Assembly (NCBI RefSeq): GCF_025118155.1
Contig: NW_026251393.1
Span: forward strand, 806,001 to 870,000
Direction: 5' to 3'
Length of the DNA stretch: 64,000 nucleotides
Source: Cokeromyces recurvatus
Taxonomy: Eukaryota; Mucoromycota; Mucoromycetes; Mucorales; Mucoraceae
The notes beneath the pieces were generated by a model. It searched no databases. It was not told the DNA's origin and saw only the letters and a program-made list of their open reading frames with translations. A program made the position numbers and the translations under genes. Positions 1-64,000 of the stretch are shown here, piece by piece; positions within the stretch are counted from its first letter, which is position 1; the number at the start of each line of letters is the position of its first letter.

Positions 1-1249
1 TTGGGAGAACAAGTTTCGTGATTACCACACCATAAAATGGCATTCTGGCTTCGTTTAATCAATCATACTGTCGATAAACTTGATTAGTATAAAAGAAGCT
101 ATCAATACCAAAATCCTTTTTCTTTTTCCTGTTATTATTCATATATGCGACGAGGAATGTGTTGCGTCATTTTGTACATGTTCTTAGTATATAAACTCAA
201 GTAAAAAAAAAAGGGTCATTTTTTTTTGTTAGAGATGAATCTGAAGCAGTTTTTTTTTCCCATGCTTTTCTACTATTTGTCATATTGAATAATTTGAAGT
301 ACAAATGATAGAAAGAGTAGGAAATAAAAGATTCTTTTTGATGATGGCTAAGATTTGTATTCAACTTTTTTTTTTTAATGACTTAAGGACACTCACTTTT
401 AATCTATTCTAGTAATTTATAGAGCACCCAAACAATTTATTAATATTAGAGGGAGCTTCTTTATTCTATTATATTTCTATTCTTTAAAATCTGTATTATT
501 TTATTCATCTTTCTTTCTTTCTTCCTTTTTTTTTTTACTGAAGTATCACAAAGTTAATGTAAGCCTTGATGTTAAGAAATTCTCTGGTATAAAAGGTTTC
601 CTTATGCGGCATGCCTACGCTTGGTCAATGGGACCTGAGTCAAGAGGACCCCAGGCATTTAAATAAACCTAGTGATTGTTCTATGATTTTTATTTTGTAG
701 CAGAAAAAAGAAAGAAAAAAAAACTTTTGGGATTAGTTGTACTTTCATATTCTTGCTATCAATTTGTCGCTGTTGAAGACTTATTGCTTAAGAAAAGTCC
801 AATTAAGATTTTAGTATATTATTAATCAAGTAAATTATATCATAAAAAAGAGCGTCACCTTATTATTGAATATTCACTGCAGGTTAGATCATTATTATTT
901 CTCTCTCATGTCTTATGTTTTTTTTTATTTACTTGATCCTTTTAGTTTAAATAATAGAATCCATGTTTTAGTTCTCCTAAATTATTACAGTTGTATTTGT
1001 CGAACACTGTAAACCTTTTGCCAAAAAAAAAGTCGTAAACTTAAGAGGCAGAGGACGAAGATTGTATTACAATTGTCGTAGCTCTAATTGTGATGAATAT
1101 AGGGTACATGGAGGGGGGGGGAGAAGAAGACCAGTAATATCATCAGACAAAGTACAACATGCACTACTACTATTTTAATTACTGTAATTCATCTTTATTT
1201 TATTTTATTTTTTTGTGCATATAGTAGTAATATTTTCTTAGTAAGTGTA
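1..1249. other. AT-rich non-coding stretch
   Basis: No open frame with convincing coding character was found. The stretch is AT-rich with several oligo(T) runs and a short G8 run near 1112. A slightly GC-richer patch lies at 600-660. It ends at the TA dinucleotide (1248-1249) that abuts the inverted-repeat element starting at 1250. Confidence 0.6.
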
Positions 1250-1460
1250 CAGGGTGTTTCGAAATTATTCACGCATCAACAGGATAAAATTTCAAGCACT
1301 TGAAAAAATAAAATTCACGCATCAACAAAATAAAAATTCAAGCACAAACTGAATAAAAAATCAAGCACTGTAAGATTTATTAGATGGGCTTTCTGTCTAT
1401 TTTGTTAATGCTTAAATTTTTTTCATTTAAAAAGTGCGTGAATAATTTCGAAACACCCTG
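1250..1460 (+). mobile_element. 211 bp MITE-like block, left copy
   Basis: The block has near-perfect 25 bp terminal inverted repeats, starting CAGGGTGTTTCGAAATTA and ending with its reverse complement at 1436-1460, and is flanked by TA at both ends (1248-1249, 1461-1462). Size, ends and TA target fit a non-autonomous Tc1/mariner-type miniature element. Internal short direct repeats carry the words TTCACGCATCAACA and TTCAAGCAC. It encodes nothing convincing. Confidence 0.7.
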
Positions 1461-1462
1461 TA

Positions 1463-1578
1463 ACACCAAGTCGTTATATCAAGCGCAAAAAAAGCATATA
1501 ACACCAGGTTGTTATATCAAACGCAAAAAAAAGCATATAACATCAGGTTGTTATATCAAACTAAAAACGTTGTGTAAC
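1463..1578 (+). repeat. Three 38-39 bp subterminal direct repeats, left
   Basis: Three tandem units each begin TAACACCA or TAACATCA and contain GTTATATCAA followed by an oligo(A) run and GCATA. The inverted copy of the array lies at 3941-4056. Subterminal repeat arrays next to terminal repeats are typical transposase-binding regions, so this is probably part of the functional end of the element rather than a random satellite. Confidence 0.65.
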
Positions 1579-2079
1579 TGTGTTGTTAGCGACAATCAAT
1601 CATCATATCATAAAAAACAACCATCTGCCCAATTTTTACGGTATCAAAAGCTCGATTATTTCTTTTTATTAGATGCACGATAGTAGGCAGCTTGGACACT
1701 CTTCATTGATGAGTATTTGCTGAAACGACCAACATTTTTCCCAGCTTCATAGCAAGCAACCCAATCCATTTTGACTCCATGTTGTTTTCTATAGTCATCT
1801 ACAAATTGCCAATCATTGAGGTTGGATGTACGTTCTTTGACTGTCGAATCGCTTGCAGATGATGATACAATAGCATATTTCGTACGTAACTCTTCCATTA
1901 ACTCTAGCCCATCATTAAGACAGTCCCATGTTCGCTTTTGAGTACAAGACTCAGGAACATTCTCCTCCAGACGTGACACTGCCAGTGTGATATTTCTTTT
2001 AAAATATCAAATAAAAAATATTAGAAAATAAAAAATAATTTTAAGACAAAAAGAGTCAACGAGACCGAACAATAGTTCT

Positions 2080-2781
2080 TGTTTTAAGTAGAAAGATAAG
2101 GAAAGAGAAAAAAAGAAAGACAAGTCTGTGAAAACTTTGTATAGTTTATTGAGGATAAAATAATACAAAAATTGTACAAGAAGAAAAATAATATGGAAAA
2201 ATGACGAGTGCTATTTATATGTTTTTATGAGGTAGGTCCTATTAATAGGAGTGTGATTTAGATAAGTGAATACTGCTATAATAAAGCATTATGTGTAAAT
2301 GTTGTCAGTGTAAATGTTGTCAGTGTAAATGTTGTCAGTATAAATGTTGTCTCCGAATAATTCTGCTTGTAATAAGATATATTTTTATCTTTAATCTACC
2401 TGAGCTGTCGCTGCTACTAATTATTATTTCTAGGGTAAGCAACGCGTTCATATTAATTCACAGTGAATATTCCAGCTATAACAATAATACCAATTATTTA
2501 TATGCAACTATTATTATTATTATCCTCCAAGATGTTATTACATAACAATAATCAGCATTATAGATGTATATATAATATGTATGACTTGTATAAATAATTA
2601 TGTGATTGAATATAATAGTCATAACCCTATTGAATTCTTGTAATTATGTAATACACTGTATATCATTATTTTTAATGCTCGATGACTGCTATTAAGACTG
2701 AATGTTATAACCTCTTTATTATGTAATAAATGATGGTTTATTTCTATTAACTTGGTTGTAAATACGACTACAATCATAACA
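2080..2781. mobile_element. Nested 702 bp solo LTR-like element with 5-bp target duplication
   Basis: The insert begins TGTTTTAAG and ends CATAACA, giving a TGTT..AACA inverted terminus. It is flanked by GTTCT at 2075-2079 and 2782-2786. The related LTR at 31074-31397 has the uninterrupted empty-site sequence (AATAGTTCTAAAGTC) at the matching position. It is AT-rich, has no coding potential for reverse transcriptase or integrase, and contains a short 15-bp tandem repeat. Confidence 0.75.
2290..2350 (+). repeat. 15-bp tandem repeat, about four units
   Basis: The unit GTGTAAATGTTGTCA is repeated nearly perfectly about four times inside the nested LTR. The Cys-rich open frame it creates is an artefact of the repeat. 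Confidence 0.7.
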
Positions 2782-3940
2782 GTTCTAAAGTCAATTATCT
2801 TTATTTATGAATTTAAATTGATGGGGTATTTATAAGAATTGTTAAAGAGGTCTGAGGATAGGATGTGAATCAGAAAAGTGTTAGTTACGACCGAATTAGG
2901 TATATTGTTGACAACGAAGTGTTAGTGATTTTAATATTATTAGATGGAGCGGATCAAGAGAGAGTTAGGATAGAATTTCTTAAATGAATTTATGATCCGC
3001 ATGTTTAATGATGAAACATGGCATTATAAGTCAGCTCATGACAGCCAGTTTGAATTGCGCCGATGCCTTATTGCAGATAAGATTAAGGGCATCTTGACGT
3101 GCATCTTCGTTGGCTGCTTCATTTTCAAATATACGTTTGGCGATCTCGTATAATAATTTAATTGTTGGGTCCTCCTTTTTCACTGTGCCCAAGATGGACA
3201 GTTTCTGTTCAGTGAAAAAATGGCCAAGTGCTGCTAAGGGATGAAGTGGCTGTTGATCTAGATATGCAGAAATGGTTGATTCACTAATGAAATAACAATC
3301 ACGTGCCCAACCATGACAATAAACGCGCTTGGAGAAAGGCAATTCCTTGCAATCGTAGGTTAAGTCCTTGAATTCCTGACTTGTATTGTGAATACAAAAG
3401 ACTACTACCACTGGCAATATTGGGTGTTGTTTTCTTATCATCAGACAATACTCGATGAGTCGACGGAAAAAAGCACCATTAGCAGCGTATTGGACTTCTA
3501 TAAGCACAGGCGGTAATGTCTTGGTTTTTGCACGGTTATTTGGACAGTAAAATACATCGGATCTGGTGTAGTTCGTCCATTCTATGGGTTTTGTGCTGTA
3601 TTCATTTTCAGCGTGTTCGCCTACACAATTCAGAAAATTAGTAGGATTCTTGATAAAATATTGTTATGCATACCAATAACACTTTTTATAATAAGATTGA
3701 TGACCAGTTCATGATTCAATATCCATTTATTCATTAAGTCTGTTCCTGGTGCGTATTTTGGTGGCAACTGGAAAGAAAGATTTTCAGTGTCGGAGTGGCT
3801 TGCCATGAGAGGTGCCAGTGATATAACAAATGAATATAACAAATATAACAAATGGATATAACAAATGGATATTATTCAAAACACGCGGCTTATGACTGCG
3901 CCATAGTTGCCCAGGCCATCTAGGTAACAAAGTATGGTTG

Positions 3941-4269
3941 GTTACACAACGTTTTTAGTTTGATATAACAACCTGATGTTATATGCTTTTTTTTGCGTTT
4001 GATATAACAACCTGGTGTTATATGCTTTTTTTGCGCTTGATATAACGACTTGGTGTTACAGGGTGTTTCGAAATTATTCACGCACTTTTTAAATGAAAAA
4101 AATTTAAGCATTAACAAAATAGACAGAAAGCCCATCTAATAAATCTTACAGTGCTTGATTTTTTATTCAGTTTGTGCTTGAATTTTTATTTTGTTGATGC
4201 GTGAATTTTATTTTTTCAAGTGCTTGAAATTTTATCCTGTTGATGCGTGAATAATTTCGAAACACCCTA
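3941..4269 (-). repeat. Right terminal inverted repeat, with second MITE-like block
   Basis: This is the reverse complement of 1250-1578. The outer 4059-4269 corresponds to the 211 bp MITE-like block, flanked by TA at 4057-4058 and 4270-4271. The inner 3941-4056 is the inverted copy of the three 38-39 bp repeats. The near absence of differences over 329 bp suggests recent homogenisation or recent insertion. Confidence 0.8.
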
Positions 4270-4405
4270 TATGTTATAGGTAAAGAATAGGATGGTGTGT
4301 TTGTAGTAGATAAAAAATGTTACCAAGATAAAAAAAAAGTTTATCCTTTTGTCAAGCCCTGTACTTGTTTCCTTATATTTACTTGATCTTTTTTTTTCAA
4401 TAAAT

Positions 4406-4947
4406 ATGATACCTCGATTACCACCTGTTGTATTAGCTTTATTAGGGGGAGCCTCTATTTATGGGATAAAGTATGTTTTAGATAAAATAGAACCAAAAGC
4501 AATTGGACCACCAGGTTCATCAGAACAAATGAGTCGAGTTTTAAATTATAGACGTAATGTCAGACGAATTGGCGTAGCAGTTGCTGTATCTGGTATCATC
4601 TATACAGGCTATTGGGGTAAAGCTTATATGATGATACATTTAATAACATAAGTCAAAGTAATATTTTAACTAACTAATTCTTTCTCTCTATATATATAGC
4701 GTATGATTTAAGAAAACATCGGAATTCACCAGCAGTTATAGCAAAAAATAATCTCGATGAACAAAAAGCATTTTATGAAGATCAGTATAGAGAAAGAGAG
4801 AAAAGATATATAAAAGAAATAGAAGAATTAAAAAGAAAAGAAAAAGATAAAGAATTATTTATTAAACAGCATTTAGATAAAGAAGTATTGGCAATGGAAA
4901 ACATGATAAATCAACAAAATGAGAGTAACAATAATAATAAAAAATGA
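4406..4947 (+). CDS. Small membrane protein with C-terminal coiled coil (unknown)
   Basis: Two exons, 4406-4616 and 4700-4947, encode about 152 aa; the junction creates an Ala codon (YW-A-YDLRKH). The N-terminal half has two hydrophobic stretches: LPPVVLALLGGASIYGIKYV near residues 4-23, and IGVAVAVSGIIYTGYW near 53-68. The C-terminal half is highly charged and helical, rich in Lys and Glu (REREKRYIKEIEELKRKEKD), consistent with a coiled coil. An upstream in-frame ATG at 4349 would add a hydrophobic leader; I prefer 4406 because the upstream part is low-complexity. The arrangement resembles small mitochondrial or ER membrane proteins, but I recognise no family. It is followed 156 bp later by the D2HGDH gene on the same strand. 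Confidence 0.6.
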
Positions 4948-5103
4948 GCTAATATGCAGTCAATCTTTTTTTTTTTTCCCGTCAATATTTATACATGCAG
5001 CAAGTGTAACAAATATCTATTCAAATTTAAAATATCTTGAGCATATTTCTTCTTTCTCTCTCTCTCTCTCTTTTTTGTTTTTTTTTTCTTTCTTTTTTTT
5101 ATA

Positions 5104-7183
5104 ATGCTTCAAAAACGATTTATTCATATATCACGTCCTATCTTTAACAAATTACTTACTCCTTTAACACATATTAAACATGGAGACTTGAAGCGTAACT
5201 CCATTTTTTCGAAGGTATATTAACTCATAAGTAACAAAATTCTTTCCAATCTTATTTTATTTATTTTTTCAAGATATCGAGCAAAGACATAGAATATTTT
5301 AAAACTGTATTAGCATCTAATAATATTATTTATGATGCTGATCCTGAAAGTACAAATATAATACAATACAATACAGATTGGTTTAATCTTTACCGAGGCT
5401 CCTCTTCGTAAGTTTATTATTCTATATAAAATGAATAAATAAATAGTATACATAATCTTTTTATTTTTTCGAAAATAATAAAAAAAAAAAGTTTATGCTT
5501 GTTTCCCACATCAACAGATCAAGTCTCAAAGATCTTAACATACTGTAATCAACATCGATTGGCTGTGGTTCCTCAGGGAGGTAATACAGGTGTAAGCGGT
5601 GGCGCAATACCCGTCTTTGATGAGATTATCATCAATACTTCAAAACTAAACAAGATTCGTCATTTCGATTCTGTTTCAGGTGTTGTCGTTGTAGATGCGG
5701 GTGTCATATTAGAGGGACTCGACCAGTTTTTAGAGACACATGGATACACTGTACCTTTAGATTTAGGGGCAAAAGGATCTTGTCAATTAGGTGGTAACGT
5801 CAGTACAAATGCTGGAGGTTTAAGATTGATGAGATTTGGTAGTCTTCATGGAAATGTTCTTGGACTTGAAGTTGTAAATATATAAATATAAATATATTGA
5901 TAGATATATACTATTTTACTTAAATTGCATACTCTACATATATAGGTTTTACCAGATGGGACTATATTAGAAAATTTATCTACTCTTCGTAAAGATAATA
6001 CAGGTTATGATTTAAAGCAATTGTTTATTGGTGCTGAAGGAACATTAGGCTTAATTACGGGTATTTCGCTCTTGACTCCTAAGCGACCTAAGGTAATATA
6101 TTATATAATATGTATATGTAGACTAAACAGCTTTTGGTAGGCTGTAAATGTTGCTATGATTGCACTGGAGTCTTTTGAAGATGTCCAAAAAGCCTTTGTC
6201 ATGGCAAAAGAAAATCTATCAGAAATCTTATCTGGTATTTACCTAACGTATTACATTTTACATACGAAAGATGAGTTTTATTAATCTATATTGCATAGCT
6301 TTTGAATTTTGGGATCATGATTCTGTTGATATCGTCAAGTCTCAAATGATGCAGGATACAAGTTATCCTATCCAAGGAAAATATGCGTTTTATGCTCTTT
6401 TGGAGACTCAAGGAAGTAGACAAGAGCATGATCAAGAGGTACATTGATAATAATGCCTTTTTTTTTTGCAGCAAAAAAAAATATATGTATATACATATAC
6501 GTATATATATATATATATATATAATACTTACGTGTAACGATAAAGAAATTAGATGGATATTTAGCACATCTCTTAGAGACCGATATTGCAAAAGATGGAG
6601 TCATGGCACAAGATGCTAAACAAATGAATATGCTTTGGAGCTGGCGTGAAAAGATTCCTGAATCAATTACTAAAAGTGGAACTGCAATGACCTATGATGT
6701 AGCGATGGAAGTACCTCTGTTATACAAAATGGTAGAAGATGCAAGAGAGTATTTTGGAAGTCAAAGATTATTAGGTGATGGAAAGTTATATTCTAATTTA
6801 TTAGGGTTTGGTCATGTTGGAGATGGTGTAAGTATAATGTTAAATAGATAGATAATTTTACTTATGTTAATAGAATTAGAATTTACATATTATGGCTAAT
6901 TTGAATGAGTTTCATAAACATGGTCAGGAAACAATGGATGAATATGTATTTTCCTGGGCAAGTAAGTGTTACAGATAGAATATGCAACTATTTGTTCGAT
7001 TTTTAATATACATATATAGTGAAGCATAATGGGTCTATTACTGCAGAGCATGGTGTAGGTATTTCAAAAGTAAATTATATGAACAGAGCAAAATCCCCTG
7101 TCCAACTTGGATTAATGAGAGCAATTAAGAATGCTATTGATCCTAACGGTATTATGAATCCTTACAAGGTCATTCCAAAGTAA
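5104..7183 (+). CDS. D2HGDH: D-2-hydroxyglutarate dehydrogenase, mitochondrial (FAD)
   Basis: Nine exons (5104-5214, 5274-5407, 5492-5873, 5946-6092, 6141-6234, 6299-6438, 6546-6827, 6880-6961, 7020-7183) keep frame and give about 511 aa, the usual length for the family. It oxidises D-2-hydroxyglutarate to 2-oxoglutarate with FAD and passes electrons to the respiratory chain. The basic, Asp-poor N-terminus ([12 protein letters not shown]) looks like a mitochondrial presequence. The FAD_binding_4 domain shows [20 protein letters not shown] and [20 protein letters not shown]. The C-terminal FAD-oxidase domain shows [15 protein letters not shown] and the terminal [17 protein letters not shown] signature. 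The [14 protein letters not shown] segment points to D2HGDH/Dld2 rather than to lactate dehydrogenases. The stop is only 48 bp from the convergent Rho gene. Confidence 0.93.
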
Positions 7184-7231
7184 TAAATAGTGTTTTTATG
7201 TATATACATAGTAAATGATATATCAATGTGT

Positions 7232-8116
7232 TTATAAACAGATACACTTTAATTTCTTTTTCTTTGCTTTAAATTGACTGATATAGTCATATGCATATCT
7301 AGCTGCCTTATTAAATACTTCTTGAACACCTTGATTTAATTTGGCTGAGCATTCCATGTAATTATCAGCCTTGATATTATTTGCTGCTTTTAATCCCTAT
7401 TTGTAAAATAATAATAGATTATGTATAGTAGTGAGTACGACTATTTGAGTCATATATATATATATGCTAACCACACCTCGTCATAAGTTATTGGCTTTCT
7501 TGATATTTGATTTAAATCTTTAATAGTATTTTCATCGTCTCTAAGATCTATTTTACAAGCTACTAAAATAATAGGTACGCGATAACAATAAGAAGTTAAC
7601 TCTTCAATCCACTAATATATCTCTGTCAATAATCATTGCATTTCAATCTTTATTTTCATTCTTAAACCTATACCTTTTCTTGGACATTATCAAGAGAATC
7701 ATGTGAATCTACTGAAAAGCATAAGAGTATCACATGTGTATTATAATATGATAAGGGGCGAATACGATCGTAATCTTCTTGTCCTGTATAACCAACTCAT
7801 GATGATAAACATACTTTGTGTATGTGTTCTGTTCATTTATTTATTCATACAAACCTGCTGTATCCCACAAAGCTAATTCTAATTTATTTCCATCTACATT
7901 AATTTCAGTCAAACTACTCGAAAAAACTGTAGGAATATATGTCTATAATTTGCACACATTATTTTATTTTATTTTTTCAGTAAATATATAGTCATTTCAT
8001 ACTTCTGGAAATCTATCTCCTGCATAAACAATCAATAAACATGTTTTACCGCATGCTCCATCTCCAACAATAACTAATTTGGCTCGTTTTATTACTGAAT
8101 TATCGGAAGTTACCAT
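7232..8116 (-). CDS. Rho-family small GTPase
   Basis: Six exons on the reverse strand encode about 203 aa. It is a membrane-anchored switch for actin and polarity signalling. Visible motifs are the P-loop GDGACGKT, switch I TYIPTVF, switch [21 protein letters not shown] in place of NKxD (a Cys-Lys-Ile-Asp variant of the guanine-specificity motif) and ECSAK. The Rho insert region follows the DLRDDE segment. The tail is [12 protein letters not shown], a polybasic stretch plus a CaaX box ending in Leu, predicting geranylgeranylation. ATG 8116 gives a short N-terminal extension ([12 protein letters not shown]) as in Rho proteins. It is divergent from the TPX2-like gene. The subfamily (Rho1/Rho2/Rho3) was not decided. 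Confidence 0.93.
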
Positions 8117-8581
8117 GTATATTATGTTACTTGATAGAAGGGGGAAAAAAAATGGAATAAAAAAAGAAAGAAGAACGAAAAAAAAAAAAGAAAAAGAAAA
8201 AGAAAAGAAAATAAAAGAAAATAAAATAAAAAAGCCATTATATTTATATATTTATTGAACAATATCGTGTGATACATTTTCTGCATGTAGTCTATGGTAG
8301 AACTTAGTGTGTAGTGCAAAAAATAAAGGCGTTTTTTTTTTGTTACCTCTTTGTTGACATATAAAGAATCATTCACTATTAGTAATAAAAAATATTATGA
8401 CCATATAGTTTTGTATCTTATTTTACAAATGCATAGACAAGTATTTATGACAAAAAAAAATCTCTTCTTTTTTTGATTTTGTAGTAGTTACCTTACTTGA
8501 ATTTAATTGAAATGGAAAATAAAAGTATTTTAAAGGATAAGGTTTTAAATGTCCTGACTCTTCTTCTCCCAATTAAATTAC

Positions 8582-8612
<31 letters not shown>

Positions 8613-8626
8613 TAACACTGTGATAA

Positions 8627-8682
<56 letters not shown>
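8582..8682. repeat. A29 then T54 homopolymer pair
   Basis: A run of 29 A (8582-8610) is followed after an 18-nt spacer by a run of 54 T (8629-8682), ending 16 bp before the TPX2-like start codon. The pair could form an A:T hairpin in single strands. It is either a promoter tract or prone to assembly and sequencing length error. Confidence 0.8.
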
Positions 8683-8685
<3 letters not shown>

Positions 8686-8698
8686 CTATTTTCATATA

Positions 8699-9763
8699 AT
8701 GTCGATTAATGATTCACTGTATGAATTTGATGCACCTCAATTTTGGGATTTAACGGATTCTATCACACAAACAAAGCCTAATGCAAGTTGGTTCCGTAAA
8801 TGTTCCCTTTCATTTTTCTTTCTTTTTCTCTGAAAACAATTAGTGCATTGTGTGTATTTATCATTTCTTTTTTTAATTTAAATAGATGAGGAAAATATTT
8901 CTGGCCCTTCATTCCCTGAAGAAATAAAAAGAAGACCGTTAAGATCTTATAGATCAGCCAATTATAATTTTCGAGACAAGTATCAAAAACGAGAACAAGA
9001 ACGAATACAACAAATATCAAATAATTTCTTAAAACAATTTGAAGAAGAAGAAGAAGAAACAACAGCACAAAAAATTGTTCGTCATGAAAGCTCCTTAGAC
9101 ATGCAGGGTAAAAGACAGGTGTTGGGAGAAAGTAATGAAGGAATGTTAACAAGAGATCTTACAGATCCATCTCATGAAAATATTTCTTCTGAAAAGACAA
9201 AAGAAAAATCTATACCACTTCACCATAACAAAGACGATAAAGAAAATGTATTTGATCAACAAGCAATAGAGCAAAATGATAAGGATGATACAATATCCAT
9301 CTATGATAATGAAGTTCAATTGAATAATAGCAAAATTCTGTCTCAACAAGGATCAACTATCTCGGGTAAAGAATTTTTTGAACGGTTACTAGAAGCTTCA
9401 AAAGTTAATCTTAGAGCAAACATCGTTAGTATTCAACGTTTACTGCCGAAAAATATCAAAAAAGAAATACCGATAAATGAGAAACAACGACATATTACAG
9501 CAACTAATAATAATCAACAAGTTCAAAAAAGCCTTACAGGACTAAAAAGACATTTTTCTTTTGATGCAGATTTAAGTAAAGATCATGTTAATATACCACA
9601 GTCAACAACAACAACAACAACTGAGTCAAGAACTGCAAAAACAGTTTCAGTAGCAAAGAAGTTTAGAACAAATACACCTGAAAGAAGCCATACTTATCAG
9701 CCTGATGAGAATGTAGAAAGACTTCGTTTACTACTAAAATCACCCAATGAAAAATTTAGCTAA
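8699..9763 (+). CDS. TPX2-like Aurora-kinase activator / spindle protein
   Basis: Two exons (8699-8795, 8886-9763) give 324 aa. The N-terminus reads YEFDAPQFWDLTD, then ASWF and, across the splice, HEENISGP. This matches the order of the Aurora-A-binding segment of TPX2 (YSYDAP..FINF..., then SWF..KANLEN). The middle contains RRPLRSYRSANYNFRDKYQK and a charged helix (EQERIQQISNNFLKQFEEEE). The rest is low-complexity, rich in Asn, Gln, Thr and Lys, with possible proline-directed sites such as RTNTPER and LKSPNEK. Canonical C-terminal TPX2 microtubule-binding repeats are not obvious, so this is a short fungal version. The assignment rests mainly on the N-terminal motif; an unrelated disordered protein is the alternative. 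Confidence 0.6.
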
Positions 9764-10869
9764 CACAGAAACTCACTCCGAGTATGAAAACAGCTTGTAG
9801 GATCATAGATATAAATTACATTATATATGTATATGTAGTATGTAATAAATGGATTACAAAAGCAATATGTATACACATATATATGTATATGATATATACA
9901 ACTGTGCAGTAAGCCGAAATTATTGACAAATGTTACTATAGAACATATATCAAATATATAGTTTATAGACAAATTTTAAAGAGGGAAACATAATATAAGG
10001 TAGACTGGGTTATGTATTTAGATGAGGATAAAAAGCTGTTTACTCTTCAAACTTAATATGAGCAAACAAACAATTATTCCATCTAAATAAAAAGACAAAA
10101 AGCAATGAATGTCATCAAAATAAGATGTCTTTATTATGACACCCATAGTGAGACAGGAAGTATACAGAAGGTTTTTCCTTATCAATATTACTGCATTTAA
10201 TGACAAGTTTTCGGATAGTTGGTATACAAACTAGTATGATATAAAATGACCTTTAAAGATATTTAAGGATAAATTAACCCGTCATAACCCAATATGTATA
10301 TACATGTATAGAACGTTCACAATGAGCCATACATGGATTATCTTAAATATCTCAAAAGAAATGAATTATCGTCTTGGCTACAAAATAATAATAAAGCAAT
10401 TTAGCTTGGTTTTCATTATCAGTGAATCTGATTAGAACACATTGAATTTCTATTATTATCATTTTGTATACATATTCTTTGTTAATAATAAACTTCAAGA
10501 TAATGCAATTTTAGAATAAAATATTATCTGACATTCTATATGTACAGCACGGCGCCTCTGCATAAGGAGGGCGATTGTTTAGATGGATAATAACTAGCTA
10601 TATCAGAATGATACTGATTTATGTGGAGAAGGGTTTTGACAAAGGGTTCACTAGGGCGGTCAGAGGATATAGGAAATAGTGTTAGTAAACATCAAACGAC
10701 AGATTATTTTCTCATTTTACTATTGTTAACTTTTATGAATGCAACTTTTGTGCTGCTGTCGACTGGGACACTATACCTTTTGTCTAAATTTCCTTTTTGA
10801 ATTCATCCAGAAAAAAAAAACTAACTTCGTCCGAATTTAAAGTGTTAAAACTATATTATTATTATCAAG
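9764..10869. other. Intergenic, no gene seen
   Basis: AT-rich sequence with short TATA/CATATA microsatellites near 9820-9900. Weak reverse-strand frames near 9760-9972 and 10018-10206 have no coding character. Slightly GC-richer DNA at 10545-10670 could be older element debris, but I could not assign it. Confidence 0.55.
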
Positions 10870-10957
10870 TTTTTATTCTTATTTCCCCTCTATAACTGGC
10901 TCGGGTAATACTGCGCATTTATTTCGTCGCTACATGCTCATTGCCAAAAAATTTAAA

Positions 10958-11034
<77 letters not shown>

Positions 11035-11044
11035 TAATAATAAA
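10870..11044 (+). mobile_element. LINE 3' end with (AAT)n tail
   Basis: The stretch with GGCTCGGGTAATACTGCGCA and CTACATGCTCATTG resembles the 3' end of the neighbouring LINE copy (11570-11620, ACTGGCCCGGGCAATG.. and GTGCTCACATGG). It ends in about 29 AAT units (10957-11044). Simple-repeat tails of this kind are typical of some non-LTR retrotransposons. Confidence 0.6.
10957..11044 (+). repeat. (AAT)n microsatellite
   Basis: A near-perfect AAT array of roughly 29 units with one GAT interruption. It produces a spurious poly-Asn frame. Confidence 0.9.
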
Positions 11045-11052
11045 ACTCAGAA

Positions 11053-11665
11053 TTTAATCGTATTATTATTATCTACCTATGTCAAATGCAGAATGCAGCC
11101 GAATGGTCCGCTGGTGCTTAGATTGGTTACCTGGTGGTGTTCCTAAACCGTGCATCTATCACCCTAATGCCATGTTCACAAGATCTCATGCTATATGGTG
11201 CCTACATATGCATCGACGGTTACAAATGCCTTTGACCGAACCCGACCCTTTGTCCTTCCTCTTGAATAAGCTGCCAAATAAACAAAAACGTGGGCCGTCA
11301 ATCTCGTCAGCTTTCAACTCATCTGTCTTTTCCGTCTAGACGATTCATTGGCCTGCTATGTGTCTTCTTCTTTTTGAACTTGACTATCTCCATCATGGTA
11401 AACTTCCTCCAGAAACCCCCCCTTGGGTACAAAACTTGTAAACTGGTTACGTAATCCTGAATCTAGTATTTGTTGATATATCTTGCTTTTCCTCTTCCCT
11501 TTGCTTTCTTTTTTACCCTTTTGCCCATCAAAAGATTTTTAAGTACACTTTTATCCTTTCTCGGACTGGCCCGGGCAATGCAATACGCCAGTATTATGTG
11601 CTCACATGGGTTGTTTAAATTTTTGTTATAAATAAAATAATTCTTTAATTGTATTATTATTATCT
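11053..11665 (+). mobile_element. 5'-truncated LINE insertion with 22-bp target duplication
   Basis: A 22-bp direct repeat (11053-11074 and 11644-11665, one C/T mismatch) brackets 569 bp. The inserted piece begins inside the C-terminus of ORF2: 11079-11339 encodes RMVRWCLDWLPGGVPKPC and a Cys/His-rich tail, related to the fragment at 32679-33032. It continues through a 3' untranslated region to a T/A-rich end at 11643. A 5' truncation plus a long target duplication is the hallmark of target-primed reverse transcription. No reverse-transcriptase core remains, so the copy is dead. Confidence 0.75.
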
Positions 11666-11958
11666 GAGGGCCTTTTTTTTCTTTTGTTCTTTATGTAACA
11701 TTCTATTAATTAATCGGGTGAATTGTAGAACCCATATAAAAAAATTTATTGACGATCTTTTTCAATAATTTATTTCTGTTGATTGGTTATCATCGTTTTT
11801 GAAGAATTATGGGCATAATGAATGGAACTCCGTTCATGATTTTTATACATTTTTTTCTAGTTAAAAAAAGTCTTTTCTTTTTTTTTATGGTTCTTTGTTA
11901 AACGCGCCCTCTTTCTTCTTTTTTTCTCTCTCTTAGTTAATAAAGAACACACGTAAAA

Positions 11959-13375
11959 ATGGGAGAATCAAAACCTGATTATGCAGTGGTCATTGACCAA
12001 GAACCTGAAAATAATAACACAACTAATACAGTAGTGGCACCTTCAAGAATTAGATTATCTCCTGCAATGAGAGCTATACTTCCAATTGCCAGTTATTGTT
12101 TGGCCTCCATTTTAATGACTGTAACAAATAAATATGTATTGAGTGGTTATGACTTTAACATGAACTTTTTATTGTTAACTATTCAAGTAAGTACATGTAC
12201 TTTCTTTTCTTACTTTACGAGAAAAAAAAAAAGAAAGAAAGAAATAACACTTTTTATTCTTTCATTAGAATTTAGTTACAGTTGTTTTACTACAATCTTT
12301 TAAATTCCTTAATCTCATTAAATTCCGTGATTTTGATAAAGATGAAGCTCGTAAATGGTTACCTATTGCTAGTTCACTAGTTGCCATGATTTATACAGGT
12401 TCAAAAGCACTTCAATTTTTACGCATTCCCATTTATACTATATTTAAGAATTTGACCATTATTCTTATTGCTTATGGTGAAGTAATTTGGTTTGGTGGAA
12501 AAGTGACTCATTTAATGTTAGTTTCATTTGGTTTGATGGTAATTAGGATGAATGAAGTATATATGTGTATAATAAGAATATTAACTAGTTTTGTATGTAT
12601 ATACATTTATAAAAGGTGCTATCGTCTGTTATTGCTGGATGGGCAGATATTAGTGATACTTTGAATCAAATTGTAGCACTTGATACAACATTTATCGGAT
12701 ACTTTTGGATGGCCACTAACTGTCTTGCATCAGCTGCATTTGTACTTTATATGCGTAAAAGAATTAAGCTTACAAATTTTAAAGATTTCGATACAGTTTA
12801 TTATAACAACATACTTTCCATTCCCCTTTTAATTATTCCCAGTTTTATTTTTGAAGATTGGAGTGCAGAAGGATTGAGCAAGAATTTGTAAGTAGAACAA
12901 CAAAGTGTATGTATAAGTATTAATCAATTCTATTTGTTAAAAAAAAAGTCCTGCTGATATACGTCAATCTATGATTATTGCCATGATTTTCTCTGGTATG
13001 TCTGCATTTGCCATGTCTTATGCATCTGCTTGGTGTGTACGTACTACTTCCTCTACTACTTATTCTATGGTTGGAGCCTTAAATAAACTACCTATTGCTG
13101 CATCTGGTATTTTATTCTTTGGTGATCCAGCTACATTTGGTAACGTTACTGCCATCCTTGTGGGTAAGTTATTTATGCATATATATATATATATATATAT
13201 AGACGGTTTTGATTAATGACAACGTGTGTTATTATTAGGCTTTATTGCTGGCTTAGTATACTCAATTGCAAAGACAACTGCAAACAAATCAAACAATACA
13301 AACAAAGATATTATTCCAATGTCATCCTCAAGCCAAAGTAATGCTGACGCTAATAAAGACCATGGAAAACCATAG
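11959..13375 (+). CDS. VRG4: GDP-mannose transporter (Golgi, Vrg4-type)
   Basis: Five exons (11959-12186, 12269-12538, 12616-12887, 12949-13163, 13239-13375) give 373 aa. The protein imports GDP-mannose into the Golgi lumen in exchange for GMP, supplying mannan and glycoprotein mannosylation. About ten hydrophobic segments are visible. Diagnostic pieces are [40 protein letters not shown] and the nucleotide-sugar-binding GALNKLP (GALNK motif) in exon 4. The N-terminal about 35 residues and the C-terminal Ser/Asn-rich tail are cytosolic and variable. The size and motif order match fungal Vrg4/Gmt. The intron before exon 4 ends in nine A residues before the AG-like acceptor, which is unusual. 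Confidence 0.93.
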
Positions 13376-13851
13376 TATATAAATATATATCTTTTTTTTT
13401 AACAAACAAACAAACAAAAATATAGAACTTCTATCATTATATTACGTTTATCTTTTGCTTGTTGAACTGCATTAAAAAGAAAATGCTTTAACATCAAATT
13501 ATAGTATTGCCTTTTTATTATTAATACCTCTTGATCATCACCAAGATAGTGTAATTCAACTTTATCTCAGATTACCATAAAGTGGCTTGTTTGTATACAT
13601 ATACTACTGTCATTAATAACAGTTGACCTATTTATCTTGTACATGATTGGATTCTATATAAAGAAGAAAATCATCATGAATTAGTAGTAGTAGTTATTAA
13701 TAAATACTATGCTTAAATAAGAAATGATGGCAATTTTTATTCTTTATTTTTATTGTTTTAGATACTAATTTTTAAAGATAGTTTATCCGTAATTTTTTGA
13801 CTTGTTGACTTGACATTGCTAAATAAGGTTATAACTGAAACTGTTCTGTTT

Positions 13852-13910
<59 letters not shown>

Positions 13911-14059
13911 TTTTATATGTGTATATTTTATTTTTTTTATTTTATTTTATTTTATTTTTTTTTTTTTAAAAAAAAAAAAAAGACACACAATAAAATTAAC
14001 AATGTCTCTTCTTTTTTTTTCATTTTCTTTTAAAATATTAATATATTGTATGTTTTGAT
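13376..14059. other. Intergenic with T53 tract
   Basis: No gene was seen. The stretch holds the 3' region of the transporter gene and, at 13856-13908, a run of 53 T. Further T-rich sequence follows, then a short T/A inverted homopolymer near 13957-13981. The next gene starts at 14060, so the T tract is about 150 bp upstream of its ATG. Confidence 0.7.
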
Positions 14060-17000
14060 ATGGTAAAGGCAAAATCGAAAAAGAAATCTACTACAACAGG
14101 GCCTGGATCAAGTGCAAATCAATTTCGATATTCTACTACATCCGGCAAACTTTTACCTCTGCAGACAATACAGCAAAGGATTGAAAATTTTCGTGAATCC
14201 CTTACGTGGCCTGCCTGTGTCAAGGTATTGAAAGCAAATATTGCAGTAACGATTGCTTTGGGACTTTTATTGATTAATTCAATTCGTAACTTGACAACTG
14301 TAGGCGGTATCTTGGCCTCAGTTGCTGTCGAGTTTGTACATCCTACAAAATCCTATGGGTTTTTAGCCGAGGATGTGTTGTTTGGAGCCATCATGTGTTG
14401 TGTCTCTGCTGCTTGGTCTATTTTAGCTATCTATTGTGCATTTCTGGCGAGAGATCCGAATGATCCAACTTTGGCTCAGCGTGGTGAATGTGCTATCTTA
14501 TCTTTCTTTTTAATCGTGGGCTGCTTTTTCTTGACTTTATTTCGAGCTAAAGTAGAACAAGCCAATGTAGGTGGTATGTTATCGGGCACAATTATGGTTA
14601 TCTGTATAACTACAGCTGTACAGTCTACATTGTTTACTGTGGAGACAGTGGTATTTAAACGCATATTTAATATTATTATTATTTTCTTTATATGTGTCAT
14701 ACTAATATATACTTTCTTTTTTTTTTTTTTTTTTTTTCCTAACACCATTAGCTGCAGGTTTGGTTGCCTACATTAGTAGGATTCTCGTTAATTTTTATTG
14801 TCTTTCTTTTAATTTTTCCCGAAAATAGTACAAGAGTATTTATTCAACATTTAATAAAGGCATGTGAGACGTTTGATGGAATTATTCAACATCAAGTATC
14901 AGCATTCTTAAAAGTAGAAAACGGACCAACCGTTGAATCATTAGCAATGATTCATCAAACAGTCGACACCCTTATTACAACGCTTATTCAAAGAAAATGT
15001 ATGGTCAAAAGAGAACCTTCATTCAATGCCATTTCACCTGCGGATGTAGGTGAATTGACCTCTATTATTAAAAGACTCAGTACTCCTCTTCAAGGCATCG
15101 GTCTTAGTTTAGCTATGGAAGAAAATATGCAAGAAGCAGGAAGATCACCCTTTCAGACAAGTAGTGATGATGAAACTATCGTAACTCACCTATTCAATCG
15201 ACCTCGTAGTTATTATGGAGGCACAGACGATGAAAGCTCTGAGGGTTTAGATGATTGCGACGAAGCGGTAGCGCCTACTACTACAGATGAAAAATTCACG
15301 CCTATCCTTCTTTCAACGACGCAGCCATCACTCTCTTCTCCTAACCTATCAGTGACCTCATATCGTCATGACAGTTCAGGATCACCCGATCAACAACCAC
15401 GACTGAGAAAGACTCAAACTCGTCTACGTTGGGAGGATTCGATGAAGGTGATGACTTATTGGCGAGAAGATTATGATGATGTATTAAATCGTGTTAAGCC
15501 TCTCTATCTTGAACTCACAGAGGCTTGTTCAATAGCAGTTAAAGAATCTGTTAAACGACTTAGACGTATTCAAGATCTTGATGCACGATTTCAAAATCGA
15601 CCTTTCTTTTATAAATATTATTATCGATGGAGAAAGGGGTCTCAAAAGGAAAAGGAAGAGCGATTAGAATATGAATATGATCCATCTCTAGATCCCTCTA
15701 TACCCCTTCTCAAGGCTATTGAACGATTTCTTCAACATCGGTTGGACGGTTTAGATCGACTTTACACAAAGTCTGGTGTTCCACGACGTATTCTCTTTTT
15801 ATTACTTACCTTTCAATTCAATCTTCATGCCTATGCAGAGCAAATCTATACACTGACGTCCTTCATTTATGAAATGGATAAGACAAGGACGAAGAAACGG
15901 TTTTGGATCCCCCATATGCCGCCCTGTAAATGGTTCTTTCAAAGTCATATAATGGAAGAAAACATTGAACTTGACACCCCGGGTGCTGTGGCAGAGGCAG
16001 TGAATTCGTCACTTACTCTACAAAGGACACTTTCCAGAACTATCTCCATCAATGTCATGAATGATCTCTCCCAGCAGCAAGAGGAGATAATGCAAGAACC
16101 TACCACCATTTATAAAATTAACACATTACGACGTGGTGAAATTCATGAGAATGAGGAACGCCAATTGCATCATCATCGTCGTCATCATCATCTTTCAAAC
16201 TCTTCCTCCGGGAGCACAATAGCAACAACCATGAGTAAATTCTGGAATGCATGGAAAACACCAGTAAATCCATTAGAGTATCATGATCCAGATGTTGCTT
16301 ACCCTACCACCTCCACACAACGTTTCTTTTATTCCATGTACCTGTTCTGTAAAGAACATTTTTATACGGCTGATGTTGGCTTTGCCTTTCGTGCTGCCTT
16401 CGCTGTAGCCTTTCTGACATTACCTGGATTCTTGGAGACGACAGTGAATTGGTATAATAATGTCAGAGGGCAATGGGCAGCTGTTGTCGCTCTTATCTGG
16501 ATGGGCCCCTCAGTTGGAAGTAATTTTTTTGGTACCATGACAAGAACGGTAGGTACATTTATAGGCGCTGTCGGAGGCATCGTTATCTGGGAGATCAGTC
16601 GAGGTACTGCAGCTGGTTTGATTATTCTTACATTCATATTCAACTTGCCTTGGTGGTTAGTCTATATTAATGGGAAATTTTGGAAAGCAACAGGTCTTTT
16701 CTCTTTGATTACTGTTTCGTTAAGTAAGTAGACAGAAAAAAAAGAAAAGAAAAGAGTTATTCCCATGTGAGTTTATTCATTATATTTATATTCAATCAAA
16801 AAAAAAAAAATAGTTGTTGGATACACTTATAGTTTTAAACCAAATGGACATTCGTTTTCTGTCTATCAAATTGCATTAGAGGTAGTGTATACACAAAGAT
16901 AACTCTTTTTTTATTATTGTTTCTAAGATGGAGTATTATCTATTTAGAGAACGGTCAGTGTCATTATTGGTGTCTTTTCAGCACTTATTCTTAGTGTCTT

Positions 17001-17733
17001 TCCATTTCCACGTACTGGTCGTGTTATCCTTCGTCATCGTATCTCGCAAACCTTAAAGGGAATTGCTACACTTTATGCCTCATTCTTAACACTCGTTTTT
17101 AAGGTGAAAGAAGAGGATGAAACAACAAGAATTGAAAATCAAAAACTTTTCCGTGCTGTAGCTCAATCCATTCGTCAGCAAATTAAAGGTGAACGTGTTT
17201 TACTTGATCAGAGTCGTTTTGAACCTGCCCTTCGTGGTATTTTCCCCGAAAATAAATACCTTCAAATTCTGCAAATCTTGGATAATATACTTAGCTTAAT
17301 GCTGGAGATGGAGTTTTCTTTTAGTAAAATACCTTCTCAATGGAGATTAGAGATTGTAAGAGATACATGGAAGGAAAGAAAGATAATGGTAAAATAGTGT
17401 AATAGTGCATACAAATATATGTTTATCTAATTTTATATATAGACTTCATCCTTTTTGACAGCACTTCATTTAGGTTCAAATGCATTATCAAACAAATCAC
17501 CTTTACCACCTTATGTCATTCGACCCACTAAAGCCAGACGAAAATTAACGAATAAGGCACGCAAAGCACCTGCCATGTCATTGAAACATTTGGGTGATCG
17601 TGAATACACTTATTTTAGTACTTATTTAATGAATTCAGAACAATTAGCAGTAGAAATTGAACTGTTAAATGTTATTATTCGTGACCTTGTTGGTCCTGAT
17701 AGTGTTAGTATTTGGCTTGATTATAAACACTAA
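14060..17733 (+). CDS. Bre4-like / aromatic-acid-exporter (DUF2421) membrane protein
   Basis: Five exons (14060-14650, 14752-16723, 16814-16881, 16948-17388, 17443-17733) keep frame and encode about 1,120 aa. There are two blocks of hydrophobic segments. The N-terminal block is roughly residues 55-230 (NIAVTIALGLLLINS, DVLFGAIMCCVSAAWSILAI, LSGTIMVICITTAVQSTLF). The second block is in exons 2-4 (AFRAAFAVAFLTLPGFLETT, TVGTFIGAVGGIVIWEISRG, FSALILSVFPFPRTGRV). A large hydrophilic middle includes a Ser/Thr-rich segment and a His-rich patch. This two-module layout with FxFPxPRxGR after the last helices matches the fungal Bre4/ArAE_2/DUF2421 family, linked to brefeldin A sensitivity and related to FUSC exporters. 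The substrate is unknown. Acceptor 14752 or 14758 in exon 2 is ambiguous but both keep frame. Confidence 0.85.
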
Positions 17734-17966
17734 ATATACCCTTTTCTTTATATATATGTATATATATATGTATACATAAATAAATATAAATTAATGATAT
17801 ATGACCGTCTTCTATTATTTTGAGCTACACAAATATGTAAATACTCATTATGGCAGAGGCTTAATAATAGAAATAAAAGATACTTTTATGTGTAAAATTA
17901 GATACATTATCATGAAATATCATGATAGCCATCATTTATACACCCTCACAATACAAATTTTCCAAG

Positions 17967-17999
<33 letters not shown>

Positions 18000-18336
18000 T
18001 GGCTATATATACATAACTCTAGAATAACAAGCTTTTTTTCATACACGGAGCTAGACTTTGTGTTATTGAACAATAATATGCCACAAAAGCAACATTTAAT
18101 CATATTAAGAAAGACATTTTCAATATCTTAATTTTATACATGGCTTTGTGTCAATTAGATCTCATAAAGTCTATATGCAGATAATAATATTACTACTCTC
18201 CTATCAAATGACATCTTTTTTTTTTTTTTTTTTTTTTGGCAAGGGCTATCCAAATCTCGGTATGAAATCAACTAACAAACAATCGTCTTTTCCTCCTTTT
18301 TTCAACCTCAACCATGTATGAATCAAAATTATATTT

Positions 18337-18374
<38 letters not shown>

Positions 18375-19669
18375 TCAAGAAGCTCCAACAACTTAATTGG
18401 TCTGTTCCTAGACAATGATCTATCAAGATCAACAGCCAGCTTCCTTTTGTATACGTTTCATTCTTCTGGTACGACCTTCTTAACATATGTGCTTCCAACT
18501 GTGGCTAAATCAATCATCGAAACAGTAGTACAAAATAATGCCATGGATCAAATTGAAGTTAGTAATGAATTGTTCTTCATTAGCAAAAAAAAAACAAAAC
18601 AAAACAAAAAACAGCTTCTAATATTTACATCTACAGTATTCATCTTTATTATATTATTCTCTCTCGTCCTATTACTATACCTTTGGATAATGATGATATT
18701 ATGCATGTTTAAGCAATTGCTTATTACTTTCGCACCCCCCTCTTCTCCCCCAAATGAATATGAGCTACTGACGTCAGGTGAGACTTGGATCTTGAGTAAA
18801 TCTACAATAATAAGATCATGATAGACTATTTATGACTCTTTTTTTTTTTTTTTTTTTAGAGAAGAATAATCGAATGGGTTATAGAGTGAGAGGAAAGTTT
18901 TGTTAATCTAGCAGTAACAAAAAACATACAGAAGAAGAAGAAGCAACTACAATACCACAATATAATATAAAGTAAAGTAATCCTACTAAATACCGTTATA
19001 TAAAGCTCATCAACAGATAATGTATCATCATCACATATACAGTCGGATTTTTTTTTTTTGTTTTGTTTTTGTTTTTGTTTTTATCAGTCATGTTTGCTTT
19101 GGCAGTAGTAATTAATTGTTATTGTACATAAATAATACCATTAACAATAATAATGACAATAATTTTTTTTTCTTTCATTAAATTCATTCATCAAATTACA
19201 AACTCCACTTAAAAAAAATGGACAAATTTTGACGTTATGTTTTGTTTCAAACTTTAAACTTACATCCATTTTATCAAAAATAAGCTGCACAAAAAGCTTA
19301 TTATGTTGATGATGATATATAATAATATTCAATTAATACAACAGAGGTAAAATTAAATTAAATCAAGCTTATTTCAAGTTTTATATAGTAGTAGTAGTAA
19401 TAATAGAACTTTTTTTTTCTTTTTTACATGCTATATATCCTTAATCTTTTAGAACAATAGTTATAAGATTATTAAAAAAATTACGTGTCTCGGAATTCTT
19501 AAATCGGTTATTTAAAGAATACAAATCATCATCATAGCGTGTATTATAAATATAAATAAACGCACATACAAATATATATAAACATATACTTTTTTTTCTT
19601 TTTTTTTCTTTTTTTTTTTTTTTTTTTTTTGCATTAATACCAGCCTAAATTAAATATTAGGTTTTTATT

Positions 19670-19704
<35 letters not shown>

Positions 19705-19733
19705 TATACATATTTATTCATATAAAATAGATT
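17734..19733. other. Intergenic 2.0 kb, homopolymer-rich
   Basis: The stretch contains A-runs at about 17966-17996 and 18339-18371 and T-runs at about 18213-18237, 18838-18857 and 19677-19703. Between them, frames at 18318-18821 look weakly protein-like in one segment (18375-18585) but begin in poly(A), and I could not support a gene. The last 60 bp are the T-rich promoter of the first aspartic protease. Confidence 0.55.
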
Positions 19734-21369
19734 ATGCAAATTACTGCAGCTATTTTTGCTATTATAGCTACAGCTACATTGGCTGTTGCTACAACTAAAG
19801 AAGATGGTATTATCCGTGCATCCATTATTCGCAATCCTCTTCATGGAAATCTTTTACAAGTAGCTAAAAAGAAACATGAATTACTTACGAAAAGAGGTCT
19901 TCATAAAAGAGCAGATGTATTTCGTTCACCATTATACAATGAACAAGGCTCTCAATATTTAATTCAAGTAGGCATTGGTACTCCACCACAAAATTTTACT
20001 GTTACTCTTGATACTGGAAGGTAAAATAAATGAATACGAGATATAAAACAAATGAATTTAATTTTCTTTTTTTTTTTTTTCTGGTAACAAGTGCTGATCT
20101 TTGGGTTCCTTCTTCCAACTGTCCAAAAAGTTCATGTCCTTTTTCTCGTTTCGACTCATCTAAATCTTCTACGTTTAAATTACTGAATGAACCTTTTAGT
20201 ATTCAATATGGTATTGGAAGCGTCAATGGCACATATGCAACGGATACAGTGACTGTAGGTGGTGCGACAGTTTCAAATCAACAAATTGGATTAGCCTATC
20301 GTACAGAAGATATCATGACACCGAACCCTTCTGTAGGCGGTGCTGGTTCAGATACACCTACACCTTTCAATACATCCTCAGAGAATATTGAAGCGAATGG
20401 TATCTTGGGTATGGGCTATCCAGCTCTTACCCAATCTTACACGAACGATGAAAATAGTTATAACCCTTTCGTCTTCAACTTGGCTGCACAAAAGATCATA
20501 AAGGAGCCCATCTTTTCCATCTTCTTGAACAGTATCACACAACCGAACTGGTCAGGTGAAATTGTCTTTGGAGGTACTGATGAAAGCAAATACAATGGAG
20601 ATATCATGTATGTGCCCGTAGCAGGTCTTACAACTGAATCTTTCACTAACAGTATGAATTATTATTATTGGATGGTGTATGCACAAGGATTAAGAGTGAC
20701 AGGATCTCAGATGGGATCCAATCCTTCTTGGAGATTACGAGAAATTGGTGCCTTTATTTTAGATACAGGTAAATAGATCAATAGATAGATAAATTAAATG
20801 AATCCTCTTTATATTTATTTATATATATAGGTACAACACTTACTTATTTACCTACCTCTGTGGCTACTGATGTCGTTAGTGCGATGGCTGGTGAAGGTAA
20901 TTATGTCTTGGATAGTCAATCAGGTGTTTTCATCGTTGATTGCGCAACAGCCAAAAGTAGTGCACGTTTCCAACTTGAGATATCACAACAAGCTGGCTTC
21001 AGTAATAATCCTGTTATCTTATCTGTTCCTGCTTCAGAACTTGTTATTCCAGTAGATGGTGCTACTGCTGATACAGCTCAAGTCTGTATGTTTGGTATCG
21101 CCCCACTTAGCAACTCGGGTAGTATTGGTTCTAATATGTATTTAGTCGGTGATTCCGTTCTTCGTTCTGCTTATATGGTCTTTGATATGGGACAAAATAG
21201 AGTTGGTTTAGCCTCTAGTAAAGGTACAAACGGTCAAGTCATGACTAACTCTACAACCTCCCAAGGAACTTCAACAAATACACAATCAGGTTCAGAAAGA
21301 GTTTGGCCTGCAATGAAAATGATGGTAGCTGGTTTGCTCCTTACTGCCATTTCTATGATGTCTCTTTAA
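19734..21369 (+). CDS. Aspartic protease, secreted and probably GPI-anchored (yapsin/candidapepsin-like)
   Basis: Three exons (19734-20020, 20092-20768, 20831-21369) give 500 aa. An N-terminal signal peptide (about residues 1-20, ITAAIFAIIATATLAVA) is followed by a propeptide with dibasic sites (TKRGLHKRAD) expected to be cut by a kexin. The pepsin A1 fold is clear. The first catalytic motif LDTGSADLWVPSS spans intron 1, whose splice supplies the Ser codon. The flap region is FSIQYGIGS. The second catalytic motif LDTGTTLTYLP spans intron 2. The C-terminus has a Ser/Thr/Gln-rich spacer, then a hydrophobic end (MMVAGLLLTAISMMSL), suggesting GPI attachment. Both introns interrupt catalytic codons. 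A related paralogue follows in tandem 300 bp downstream. Confidence 0.93.
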
Positions 21370-21513
21370 TCATTACATTGAAAAAAGAAAAAAAAAAAGA
21401 AAGGAATAGAACTTATTATATTTTTTTTTTTTTGTTTATTTGTTTGCTTTTGTTTTTTTTTTCTTTGGAATTATTGTATATTGTATCACCTTTACCAATA
21501 AAAATGTTAATAT

Positions 21514-21552
<39 letters not shown>

Positions 21553-21671
21553 TAAAATGTGGAGGGGTTTTACCTTTTTATTGTAATCATTAAAAACCTT
21601 CTCGATAATAATGTAATATAAAATTGATCTTTCTTTTTACTATTTACTTTTAAATCAAGATAAATAAATAA
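21370..21671. other. Spacer between tandem proteases with A33 tract
   Basis: T-rich 3' region of the upstream gene, a poly(A)-signal-like AATAAA at about 21496, and about 33 A at 21516-21548. No gene. Confidence 0.7.
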
Positions 21672-22556
21672 ATGAAACTAACATTATTAATACTACACAT
21701 TATTGTTAGCTTTTCATTACTTGTAAAGTCTATTTATGATTCTACATCTATTACATTACCTATTGTCAAAAATAAACGTTCAGCTCAGACTCATGACAAT
21801 AAGAGATCGAATACAAAATTATATAATAAAGATGGATCCGAATATTTAATAAGTGTGGGCATTGGTACACCTTCTCAACATTTTACTGTTTCATTAGATA
21901 CTGGAAGGTTGTTTTTTTTTTCTTTTTCTTCAAATTATATTGTAAAATAGAGACATTTAATCATACTACTATTATATATATATATATACATACATACATG
22001 AATGATAGCTCTGATTTATGGGTCCCATCTACATCATGTCCAGTCTCTGAATGTCCTTTTGATAGATTTGATATATCAAAATCAAGTACATTTCAATTTA
22101 TTTATCAAGAGGATGAGCTTTCAATTCAATATGGTATTGGAGACATGAAAGGGATTTATGGTTGTGATACTGTTTGTTTATCGAATGATTCGTTGTATTG
22201 CATTCCACAACAAGTCTTTGGTCTGGCGTCATCTACACATGATCTTATTGATTTGACAAGGCATCCTTTAAATCTACCCAATTCAAATGGTATCTTTGGT
22301 ATCGGCAATTATCATGAAGGAATTAAATATGTTCCATTCATGATTAGACTAGTTCAAGAGGGACTCATTAAACAAGCTCTATTCTCGATCAGTATGAGTG
22401 CTTATCATCATGTTGGATGGACAGGTGAATTAACCTTAGGAGGCATTGACCCTACTAAATATGAGGGTGATCTTGATTATACGACTGTCCTTTCCAACTC
22501 GTCCCATTATTGGATGGTAGGAGTTCAACGGATTCAAATTTTATATCACCATAACG

Positions 22557-22587
<31 letters not shown>

Positions 22588-23137
22588 TGACAACGACGTC
22601 ATTTTTGATTATGCATTCAATCCTGTACAAGGAATGATTATTGATACAGGTACTACATTAAGTTATATGGACCAAAGAATTCTAGAACGTATTCTGTCGA
22701 AAACGATAGAAGGAGAACAACAACACATCTTTTTTGATCAAATGTTAGGCATGTATATCATAGATTGTCAAGTATTCACGCATGATAACCAGCAACGAAA
22801 GATGGAGTTTGTATTAAAAGATGATTGTCGATTCAGTTTACCACTAAGAGATTTAGTCATAGAACAACAGGATGGTGTATGTCTATTTGGTATAGCACCT
22901 TGGATAGCGAATGATAATAATGTGAGCTCTAAAATGAAAGAAGAAGGATGGATTTTAATTGGAGAATCTATTTTGAGATCTACTTATTTAGTCTTTGATA
23001 TGGAGAATCAACGAGTTGGATTTGCACCATCCATTCTTCATCAACCTCATCCTTCTTCCTCCTCTCGACAAGTGGTCTGTTATTATTCAATGAAGGTCAT
23101 TTATTCTATTATTCTATTATTTATTCATATTATATAA
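21672..23137 (+). CDS. Aspartic protease paralogue (tandem duplicate)
   Basis: Two exons (21672-21907, 22009-23137) give 454 aa. It has a signal peptide (LTLLILHIIVSFSLLVKS), a short propeptide with basic pairs (KNKRSAQ, NKRSN), catalytic LDTGSSDLWVPST spanning the intron at the same codon as in the upstream gene, and IDTGTTLSYM for the second Asp. It lacks the second intron of its neighbour. A run rich in Asp and Asn (DDNDNDNDNDDDND, from 22558) is inserted before the second catalytic Asp, where pepsins have a surface loop. The C-terminus is hydrophobic (YSIILLFIHII), again suggesting a membrane or GPI anchor. The tandem arrangement and shared intron position indicate local duplication. The donor GTTGTT of the intron is non-consensus. 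Confidence 0.9.
22553..22600 (+). repeat. GACAAC repeat coding an Asp/Asn loop
   Basis: Repeated GACAAC hexamers inside the second protease gene encode alternating Asp-Asn. The tract preserves frame and so looks like slippage-driven expansion in a tolerated surface loop. Confidence 0.75.
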
Positions 23138-23385
23138 GGAGGAAGTCTATTATTATAAAATAAGGTCCGTGCGATCTACTCCAAATAAAAATAAGAATAA
23201 AAAAAAAACCCCTATTGTTTTTTTTACTAAATTTATAATTAAATTAAAATTCCGGACCTTTTATTTTTTTTATTCACTTTTTATTGGTTCATTATACATG
23301 TATAATTTTTTTTTTTTTTAATTTTGGATTTTTTCCTTTTTTTTTTAATTTTCTTTTTCTCATTTCCAATTAATATTAATATATT

Positions 23386-23955
23386 ATGGAACAAGGACAA
23401 GGACATTTAAATAATGGACAGCAACATTATGAAGTATTAATGAAAAGATTAGCAGACGCCAGTCAATATAAAATATATCCTACTATTATTCCCAGAAATG
23501 AACTTCCTTTAAGGAAAATTTTACTAACCACGAGGTATGCAAGCAAAACAAACATACGTAGTAAAAAAAAAAAAAAAGGCTTATTTCTTTAATATAGATT
23601 ATGGAATCATGTACGTAGACAACAAGCATTATTTTCTACAGAAAATTGGATACAACAACATGAAATCATTGAAAAATTAGTTGAACAACAAGAAAATTTA
23701 TTTATACCCTCTCAACAACAACAAGATGATGATGATGATGATGATACCCTTCTTAGTAATAAAAAGCGTACAAGAAATAAGAATGAAGAAGGAATAATAG
23801 AAGAACCACAAATCAAGAAATCAAAATCAACAACCCATTTTCATTCTTCTTCTCCGGCAGGTCCGGCGACTCATGGTAACAATCCCCCTACTGCTACCAC
23901 CACCAGTGCTACTTCTCCACCTAATAGCCCCACTACTGTCTTATTAAGTGCATGA
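23386..23955 (+). CDS. Unknown protein, conserved-looking N-terminus and Ser/Thr/Pro tail
   Basis: Two exons with a short intron (donor after the AG of an Arg codon near 23534, acceptor near 23598) give about 168 aa. The first half is helical and ordered (YEVLMKRLADASQYKIYPTI, LPLRKILLTTRLWNHVRRQQ, ENWIQQHEIIEKLVEQQENL). The second half has an Asp run (from GATGAT repeats near 23726), a basic KKRTRNKN stretch that could be a nuclear signal, and a low-complexity Pro/Thr/Ser tail. I do not recognise the family. Splicing keeps frame and the N-terminus has good coding character, so I take it as real. Confidence 0.6.
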
Positions 23956-24829
23956 TGATGATGGATAATTCAGTTCTAAAAATAGTCCCCCTTAAATACG
24001 GTAAAAGGTATTTCCGTTATCCTTTATTATATTATATATATTATTTGTATATGTATATTATATGGTTGTATATCTGCTAGTTATTCCTATTTACATAAAT
24101 TGGTTATAATAATAATAATAATAAAACGTCAAAATTATATGTCAATCTTTGCTCCACACACACCTTTTTTTTTTTTGCTCTGTTCCCCAGAAATTAGTAA
24201 TGTACCCTACAAAAAAAAACAGCTTAGTGTTACACATAAATCATGAACATATAATAAATGAATTTGCTGCTATACCGTTGTGTGTGTGTGTGTGACTAGT
24301 AAACAACTTCTTTTTTTTTTAAAAAAAAAAAATAAAGTGTTTTATGACAACAACAACAACAACAACAACAAGGGACAATTATGATGTTATTACATAATTC
24401 CTTTATGTTACGTACATATATCTGTTTTAATATCTTTTGGATTGTTTTCCAACAAGTATTATTTGCTTAAAGAGTGAAATAAAAAAACTACAGGTACAAT
24501 CATGCATGTCAAATAATAATCTTATGCATTTTAATAATAGTAATCATGATTCATATTTCGGCCATTTAAAAAAAATACATCATGCAGCAGAATAATGAAA
24601 TTTGACAGCTAAATAAGATAATAGAATCGCGTTATTATTGTTGAACGACAAAGCAAAAGAAGTTTAAACATGGGGGGTAATGTAATTAAAGTTTTTTTTT
24701 TTTTTTTTTTTTTTTTAACTTCTCCCCCCAAAATAAAATAAAATAAAATACAGCATATATTTTAGCTTTAAAATCCTTTCTTTCTTTTCTTTTCTTTTCT
24801 TTTCTTTGATAAACATAAACAAAAAAAAA
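23956..24829. other. Intergenic with microsatellites
   Basis: Contains AAT (24107-24124), GT (24279-24295) and CAA (24346-24370) microsatellites and a T-run at about 24692-24716. The TTTTC pentamer repeat at 24781-24807 lies just upstream of the pyruvate kinase start and probably belongs to its pyrimidine-rich promoter. No gene seen. Confidence 0.65.
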
Positions 24830-27012
24830 ATGAAATTGAAGCTTAATACACCAATCACGTCTGAATTACAATGGATTTCACAAATGAATGTAGATATCAA
24901 TACTTCTTCTGCAAGAAAGACGAGTATCATTGGAACAATAGGTAACAAATAATAATAATCTTATAAAAAAAAAATGGTGATATTCACTTGTCAACTATGT
25001 ATGTATAAATAAACACACTATAGGCCCCAAGACAAATAGTGTTGAAATGATTACTCAGCTTCGTAATGCTGGTTTAAATATCGTTCGTATGAACTTTTCT
25101 CATGGCTCTTATGAAGTAAAGTATCTTTGTTAATCGTTCACTTCTTTTTATTATAATTTGTAATGGGATTCATTTATCACAAGAGTTTTTATAGTATCAT
25201 CAATCTGTTATTGATAACACGCGTAAAAGCGCTAAAAGTAAGTTTATAGTCTATTACAAAATATGAATTGACTTGAGTTTTTTTTTTATAAAGTGTATCC
25301 TGGTAGACCTACTGCAATCGCACTTGATACAAAGGGCCCCGAGATTAGAACAGGTGTTATGAAGGATGATATCGAAGTAAGTTTAATTTGTATCATTTCT
25401 TTTTCTTTATATACTCATGTCTTTATAAGATTCCTATTAATGCAGGTCATGAATTCATTTTAACTGTAAATGATAAATACAAGGATCAATGTGATGATAA
25501 GATGATGTATGTTGACTATAAGAATTTACCTAAAGTCATTCAAGTCAACAAATTAATTTATGTGGATGATGGTGTATTATCTTTACAAGTCATTGACATT
25601 ATTTCAGATCAACAAGTGCGTGTGAGAGCATTAAATGATGGTAAACTTTGCTCACGTAAAGGTGTTAATTTACCTGGTACACCTGTAGATCTTCCTGCTT
25701 TATCTGAAAAGGATAAAAAGGATCTAGAATTTGGTGTGAAGAATAAGGTCGATATGATCTTTGCTTCCTTTATTCGTCGTGCACAAGATATAAGAGATAT
25801 TAGACGTGTATTAGGTCAAGAAGGGAAATATATTAAGATTATTTCTAAAATTGAAAATCATCAAGGCGTCGAAAATTTTGATGAAATTTTAGAGGAAACA
25901 GATGGCGTTATGATTGCTCGCGGTGTAAAATAGTATATAAATATATAGAAGACATCAAATCATCTAATCATATAGATTTTTTTTAGGATATGGGTATTGA
26001 AATTCCTTTAGAACGTGTCTTTATTGCTCAAAAGATGATGATTGCAAAATGTAATCTTATAGGAAAGCCTGCTATTTGGTAAGTGATAATAGACTCTTTT
26101 ATCAATAGTAGAATGGAGGAATAACAGATACATATAGTGCTACACAGATGCTTGAATCAATGACCGTAAGTCTTTCCTTTTTTTTTTTTTTTCTCTTACT
26201 CATCTTTCATGTTTTAAATTCATATTAGTATAATCCTCGTCCTACGCGTGCTGAGGTATCTGATGTAGCAAATGCTGTTTTAGATGGCGCTGATTGTGTT
26301 ATGCTTTCTGGAGAAACAGCAAAGGGGAATTACCCGATTGAGGCAGTTCATACAATGCATGAAACATGTTCATTGGCTGAGTCAGTCTTATGTTATCCTC
26401 AACTATTCAACGAAATTCGTTCATTGACAGAGTTACCTACAAGTACGGCAGAGACTGCTGCTTGTGCTGCTGTCAATGCTGCTCATGAACAAGAGGCTAA
26501 AGCAATCATCGTCTTAACTACCTCTGGGAAATCTGCTGCTCTTATCTCCAAATATAAACCAAGTATGCCCATCATTGTCGTTACACGTAATCCTCAAACC
26601 GCTCGTCAAATTCATTTGTATCGTGGTTGCTTCCCTTTCCTTTATCCAAATCCTTCCTCTGATGAAGTAGGCCGTTTAAGTGCTTCTTATAGTACTGACT
26701 ATCTTGATCATTTAGATCTTACTCCTTGGCAAGATGATGTGGATACTAGACTTAGATGGAGTAAATGATTATTATTATTATTATTTAGACATTAATATAC
26801 TTAAAATATGTTTTTTTTTACTCTAGGTATGGAACAAGGCATTTTATATGGGTAAGGATATGGTTTTAACTTTGTACACACAATCACATCAATACTAATA
26901 TAATATGTTTATTTCTAGTTTATTAAAACATAATGAACCTATTATTGCTGTACAAGGCTGGAGAGGTGGTTTAGGCAATACAAATACTATTCGCATTCTC
27001 ATTTCACCATAA
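24830..27012 (+). CDS. PYK1: Pyruvate kinase
   Basis: Ten exons (24830-24941, 25024-25115, 25195-25237, 25294-25376, 25430-25924, 25987-26078, 26138-26165, 26229-26760, 26827-26851, 26919-27012) keep frame and give 531 aa. It converts phosphoenolpyruvate and ADP to pyruvate and ATP in cytosolic glycolysis. Motifs seen are [37 protein letters not shown], the catalytic [19 protein letters not shown] with metal-binding acid residues, CATQMLESM and [10 protein letters not shown]. The C-terminal allosteric domain ends [17 protein letters not shown]. Exons of 25 and 28 nt are notable. ATG 24830 gives a 30-residue extension typical of fungal enzymes. It is convergent with EF-1alpha, with 508 bp between the stops. 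Confidence 0.96.
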
Positions 27013-27520
27013 ATGTCCGAATTCTAAACAAAATAAAAAAAAAAGAAAAAAGAAAAAAAAAACGGAATAAAATAAAAAAGTAATTGACTCTCGCAAATGA
27101 TGACTCTTCAAAACTATAAACCTAAAACACACATACATACACACTATTATAGTTGTGGTGCCTGCTATTCAAATCATCATTCTGGCATGACTTCTTTAAT
27201 ATGTATACACGTATACATGTTAAAAAAATTTTTTTTAAAGAAAAAGCAATAAATAACTATATTAATAGCATATAAAAAATAACTAAAACTACTTTAATGA
27301 ACAGTACAAATCACTTATACAGAATAGATCGACATGGTACTATTACTCTTTTTTTTTTACTAAATTACACATTTGCAAAAATTAAATATAATAAATATGC
27401 ATAAATATATATATTTTTTTTTCTATTTTATTATTATCAATGCACTATACAAAAGCTAATTTATTCATTCAGCTTTTAAAAAAAAACTATAAACATAATC
27501 CAATATTGTTATGGAATAAC
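27013..27520. other. Convergent 3' intergenic region
   Basis: Shared 3' flank of pyruvate kinase and EF-1alpha, A/T-rich, with AATAAA-like signals on both strands. No gene. Confidence 0.7.
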
Positions 27521-29037
27521 TTATTTCTTGGAAGCCTTGGCAGCAGCCTTGGTAACCTTACCGGCACGGTCAACCTTTTCAACGGACTTGATGACACCGA
27601 CAGCGACGGTTTGACGCATATCACGAACAGCGAAACGACCAAGAGGAGGATATTCAGTGTAAGCTTCAACACACATGGGCTTGGAAGGAACCATCTTGAC
27701 GATAGCAGAGTCACCAGACTTGACGAACTTGGGAGCATCTTCGAGCTTCTTACCGCTACGACGATCGATCTTTTCAATCAATTCGGCGAACTTACAAGCA
27801 ATGTGAGCAGTGTGACAGTCAAGAACTGGAGCATAACCAGCAGAGATTTGACCAGGGTGGTTCAAGATAATGACTTGAGCGGTGAAAGAGGCAGACTCCT
27901 TAGCGGGATCGTTCTTGGAGTCGGAACAGACGTTACCACGACGGATATCCTTGACAGAAACGTTCTTAACGTTGAAACCAACGTTGTCACCGGGAAGACC
28001 TTCAGCGAGGGTTTCGTGGTGCATTTCGACGGACTTGACTTCAGTGGTGACGGCAGAAGGAGCGAAAGTGACGACCATACCAGCCTTGATAACACCAGTT
28101 TCGACACGACCGACGGGGACTGTACCAATACCACCGATCTTGTAGACATCTTGAAGGGGAAGACGGAGAGGCTTATCGACGGGACGGGTAGGGGGGTCAA
28201 TAGCATCGATAGCTTCGAGAAGAGTCTTACCAGTCTTGGAACCAGCCTTGGTTTCCTTGGTCCATCCCTTGAACCAGGGCATGTTGGTGGATTCATCCAA
28301 CATGTTATCACCGTGCCAGCCAGAAATGGGAACGAAAGGAACAGACTTGGGGTTGAAACCGATCTTCTTGATGAAGTTGGAGACTTCCTTGACAATTTCG
28401 TTGTAACGAGCTTCGGACCACTTGGTAGTATCCATCTTGTTGATAGCAACAATCAATTGACGGACACCCAAGGTGAAGGCAAGAAGAGCGTGTTCACGGG
28501 TTTGACCATCCTTGGAAATACCGGCTTCGAATTCACCAGTACCACCAGCAATGATAAGGATAGCACAATCGGCTTGAGAGGTACCAGTAATCATGTTCTT
28601 GATGAAATCACGGTGACCAGGAGCATCAATAACGGTGACGTGGTACTTGGGGGTTTCGAACTTCCAGAGAGCAATATCAATGGTGATACCACGCTCACGT
28701 TCGGCCTTGAGCTTATCAAGAACCCAAGCGTACTTGAAGGAACCCTTACCGAGTTCAGCAGCTTCCTTCTCGAACTTTTCAATGGTACGCTTATCAATAC
28801 CACCACACTTGTAAATCAAGTGACCAGTAGTAGTGGACTTACCCTATTATACATTAAACAAGAAAAAAAAAGGGAAAAATAGTGAGTAGGTGCTTCTTCT
28901 TTTTTTTTTAAATTCAATTTTATTCAATTTTTATTCTCTAAAAAAAAACAGGAAAAAAGCCTTTTAATTTTGATGATACTTACAGAATCGACGTGACCAA
29001 TGACGACAACGTTAACGTGAGTCTTCTCTTTACCCAT
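27521..29037 (-). CDS. TEF1: Translation elongation factor 1-alpha
   Basis: Two exons on the reverse strand (29037-28984 and 28843-27521) with a 140-bp intron give 458 aa, the family length. It delivers aminoacyl-tRNA to the ribosome as a GTP complex. Motifs seen are [20 protein letters not shown] with the P-loop split by the intron right after the 18th codon, [31 protein letters not shown] and SGWHGDN. The C-terminus runs [21 protein letters not shown]. Codon usage is strongly biased to C-ending codons and visibly GC-richer than its neighbours, as expected for one of the most highly expressed genes. That bias also creates long spurious antisense frames. Mucorales often carry several tef genes; only one is in this window. 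Confidence 0.98.
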
Positions 29038-29358
29038 TGTAACTAAAATAGAATCAATAAATGTAAGTATATATAATGGATGGATGAATGGATGATATAC
29101 TTCAAATGGATGTATCCGAAAATTTACCTTAATAAAATTGGATGTAATAAAAGGGAAGAATTTAATGTTTCGTCTTTAAAATTTTAATTTATACAAATTT
29201 TTTTCCTACGTTTATCTGAGAGTGAAGTTAATTTTACACCAATCACATTTAACAAAGTTATAAATTCGTGACTATTTTTAAGCAAAAAAAAAAAAGGGCA
29301 TAGACTACAAAGATTAACTTTGAATTTTTATTATTACAAACAAACACATTGTGTGTAG

Positions 29359-30346
29359 TTAATATGGTCTTCCTCTTCCTCGTCCTCTTCCTCTAGACAT
29401 CCTATGGGCACCACGACCTCCTCGATTATTACTATTATAACCACCTTTATTAAATACTTTCCCTTTAAATCCACTACCACGTCCTCCTTGTTTCTTGGGT
29501 GATTGATAGTTAATAATGGCAACTCTCGTCAAATTACCTGGCCAGCCCGGCCAGCCTCCAGGTGTTTCTGGATTTCTCATATTAGGTTCTAATTTAATTC
29601 TTCCTTCTTTAACAGCCTTTTCAAAATCACGACATTTTTTGCTTTTTCTTTTCTTTTTCTTTTCTTTTAAATCTTTTTTAGCTTGCTCGTCATATGAGGG
29701 AAGATGGATAATACGATGAGGCATAATCGCTGTTGGATATGGCACTTTAGACTGCTTTAAAATAGTCTCATAATCAACAGCTACTTGTTCTACACGAGAT
29801 AGAAATTCTGGATCTGTTTCATCAAACTCGTAGACTTGTTGTTCAGCGATTGCTTTTGACAAGCTATCTGTATTATCTTTTATATCTGCAATAGTTACAG
29901 TAGCTACTGGTTGACTAGCAAAAAGACGGAATTCAAATTCTTCTTCTTCATCATCGTCTTTCTTTTTATCATCTTGATCTTCAACATCTGCATCAAGTCA
30001 ATAAAAATGTATTGGTTTTTAATAATAATAATAATAATAATCTAACCTTGATTCCTTCCTTGATCTTGAGTTTCATCTTGATTTTCAGCAAATCCCATTA
30101 AGCTGCGCATAAGCATATCCATTTTTTGTGCATCTTCCTTGATGGCTTCTTCATCAATACTACTTTCTTCAAAGATCTCTCTTCTAGAACTAATTTGTGT
30201 ATTTGGTTCTATAACATTCGTTCCTCTTTTGGATCTATTGAATATTTACATTGAATAACAAAAATAAAAATAAAAATAAAAAGAGATTCAAATATAAAGA
30301 TAATAAATCAAATTTACACATACGTTGATCGAATGTTGGCCATCAT
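29359..30346 (-). CDS. RGG-tailed protein, resembles fungal DUF2011 family
   Basis: Three exons on the reverse strand start at ATG 30346 (MMANIRST, then a splice into KRGTNVIEP), with introns near 30237-30320 and 29995-30048. The product is about 275 aa. An acidic region (DDDEEEE) leads straight into FEFRLFASQPVATVTI, a segment I associate with the fungal DUF2011 family. A basic Lys-rich patch (KKDLKEKKKKRKSKK) follows, then GGWPGWPGNLTRV. The C-terminus is an RGG/RG-rich tail (GGRGSGFKG, RMSRGRGRGRGRPY). Acidic, basic and RGG parts suggest a nucleolar or RNA-binding role such as ribosome biogenesis, but that is inference. The ATG choice is supported by the splice that joins it to the conserved part. 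Confidence 0.7.
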
Positions 30347-31073
30347 TTTTTTTTTTTAGCAATGTCAAAAAAAAAAAAAAAAAAAAATAATAATAATAAT
30401 AATAAAATAAAAAAATAAAAGCAGCGAAAATAATTATTTTCTTGTCAATTTTAAGCATAGATTTAAGAAAATATATCACTGGCCATTTGTATGTAGATAA
30501 AAGAGGATGAAAGAAAATGTTTCCCTCTTTCAACCATCCATACTTACTGAATAAAACGCTAAGACCACCAATGATTTTATTTTTATTTTTTTTTTATATA
30601 TATACAAGCAATGTTCTTTAAACTTTGTATGATATAGTTTATGTATGAAGCGTACACAATAACTTAATTAAAATCCATCTTTTTCAATTCTATAAGAAAA
30701 ATGAAATTATTTATTTTGTTTAATTATATCAATTTAAATAGCTTTGCATAGTATACATTTATATATCGAAGACTTAAAAAAAAATTAAATAATAGCTGGT
30801 ATTATGAAACAGCAGAGAAAACTTAAAAAAAAATAGCGTAGGAATATATTATGTTCTCCTGTCCATCTTCGTAAAAGAAAGTATTTGTCATTGCGTAGTT
30901 TTGAATAAAAGTGAAAAAAAAAATTGACCTGTTTTAAAGTCTTAAAATGCTTATATCATTTTTCTGGTCAATTTGATTTAACCTATTCAAATATTTCCTT
31001 ATACTCAAAAAGACAATTTTCTTGTCATACTGTCATTCCACCACCAATTGGAAAAATAGTGGCCAGATTAGTC
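30347..31073. other. Intergenic, promoter side of the RGG gene
   Basis: AT-rich, with an AAT microsatellite and an A23 run at 30366-30388 next to the reverse-strand start codon. A weak frame at 30924-31112 runs into the LTR and has no recognisable similarity; it may be element debris. Confidence 0.55.
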
Positions 31074-31397
31074 TGTGAAATTTCTTTTAAAATATCAAAT
31101 AAAAAATATTAGGAAATAAAAAAAGAATATTAAGACAAAAAGAGTCAACGAGACCGAACAATAGTTCTAAAGTCAATTATTTTATTTATGAATTGTTAAA
31201 GAGGTTTGAGGATAAGATGTGAATCAGAAAAGTATTAGTTACTACCGAATAAGGTATGTTGTTGATAATAAAGTGTTAGTGATTTTAATATTATTAGATG
31301 GAGCGGATCAAGAGAGATTCAAGATAGAATTTCTTAAATAAATTTATGATCTGCATGTTTAATCATGAAACATGGCATTATAAGTCATCTCATGATA
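31074..31397. mobile_element. Solo LTR, second copy of the family at 1986-3043
   Basis: About 324 bp, beginning TGTGAAATTTC and ending CTCATGATA. It aligns along its length with the LTR at 1986-3043, except that it lacks the 702 bp nested insert (empty site AATAGTTCTAAAGTC) and a further deletion of about 27 bp. The terminal CA has decayed to TA and I see no clear target duplication, so it may have been moved by recombination. Confidence 0.7.
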
Positions 31398-31829
31398 GAA
31401 CCATTGAATCACCTCATAGCTCTTGGCTTATTTTTGATGAAAGGCACAGCATCAATCATTGATATGCCATGGAATGACGACGAAACGGTCAAACTCTTGT
31501 ACAGTATAGCAGTCGAACATTATGAAGGCGTTACTGGAAATATACCACACCTTATCGATATACTACAACAAGTACTGAACGAAAAAGACTATGAATGCGA
31601 TAATATGCTGAAACTTCTCGACAATTGTGCATCACAGGAAGTACTGACGCAGACCATCAAAAGTACTAAGTCCAGGAACCAGATTTTGAAACGGAAATAC
31701 AGTGATATCAATCCCACGACTTCAACTTCCTCATCCAATAGAGATAGTAATCCGGAAATATTGTCAGATGCTACTACAAGGTTTATACAGAGCATAGAAT
31801 TTGTTGACAATTTCAAAAAGCAAGGATAG
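31398..31829 (+). pseudogene. C-terminal fragment of a PD-(D/E)XK family gene
   Basis: The frame reads EPLNHLIALGLFLMKG, then DDETVKLLYSIAVEHYEG, which parallels QPLHPLAALGHFFTEQK and EDPTIKLLYEIAKRIFEN of the nuclease gene at 1656-3806. It continues through a Ser/Thr-rich linker to a stop at 31827-31829. The catalytic N-terminal half is missing; the LTR at 31074-31397 sits where it should be. It is therefore a broken relative, transcribed in the + direction if at all. Confidence 0.65.
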
Positions 31830-31844
31830 CACTGGGTAAAAAGC

Positions 31845-32465
31845 GAATGGATTGGGTTTTGTGTTAATTTGAGGGATGATTGGGCTAGATCTGATATTGG
31901 GAACACCCGCCATAATAAAGATACCGAAAACTAAAGCCCCATCTCATACAATTATTGGTGCTATATACGCATCTAGTGTCATTCATGTAACAATAAAGAA
32001 GCCACACTCCCCAAGAAAAGAGAAGCTTCAAATCAAAGAGATGGCGGCCACACAAAAAAAAGAAAAGTGAACAAAGGTAAAAAGCGAGCTGCAAATTAGT
32101 TTATTATAGAGGAACCAGTAATAGAGTGCGTTGATATTAATGAGGATAATGCCCAAGATAATATCACACCTGCATCAAAGGTACAACAACTGTGCACTTT
32201 ATCAAATTCATTAATGGTCTGCTTGATGTCATGGATCTTGATGAAAACTTAAAGAAAAGTTATTTAGTAATGGATAATTGTACCATCCATAAATCAAAAC
32301 CGATGATCAGGAAGATTGAAGCGTCACAGATTGTTGACTGAAGAAAAAATGTCTGAAAGAATTGATGAGGCTTGTAATGATATACCTGTTAAGAATTTGT
32401 ACAACTTCGCTAGTCATCCTAAACGACAAATCATTCATTGTTATAATAAAACCCCATTCTAAATA
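31845..32465 (+). pseudogene. Tc1/IS630-type DDE transposase relic
   Basis: Fragments in shifting frames keep the family order. GFCVNLRDDWARSDIG lies near the first catalytic strand (31852-31900). It is followed by TPAIIKIPKTKAPSHTIIGA, then in another frame FINGLLDVMDLDENL and VMDNCTIHKSK (second Asp region, about 32205-32300), and finally ERIDEACNDIP..NLYNFASH. Several frameshifts and stops make it non-functional. Similar relics sit at 38560-39340 (reverse) and 55440-55680. Confidence 0.7.
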
Positions 32466-32499
32466 TTCTAATTGTCTAAAAAAAAAAAAAAATATATAT

Positions 32500-33035
32500 T
32501 AATCGCAAATTTATAAAAGTTACAATCCAGTCAATGGCGTAAACTTAGCAATACAGCTCTTACTAGGACTTTACATGCGCCTCTTGATAGCCTGAACACC
32601 TTTACCCTTCGTCGACATTGCTATAATTTTATTGCAAGGAATTTCCAACTTACTCTCCGGCAAAGGCACAGCAAATTATTGACTGTCTGTCGTCCTTCTT
32701 TGTCCTTGGATCTCATCCTGTGGTTACCTATGCTCCCAATCGAACATAGTCGACTCATTAGATGGTGGCTGGGCTGGCTGCCTGGTGGTACTTCTAAATC
32801 TTGTCAATGCGGATCACACAATCTAACAAAGAAACACAGCATCCATTGCCTACGCATCCATTCTCAATTATATATATCGCAAGACATGGATGACACCATC
32901 TCGTGTCTTCTCAATCGGTTTCCCTCTAGACTGCCCAAGCCACTTCATACACAGGCCTACTGGCAAATACATTGGATTGTCATCCAAAGATTCCTCTTAG
33001 CTTCTTGTGTATACATTCACCCAAAAAACTAAACG
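32500..33035 (+). mobile_element. LINE ORF2 C-terminal fragment
   Basis: The frame 32679-33032 encodes RLIRWWLGWLPGGTSKSC followed by CQCGSHNLTKKHSIHC, the Cys/His-rich tail seen in LINE ORF2 proteins and in the fragment at 11079-11339. Upstream, 32535-32678 continues the similarity in broken frames (SQWRKLSNTALTRTLH style sequence). No reverse-transcriptase catalytic core is present. It directly follows the transposase relic. Confidence 0.65.
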
Positions 33036-33047
33036 TGTCTCAATATA

Positions 33048-33123
33048 TCCCACTTTCATGTCGATGTCCCACTTTTGTATCAGTATCCCACTTTCATATT
33101 GGTGTCCCATTTTTGCATTGGTG
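33048..33123 (+). repeat. Four degenerate 19-bp tandem repeats
   Basis: Four consecutive 19-bp units start TCCCACTTT or TCCCATTTT and end in GATG, AGTA or GGTG. They lie between the LINE fragment and the Rtt109 promoter and are probably a subterminal array of a mobile element. Confidence 0.7.
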
Positions 33124-33286
33124 TCCTAATCCAGTTTTGAAACTATCAAACTTTTTCTCATTGGCCCACTCTAGTTTTTTTGACTGTAATTTTGGCAAAG
33201 TGACATTTATTTTTTAGTAACGGACATTTAATTTTCGCAAAGTAACAATATTTACCGTTCTCACTGTAGATATTTGTTAGAATAAA

Positions 33287-34366
33287 ATGTCATTCGAATC
33301 TTACTTAAAAAAAGCCATTCAAGATTTAACTTTAGGCTTAACCTTCAATGTATATGATATCAAATCAAACTTATTTCATTGTCCTAAGCCGTTGATTAAA
33401 AAACACGAAGGAGAGACATTGTGTCGTCATCGTTTAATTCTTGTCTCTACAGAATCTGAAGGATTTCTTTCTGGATTAGAAACGTATGAGTACATACTAA
33501 GTGGAAAAGATGTATTAAAAGAGAAATATATTACTTATATATCAAAAGTGGACACAACAACTACTTTGAAAAAATATCAGGGTTTGACTGCTCGCATCGT
33601 TCAATCTTACATTGCCAGTTTACCTTCATCTACTTCAGTATTTGTGTTTGCTAGAGCTCAGCCTCAATACTTATTTGCTAAATCAGCTGAAAATAAATTA
33701 AAATCGACTTTAAGTGATCGCGATTTAGTTTCTTGGTGGCTCTCAGTCTTGAATAAGACTCCAGTGGAATGTGATGGCTGGTGGTCTGTACCAGGTATAG
33801 ACGATGAAGGAAGTGCATTAATTGAAATAGGGGCTAGGAAAAGAGGTTGGAAATCATCTGAACTTATTTGTTGGCAATATGGAGTATCTTATAAACCTGA
33901 AGATGACGCTAATTTAGTTATTCCTCGATTTGAGGATGATGCAAAGTCGCGTTTGCTCAAAAATAATAAGCAAGATAAATTAACGATAACCGAGTTTTGG
34001 AATTTATTAGCGTTTGGAGAAGAATGTGGATCAGGCAAGATAACAGGATTTTTTGAAATAAGAATTAAAGGACAAAATACAGCAATGTTATTAGAAAAAG
34101 GTCAAGAAAAGTTGGATTTAAAGGATAATGAATTTACTTTATTTTGGAATAAGCTCATGTCATTAGATTTTCATGACGAAATATCCATCTTGAATTCAAC
34201 AAAGACAGCTTTGAAGGATTTACAAGACATGTTTCCAAATATTAAACCATTTATTGCTAAAGGAGTAGCAGATCAACCAAAAATAAGTAATTCTGATTCG
34301 AGTGCAGATAAGCGTCCTGCTGTGAATATGCTTTCTAGCGGTTTTATTAAGCGAAAAAAGATTTAA
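33287..34366 (+). CDS. RTT109: Histone H3 Lys56 acetyltransferase Rtt109 (KAT11)
   Basis: A single intronless frame of 359 aa. Rtt109 acetylates newly made H3 on Lys56 (and N-terminal lysines) with Vps75 or Asf1 during S phase, a fungal-specific enzyme structurally like p300. Sequence marks of the KAT11 domain are RAQPQYLF at residues 123-130, the paired Trp in DLVSWWLSVL at about 146-155, GWWSVPG at 164-170, and EFWNLLAFGEECGSGKITGF. The C-terminal tail is disordered and ends with basic FIKRKKI, possibly a nuclear signal. It has no introns, unlike most neighbours. It is followed 200 bp later by the CaaX protein on the same strand. Confidence 0.88.
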   Translation: MSFESYLKKAIQDLTLGLTFNVYDIKSNLFHCPKPLIKKHEGETLCRHRLILVSTESEGFLSGLETYEYILSGKDVLKEKYITYISKVDTTTTLKKYQGLTARIVQSYIASLPSSTSVFVFARAQPQYLFAKSAENKLKSTLSDRDLVSWWLSVLNKTPVECDGWWSVPGIDDEGSALIEIGARKRGWKSSELICWQYGVSYKPEDDANLVIPRFEDDAKSRLLKNNKQDKLTITEFWNLLAFGEECGSGKITGFFEIRIKGQNTAMLLEKGQEKLDLKDNEFTLFWNKLMSLDFHDEISILNSTKTALKDLQDMFPNIKPFIAKGVADQPKISNSDSSADKRPAVNMLSSGFIKRKKI

Positions 34367-34566
34367 CTGGATCAAATTCATAAAGCAAATACATCAAATA
34401 AAATAGAGTCACACAAGTTCGTTCTAAAACTAATTCAATAAAAAGAATTATTACAAAGTAATGTTAATCCTTTTTTTTTTTTTTTCATAACAAACCCTTA
34501 CCTTTATCAATGTTAAAAATTACATAGTTATTTTTTTTTCGTCTTCGTTCTTTTCATTTAACGAGT

Positions 34567-35679
34567 ATGTCTGATTTTTCATCTATCCAAAGCTCGGAGA
34601 CTAAGATGTCGCAACATGGGCCCAACTATGCAAAGAATAGAAAAAAGAGAATCAAGAAAAAGGCTAAAAAGAAGGCAGCAACTGTATCAGAGCCTATTAC
34701 ACAAACCACAAATGAGGGTCATGAGAACAATAAAGCTTTGTCGCCCTTGATAAATAAAGTATTACTTGCTAAAAATGAGAATTCCTCATCACCTGCTACT
34801 CACACTGAAAATAAGAATAAGAATAATACGAAATCACTGCTGACTGCTTCTATCGAAAAGGCTATGATCGAGTCTAATAATAATACAACTTTTGTTAAAC
34901 AACATATTGATGATACTGGAGAGGCTTCAGTTATGCCTACTAACATGGCTGAAAAGGATTTAACAAAGACACAGTCTAAATTGTTAAAATTATCAGAGAA
35001 TGTTCAGTACTGTATCAGATCAGTAATTGCTTTCAGAACAATTGATATTGAGAATATCATTAGACAGATTGTCAAAAATAATAAAACAAATAAAGAATAT
35101 CGATCAACTGACAATAGTGCAGCAATCACTGTTACAAAGAATGTTCATGATTTAACAGAAAAACACACGCCTCATGCATTTTCAGATAATATCAAACACG
35201 GTATTAACTGTGCCGTTGCCTCTAGAGTCGTCAACCTTGAGAATATCATCCAAAAGATAATTGAGAATAATGCAAAGGAGACAGAACCTAACACCCTTAA
35301 TAAAACTGATACTGGTGGCGATTCAAGTTTTAAGGACAATAGTGGTAATGTAATAAAGACACATAATAAAGAATCTTCTTCAGTAACTGGTACTGCTAAA
35401 TCAATCGGTCAAACTACTACTAGTCCTCCAACTACAAAGCTAAGCGAAAATATTCAATATTGTATTCAATCTGTAATTCGGTCACGTTCTATTGACATAT
35501 ATAAAATAATTTATCTGTCACACGATACAAAGGCTAAAAAGGTCGGCTCAGCTTCTCGGGGTCCAATAGCACCTTCATCTTCCACAAAGCCAGCAAGAGC
35601 AAATAATAAGAAAGACCAAGCACGTGAATATGGACGTTTCAATTTATTTAATAAAAAGAAACGTTGTATCATATTGTAA
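34567..35679 (+). CDS. Novel CaaX protein with three internal repeats
   Basis: A single exon of 370 aa. I do not recognise a family. A Lys-rich N-terminus (residues 22-38, AKNRKKRIKKKAKKKAA) is followed by low-complexity Asn/Thr/Lys linkers that separate three related helical repeats at about 142-172, 205-235 and 292-318. They share the pattern LSENIQYCI.SVI..R.ID with a following IENII..I..NN. Partial echoes may occur at 58-70 and 91-105. The C-terminus is NKKKRCIIL, a polybasic stretch and a CaaX box with Leu in last position, predicting geranylgeranylation and anchoring at the cytosolic face of a membrane. Repeats plus a lipid anchor suggest a scaffold or tether; that is inference. An in-frame ATG at 34606 is an alternative start. 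Confidence 0.7.
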   Translation: MSDFSSIQSSETKMSQHGPNYAKNRKKRIKKKAKKKAATVSEPITQTTNEGHENNKALSPLINKVLLAKNENSSSPATHTENKNKNNTKSLLTASIEKAMIESNNNTTFVKQHIDDTGEASVMPTNMAEKDLTKTQSKLLKLSENVQYCIRSVIAFRTIDIENIIRQIVKNNKTNKEYRSTDNSAAITVTKNVHDLTEKHTPHAFSDNIKHGINCAVASRVVNLENIIQKIIENNAKETEPNTLNKTDTGGDSSFKDNSGNVIKTHNKESSSVTGTAKSIGQTTTSPPTTKLSENIQYCIQSVIRSRSIDIYKIIYLSHDTKAKKVGSASRGPIAPSSSTKPARANNKKDQAREYGRFNLFNKKKRCIIL

Positions 35680-36361
35680 CATCTTTATATATGCATATAT
35701 ATGCATTTTCGCAGCTATTATGATAGCATCACTAATATATATATATATAAATATATTTATTTATTTAAATAAAATTTGAATACGTATCGTTAATATACAC
35801 AATAATTCAAAATTCCACGTATATGCAGCAATTAGTTTTTTTTTCCACCTTTCTACAAGATAATAAGGATTAAATGATATACGTGTTTATATAATATACT
35901 TTAGCTCATTATGATCAAATGAAATCAAAAGGATTCATAAATAGTTATTAAGCATATAGAAAGAAAAAAAAGGTATTTCTGGTAAATCCATAACGCAGGC
36001 AATAAAAATCTTGCCCTGAAAGCATTGGCATTTTATAGTCATATTTAAATACTTTGTACTAATCAAGACAGTGTCATTTATAAATAGTAATCACTGTATT
36101 GTATACAATATATAAAATAGATGAGCCCCCTTTTTTCTTTAATATGTAACGCGTCGTGTTCAACAGAACACAAGTGGTTGACAAACAGTAACTAATTGCT
36201 ATTTAAATATCTCATTTTTATATATATAGTAGTCGTTCTTTGTTCATTTTCTTTTCTTTTCTTTTTCCTTGTTGTTATTTAATAATATAAAGGTAAAGAC
36301 TTTGCAAGTATATACATACAAATATATATATTGATGTAAGCTAATCTATAGTAGTGATAAT
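35680..36361. other. Intergenic
   Basis: AT-rich 3' flank and promoter region with TATATA microsatellites (about 35734-35756). A TTTTC pyrimidine patch lies at 36250-36270, upstream of the small cysteine-rich gene. No gene seen. Confidence 0.6.
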
Positions 36362-36661
36362 ATGCCTTTAATAAAGAAGCCCAATCTATGCTCACATCAA
36401 CAAGTATTATACTATAGTAGTTATGGGATTTATCCTCAGGTGTATTATCCTACAGTACAACAAACTGCTATTTCAAATTGTTGTGGTCATTGCTGTTCAT
36501 CTATCTTTCTTCAGCCATCTTTTTGCTGTGGGCCTCCTAATAACTATGGATGTCACCTAGTATGTGGATGCAAAAAGGTTCCTGAAAGTAGTACAGAGTA
36601 TATAAACGTTCTTACATTTCACAATCCTCGTAAGCCTAAAAAAGGCCTTTTTAAAAAGTAA
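36362..36661 (+). CDS. Small cysteine-rich protein (unknown)
   Basis: A single exon of 99 aa. The middle is packed with Cys, including several CC pairs (NCCGHCCSS, SFCCGPP, CHLVCGCKK). The N-terminus is rich in Tyr, Gln and Pro (YYSSYGIYPQVYYPTVQQ) and the C-terminus is basic (PRKPKKGLFKK). No signal peptide is evident, so the Cys could be palmitoylated or metal-binding rather than disulphide-bonded. Pro/Tyr/Gln followed by CC-rich sequence recalls CYSTM-like membrane-associated proteins, without a firm match. A clean ATG, the amino-acid bias and convergence with UCH37 198 bp away support a gene. Confidence 0.55.
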   Translation: MPLIKKPNLCSHQQVLYYSSYGIYPQVYYPTVQQTAISNCCGHCCSSIFLQPSFCCGPPNNYGCHLVCGCKKVPESSTEYINVLTFHNPRKPKKGLFKK

Positions 36662-36858
36662 TCATAAAAAATTATTTAAATGGAATATTATAAGACTACA
36701 AGCATTTTTTTTTATCAATTTACATATAACTATTATAAGCCATATACATATTCAACACATATACATCTATTTAAACAAAATAAAGACTATATTTATAATA
36801 TTTATATGGGAGGAGAGTTTTCTTGTACGGAATAATTCAAGTATACGTTCACTGATTT

Positions 36859-38108
36859 CTATTTTTTTGCCTTCTCTTTAGCTTGTGCTACAATGGATTC
36901 AAGCTGATCCTTTTCAGAAAGGTGTTTCAGCAAGTTGTAAATCATTGGTATAAAATTATGCTTTCGTAAAATATTCTCTCTCTAAATATAAAATAATGAT
37001 TTATCTCATATATCCTCAAATATCTTATCTTTAACTTACATGCCATCTTTTTCTCTTTTCTTTTTCTTGTTGTAATGTTTGTACATGTATTAAGCGATCT
37101 TGTTTTACTCTATTTCTAGCTTCTATGTCATCTTCTGGTAGTGATAATAAAATACCATCTGCTTCTTCAATTAACTCTTCCAATTGTTCAATTCGATCTC
37201 TAATAAGTGCCATTAAACTAAAATGTAACTCTGATGCACCATAACTTTCCATGCGATTCTTAATAGCTTCATTAGCTTTTTCGACCCAATTGTTTTCATC
37301 ACAGGGTCCTAAATTGATAGGCCCTTGACTCAATCCATCTAATTCGTACAGTGCTCCATGAATAGGCGTGAATGCGATAAAGTGATAAACATCTTGATCC
37401 TTTCCAGCATTAGGATCAACAATTTCATTTACAAAAGGATCTGATCGTGCAAAACTATTATGGACTGATCTAATCAATTCACTATTGGAGATGGCTAATC
37501 CTTTCATCTACGTAATCGTACAAGAATTATTAATAACTAATCACGCACTATATACACATAAAGAAGTTCATACATCAGGTGGGAAATCTGCCGTGAATTC
37601 TTTAAAATTTCTTAACTCTTCACCAATGTCAATATCGTCTCTATTTAATAATATAGATAATATAGCTTGTGTTGCACATGCATTATTAATTACTTGATTA
37701 GCAAAGAACACATGATTCGCATCATGATCAACTTGAGGGATATTAATTTGATTATCCTTTTTATTTTGCCACTTGAACAAAAAAATCAAACCATACATTT
37801 GACTAATTTAAGAAAGTTAAAAAAAAATAATAATAAAATGAAAGATATACTAACTTAGTATACACACATTACTTACCCTAATTCATCTGTAAATTCAGGA
37901 TCTAAACTGTAAATTTCTTCTGTTTGAACACCACGACAACCCATTCCCGAGATGAGTTCAGTAAACACACCTGTGAATTATAAGAAAATTAGTTTACAAA
38001 ACATGTTTACTTTCGAACCAAAGGAGATAAAAAAAAAGGGAAGGGAGAAATGGTTTTAAAATTACCAGGATCACTTTCAATTAAGCACCAATCACCAGCA
38101 TCAGTCAT
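36859..38108 (-). CDS. Ubiquitin C-terminal hydrolase UCH37/UCHL5 type
   Basis: About six exons on the reverse strand, from ATG 38108 ([13 protein letters not shown]) to TAG 36859-36861. It is a cysteine deubiquitinase of peptidase family C12, proteasome-associated through Rpn13 in most organisms. The start [19 protein letters not shown] is typical. Catalytic Cys is in [10 protein letters not shown], catalytic His in [13 protein letters not shown] and Asp in YELDGL, in the right order. The exon junction near 37800 restores [14 protein letters not shown], the UCH37-like segment. The C-terminal extension beyond the UCH core ([11 protein letters not shown].., then a helical [18 protein letters not shown]..) is the ULD region that separates UCH37 from shorter UCHL1/Yuh1 enzymes. 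Confidence 0.92.
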
Positions 38109-38559
38109 TGTTAAATTTGCTCAAGTATTTCTTTAAAGGAAAAATATGTATTCTTTTTAAACAAAAAAGAAAAAAAAAAGCTGTAATATAACATTTTTTT
38201 TTTTTCGTGCTGCTGGGTTGTAATATAGCTTTTATACATGAAGCTTAGACCAATTATTACGATTAAAATTATGTTGTGACTAATGGACACGTAGTGGCTA
38301 TAAAAACTGATTTGCCCTAGTCAGTTTCAAAAAGAAAAAGTTGAAAACATTTCTAGACAAAAAGTAAAGGCTAAAGTCAAAGGGGGGAATATCTATATGT
38401 ATATGCATATATGTAAATCGAAAAGATAACCCGCTCAATCAAGAGAGAGAGTGGATAAGGAATAGAGGAATAAGCCAGATAGTCCATTTTATACAAGATA
38501 AAACATTTGGATGGCCAATAGATAAACTGAGGAGATACTAAGTTAAAGGACTCGGAAAG
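38109..38559. other. Intergenic between UCH37 and a transposase relic
   Basis: Promoter side of UCH37, with A and T runs and no convincing gene. Confidence 0.55.
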
Positions 38560-39340
38560 TTTCATTGACTCTTGGCCATCTAAATGGGATACATACTACT
38601 CCTTGTAAGTAGATTACATTGAAGAATGATATAGTATCTTCTTCCTCGGTGGGAAATAGAAATAGCGTCACTTTGACCTATTTTAGACCAGGCCACATTT
38701 CTAATTGTGTATAGGCTGATAGCTAACCTCGTTGATGAAGACAGGTCTAGATTTATATATACATGAACTCTTCTTATTTTATCAGCCTATTCATATGCAA
38801 AATCTTCTCTAGCACCCAAAGTTTCTTTTGCATTTCTTTTATCCATCTAAGAATAATTGCGTTTTTCCAATATGTGATTATATACGTCAAATTACTTTAA
38901 AAGATTATCCATTGTAGCGATAGTATTTTAATCGAATTAGTTGCAAATAAAAGTAGTATGTTCTTCATTTAAAGCTTTCTTTCCATTCCGCTTCTTGGTT
39001 TCTTTGATTGGGAATATTCATTGGCATATCAATAAAGCTTTTCCGCATTCTTCAAGTTGTTCTTTCTTCGATACCAAAAAGTGTGAAACTATAGCAACAG
39101 TGGATTGATCTGGTTTTATTTTCTTTTAAATGAATTCAACTCATTGCTATAGCAGATCAAGTATATTTTGTATTTGATATAATTTCCTCTTATTTCCATT
39201 GCTACTACCTCCTTTTTCTTCTTCTTCTACTTCTGTTGCTTCTTCTCTGGAATGAATTCTTCGTTGTTTAGCAATACAATTTGTTGGTTTCATACAATTA
39301 CTTGATAACACTTCAGAAGAATTATCAAAGGTCATGATAC
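38560..39340 (-). pseudogene. Tc1/IS630-type transposase relic (reverse strand)
   Basis: Reading the reverse strand in shifting frames gives an N-terminal piece (39335-39147, including AKQRRIHSREEA), then YSFTLFGIEE-type and VAIVSHFLVSKKEQLEECGK segments. Next come VFINEVSYQPIHN (first catalytic region, Asn where Asp is expected), WSKIGQSDAISISHRGRRY and YIILQC. That is the order of a Tc1/IS630 DDE transposase. Multiple frameshifts and stops show it is dead. It is read from weak similarity. Confidence 0.5.
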
Positions 39341-39787
39341 GCTTTAATAATTTTATTTATTTATTTTCAAATTAACTAACGTGTCTAGGACTAGGATTCA
39401 CTCACTCATATAACTTAAAGTGTCATAAAGATCAGGCTATTATTCTTCGGTGATCTCTATTATAGGATCTATTTCACGATTATCGGATGCATTAATATTC
39501 ATTGAGGAAATGTAAATTTCGGTTATTATTGATTCAAACTTTTTCTTTTTCTATCTGGGTAGTAAGCTACAAGAAGTATTTCGCTCAAGAGCTGATGATG
39601 AACATTGCTTATTGGTCAGTTATCTTTTAAAAAAAAAGCAACACTTGATTCTGCTAAGGACTTGATTTTTATAGTACAAATCAAGGCCAAAATGTAAGTC
39701 TGAATTTTAATTTTAATAAAAAAAATTAAAATAAAAAAAAAAAAAAAAAAAAAAAAAAAGATAACTTTTATTATTTCAACTATTAAA
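39341..39787. other. ORC1 promoter region with A-tract
   Basis: AT-rich, with about 28 A residues at 39732-39759, some 30 bp before the ORC1 start codon. No gene. Confidence 0.65.
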
Positions 39788-41573
39788 ATGGGACGAAAGA
39801 AATTATTACCAGGAATTGATCCATCAGCTATTTTAAGCAGTAGGAAAAGAACTAGAGCTGTTGTAAATTACAATGAAAATGAACAATTGCGATCTAGAAT
39901 ACAAGCTCAAAAAGTGAATAAAGTTCATTCAAAAACAGAGAGTAAAAGTGTTCATAAATCAACTAGAAATCGTTATAAAAAAAGTAAATTAACAAATGAG
40001 GATGATGATGATGATAAATCCTTGTCTTCATCTGCTTCTTCATCTTCAGAAGATGATGAAGAATATTCACAATCAGAAGCAGAAGATTTTGAAGAGGAAG
40101 AAAAAAAGGAAATCAAATCAAAATATTTACCGGCAACTCATAGACGAATACCGAGAAAAATACCAACAGCGATTTCAACAAAACGTAAACCAACGACTAC
40201 TACAAAACGCACTGTTCATAGAGTAAATCAAGTAATGCCAGTATTACCTTTACGGCGTGTTAAACGATACGATGATGCTAATCGATCAGCTTATGAATTG
40301 GCTAGAGAACGATTGCATGTATCGGCTGTACCTGATTCATTACCATGTCGTGAAGATGAATTTATAAATATTATGGGCTATATTCAAAGTGCCATAGAAG
40401 AAGCAACTGGTACATGTGTATATATTTCTGGAGTTCCTGGGACTGGCAAAACGGCAACAGTTTTAGAAGTGATTCGATATTTACAGCACCAAGCAGAAGA
40501 AAAAGCTATCCCTGAATTTGATTTTGTTGAAATTAATGGTATGAAATTAACAGATCCAAATCAAGCCTATAGTATTTTATGGGAATGTATGGATCCATCT
40601 AATAATGACGGTAAAAAAAGGAGATATACTGCTTCTCATGCATTACAAATGTTAGAAGCCAAATTTTCAAGTCGCAATGAAGATCAGCGTACAACGTAAG
40701 TAACGAAATAGATGTGTGTGTGTGTTTAATTAGAATGTCCGTTCTATTTATGCTTACGTTTATTTTTACAGAGTTGTTCTGATGGATGAGCTTGATCTTT
40801 TAGTTACTAAAAAACAAACCGTTATGTATAATTTTTTTGATTGGCCAAGTAGACCTTTATCGAAATTGATTGTTGTTGCAGTTGCAAATACGATGGACTT
40901 ACCCGAACGAATTATGAGTAACAAAATTGCTAGTAGAATGGGTCTAACACGTATCAACTTTCAACCTTACAAATATGATCAACTCTATCAAATTGTTCAG
41001 TCCCGTCTACAAGATATAGATGCATTTGCAAAAGAAGCAGTTGAATTTGCTGCTCGTAAAGTCAGTGCAGTAAGTGGAGATGCTCGTCGAGCACTAGATA
41101 TTTGTAGAAGAGCAGTAGAGATTGTAGAGAATAGAATAAAAGAACAAGAAGAAGAAGAAGGAGGAAAGTCAGCACCAAAGCATGTTACCATTGCTATTGT
41201 AGACGAAGCAATCAAAGAAATGTTCTCGTCGCCTTCAGTAGCTTTCGTTCGTTCTTGCTCATTACATCAGAAAATCTTTTTAATAGCATGTTTACAACGT
41301 TCGCGTGCAATAGGTTTAGCTGAAATTGAGTTTGGAGATGTAGCCCATTATCATATACAGACGTGTAAATGGCATAATATTGAGCCACCTAATACTAGCG
41401 ATTTGATGCGTGTATGTGAATCATTAGGTCAAGCAAGGGCTTTACTAATGGAAGGTGGTAGAATGGATATTTATATGCGTATTTCGCTGAATTTAATAGA
41501 AGAAGATATTGTGATGGCTTGTAAGACAGATAAAATCATCAGTCGTTTGTTAAAGAATTTACTAGATAAATAA
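39788..41573 (+). CDS. ORC1: Origin recognition complex subunit 1 (no BAH domain)
   Basis: Two exons (39788-40695, 40772-41573) give 569 aa. Orc1 is the ATPase subunit that binds replication origins with Orc2-6 and Cdc6. The N-terminal about 160 residues are basic and acidic low complexity (DDDDDKSLSSSASSSSEDDE). The AAA+ core follows with Walker A GVPGTGKTA, Walker B VVLMDELDLL with the typical Orc1 DELD, the sensor-1 segment VVAVANTMDLPERI, and the arginine/sensor-2 segment SAVSGDARRALDICRRAVEI. A C-terminal winged-helix region lies at SLHQKIFLIACLQRSR to the end. It is shorter than most Orc1 proteins: no BAH domain is encoded before the AAA+ core and no upstream exon is apparent. Confidence 0.93.
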
Positions 41574-42164
41574 ATGTAGAATCATTTTTTTTACCCTCTT
41601 TCGCTTTTTTTTTTTTTTTTTTTTTTTTTTGATAGTGACAAGGTAAATATACTTGAAATGTATAATATACCCTAATCAAAGTCAGGAAAAAGTAATAGAG
41701 TAGTAACAAGGGAAAGCATTTATTTGTATTATCCTTTTCTATAAACTAAATTCAATATGATAGTGTATCATATTCCTATAAAGAAAATAATACTATATGT
41801 TTATTGAAACTATGGACAAACTAAAGAATTGTATTTCATGACTCTTCATTTAAGAATATAATGGATGACATAGTGACTAACAGCTATATCATTTGTCAAG
41901 ATATATATTAATATTTATATATATAAAAAGGGAATTTTTTTTTAAAAGAATATAAACAGATTACAATAAAAATAAATGTAACAAGAGACTGTCTTTAGTC
42001 ATAAGCAGGTAGAAGATTGTAACTAGAGGAGACGGGGAAACAATTTTTTTTTTTCTTATAAAAACTCATTATGACACATGTCTTTATCAAAACTAGTGAT
42101 ATAAAAAAAATCTTTTTTATTTATTTATTTATTTTTATTTCTTCTCTTTTTCTAATAAACAAAC
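41574..42164. other. Intergenic
   Basis: AT-rich, with a T26 run at about 41606-41631. No gene seen. Confidence 0.6.
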
Positions 42165-43972
42165 ATGTCAAGTAAATATAATAGACTTATTTTTAACCTT
42201 TGTAGAAATCAATTATATAGAAATTATAGTACAGTCAAAGTACCAGCTGTATGTAGCTTGATAAATAAATTTTTAAATTATTTATTATTGATTCAATCCA
42301 TGTATTTTTGAAATAAATATATAAATATATACATACATACTAGCTTATTCCAGAACAAAAAGAAGTTCGAGTAATGTAAAAAATAATAAATAAATAAATA
42401 TATAAAAACTAAATTCATCAGCTAAACTCATGTTAATTACTTCATCATTTTAAATTTAGGAATTGCTATTAAATGTAATGGATACAAGTCCTAGCAAAAG
42501 AGAATTGCAACACTTTTTGAAGCGTTTTGGGCCTGATAAATCAACATTATTTTCTGGATATAAAGATAGAAATGAAACATCAAATATTAAATCACCAAAG
42601 GAATATGTCAAGGCATTATTAACACCCTCTTATCATCATTTAGCACTTACAAAAGTGGAAGGACCTTTCCATAAAGCAGATTGGCAAAGAGTAGGTAAAA
42701 CTCTTTACAAACTTCAAAAATTGGGTTTAACCTCTATCATTGTATCTGATAATCCAAGTTGGAGAAAAGAGAAATCATTACCAAATGAATTAACAAAACG
42801 AATATTAACAGAAAGCATGGCCTTAGTTGAAGCCATTGAACAAGCAGGCGGACGTGCTCGAGTTATTTTTGGCTCTGTCTTGGAAAGATCGATGGCTTCA
42901 TCTAATTCAATAGATATCAATCCTGACTTTATTTTATTGGCTTTAAACAATAATGAAATACCTATTATTGCACCTATTTTAGCTGAACAAGATGGTCAAT
43001 TAGTACCTATCAAAGCTTCAGAAGCGATTACTGCTCTTACTCAACATCTTGCAGCAAAACAAGCCATGTATCCAAAATTAGTGCCATCTAAAATCGTTGT
43101 TATTAATAAAGAAGGAGGTATTCCGAATCATGATTTACCAGGTACAGCCCATAGTCTTGTCAATGTTCAAGAAGAATTTGATGATATCCAAATTGCATTT
43201 TCTAAAAATAAAGAATGGCCTATATTATATCCAAGCACAATAGAAGATTTAACCATGATTCGAGATTGCTTAGAACAATTACCAACTACTTCTTCAGCTG
43301 TTATCGTACCTACATCCTCCTTACCTTCAGCTCTAATTGCAAATTTAGTAACTGACAAACCATTATATTCATCTTCTTTACCCATCACAAATAAAGAAAG
43401 AATTAATCAAACTAGAGCAACCGTTCTGCGACATGGTATCAAGATTAATCATTATTCTCGTTTAGCAGATCTTAATTTAAATCGACTTACAGAATTATTA
43501 GAAGCTAGTTTTCAAAAGACAGTCAATAGAGATGCCTTTTATAAAAGATTAAATCATGTTTTATCAACCGCAATTATTGCTGGTGATTATGAAGGTGCTG
43601 TCATTATAACAAAGGAGAAAGCTATGAATCAATCACATGCTTATCTTGATAAATTTGCTATTGCACCTTCAAGTCAAGGTATTGGTTTAACAGATATTTT
43701 ATGGAAACGAATGTGTGATGCCTATCCTGAATTACTTTGGAGAAGTAGAAAAGAAAATGGTGTTAATAAATGGTAAAAAAAAAATCTCTCTCTTGAATCC
43801 CTTGTTATATTTACTTTAATTATTTAGGTACTTTGAAAGATCAAATGGTTATTTACGATTAAAAGACACTAATTGGATTCTATTTTGGCATGGTTCTAAT
43901 GGTTATCATTATATACAAGATTATGCAAAAATAGCTACATCTATTCCCGCTTCATTCATCACTTCTAAATAA
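42165..43972 (+). CDS. ARG2: N-acetylglutamate synthase, mitochondrial (Arg2-type)
   Basis: Four exons (42165-42248, 42344-42370, 42460-43772, 43828-43972) give 522 aa. It makes N-acetylglutamate from glutamate and acetyl-CoA, the first step of arginine biosynthesis, in mitochondria. The N-terminus (SSKYNRLIFNLCRNQLYRNY) is basic and hydroxylated like a presequence. An amino-acid-kinase-like domain with MDTSPSKRELQHFLKRFGP at its start is followed by the C-terminal acetyltransferase domain: DYEGAVIITKE, YLDKFAIAPSSQGIGLTDIL, and ELLWRSRKENGVN joined by the last splice to KWYFERSNGYLRL, the family signature. Exon 2 is only 27 nt. Its donor (GTAATG) was chosen because it alone keeps frame. Confidence 0.92.
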
Positions 43973-44053
43973 TATAAGAAAAAGAATGATTATAGTCTTC
44001 AATAATAGAACCGTATAACTCTTATCGAGTATACCATACTGTACAGTCATTTC

Positions 44054-44084
<31 letters not shown>

Positions 44085-44917
44085 GTAGTTTTAGAATTGG
44101 ATGTCATGTCTTGATCATTCAAAAAAAAAAAAATCATATTTACTTCTTTTTCATAAACTTTTATTTATTTCTCTATTTGCTAATATCATATAATAATTCT
44201 TGTCATTTTGTATATAATAGAAGCGATAGTTTCCTGTTTCATCATTTTTTTTTTCTTTGCTTAGTTAATACAATGATATCGTACTTTAAAATACTATGCT
44301 TACCTAATCATTTATGAATTAGACTTTTTTTTTTTTAATTTAGCATGTTTTTAATTGGTTAAATGAATATTATTTTGGGGGGGAATGAATAAATTCCTTC
44401 TCTTATTTAGAAATAAATTACTTAAACTTATCAACAGGCCACAGAATAAAAATGCATTTACAAGCTGCGTTCTATTACTAAATTTAATTAAGTTAAACTT
44501 GGAGTATTTTTGTTCAAATTTAATAATTATTCTTGTATACTAAACAACTTTGTCAGTCACAAAAATTGTCATTTAAATATCTTTAATGAAAGGGGAAAAT
44601 AAAAAAGTAATTCATTTCAATCTCCCAATAAGGCACATGATGAAATCAACTGAACTATTTTATTTTAATACAAGATTAAATAAAGTTAATTACTTCATAT
44701 TTCCTTCAAGAATTGATGAATGTGTTTGTTTGACATTGTTGATTACTTAAAAAAAAAAAAAAAAAAATCCGGGTACAGTATGTTTTATATCGGAGCATGT
44801 TTGAACCAAATGTCTATTTATTTAACCCTTTTTAATATTTTCCCTTTTTTTATTATTGTTATTATTATTTTCAAGCAGTAAGACACACTATTACTGTTAT
44901 TAGACAAGTTTAGGAAT
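43973..44917. other. Intergenic with homopolymers
   Basis: A-runs at 44053-44080 and 44750-44767, and T-runs. No gene. The start codon of the next gene at 44918 is preceded by TTATTATT-rich sequence. Confidence 0.6.
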
Positions 44918-46439
44918 ATGCTACCAATAAATGGTATCGAAGAAACAGATTTTGAAAAACATGAAAGACTATTAAAAACAATATCTAAATTCGATATGGT
45001 TGACATTGGTGAAAGAGTTCATGATTTACCTGACGATTTGAAAGATGTTAAAAACATTCTAGTCACTGGTGGTGCTGGTTTCATGTAAATATCTTTAAAA
45101 AGTAGAAGAGGAAGAGTGAAGAAATAATGTTTATTTATTTTATTCTATAGTGGATCCTTCCTTGTCAGAAAATTAGTTGTATTATATCCAGAATATCATA
45201 TATATGTTATAGATAAACTTGACTATTGTGGTTCCTTACATAATTTAAAAGCTGTCAAAGAATTCCCAAACTATACATTTGTTAGGGTAAATGATATTTC
45301 TCAAGTTTTTTTTTTTTTTTTTTTTTTTAGGTTATTTATGAATAAAGAATATATATAGGGTGATATCACTTCTGCAGACTTTGTTTCTTTCTTTTTGAAG
45401 GAAAAAAAGATTGATGTTATTTTCCATTTAGCTGCACAAACTCATGTAGATAACTCATTTGGAGATTCATTTGAATTCACAAAGTATGTAGATATATAAA
45501 TACATATGAAGAATGGATGATTTATATTATATTAGGAATAATGTAATGGGTACGCATGTGTTATTAGAAGCAGCTAAAATTAGAAAAATTCGAAGATTTA
45601 TTCATGTTAGTACAGATGAGGTTTATGGTGAAGTTATTAATGGAGTAAGTTTCTTTTTTTTTGTTTATGTTTAATACAAGTATATATCTTAATTTATTAT
45701 ATCCATATAAATAAATATGTATAAATATTAGCCTGATTGCATAGAAGATACAATTTTATCTCCAACGAATCCATACTCAGCTACAAAAGCCGCTGCAGAA
45801 TGTCTTGTCAAAGCTTATCACAAGTCATTTGGATTACCTATCATGATCACTCGTTCAAATAACGTATATGGTCCATATCAGTTCCCAGAAAAGATTACTT
45901 CAAAGTTTGTTTGTAGTTTACTTCGTGGTAAAAAATTATATATTCATGGCGATGGACTTAATTCTCGAAAATACCTTTATGCTGCAGATGTAGCAAATGC
46001 AATTGATATCATCTTTCATAGAGGTGATGTAGGTGAAACTTACAATATTGGATCACCCTCAGAGATATCAAATTATGAAATGGCAAAACGTTTAATTCTT
46101 TTGTTCGGTTACAAGGAGAATGAAATCAATGATCATATAGAATATGTGAGGGACAGGCCTTTTAACGATAAACGTTATGCAATTGATTGCTCTAAATTAG
46201 AAAAGTTAGGCTGGACTCCTAAAGTGAAGTTTGATGAAGGTTTATTAAAAACAAGTAAGTTAATATAAAGGAATATATGTTATGTGTATGTGTATGTGTA
46301 TGTATGTGTTGACTATTTACACATATAAAAAGTTGAATGGTATAGACAATGTACTGATACTTGGTGGGGTGATATCTCTAGTGCTCTCATTCCTCATCCT
46401 TTCAAGGTTACACCTTCTTATGATGTATCTTCAATATAG
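44918..46439 (+). CDS. Nucleotide-sugar 4,6-dehydratase (RmlB/TGDS-like)
   Basis: About seven exons with frame-keeping splices, from MLPINGIEETDFEKHERLL to SYDVSSI. Short-chain dehydrogenase fold: the NAD-binding motif GGAGFIGS is completed across intron 1, and DKLDYCGSLHNL follows. HLAAQTHVDNSF, STDEVYGEV, the catalytic NPYSATKAAAE (YxxxK) and RSNNVYGPYQFPEKI are all as in dTDP-glucose 4,6-dehydratases. The Asp-Glu pair of the dehydratase active site is present in TDEVYG. Eukaryotic members act on UDP- or dTDP-glucose, making a 4-keto-6-deoxy sugar on the route to rhamnose-type sugars; the actual nucleotide is unknown here. The 40-residue N-terminal extension before the Rossmann start is unusual. 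The C-terminus ends with WYRQCTDTWWGDISSALIPH. Confidence 0.9.
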
Positions 46440-47736
46440 AGAATAATACTACTACTGTTGTATAATTAATTTTTAACTGAGTTTTGATTATGTAATAAAT
46501 ATTTTAAATATAATAGTATCATTAATGTAATAAATGCATACAATAAGTTGCCTTTTCTTAGTTGCTTGACGCTAAGAAATTTAATTTGATCATTAGTTGT
46601 AAATTTTTTCAATAGTAAATAAATCCCACTTTCTACTACTACTACTACTACATATTATACGTATCAATTACTCTATTCTCATACTGTTGCCTCTTCTATC
46701 TTATGAGTCTATACAGGTTAATATGATAACTATTTGTTAAAGAATATTTCAAAAAATAGCATCTAAAATATATCACTAATAAATGAAAATCCTTCCTTCC
46801 TTCCTTCTTAATAACAGCTCAGCTCAGCTCAGCTCAATTTATTCATTGAACAGAAGTTACTATATCAAAAAAGCTATTAATATGTAGCTTTATCTTCTTC
46901 TTTTCTTTAGAAACTTCTTTATTTGGAATAAACTGAAGTATAAACACATTTAATATTATAAAACTTCTTAATAACAGTCATTCATAAGAGTGATTTTAAT
47001 ATCTTTATTGACCGTCACAAAACCTTTCTTTTTAAGATCTTGTTTCTTCACTTCTGGAGGTACGAGATAATATCAGACAAAGACTATAGTTAAGTTTTTA
47101 TGTGATTTATTATTCGATTTAATTCTTATCAGTATTTATATTAAATAATTAAATTTGCTTGAAAACTGGAAAATCGTAATGATAGAAATAATGCATAAGT
47201 GGTTGTCTCTTGTTATTAACTAATTATGCCGATATCTTCTATATTTACATACAACACATACTTTTGACTTCTTCCTTCTGGATTCTAAATCCTTTATCGT
47301 TGGCTTGAAATCTTTTCTTATTCTGCCTTAGTTATTTTAAACAGCAGATTGTATTCTACTTCTATTGACTGCTTATTTATTTCGTTTATCACTAAACTGC
47401 ACAAAGATGATTTAGTAATGATTTTCAAGTTTGGCTGTCAATTATTAAAATACTTTGAAAATAAGAGACTGTAAACCAAAATTAAAATTTATATCCTGTA
47501 TTTAACTTTTCTTTTTTTTTTAACGTAAGCGAAGAACCTATTTTAGATCCTTTTAGTACTGTGAAAAGCATACTATTTATTATCATTCTCTTTTCTTTTT
47601 CTATTCTTTTTTTTATTATTAACTCCTGTAAATATATGAGGTAGTTACCATATCTAGATTCTTTATTTTAAAGCCTGTCATTTAAAATAGACACGTGTTA
47701 GTCTTTTAGATATACAATGTATCGACTGTCATTATA

Positions 47737-47779
<43 letters not shown>

Positions 47780-48837
47780 GGTAATTTCTGAATTATTTTT
47801 TTTCCCTTGAACTCATTAAAGTTTTTTTTTTTTTTTTTTTTTTTTTCTTGAACATATTACAGTCTTTTTTTTTAATTTCTTCACTTTGTTCAAAAGAACT
47901 TCTCCATTCAGTTTGGATATTATGTAGTTTATCAGTGTACTTTATGGATTTTAATTTTATTAATATCTATAAGGCTAAAGACGTAATAATTTAACAATAA
48001 TAATGATGAAATTTTATTAAATATCACAGGAACAGTTTCAATTTTTTTTATTGAATACGTTAGATTATAAAGTAGGTTAGTAATGTTTAGTGGGAAAATG
48101 ACTGACTATAATCGGCTTACACTTGAAGAAATTCTCATAGTAGTCGTTCATTGCTATTAACGAGATAATTTTTTTATTATATGCCCAAGATAATGAACTA
48201 CTGTGATTATAAAATAAGCTTTATCATAATCTTCAATATTATTACATAATGTTCCTGTACACTTTACTACAAGATCTTGGCAAGAAAAAAGTTACTTAAG
48301 TTTATCAGGCACTTTTTTTTTTTAAAAAAAAAATAATGATATTAATAATGATATTAATAATAATAGCCGAGACATTATACATATATTTATTTATAATGAA
48401 ATAATTTAGTATTGATTATGCTGCTGCCTTTCATTCGTTTCGTGTATCGAGTTTTTTTCGATTATAAAGAACCAAGACATAATTATGCTGTTATACATAA
48501 TATATCATCATATTTTTAGTTATAAGACAAAATTTTTTTTTGACTCAGATTATTTACATAACGAAGAAACAACGTTTTGATATTACTATTATTATAGAAG
48601 AGAAATGATAATGATGGAGTGTTATTATGTGACTTTTTTTTTCTTGAAGTTTAGATACTATTTGACTAATAATCATGCCAATAATTCCTACCATTTATTT
48701 GCTTTCAAGTCAGCGATGATTATAATTATCTGTTATCTCTTAAAATAATAACCGTTTCTTGCTTTTTTATTTTATTTTATTTTCTCTCTTTTTTTTTATA
48801 CATATTTATTTATTTATTCTCTTCATTTGCTTGAGTT
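46440..48837. other. 2.4 kb gene-free AT-rich region
   Basis: No gene could be supported. It contains a GCTCA pentamer repeat at about 46818-46837, CTTC repeats at 46792-46808, an A40 run at 47738-47777, and a T24 run at 47823-47846, so that A and T tracts face each other. There is a short T/A inverted run near 48311-48331. It is the longest stretch without host genes or recognisable elements and may hold decayed repeats. Confidence 0.55.
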
Positions 48838-49160
48838 ATGTCAGTTCAACAACAATTATTACCCATTTATAGTCAATTGGATTTTCAAGAAACGTCTCCT
48901 TCTAACATATATCAATTTGTACAAAATACAAATAGAAAATATAGAAATCCACCTGTTTACTTTTCAATCAAAATTATTAAAATTGATAATGATAAAAATA
49001 AACGAATATGTTATCCTGGTTCTATATTTGAAGGAATTGTAAACTTAAAAGTGGATACGCCTCTTGCTGCTCAATGCTTAATACTTGTCTTTAAAGCCGC
49101 TGGTAATTTATAATTTGTTACTAGTTAACGATACATAGATGCTGGTTTTTAATTTTAATC

Positions 49161-49206
<46 letters not shown>

Positions 49207-50277
49207 CATATTCAGATTGATAATAGCTTTGAAAGTAAACCGTCTAAGGAACAACTGTTTGTCATTCGTACTGTATTATGGGGTTTACCATCTCATACAG
49301 GAGATAAATGGCCCATATTTGAGACAGGAGTATATCAATTTCCATTCATATGTAAAATGCCTATGGTCAACTATCCTCCATCATTTAAACATCACCTAGC
49401 TTCTTGTGAATTTGAATTAGTAGCTTCTTTAATCCGTCCGGGTATTCGACCCTTTCAGACTACACCTTATTTAATACGATATGAACCTTTTATTCCATCC
49501 ATATCTATGATTCATGAACACTCCAGTATATATCAAGAAGAAGTACAATTATCGAAAACTTGTAAAGTTTTATTAACTTTAAAGAAAGGCTGCTATTATA
49601 ATCTATCAGATCCAAAAGAATCAACTATAAATCTTCAATTGTCCATTGTGAATTCTGTTCAAAAAGAGGAAATAGACATAACAAACAAAGATAGCGGCCC
49701 TCTTTCCCCTCTTCATCTTAAAAGAAGTAGTCATTGTGATAATAATAATAACTACAATATACCAAGTCATATCGAAGCCTATATAAAAAGAGAAATGGAT
49801 ATTACATATGCATCTTATCATAAATCACATATAATGGTGATGACCCATACGAATGAATCAAGTTTTTATATAGGTCAACTCAATGGACACCGTACTTACT
49901 ATATCAACGTCCCCATACCTACAGAACTAAGGAAAGAAAATCAAGCAACGCTATTAAAGAATGTGAATCTATTAGACATGACAACTACAGTCGACTTTTC
50001 AAAATATGTCAAGATAAAATATAAGCTGTGTATTACAGCTAAAATACGATATGGTCTTATTCCTGTTCGACGTCAATTATTTTGTGTTCCTATTCGATTT
50101 GGTACAATGACTCCTGGAGAGCCATTACCTCCAACGATAGTAGATTATCGAGATCCTTCTGTTGCTACAGATATAACTTTATCTACAAAGCCAAAATTTT
50201 TACGTCCAACTAAAATCGAAGAACAACTACCTGCTTATAATGACGAATTTTCACCTCCTATTTATGATTCCTTATAA
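48838..50277 (+). CDS. Arrestin-like trafficking adaptor (ART type) with PPxY
   Basis: Two exons (48838-49102, 49205-50277) give 445 aa. An arrestin-N-like beta domain covers the first about 190 residues (PVYFSIKIIKI, YPGSIFEGIVNLKVDTPLAA, TVLWGLP.., YQFPFICKMPMVNYPPSFKH, YLIRYEPFIPS). A C-domain-like part follows. The extreme C-terminus carries LPAYNDEFSPPIYDSL, with a PPxY motif (PPIY) that in ARTs recruits a Rsp5/Nedd4 ubiquitin ligase to cargo. A role in ubiquitin-dependent endocytosis of permeases is inferred from the family. The intron is odd: T24 followed by A19 and then the AG acceptor. The stop is 17 bp from the left arm of the next element. Confidence 0.85.
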
Positions 50278-50294
50278 ATCCTGTATTTCTATTT

Positions 50295-51409
50295 ATTATA
50301 AATACTCTCATATTTTACTCATTGAAATAAAATCATCTGTTATCTGATTTATAAATTACATTTCCTCGGTGGCATTTATCCATAGCAATATACATATTCT
50401 TCTGTAAACCAAACTTATTAAATGTAGAAGCCATTTCAATCTTAAACAGTAGAAAGTGTGTTTTGTTATCATGTGGTAATGCTCTCTTTTTACCAGCTAT
50501 CGTTTGCTTTTATATATATATATATATGGCCTTTGGACTTTGGACTTTGGAGACTGCTGAGAGGCAGCAATTGATCCATAGGTTGACATGCAGCCCAAAA
50601 TACTCAGAGGTTGGTGTCTTACGGTTGTACTTCCACTTCCACTTCCACTTCCACTTCCACAGGTGTTCCTTTCTTGGTTCAACTAACAGGACCCACCTTT
50701 AGATAAAAGTTATGTTTCTACATTAGAGAAATGAATTCAGCTACCGTAGATGGCTTATACTTTGTTGGTATCCAAGACATGGCAAGTAGGTGAGCCAAGC
50801 CTTATTCAAATCCTTCTATATCATATCTATTACTGTATCTAAATATTGTTCTTCTTCTTCTTCCTCTGACGAAATTGAAATACCCAAAATATTTTTCCAA
50901 ACAATATACAGCGTATTACTAGTTGCTTCTGCTTCTTTTGGCTGATATTTAGGTTCTTCTGTATCTAATCGACCACAAATAAAACCATTAATAATCATAA
51001 ATTCTCTCTCTTTTTTTTTTTTTTTAATAAAGTATAGTCAATCTTTTAGCTATTGTTTAGCCTCGACATTGACTTGTCCTGTTTATAAATATTAGACATA
51101 GGGAGAATTTATGGCTGCGTTTATGGCTACGTTTATGGCTGCGTTTATGGCTGCGTTTATGGCTGCGTTTATGGCTGCGTTTATGGCTGCGTTTATGGCT
51201 GCGTTTATGGCTGCGTTTATGGCTGCGTTTATGGCTGCGTTTATGGCTGCGTTTATGGCTGCGCTGAGTTATAAATGCGTTTATGGCTACGTTTATGCCT
51301 GCGTTTATGCCTGCGTTTATGCCTGCGTTTATGCCTGCGCTGAGTTATAAATGCGTTTATGGCTGTGGCTCTCCTAATTTTCTACATGACACTCCTGTTT
51401 TTAATACTT
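50295..51409 (+). repeat. Left inverted arm (1,115 bp)
   Basis: Begins ATTATAAATACTCTCA and ends TTTAATACTT next to the unique centre. It contains small frames on both strands, including 50816-50998 (reverse, 60 aa, acidic C-terminus) and 50497-50682 (reverse, Gly-Ser repeat), each exactly mirrored in the right arm. Their coding status is unknown. Confidence 0.85.
51111..51266 (+). repeat. 12-bp minisatellite, 13 units (left arm)
   Basis: The unit ATGGCTGCGTTT is repeated 13 times with one CTACG variant in the second unit. It is followed by a partial array of ATGCCTGCGTTT variants to about 51340, separated by GAGTTATAAATGCG. The open frame it creates (Met-Ala-Ala-Phe repeats) is a repeat artefact unless translated. 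Confidence 0.9.
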
Positions 51410-51647
51410 GGTTCACTACCTGGTACATAACTTTTAATTCATGTATTTTAAAAAAGATAATATAATAAATTCTCATATACTGATTATATTTTTTAATACT
51501 TTATACTTGTTTGAAATAGGTTAATGTTCGTAATTATGCTTTTAAATATTTCTTTATAGTTATATTTCAAATAATGATAGGTTACAAGAAAAGAATTTGT
51601 TTTTTCACAATCATATTTTATTTTCTATAGTAAATACCTCACAGAAG

Positions 51648-53427
51648 TTATTTACGTGGCTTTTCAGTTGATGTAGATGTGATAGGAATTATATTAATTG
51701 GCGATTTTTCAAGACAATGATCTAGCCAGCTGCTATCATCAGTAAGCTTTTTACTGCCCTTTCTCACAGACTCAAACACATCCTTGACCATTACTTTTAA
51801 ACAATAGACTTGTACAAGTACTGGTAACACTTTCTCACCAAAGTTAATAATGTCGGTAGGTATTTGAAGGGCTTTACCATCAGTGATTCTTGTAATATAA
51901 CCTTTAGGCCTATCAGCTATAATCACTTTCATATGCAACCCTGTGAATTAACAGGCACAGAATATATGTTAGTTCATTATAGACACTATATGAAACCATC
52001 TTTTATTTTACCTGAATGTACTACACCTACAGTACATAAATTGTTGTATTCACCTTTGTTTTCTATAACAAGTAAATCTAACATATCTTTTAAAACTTTT
52101 GGAAGTTTCATGCCTCTTTCTTGAATTGTCTTGTTTCCTTTTAAATTGTAATTTTTATCGACTTCTGAAGCGCCATATTCAAAGCTATTGGTACTTTTTG
52201 GACTTGCTTCACGGATTAAGAAATCAAACCTATGACCCATTGGTTTACGAGCATGGTTATTAACATCTTCAATAGTTCTTTTAAGACCTTTTCTAATCGA
52301 GGATGCTATGGAAACTCCCTCCCCTCTAGAACGATTGATCGTGTTAATCCAAAAGAATAAATAAAAATAATATAATAATGAGCTTACCTGACTATCTCAA
52401 GTCCTTCTAAGTCACCAAATATATGGTCTATCATGCACCAAATATGAATGTTATACCAATTCTCCAAGTGGTCCTTCTTCAAGCTGCCGTTTTCATATTC
52501 TCTTACTAGTGTGTATACAGAATGCTTTATCCAATCTAAATCGAAGTGTTTTTCACGATCATAACATTCCTCCCAGCTTTGTTTTTCATTAAGTACTTTT
52601 CTGATATCAGCAGCTGATTGGCAGTTGAATTTATTCAAATACTGTTTAATAACGTTAGGCAACTTTTTGGGTTTGGGGCTATTATATGCTTTGATTTCCT
52701 CAATTTCTTCTTCTGTAAATAAGCCATTTTTAATATATGATTCAGAATCTCCAACATCAAAAATTAGTGATTGAGAAGAATGATCACCAACTTGTAACTT
52801 TCCAAAAGCATACAAACTGTCCTCCACTATTTTTCCAGTAGAAAGAATCCATTTGTCATTATTTTTCAAGTCTCTAAAACATTCCTCAACTTCAGCTCTC
52901 AGTTTTGCAGCTATTAAAAAAATTGCTAAAAAAATATACTATACTACTACTTTGTTTCAATACTTACTATGAACTTCATCAAGATGGTTTCCAAGTTCAA
53001 TCGTTGTATCGAAATGAGATGTACAGCTTGGACAACCAAAGTTTTCTGTTACATTTTGCTGTTAATAGAAAAAGAACATTAGGGAAAAAAATGCAAACAA
53101 AGTTGATTAATTAAAGTACTTACTCTTGACTTGGCGACAGAGTCAGAAATATATTTTTTGCTAGAATGTGAAATGTTAGATATAAGAAAAGCTTCGTGGT
53201 GATAACTTATACTTACGTTTTTGTGTTATATACCCTACTTCTTGTACTTGGATACTTTATCCCTATAATGTTAGACATGTTATAATAGAGCTGCATTTTA
53301 AATGTGGGCTTTCTTAGATACCTTCAACACTTTCATAATGATCCCTTAAATTACGAGAATTAGAAAATTTACCATCGTTACAAAGATGGCAGGAATATAT
53401 TATTGTGTAAAACTCAATGGTAGACAT
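51648..53427 (-). CDS. C2H2 zinc-finger plus PD-(D/E)XK-like protein of the inverted-repeat element
   Basis: About seven exons on the reverse strand, from ATG 53427 to a stop at 51648-51650, all joined by frame-keeping GT..AG splices. The N-terminus has a finger-like YSCHLCNDGKF..NLRDH, then a canonical C2H2 finger FGCPSCTSHFDTTIELGNHL ending DEVH. The middle is helical (WYNIHIWCMIDHIFGDLEGL). Next come IVRGEGVSIASS, KPMGHRFDFLIRE and SFEYGASEVDK, an E...D...ExxxxE pattern that could be a PD-(D/E)XK catalytic core, then GMKLPKVLKDMLDLL. The C-terminal part includes VGVVHSGLHMKVIIADRPKG. I associate this architecture with a large, uncharacterised multicopy family in Mucoromycota. It looks intact. 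Its place inside long inverted arms suggests it may mobilise the element; that is hypothesis. Confidence 0.7.
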
Positions 53428-53539
53428 TAATATATAATAAAAAAATAATGGTGATGTAGTTATTAATGTAAAGAAAGATACTGATTACGGTATTAAATCA
53501 ATAGAAGAGAAACAAAAAGATAGTACTCAGCAGCAAGTT

Positions 53540-54778
53540 AAGTATTAAAAACAGGAGTGTCATGTAGAAAATTAGGAGAGCCACAGCCATAAACGCATTT
53601 ATAACTCAGCGCAGGCATAAACGCAGCCATAAACGCAGGCATAAACGCAGGCATAAACGTAGCCATAAACGCATTTATAACTCAGCGCAGGCATAAACGC
53701 AGGCATAAACGCAGCCATAAACGCAGCCATAAACGCAGGCATAAACGCAGGCATAAACGTAGCCATAAACGCATTTATAACTCAGCGCAGCCATAAACGC
53801 AGCCATAAACGCAGCCATAAACGCAGCCATAAACGCAGCCATAAACGCAGCCATAAACGCAGCCATAAACGCAGCCATAAACGCAGCCATAAACGCAGCC
53901 ATAAACGCAGCCATAAACGCAGCCATAAACGCAGCCATAAACGTAGCCATAAACGCAGCCATAAATTCTCCCTATGTCTAATATTTATAAACAGGACAAG
54001 TCAATGTCGAGGCTAAACAATAGCTAAAAGATTGACTATACTTTATTAAAAAAAAAAAAAAAGAGAGAGAATTTATGATTATTAATGGTTTTATTTGTGG
54101 TCGATTAGATACAGAAGAACCTAAATATCAGCCAAAAGAAGCAGAAGCAACTAGTAATACGCTGTATATTGTTTGGAAAAATATTTTGGGTATTTCAATT
54201 TCGTCAGAGGAAGAAGAAGAAGAACAATATTTAGATACAGTAATAGATATGATATAGAAGGATTTGAATAAGGCTTGGCTCACCTACTTGCCATGTCTTG
54301 GATACCAACAAAGTATAAGCCATCTACGGTAGCTGAATTCATTTCTCTAATGTAGAAACATAACTTTTATCTAAAGGTGGGTCCTGTTAGTTGAACCAAG
54401 AAAGGAACACCTGTGGAAGTGGAAGTGGAAGTGGAAGTGGAAGTACAACCGTAAGACACCAACCTCTGAGTATTTTGGGCTGCATGTCAACCTATGGATC
54501 AATTGCTGCCTCTCAGCAGTCTCCAAAGTCCAAAGTCCAAAGGCCATATATATATATATATAAAAGCAAACGATAGCTGGTAAAAAGAGAGCATTACCAC
54601 ATGATAACAAAACACACTTTCTACTGTTTAAGATTGAAATGGCTTCTACATTTAATAAGTTTGGTTTACAGAAGAATATGTATATTGCTATGGATAAATG
54701 CCACCGAGGAAATGTAATTTATAAATCAGATAACAGATGATTTTATTTCAATGAGTAAAATATGAGAGTATTTATAAT
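53540..54778 (-). repeat. Right inverted arm (1,239 bp)
   Basis: Reverse complement of the left arm, longer because the minisatellite and flanking block are expanded. The outer end is GAGTATTTATAAT at 54778. Confidence 0.85.
53584..53962 (-). repeat. 12-bp minisatellite, 15 units plus extra higher-order block (right arm)
   Basis: Read on the reverse strand, 53962-53783 carries 15 units of ATGGCTGCGTTT. This is followed by two copies of a higher-order block with ATGCCTGCG variants and GAGTTATAAATGCG spacers, where the left arm has fewer. The difference shows that the arrays change length independently. Confidence 0.85.
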
Positions 54779-55332
54779 ATAGAATAAAGATAAATATGAA
54801 ATTAAGATAATAAGAATATAATATGTTAGTGTAGATATCAAATGCAATACTTCTTGTGTTGTTAAAAAGTACAACAAGCATAAAGGAATTATTTAGATCT
54901 ACATCAAGATAACTACAAAAAAATCAAAGTTGTTTGATATATACAAGCTATATATATTTATCTTATCTTTGATCACTATTAATTGGCTGCTCTTGCATCT
55001 TTTATTTTATCAATCAATGCTCTTTATTATTCATGTATAATAATTGAGTAGTCCAGTATATAGACTATATAAAAGCCTACACTGACTGTAGACTATTCCA
55101 TATAATAACAAGTTCAATATCCTAATATGAATTCTCTTCTCACACTCATTCACTTCTGCAATGATTAATTCAAGTGCTTATCCAATTACACGATCACCCT
55201 GTCTTCTCTTGTCTGACAACGCTCTCTCTACGCTACACTTTAACCTATTGCAATTGTCTATACTTCGTTTACCGCTCATTGCTGTGCTACTATTCTTTTT
55301 GATTATAAATACTTGATACTTCTTACAACTCT

Positions 55333-55367
<35 letters not shown>

Positions 55368-55439
55368 CAACTTGACTCTGTTTAAGACTTTTAATAAACT
55401 CACTAAAGTCTTAACTCGTAACATATATCATTGTGACAG
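54779..55439. other. AT-rich, possible LTR-like DNA with A33 tract
   Basis: No gene. A TATA-like CTATATAAAAGCC at about 55065 and pyrimidine-rich downstream sequence with TATAAATACTTG near 55309 resemble an LTR promoter region, but clear ends or target duplications were not found. A33 lies at 55334-55366. Confidence 0.4.
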
Positions 55440-55850
55440 CAAATTGTGGGTAATTGGTATACTGCTTTGTTTCCATTACTATATTCACCTTTTCTAAATC
55501 CCATTTAAGGGTGTTAGTCAAAGATTAAGGAAGAAGTACGCAAAACGTCTCTTTTTGAAGAACGAGATGGTTGTTGACAGAATTGAAGAGGTAGTTCAGA
55601 AAGTTACAACTGAAAACTGTCAAAGTTGAATCCATCACTCACGAAGATTATTTACAAAATGTATGAATATGGAAAGAAAAACCTTCAAAAAGTGTTCTAT
55701 AGTGTGCTCCAACTTAAGTTCGAAGGGTGTTCCAAATTAAGTTCAAATTTTTTTTCTAATTTAATTGGTTAAATGTTCCATTTTATTTTTCGAAAAATGT
55801 ACCACTAAATTCAAAAAATGTTCAATTTGAGAGTGGAAGTGCTTTTTTAC
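55440..55850 (+). pseudogene. Tc1/IS630-type transposase C-terminal relic with subterminal repeats
   Basis: Broken frames give FPLL..SPF..P followed by SKIKEEVRKTSLFEERDG, like the C-terminal PPYSPFLNPIE..W segment of Tc1/IS630 transposases, then TTENCQS.IHHSRRLFTKCM. Immediately after, 55699-55760 has two 23-bp direct repeats (TGCTCCAACTTAAGTTCGAA, then TGTTCCAAATTAAGTTCAAA), which look like a transposon end. Non-functional. Confidence 0.55.
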
Positions 55851-56003
55851 TGTATTTGTATCTATTCCAACTCAGTAACGAAATAAAAAAAAGCAGAAAA
55901 ATACGTCATTTTTGGAATTCGAGTTTTTTTTTTTTTTTTTTTTTTTCGTTTCTTTCTTGCAGTTAATAATTTTCTTTCTTTATTTCTTAATAAAACATAT
56001 AAT

Positions 56004-57213
56004 AATGACTACACAACAAGGAAAAACATATCAATTTAAACTTGTACTTTTAGGTAGATAGAAATGCACTTGAAGTTGAAAAATAGATGAAAAAAAAAAA
56101 TGAATAAAATAAAATAAAAATGAAAGCATGAGATGGTTAATCTCTCTTTTTTTTTTTTAACAATAATAATAAAACTTAAATAGGTGAATCAGCTGTAGGT
56201 AAATCAAGGTAATTTCATATACATATATAGTCCTTTGAAAAAGAAAAAAGAAAAAAAAAAGAGACTCATTATTTTAAATTTGAATAGCTTGGTAATGCGT
56301 TTTGTTAAAGATCACTTTGATGAATACAGAGAAAGTACCATTGGTGGTGAGTATAGTGACATATGACCCACTTTGTATTTCATACACCCTTTTCGATTAT
56401 TAGGGAAAAAAAGTAATGGAGAATTGGTATCTTATTATTATTATTGCTTTTAGCTGCCTTTTTAGCACAAACAATTTCATTAGATGATAATACTACAGTG
56501 AAGTTCGAAATTTGGTAATATATTTAGATATAAATATATATAGAAATTAAATTAAAATTAATAATCTACTTTATTTAGGGATACGGCTGGTCAAGAGAGA
56601 TATAAAAGCTTAGCACCAATGTATTATCGTAATGCAAATTGTGCTGTAGTTGTTTATGATATTACACAAGCTGTAAGTTATATGTAAACATTTATAAGTA
56701 TTAAAAAACTAATTTTATGTATTCATTATAATTAGTCTTCTTTAGATAAAGCTAAGGCTTGGGTAAATGAATTACAACGTCAAGCAGATCCCAATATTGT
56801 TATTGCATTAGCTGGTAATAAATGTGATCTTGAAGCAAGAAGAGCTATTGAAACAAAGGTAAATATTACAAAAAAAAACCGTATAAAAGATAAAATTGTC
56901 CTTAATATTCCCTTTTTTTTTAGACTGCTCAAGAATATGCAGATGAAGCTGGCTTATTATTTTTTGAAACATCTGCAAAAACAGCCGAAAATGTAAATGA
57001 ATTATTTCATGCGATAGCAAAGCGTATGCCTCTTGATCAACTTGCAGACAGTTCACGTGGTAGAAATAGAGCAGGATTAAACTCTCGTGGTGGTGTAGAT
57101 TTGGAAAATTCAGGAAACCCTAATGCTGCTAATGGTTGTGCTTGTAAGTCATGTTTATTCAATAAAAAAAAAGAAAAAGGTTATATATTAATATATGCTT
57201 AATTTTAGGTTAA
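56004..57213 (+). CDS. Rab5-family GTPase (Vps21/Ypt5-like)
   Basis: About eight exons from ATG 56004 give roughly 205 aa. Rab5 controls early-endosome fusion. Motifs are [17 protein letters not shown] (P-loop), [13 protein letters not shown] (switch I with the Rab5-type AAF), [26 protein letters not shown] and FETSAK. The P-loop is encoded largely by a 25-nt exon (56184-56208). The last splice joins ..GCT T to GT TAA after the acceptor at 57208, producing the C-terminal GCAC, the two-cysteine geranylgeranylation site. Without that splice the protein would lose the lipid anchor and gain a basic tail. Closest by motif to Rab5/Ypt5 rather than Rab7 or Rab22. Confidence 0.93.
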
Positions 57214-58157
57214 AATGTTATACATAAAAAATAATAATAATGTACTGCTATCTTTTCTTCTTCTTTTTAATTGTCCTTTTTTTTTCCTTTAATAATTGTG
57301 CTGATTGTTACCTATTTAATTCATTCCATGGAGAGATCTTTTATTACGTCTACACTCACTACGATACACAGAGTAATTCTCTTGTGTATCTTATCCCTTC
57401 TTCCCTCCTTCTTTGTTTGTGATCCACAACAATGATTATATAAACATTTATATTCTATTTCTAACTTTTGAATGTTTACAACTTATTTGTTTGTGTATTA
57501 CGGTAAAACAAAGTTTCTTTAGGTCATCATATGCAGTTTATTAGTTTCTTCCTATCATTGCTCCCCCTTTTTTTTTTTTGGTTAAGGACAGTCCATATTT
57601 CGAGCAGCTACAGTCATATATATTAAATTTATATACATGTAAAGAAAACATGATTCATAGCATAATTGCTTAACATTTGTAGTCATTGGTGATTATGTCA
57701 TATTCTTTAAACAGCATGTATTTCAACATCACAACTCATTACTTTTATGATTGATTATATAATATAAAAATGATGATATTGACCTTCATTCTCTACTGCT
57801 ACTACTATTGTCTATCAAGTAACTAGCTTGATTTCTATTTTTTTTAACCTTATTTAATGGCTTTAACCAACATTTATTTTCCATAAGAAACGAATCCATT
57901 TAGTATTTATCATTACTTGTTATAAATAATAGATTTATGCTAAGACTATCATTGTGGAACGAACAAAGTTGTCCATGAATGTTTCGGTGCTTAAATTCAT
58001 TATGTCCTTTTTTTTTTTTTTTCTTTAAACGCGATGATGAGTTTGGCGGTTATATACCCTCTCCTTTCCTCTCTTTCTCCCCCCCCTTTTTTTTAAAAAA
58101 AAATTATTTCTCTTTTCTTTTTTCTTTTTTTTTTTTTATCAGAAAATAGGATCATAA
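57214..58157. other. Intergenic
   Basis: 3' flank of Rab5 and promoter of GCP2. T- and C-rich runs (about 58006-58022, 58079-58094, 58125-58138) precede the GCP2 start. No gene seen. Confidence 0.6.
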
Positions 58158-61100
58158 ATGAGTCAATTTCCAAGTCGTTCATCTTCTATCCGATCTGAAA
58201 GAAATTTTAAATCTTCAAATGTGGGTACCACTTCTTCAAGCTCAACAAACATGATCGATACCAATAACATGGATAGAAGAAGCATCTTACTTTCACCAAA
58301 TCAATTGAACAGAGTAAATCTATAGAAAATACATATATATATATATATTTTTTCAAATTCTATTTTAACAGTTAAACTCATTTATTTCAAAGATCAATAG
58401 ACGACTTGCTAATATAAGATATGAAACAGCATCTTTAGATGGTCAAGATCTTGAACAACCCATTCAACAAAGCTCAACAAGTAAATGATCACTTGCTATT
58501 CTTTTCTTTTTTTAATGCAAACTAATTTGCCATCTACTTAGATCATGATGATACCATTTTTTCTCAACATACAGTGGGTGATTTTTCTGTTAAAATTCAA
58601 GAGTATGCAATGATAGAAGATGTTTTATTTGTTCTAATGGTAATTCTCTATTACTTGTCATGTATACTAATAATTTTGAAATATAAAAATATTGTTAAAT
58701 AGGGAATTGATGGTACTTATATCAAATGTAATTATCCAACATCATTGAATGAAGAAAGTGATGAAGAAACTGAAGATGCAATGGAAGATGTGCAGTTGAA
58801 TCATTCTTATTTACAACAAGGGGAGAAGAAAGATATTTGGGAAGAAATGAAATACACTATTGATCCAACTTTGGGTATGTTTCTTTTATGATCATTTAGA
58901 ACAGGAAATGACTCTTACATACATACATTTATTTAAAAGATCCTAGTATAAAACACTTGGTCGAAAAGATATTACCTTTGGCAACTTTTTATTTATCACT
59001 GAATGCATTTGTTGAACAATATACGAGATATGAATATGGAACTGTGAATCATGCCCTTTGTGCAGGTATAAGGGCATTCTTAAAAGACTATATGGTATTT
59101 GTTGCTCAATTAGAACATGAATTTCAGACATCGACTACATTCACTTTACAAAGATTATGGTTTTATGCTCAAGATTATTTACAAACAATGAAAATTCTTA
59201 ATAATTTAGTTACCACAATTCGTTCTATCAAAACAGTTCATCTTTCAAATGATGAAGAAGATAATATCGATGCTGTCATAGAGGATTTACAACAAAAGGA
59301 AATACATATATCAGAACGAATAAAAGGTGGATCTATTCTCAATATTTTATCAGAGAAATTGATTGGATTAAGCGGGTAAGCTATACATTCATTTAATGTT
59401 ACTTTACTCTACTCTACTATACTAAAATCACTTTGTTAAAAAGTGACCCGAAATGTAAAAAGATTTATACATTCTTACTATCAAAAGCATCTATACCTTA
59501 TTTCGATATTTTGAATTCTTGGATTTATCGTGGTGAAATTAATGATCCTTACAATGAATTTATGATTTTAGAGAAAAAGAGTGTAAAGAAGGAGAACTTG
59601 AAGGAAGATTATAATGATACTTATTGGGAAACACGTTATACAATACGTGAAGCCTATGTGCCATTCTTTCTTGAACCCATCAAAGATCAAATTTTATTAG
59701 CTGGTAAATTCTTGAATGTCGTTCGTGAATGTGGTGTTGAAATTGCAAATCCAGATGAAATGCAACACGAGGTATCAAGTCAAAATACGGTTGAAGAAAT
59801 AAGTAATTCACCATACTTGGCTAATAACTATATACTATCAAGAGGTGAAGTCTGGACTGCGGTAGACGGTAGTCGGTAAAGTTTAAAGTTAGAGAGCCTT
59901 TTTCATTATATTATGATTTATTAAACTAACTCTTAATTTGAATTTCTTATTAGATTCATAAAGAACTTAGAAATTGCTTATAAATACGCAAATCAAAAAC
60001 TTTTAAACTTATTAATGAAAGAACAACAATTACTAGAACGTTTAAGGTATATATATATAAATATATAAATTAGACATGTAACAATTAAAAATTGACTTTT
60101 TTCTTTTTATATACATTGATAAAGATCTTTAAAGCATTATTTCTTTCTTGATCAATCTGATTTTATTACATCATTTTTGGATTTAGCAAAAGATGAATTA
60201 AATCAACCTGCATCTGAAATACCTCAGTCTCGTCTTCAATCATTAATGGACTTAGTTTTACGTAATCCTTCCTCTGTAGCAGCTTATGATCCTTTTAAGG
60301 AAGATGTAAAAGTGACCATGAGTCATTTACGACTTGTTGATCAATTAATTCGAATTATTAGTGTTTCAGGTCTAGAAGGCTCCTCATCTAATTTTCGATT
60401 ATTAACAACGGGTCCTGAACGTAGTCAGACTCTTTCTAATAGCTTTGGATCCATTCATAATAGCAGCAATACCACACCACATGATTCACTTTCAGGATAT
60501 GATGCATTAGTTTTAGATTATACCGTAACATTCCCATTATCACTTATTATTTCACGTAAAGCATTAACAAAATATCAACTTTTATTTCGATACATTTTGA
60601 ATTTGAAACATGTTGAGGAACTATTATGTGGTTGTTGGATGGATCAAAAACATTTATTTTGGAAATCAAGATCATCTAGCTCAAAAATAGAGAAATGGAA
60701 GTTTAAGATCTTTTCACTTCGAAATCGAATGTTAACATTTGTTCAACAGATTGCTTATTATGTGACAAATGAAGTATTAGAACCTAATTGGCGACGTTTA
60801 GAAGCCAATTTATCAAATATAACAACTGTAGATCAAGTTTTACAATACCATTCTGATTTTTTAGATTCCTGTTTAAAAGAATGCATGCTAACCAATTCAA
60901 AACTACTTAGGGTAATGAAAAGAAAAAAAAAATGGGTCACTTTGTATATCTAATTTTTTTGGTAATGATAGATTTATAACAAATTAATTGGCTCATGTTT
61001 AACATTTACAGCACAAGCAGAAAAATATAGTCATTTATTGAAAATAATTGAAGGAGAAGCAAAAGATAGATATGGTGTACCTGTAGTAGGGCTCAATGAT

Positions 61101-61325
61101 ACCTCCCATAATTTATTTGAAAGTTCATATAAAACATTAACTAAAATTGAAGAATCCTTTTTGTATCATATGAAACTATTAATTGATGCTCTTAGTTTCT
61201 ATTCAGCACAAGAAACAATTCAATTCTTATGCTTAGTGGTACAACTAGACTATAATCAATTTTACCATCATCATACTTCTATATCAAAAGAACAACAAAG
61301 TCGATCCTCTTCAAGACAAAGATAA
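58158..61325 (+). CDS. Gamma-tubulin complex component 2 (GCP2/Spc97-like)
   Basis: About nine exons with clean splices encode roughly 880 aa, typical for GCP2. It forms, with GCP3 and gamma-tubulin, the small complex that nucleates microtubules at spindle pole bodies. The GCP N-terminal domain shows EYAMIEDVLFVLMGIDGTYI, YEYGTVNHALCAGIRAFLKD, GGSILNILSEKLIGLSGDP, the PYFDILNSWIYRGEINDPYN stretch, EDYNDTYWETRYTIREAYVP and GKFLNVVRECGVEI. The C-terminal domain shows LKHYFFLDQSDFITSFLDLA, YTVTFPLSLIISRKALTKYQ, RNRMLTFVQQIAYYVTNEVL and FLDSCLKECMLTNSKLL. The order and wording match GCP2 rather than GCP3. The N-terminal 50 residues are a Ser/Asn-rich disordered leader. Confidence 0.93.
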
Positions 61326-61484
61326 ACAGATTACACTGATTCTTTTCTTTTTCTTTTTTTTTAATAAAATATAAATATACAGGCAAAAATAAGAAGCATA
61401 AATACAAGATTTATAGAAAGCATATACATATGTGTGTGTGTGTAAATCAAATATGCATAGTTTGTTTCATCATAAATCCTCCAT

Positions 61485-63171
61485 TCATGTTTCTTGAGCT
61501 TTTTCCTTTGATTCATGCAAGGCATTCATATTTACTGTCAAGAATCCTATAATAACTAATAAAGCACCTATTGTATAATGGACACCTGGTATAAAGCCTT
61601 TGAAGATCATATCTCCAATCAAAGCAAGTGGGATCTAATTATAGTCAAGATAGTTAGACATCTGTCATTTTATATACTCTTCTTATACATTCATATTACA
61701 GTCAAAGAGATGCCTAATGTCACAACAAGTGGAGATGTCATAAGCATTGCTAATAGCCATAGATAATCAGATCTATAGAGGAAGAGAAATCGTCATTAGA
61801 AGAACAATACTATACTATAATAAGACAAGACAAAAAAAAAAAAAAGGGGAGGGAAGGAAGGGAACCTACAAGAAAGTGCCAATAAATGCATTCAACAAAA
61901 TAACGGTCCATAAAGTTGTATTCATGGGTATCATAAATGGTTCTAGACCAATAAAATGAATGATGGGTATAATAGGCCATAAGAATAAAACATTGAAAGC
62001 ACCAACAAAGCCAAAGAAGAGAGGCATATCTATACGATCTTCATCACCAATTTTTAACTTTAAAAGTGTTGTATATCCTCCATAAAAGATAGCTCCTAAT
62101 AATGCAAGAATATCACCTATTAAAGGTGCAGAAGAATAAGTCCTTTCTCTTAATAATGGATTTTGATTATTATCAGAATATGAAACAAGTATAACGCCTA
62201 ATAAACTATATATAAACATGAATATGAATATGAATATATATAAAGACTCTCTATCTATCTATCTATATACCTTATTAATACTGCAATAAGTTTAACTTTA
62301 TTCATAATTTCAACTTTAAAGAGTGCCCCTATACCAAGCGTAAAAAGACCTATTATATACATATATTCATATAAAAAATAGACCTATTTTAGATTATTCT
62401 TCACATTATATAAAATGTCATAAAGAAATATACCTGACATTGAAGATAAGATCGTACTACTGCCAACTGAAGTATAAGCAAGACTAGCGTTCGTTGTATA
62501 ATTTGCAAAGAACCAAAGTATACAGAACTGTAAACTTAATTTAATAGTCTCGCAAGTAGTCAATTTGCTGTTTACTTTTATCATTTTATGATCATTTGAT
62601 TCTTCTATTATTACAGCATAATTCTTGTATAAAATATTAAGTATTTTCTTTTTTTTTCTTTTGTAAAGTTATTATATTATACCTGTTGTATCATTGTTGA
62701 ATCATGATTCTTATTATTTATTAGTAGCCTATTGTAGATATTATAGTTAACTTCTTGGTTGTTTCGCTTTATTAAAATTGCCCAACAATTATTATATACT
62801 TGGTAGTAGAGTCGTCGTCTTCTTCTTCTTCTTCTTCTTCTTCTTCTTCTTCTTCTTCTTCTTCTTCTTTTATGCTTTTATGCTTTATCTTTTTTTTTAA
62901 TTGTTTAATTAAATTAGGGATAAGATAGAATGAAAATGTCGCTGTATTAAGGTAAGTCACTAGAAATGGCTTATTATAATCCATTTCACCGAATAAATTC
63001 TAATATTTTTTTTTTTAAACATTATTTATTTATTTGTATGATGCTGCATATATCTTCGATATTTACATTCATAGCAAATGATGAAGTCACCCATATAAAT
63101 ACGACACCACCTAATGCTAATATGCCTCCCCAATATCGTTTCTGTGATAATTGCTTTATTCCAGAAGACAT
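61485..63171 (-). CDS. SLC35F5/THI74-like membrane transporter
   Basis: About eight exons on the reverse strand, from ATG 63171 (SSGIKQLSQKRYWGGILALG) to a stop at 61485-61487. It is a drug/metabolite-transporter-superfamily protein with around ten membrane segments: VVFIWVTSSFAM joined to NLFGEMDYNKPFLVTYLNTA, then FCILWFFANYTTNASLAYTS, SSTILSSMSG, LLGVILVSYSDNNQ and DILALLGAIFYGGYTTLLKL. The motif order fits the SLC35F5/YML018C/THI74 group, vacuolar or mitochondrial carriers of unresolved substrate. A Glu run (about 17 Glu from TTC repeats at 62818-62870) sits in the loop after helix 2. A 46-nt exon (62683-62728) is needed to keep frame between that loop and the next helix. Convergent with GCP2. 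Confidence 0.85.
62818..62870. repeat. (TTC)n microsatellite coding a Glu run
   Basis: About 17 TTC units on the + strand, GAA on the coding strand, within the loop of the transporter gene. Frame is preserved by the 3-bp unit. Confidence 0.85.
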
Positions 63172-63254
63172 AGTAGGCTGCGCATATATATATTAAAAAA
63201 AGAAAAAAAAAATGTAAAGAAATAAAAAAGAAATAGAAATAAATCTAGTGACCT

Positions 63255-63287
<33 letters not shown>

Positions 63288-64000
63288 CTGGCTGCTAGTG
63301 GACAATTAAAAAAAAAAAATACAGCACTGTTTAGTTTGTCTTCCAATAAGAATTCTGAAAGACATTTTAGAATATAACAGCTATTATGAGTATGAAGGAC
63401 TTATTTGATAGTAAGTAATTACAATGGAGTTAAAATACAATCACTCAATATGATACGCATTCAATATTACTCTGCAAGAAGAATTGTCGTATTATTTTCA
63501 ATTAAGGTATAATTACACCTGATAAATTACTAATAGAAAATTGCTTCTATTTTTGTTAATTGCCTTGTATTTTCATGTCAAAGTTAACTCTCGTCTAGAT
63601 GATGCTTTTTATACGAGAATGAAAGTTCATATTTTATGAGAATCAAATTCATAAGAAAAAAAAAGGTTTCTGTTATTCTGACTAACTCATCTTGCTCTGT
63701 TGAAAAGACGCTTCTTCTTGTAATTACGTATAAAGATTGAATTATAGTATTGCTGCATCGTAGATTCAATAATACTAAAATAGATTATAAATTAATCAAA
63801 TGCTACAAGTCGATTCATTGATAGGAACTCAATTAACTTTTTTTTTTCCTTTTGAAACATTGCTTATAAAGCTCTTAGTATTCATGGCAGCAAATAGAAT
63901 AGAACTTTACTCTACGCTGACTACTACAAGCAAAGAAGATCACTTGTTAGATGAGTAAAGGAATATAGACAAGTTTCCGATTTACATCCAATCGTCTAAT
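63172..64000. other. Non-coding right end
   Basis: Promoter side of the transporter gene with a T31 run at about 63258-63288 and other A/T runs. No gene could be supported to the end of the window. Confidence 0.55.

Follow-up and report, generated by a model that had tools for sequence, protein, structure and literature searches.

Background

It is generally assumed that Tc1/mariner (IS630) transposons require a single enzyme. In Tn7, TnsA works with TnsB, and Kolobok elements have TTAA as their target. Accessory nucleases have been reported for ISL2EU and Kolobok elements (PMC4482050, PMC9587614). ISL2EU elements of the PHIS superfamily show an AT target and duplication and encode a Harbinger-like transposase, with a YqaJ domain in a second ORF. 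In foldback elements such as FB, Galileo and Tetris, a middle domain lies between long inverted arms that contain tandem repeats. One paper (PMC4079207) states that the foldback form may arise from various transposon lineages through loss of the transposase and lengthening of the ends, and that most foldbacks seem to be related to Mutator.

Here we analyze a 64-kb stretch of a mucoralean genome (the window), in which a gene for a C2H2 and nuclease-like protein lies between long inverted arms. Elements carrying genes of this family resemble Tc1/mariner DD34E transposons in their TA-bounded TACAGT... ends and in the DDE_3 transposase, with a 34-residue D-E spacing, of their intact relatives. They differ from them in size (about 4-10 kb), in that for several no transposase belonging to the element itself was recognised, and in arms that reach 1-2 kb; the window copy moreover has a single terminal repeat. 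Unlike ISL2EU, they have TA-type ends, DDE_3 and no YqaJ domain in Pfam, while KolobokE and KolobokP combine another transposase superfamily with another nuclease family. The likeness to foldbacks covers arms, tandem repeats and middle domain, although the middle domain of the window element holds an open nuclease gene and the element is single-copy. Among the entries listed in our literature search, which covered titles and abstract openings, none reported this nuclease family or described a PD-(D/E)XK accessory in a Tc1/mariner element.

Structure of the locus

The window contains an inverted repeat with a left arm of 1,116 bp (50294..51409) and a right arm of 1,240 bp (53540..54779; both unstranded), so that the arms of 1.1-1.2 kb described in an earlier sequence-only reading are real. 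The outer 970 bp (50294-51263 and 53810-54779) are 100% complementary and the inner block (51169-51409 and 53540-53780) is 96% complementary. A 12-bp minisatellite occupies 51108..51339 in the left arm (plus strand, around 19 units) and 53610..53965 in the right arm (minus strand, around 29 units), and outside it the arms show no difference in 814 + 70 = 884 positions. Because the length of the minisatellite differs between the arms, the proposed base-for-base mirror, with paired coordinates summing to 105073, holds for the outer 970 bp and breaks down in the remainder. The window has two separate inverted repeats with arms of at least 100 bp, the other being 1248-1578/3941-4271 (the three remaining rows of the inverted-repeat list fall inside the minisatellite described above), and four 9.9-kb stretches elsewhere contained no inverted repeat of 100 bp.

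Searches with three arm queries, of 267 bp (outer arm), 576 bp (middle) and 1.1 kb, matched the two window arms and partial relics (70-85%) at C15 and C22, and the outer and 1.1-kb queries additionally matched short pieces of the window arms themselves. Further copies with the same ends, for which the sequence-only reading had proposed a search, were not found; the full arms are confined to this locus, and we reject the view that they are the ends of a multi-copy family. We consider it likely that the arms did not arise from a missed hairpin adapter during assembly, because a unique spacer of around 2.13 kb parts them and their minisatellites are unequal in length.

The single, apparently intact multi-exon gene claimed between the arms assembles as an open model on the minus strand, predicted to have seven exons and 469 codons plus stop, with GT...AG at all six introns. 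Exon 1 (53322..53427) provides the start codon and a first C2H2-like finger (Pfam zf-C2H2_4, residues 11-33), and is followed by exon 2 (53217..53262), exon 3 (53124..53160) and exon 4 (52968..53058), where a second finger of the form C-x2-C-x12-H-x4-H was read by eye. In the alignment, exon 5 (52388..52910) holds the first conserved glutamate, E243, and exon 6 (52012..52325) the remaining residues of the nuclease-like core, D302, E317 and E322; exon 7 (51648..51940) ends with the stop codon. Pfam returned solely sub-threshold C2H2 fingers for the protein (zf-C2H2_4, scoring 20.9 bits where the cut-off is 27).

The E...D...ExxxxE pattern noticed in the sequence is conserved across a 29-row alignment, which comprises 29 of 34 family proteins (P0003, P0006, P0008, P0012 and P0024 were left out; a first alignment had comprised 32 of the 34, without P0015 and P0018). 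Among rows with a residue at the position, E132, D191, E206 and E211 (P0005 numbering) are present in 28/28, 28/28, 28/29 and 29/29, respectively. At position 214, the canonical place of the (D/E)XK lysine, 13 of 28 rows have K, and K230 in the next helix is found in all 28 rows. In fold prediction, the check proposed together with the pattern, the fairly confident AlphaFold model of a relative contains the alpha-beta-beta-beta-alpha-beta core of the PD-(D/E)XK superfamily and has restriction endonucleases among its fold matches. Judged from this model, the product of the window gene is predicted to have a PD-(D/E)XK fold. The top-ranking matches are mitoribosomal proteins, whose chains are placed above nucleases, including the Type IIG restriction endonucleases DrdV and BpuSI; these two show 7-11% identity, and a further difference from them is the unconserved canonical lysine. 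TnsA is absent among the 50 fold matches listed, which is uninformative either way. A sequence-profile search of the PDB gave no match up to E 10, an NCBIfam scan of three family members found none, and YqaJ was absent from the Pfam results for the window protein and ten relatives.

Transposon relics and related elements

The sequence-only reading had seen no DDE transposase at the locus. We detected a decayed DDE_3 catalytic core in both arms, at 50345..50494 (minus strand) and 54579..54728 (plus strand), an assignment that runs through intermediate related relics. The arm relic matches relics at C62:245818 (E 4.8e-9) and C15 (E 5.1e-12), the former of which shares 36.5% identity with an intact DDE_3 (E 1.4e-23). 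Direct comparison of the arms with a library of ten DDE_3 proteins and a Pfam scan of four arm ORFs gave no DDE_3 match. A short ORF at 54063..54254 (plus strand) bears a weak resemblance to the N-terminal region of this relic family (E 7.2e-5 to C22; 0.02 to C64:443079-443204, which adjoins the DDE_3 piece C64:443193-443303, E 4.3e-5).

Beyond the right arm, colinear with the relic at 54579-54728, there is a C-terminal DDE_3 relic at 55485..55677 (plus strand; E 2.6e-4, 5.0e-5 and 4.5e-4). It is followed by the right terminal inverted repeat of a Tc1-like family (55665..55854, minus strand) with its outer end, TACAGT, at 55854. This repeat is 87% identical over 122 bp to one at C1:519884, which adjoins a DDE_3 piece, and 13 more matches to it occur at other places in the genome. 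A search of 46000-57000 for the left terminal repeat gave nothing below E 0.05 on the left side of the gene, and we could identify no target duplication at the element. Since the relic goes on beyond the right arm, this arm is probably the original; the left arm appears to be a copy, in inverted orientation, of the transposase-side end. In the window element DDE_3 survives as decayed pieces, with no intact transposase gene, and the element probably cannot move by itself.

Six intact DDE_3 elements of 1.71-1.72 kb, all DD34E and with TACAGTGCG ends, occur at six sites in the genome. The spacing between the second D and the E is 34 residues in nine of the ten library sequences, namely the six intact elements and the copies from C13, C45 and C15; no E was found in the tenth, C34. 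Around several relatives of the window gene in this genome the ends are of the TACAGTGC-TCCAC type, and those of C45, C9a (left), C9b and the inner element of C62 are related to each other. TA-bounded terminal repeats are common to these four and to the transposase elements; the repeats of the six intact elements share 82-84% identity with those of C45, across some 50 bp, and 65-71% with those of C9a and C9b. In C23, the match is confined to the inner part of the repeat.

Of 15 other family loci examined in this genome, five lie between inverted repeats, whose ends are Tc1-type where they can be read: C62 (1,885 bp, 99.3%), C9a (258 bp, 98.5%), C9b (140 bp, 97.1%), C23 (at least 197 bp, 99.5%) and C45 (67 bp, 95.5%, plus weaker pieces). 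One locus is a weak case (C63, 40 bp, 82.5%) and nine show no bracketing repeat, four of them with flanks of 1.2-1.5 kb only; three of the nine (C26a, C1a and C1b) sit in the distant clade of the protein tree. These data support the mobile character that the sequence-only reading had ascribed to the family, while members outside any inverted repeat, which it had named as evidence against, exist for part of the loci.

Transposase and nuclease genes co-occur in few elements. In C9a, a decayed but near-full-length DDE_3 (E 1.8e-71, with a match to residues 78-449 of 452) and a nuclease gene share one element; in C23, the nuclease exons have one part of a split DDE_3 on each side (E about 1e-40 and 2e-7), and the locus also holds a nested element whose ORFs, judged by eye, are reverse-transcriptase-like and recombinase-like; and the arms of C62 contain DDE_3 genes or relics. 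In C9b, C45 and the inner element of C62, the nuclease gene is the sole recognised gene between the repeats, barring nested or abutting ones, and in C64:553135-558327, a sibling element by its ends, no family gene was recognised by eye in 2 kb read from its middle. Proximity to DDE_3 pieces alone is not specific, as they occur in 7 of 15 family regions and in two of four control loci, which were not random (two surround weak zinc-finger-only matches and two surround arm-relic matches). Terminal repeats matched at E <= 0.01 in nine of 16 family regions and in one of ten control stretches; the match reached the outer 15 bases of the repeat in six and none, respectively, and fell short of its outer end in three of the nine (C12, C63 and C1c).

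Origin of the arms and role of the nuclease gene

Because several of its sister genes are carried within Tc1-type elements of this genome, we favor as the likely explanation that the nuclease gene belongs to Tc1-like elements as an accessory or a passenger. The window copy would be a foldback-like wreck, in which an inverted copy of the transposase-side end was placed on the opposite side. With both genes together in few elements, the nuclease gene may be an accessory or a captured passenger. The host lineage would be the TA-bounded, DD34E Tc1-like DNA transposons of Mucoromycota with a DDE_3 transposase, which, judging from the ends, would cut and paste the element in cis or in trans. The C2H2/PD-(D/E)XK protein probably binds DNA and cuts or trims it, and may thereby aid transposition or repair-dependent copying. 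The window copy would be a rearranged derivative that kept the right terminal repeat and the DDE_3 relic up to 55854; the 1.1-kb piece with the dead DDE_3 and the minisatellite was presumably copied, in this direction, onto the left side in inverted orientation, producing foldback-like arms around the still open nuclease gene.

The original proposal was that the protein itself mobilises an undescribed class of transposons with long inverted repeats. C9b, C45 and the inner element of C62, where the nuclease gene stands alone between repeats, fit this, as do the matches to restriction-endonuclease-like folds, but deletion derivatives moved in trans would give the same picture. A nuclease-driven class would need elements without DDE, whereas DDE_3 genes or relics are found in C9a, C23, the C62 arms and the window, and the ends belong to the family of the six intact DD34E elements; the proposal finds no support here and we regard it as very unlikely. 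We give equally little credence to a selfish hyperparasite that cuts DDE_3 transposons and is copied into them in a homing-like manner. The nuclease exons of C23, lying between two halves of one DDE_3 gene, and the high cross-genus identity and tree conflict described below would agree with it; however, the nested element may have split that gene instead, C9a retains its nuclease gene beside a near-full-length DDE_3, and no common insertion site is evident among the copies.

The arms could also be an inverted segmental duplication, in which break repair with template switching at the short inverted ATTATAAATACT made a palindrome around an incidental gene. They are identical outside the minisatellite, their full length occurs nowhere else, and the 12-mer ATTATAAATACT present at the arm ends recurs inverted at 55302. 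Such repair may well be the origin of this one left arm, but as a general account it is highly improbable, as it leaves unexplained the five other members between inverted repeats, most of them with related ends.

An unlikely elaboration of the accessory reading is a two-enzyme eukaryotic transposon, in which a DD34E transposase would cooperate with a C2H2-guided PD-(D/E)XK nuclease, much as TnsB does with TnsA in Tn7; the nuclease would cut the second strand or the empty site, spread between fungal genera and, by way of its breaks, give rise to the inverted arms that recur around it. With Tc1-like transposons, a so far uncharacterised protein family gains a likely home. If the nuclease does join in transposition or repair, this could explain both the near-identical long arms and the apparent jumps between genera.

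Possible spread between fungi

The window protein is 79% identical over 98% to a relative in Circinella and 82% over 57% to one in Gilbertella, and the C62 member reaches 93% to P0015 and 84% to Rhizopus arrhizus. The neighboring arrestin gene, our one-gene baseline, shows 29-56% across genera (47% for Gilbertella, 34-40% for Rhizopus). Given relatives at 79-82% against this baseline, sequence identity suggests that the nuclease gene may have spread horizontally between fungal genera. Tree conflict is also seen for the family, in a protein tree of 30 of the 51 then-known proteins with the window protein and six other sequences of its own genome. Pattern searches gave 17 matches in viral_contigs and 68 in the prokaryotic genome_contigs, with no relatives among them; the family occurs in many Mucoromycotina and Glomeromycotina genomes.

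Structure of the inverted repeat in the window

The window (G000:C62:806001-870000, in a genome of 28.05 Mb and 64 contigs) carries a real inverted repeat, whose arms (50294-51409 and 53540-54779) are identical at 884 of 884 positions outside the minisatellite. Arms this alike would point to a recent event or to gene conversion. The nuclease gene between the arms has a frame open across its seven exons. An open frame at 49159-50277 encodes an arrestin-like protein whose C-terminus seems complete when compared with relatives, and the left arm starts 17 bp past the stop codon of this frame. The DDE_3 (Tc1-like transposase) relic of the right arm runs to 54728 and, after approximately 700 bases with no DDE_3 similarity, picks up again by 55485-55677, followed by a terminal repeat with its outer end at 55854. 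The left arm holds the same relic and stops at 50294, and a search to its left found no terminal repeat. Since the terminal repeat and the continuation of the relic were found only on the right, this side looks like the original and the left side like its inverted copy. The arm edge falls on the 12-mer ATTATAAATACT, which recurs inverted at 55302 and may mark the switch point. Another decayed DDE_3 relic lies at 31894-32459.

Inverted repeats around other family members

We listed 37 matches to the family in its own genome and surveyed 15 loci besides the window for bracketing inverted repeats, ten with flanks of at least some 2.7 kb per side and five, including C23 (extended later), with 1.2-1.5 kb. 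Outside the survey were C15:239706, C12:1018369, C6:470691 and the finger-only matches at C18, C27, C4 and C16:16228. Brackets were found at the C62 member (465987-467859 and 471796-473680), C9a (502142-502399 and 505832-506089), C9b (509017-509156 and 513294-513433), C45 (1033120-1033270 and 1037717-1037914, partly decayed) and C23 (4603-4799 and 14704-14900, extending to the edges of the sequence examined), while C63 has a weak one (40 bp at 82.5%). None was detected at C26a, C26b, C1a, C16 and C1b, nor within the short flanks of C1c, C62z (a contig end), C12 and C1d. These brackets bear out the sequence-only reading of a mobile family with recurrent inverted repeats.

In the 10.3-kb interval C23:4603-14900, whose ends are 99.5% identical, a DDE_3 gene is split; the interval also holds nuclease exons and, by eye, ORFs resembling reverse transcriptase and a recombinase. 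Within the C62 element, a 318-bp unit is repeated three times in tandem (468693-469644; copies approximately 99% identical), a further instance of tandem repeats inside such elements. C18:167185-167445 and C27:231574-231834 match only the N-terminal finger half, with identical scores, which suggests a duplicated gene with the finger module and without the nuclease half.

Association with Tc1-type ends and DDE_3 transposases

Part of the family shares Tc1-type ends: C45, C9a (left end), C9b, the inner element of C62 and a repeat near C1d have TACAGTGC/TACTGTGC...TCCAC...TCAATT outer ends in common. The C1d repeat adjoins the nuclease fragment there and does not enclose it. With genome-size-corrected E-values of 0.01 or better, and leaving out self-matches of C9b, C45 and C1d, terminal-repeat queries matched 9 of 16 family regions (C23 scored as a miss on its short region) and 1 of 10 control stretches. 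The controls comprised four non-random loci (two at finger-only and two at arm-relic matches) and six 7-kb slices of the window. Matches reached the outer 15 bases in six of the 16 family regions (C62, C45, C9a, C9b, C1d and the window) versus none of the ten controls.

DDE_3 is very common in this genome (at least 184 matches, with 150 of 403 candidates scored). Six intact elements of 1,710-1,720 bp, at six sites, encode DD34E transposases; their ends are of the TACAGTGCGTCCGCCGTCAATT kind, and their repeats show 98.6% identity. By tblastn, seven of the 15 family regions (C9a, C62, C45, C26a, C1d, C23 and C63) yielded DDE_3 pieces, as did two of the four control loci. The piece in the C45 region belongs to a separate nested element, that in C23 was recovered more fully from the extended region, and that in the window was detected via a related relic. 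The arms of the C62 element are themselves decayed DDE_3 elements, each with separate TACAGTTAG ends (465987-467566, where the inner end shows 89% identity across 37 bp) and lying directly against the repeat of the nuclease element at 467565. At C9a and C62, as in the window, the right-side transposase points outward.

Inverted pairs of matches to the right terminal repeat of the window also occur at C64:553135-558327, C4:161281-170630 and C45:1125383-1135879, enclosing 5-10 kb each, a small part of which was read; none of the 37 listed matches places a family gene there.

The proposal of a new, DDE-free class found no support, as Tc1-type ends and DDE_3 genes or relics accompany the nuclease gene in some copies. 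The fold model of a family protein is PD-(D/E)XK-like. The elements probably represent a Tc1-like lineage carrying a C2H2/PD-(D/E)XK gene. They would be mobilized by the DDE enzyme, with the nuclease either assisting or being carried along, and the arms would grow as their transposase-side end is copied in reverse orientation. Such lengthening can be likened to the elongation of ends suggested for foldbacks in PMC4079207.

Probable spread between genera

Identity between the window protein and its relatives is 79% for Circinella (98% of length), 82% for Gilbertella (57%) and 64% for Mucor circinelloides (100%). In the tree the window protein pairs with Circinella (95/87), and the M. circinelloides copy joins Phycomyces and one from Benjaminiella (100/100). 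For the C62 member, identity is 93% over 450 amino acids to P0015, another relative, and 84% to Rhizopus arrhizus across 384 alignment columns, counting those with gaps. The neighboring arrestin, the single baseline gene, shows 47% identity in Gilbertella, 54% in M. circinelloides, 56% in Benjaminiella and 34-40% in Rhizopus (29-56% across all 38 matches, from which Circinella is absent). Several family copies seem broken, such as C16 with 19 stops within one stretch, which disfavors strict conservation and speaks for horizontal movement of the family.

Other nuclease-like elements

A 2.2-kb element with C9b-type terminal repeats (L090, C1:1254082-1256240) contains the fragment RKIDLLV...LELSSNEFK, which had no match in a Pfam search and by eye may represent another PD-(D/E)XK-like family. 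A second TA-bounded element in the window (1248-4271), with 331-bp arms 99.7% identical, holds a 116-aa ORF and, on the minus strand at 3034-3663, a nuclease-like gene distinct from that of the family (RSDV...PPVLIEVQ), whose product has sub-threshold matches to DUF2887 and the Rpn family. The repeats of a related copy (C3:633447-635081) are approximately 80% identical to those of the intact DDE_3 element C13:92467-94262.
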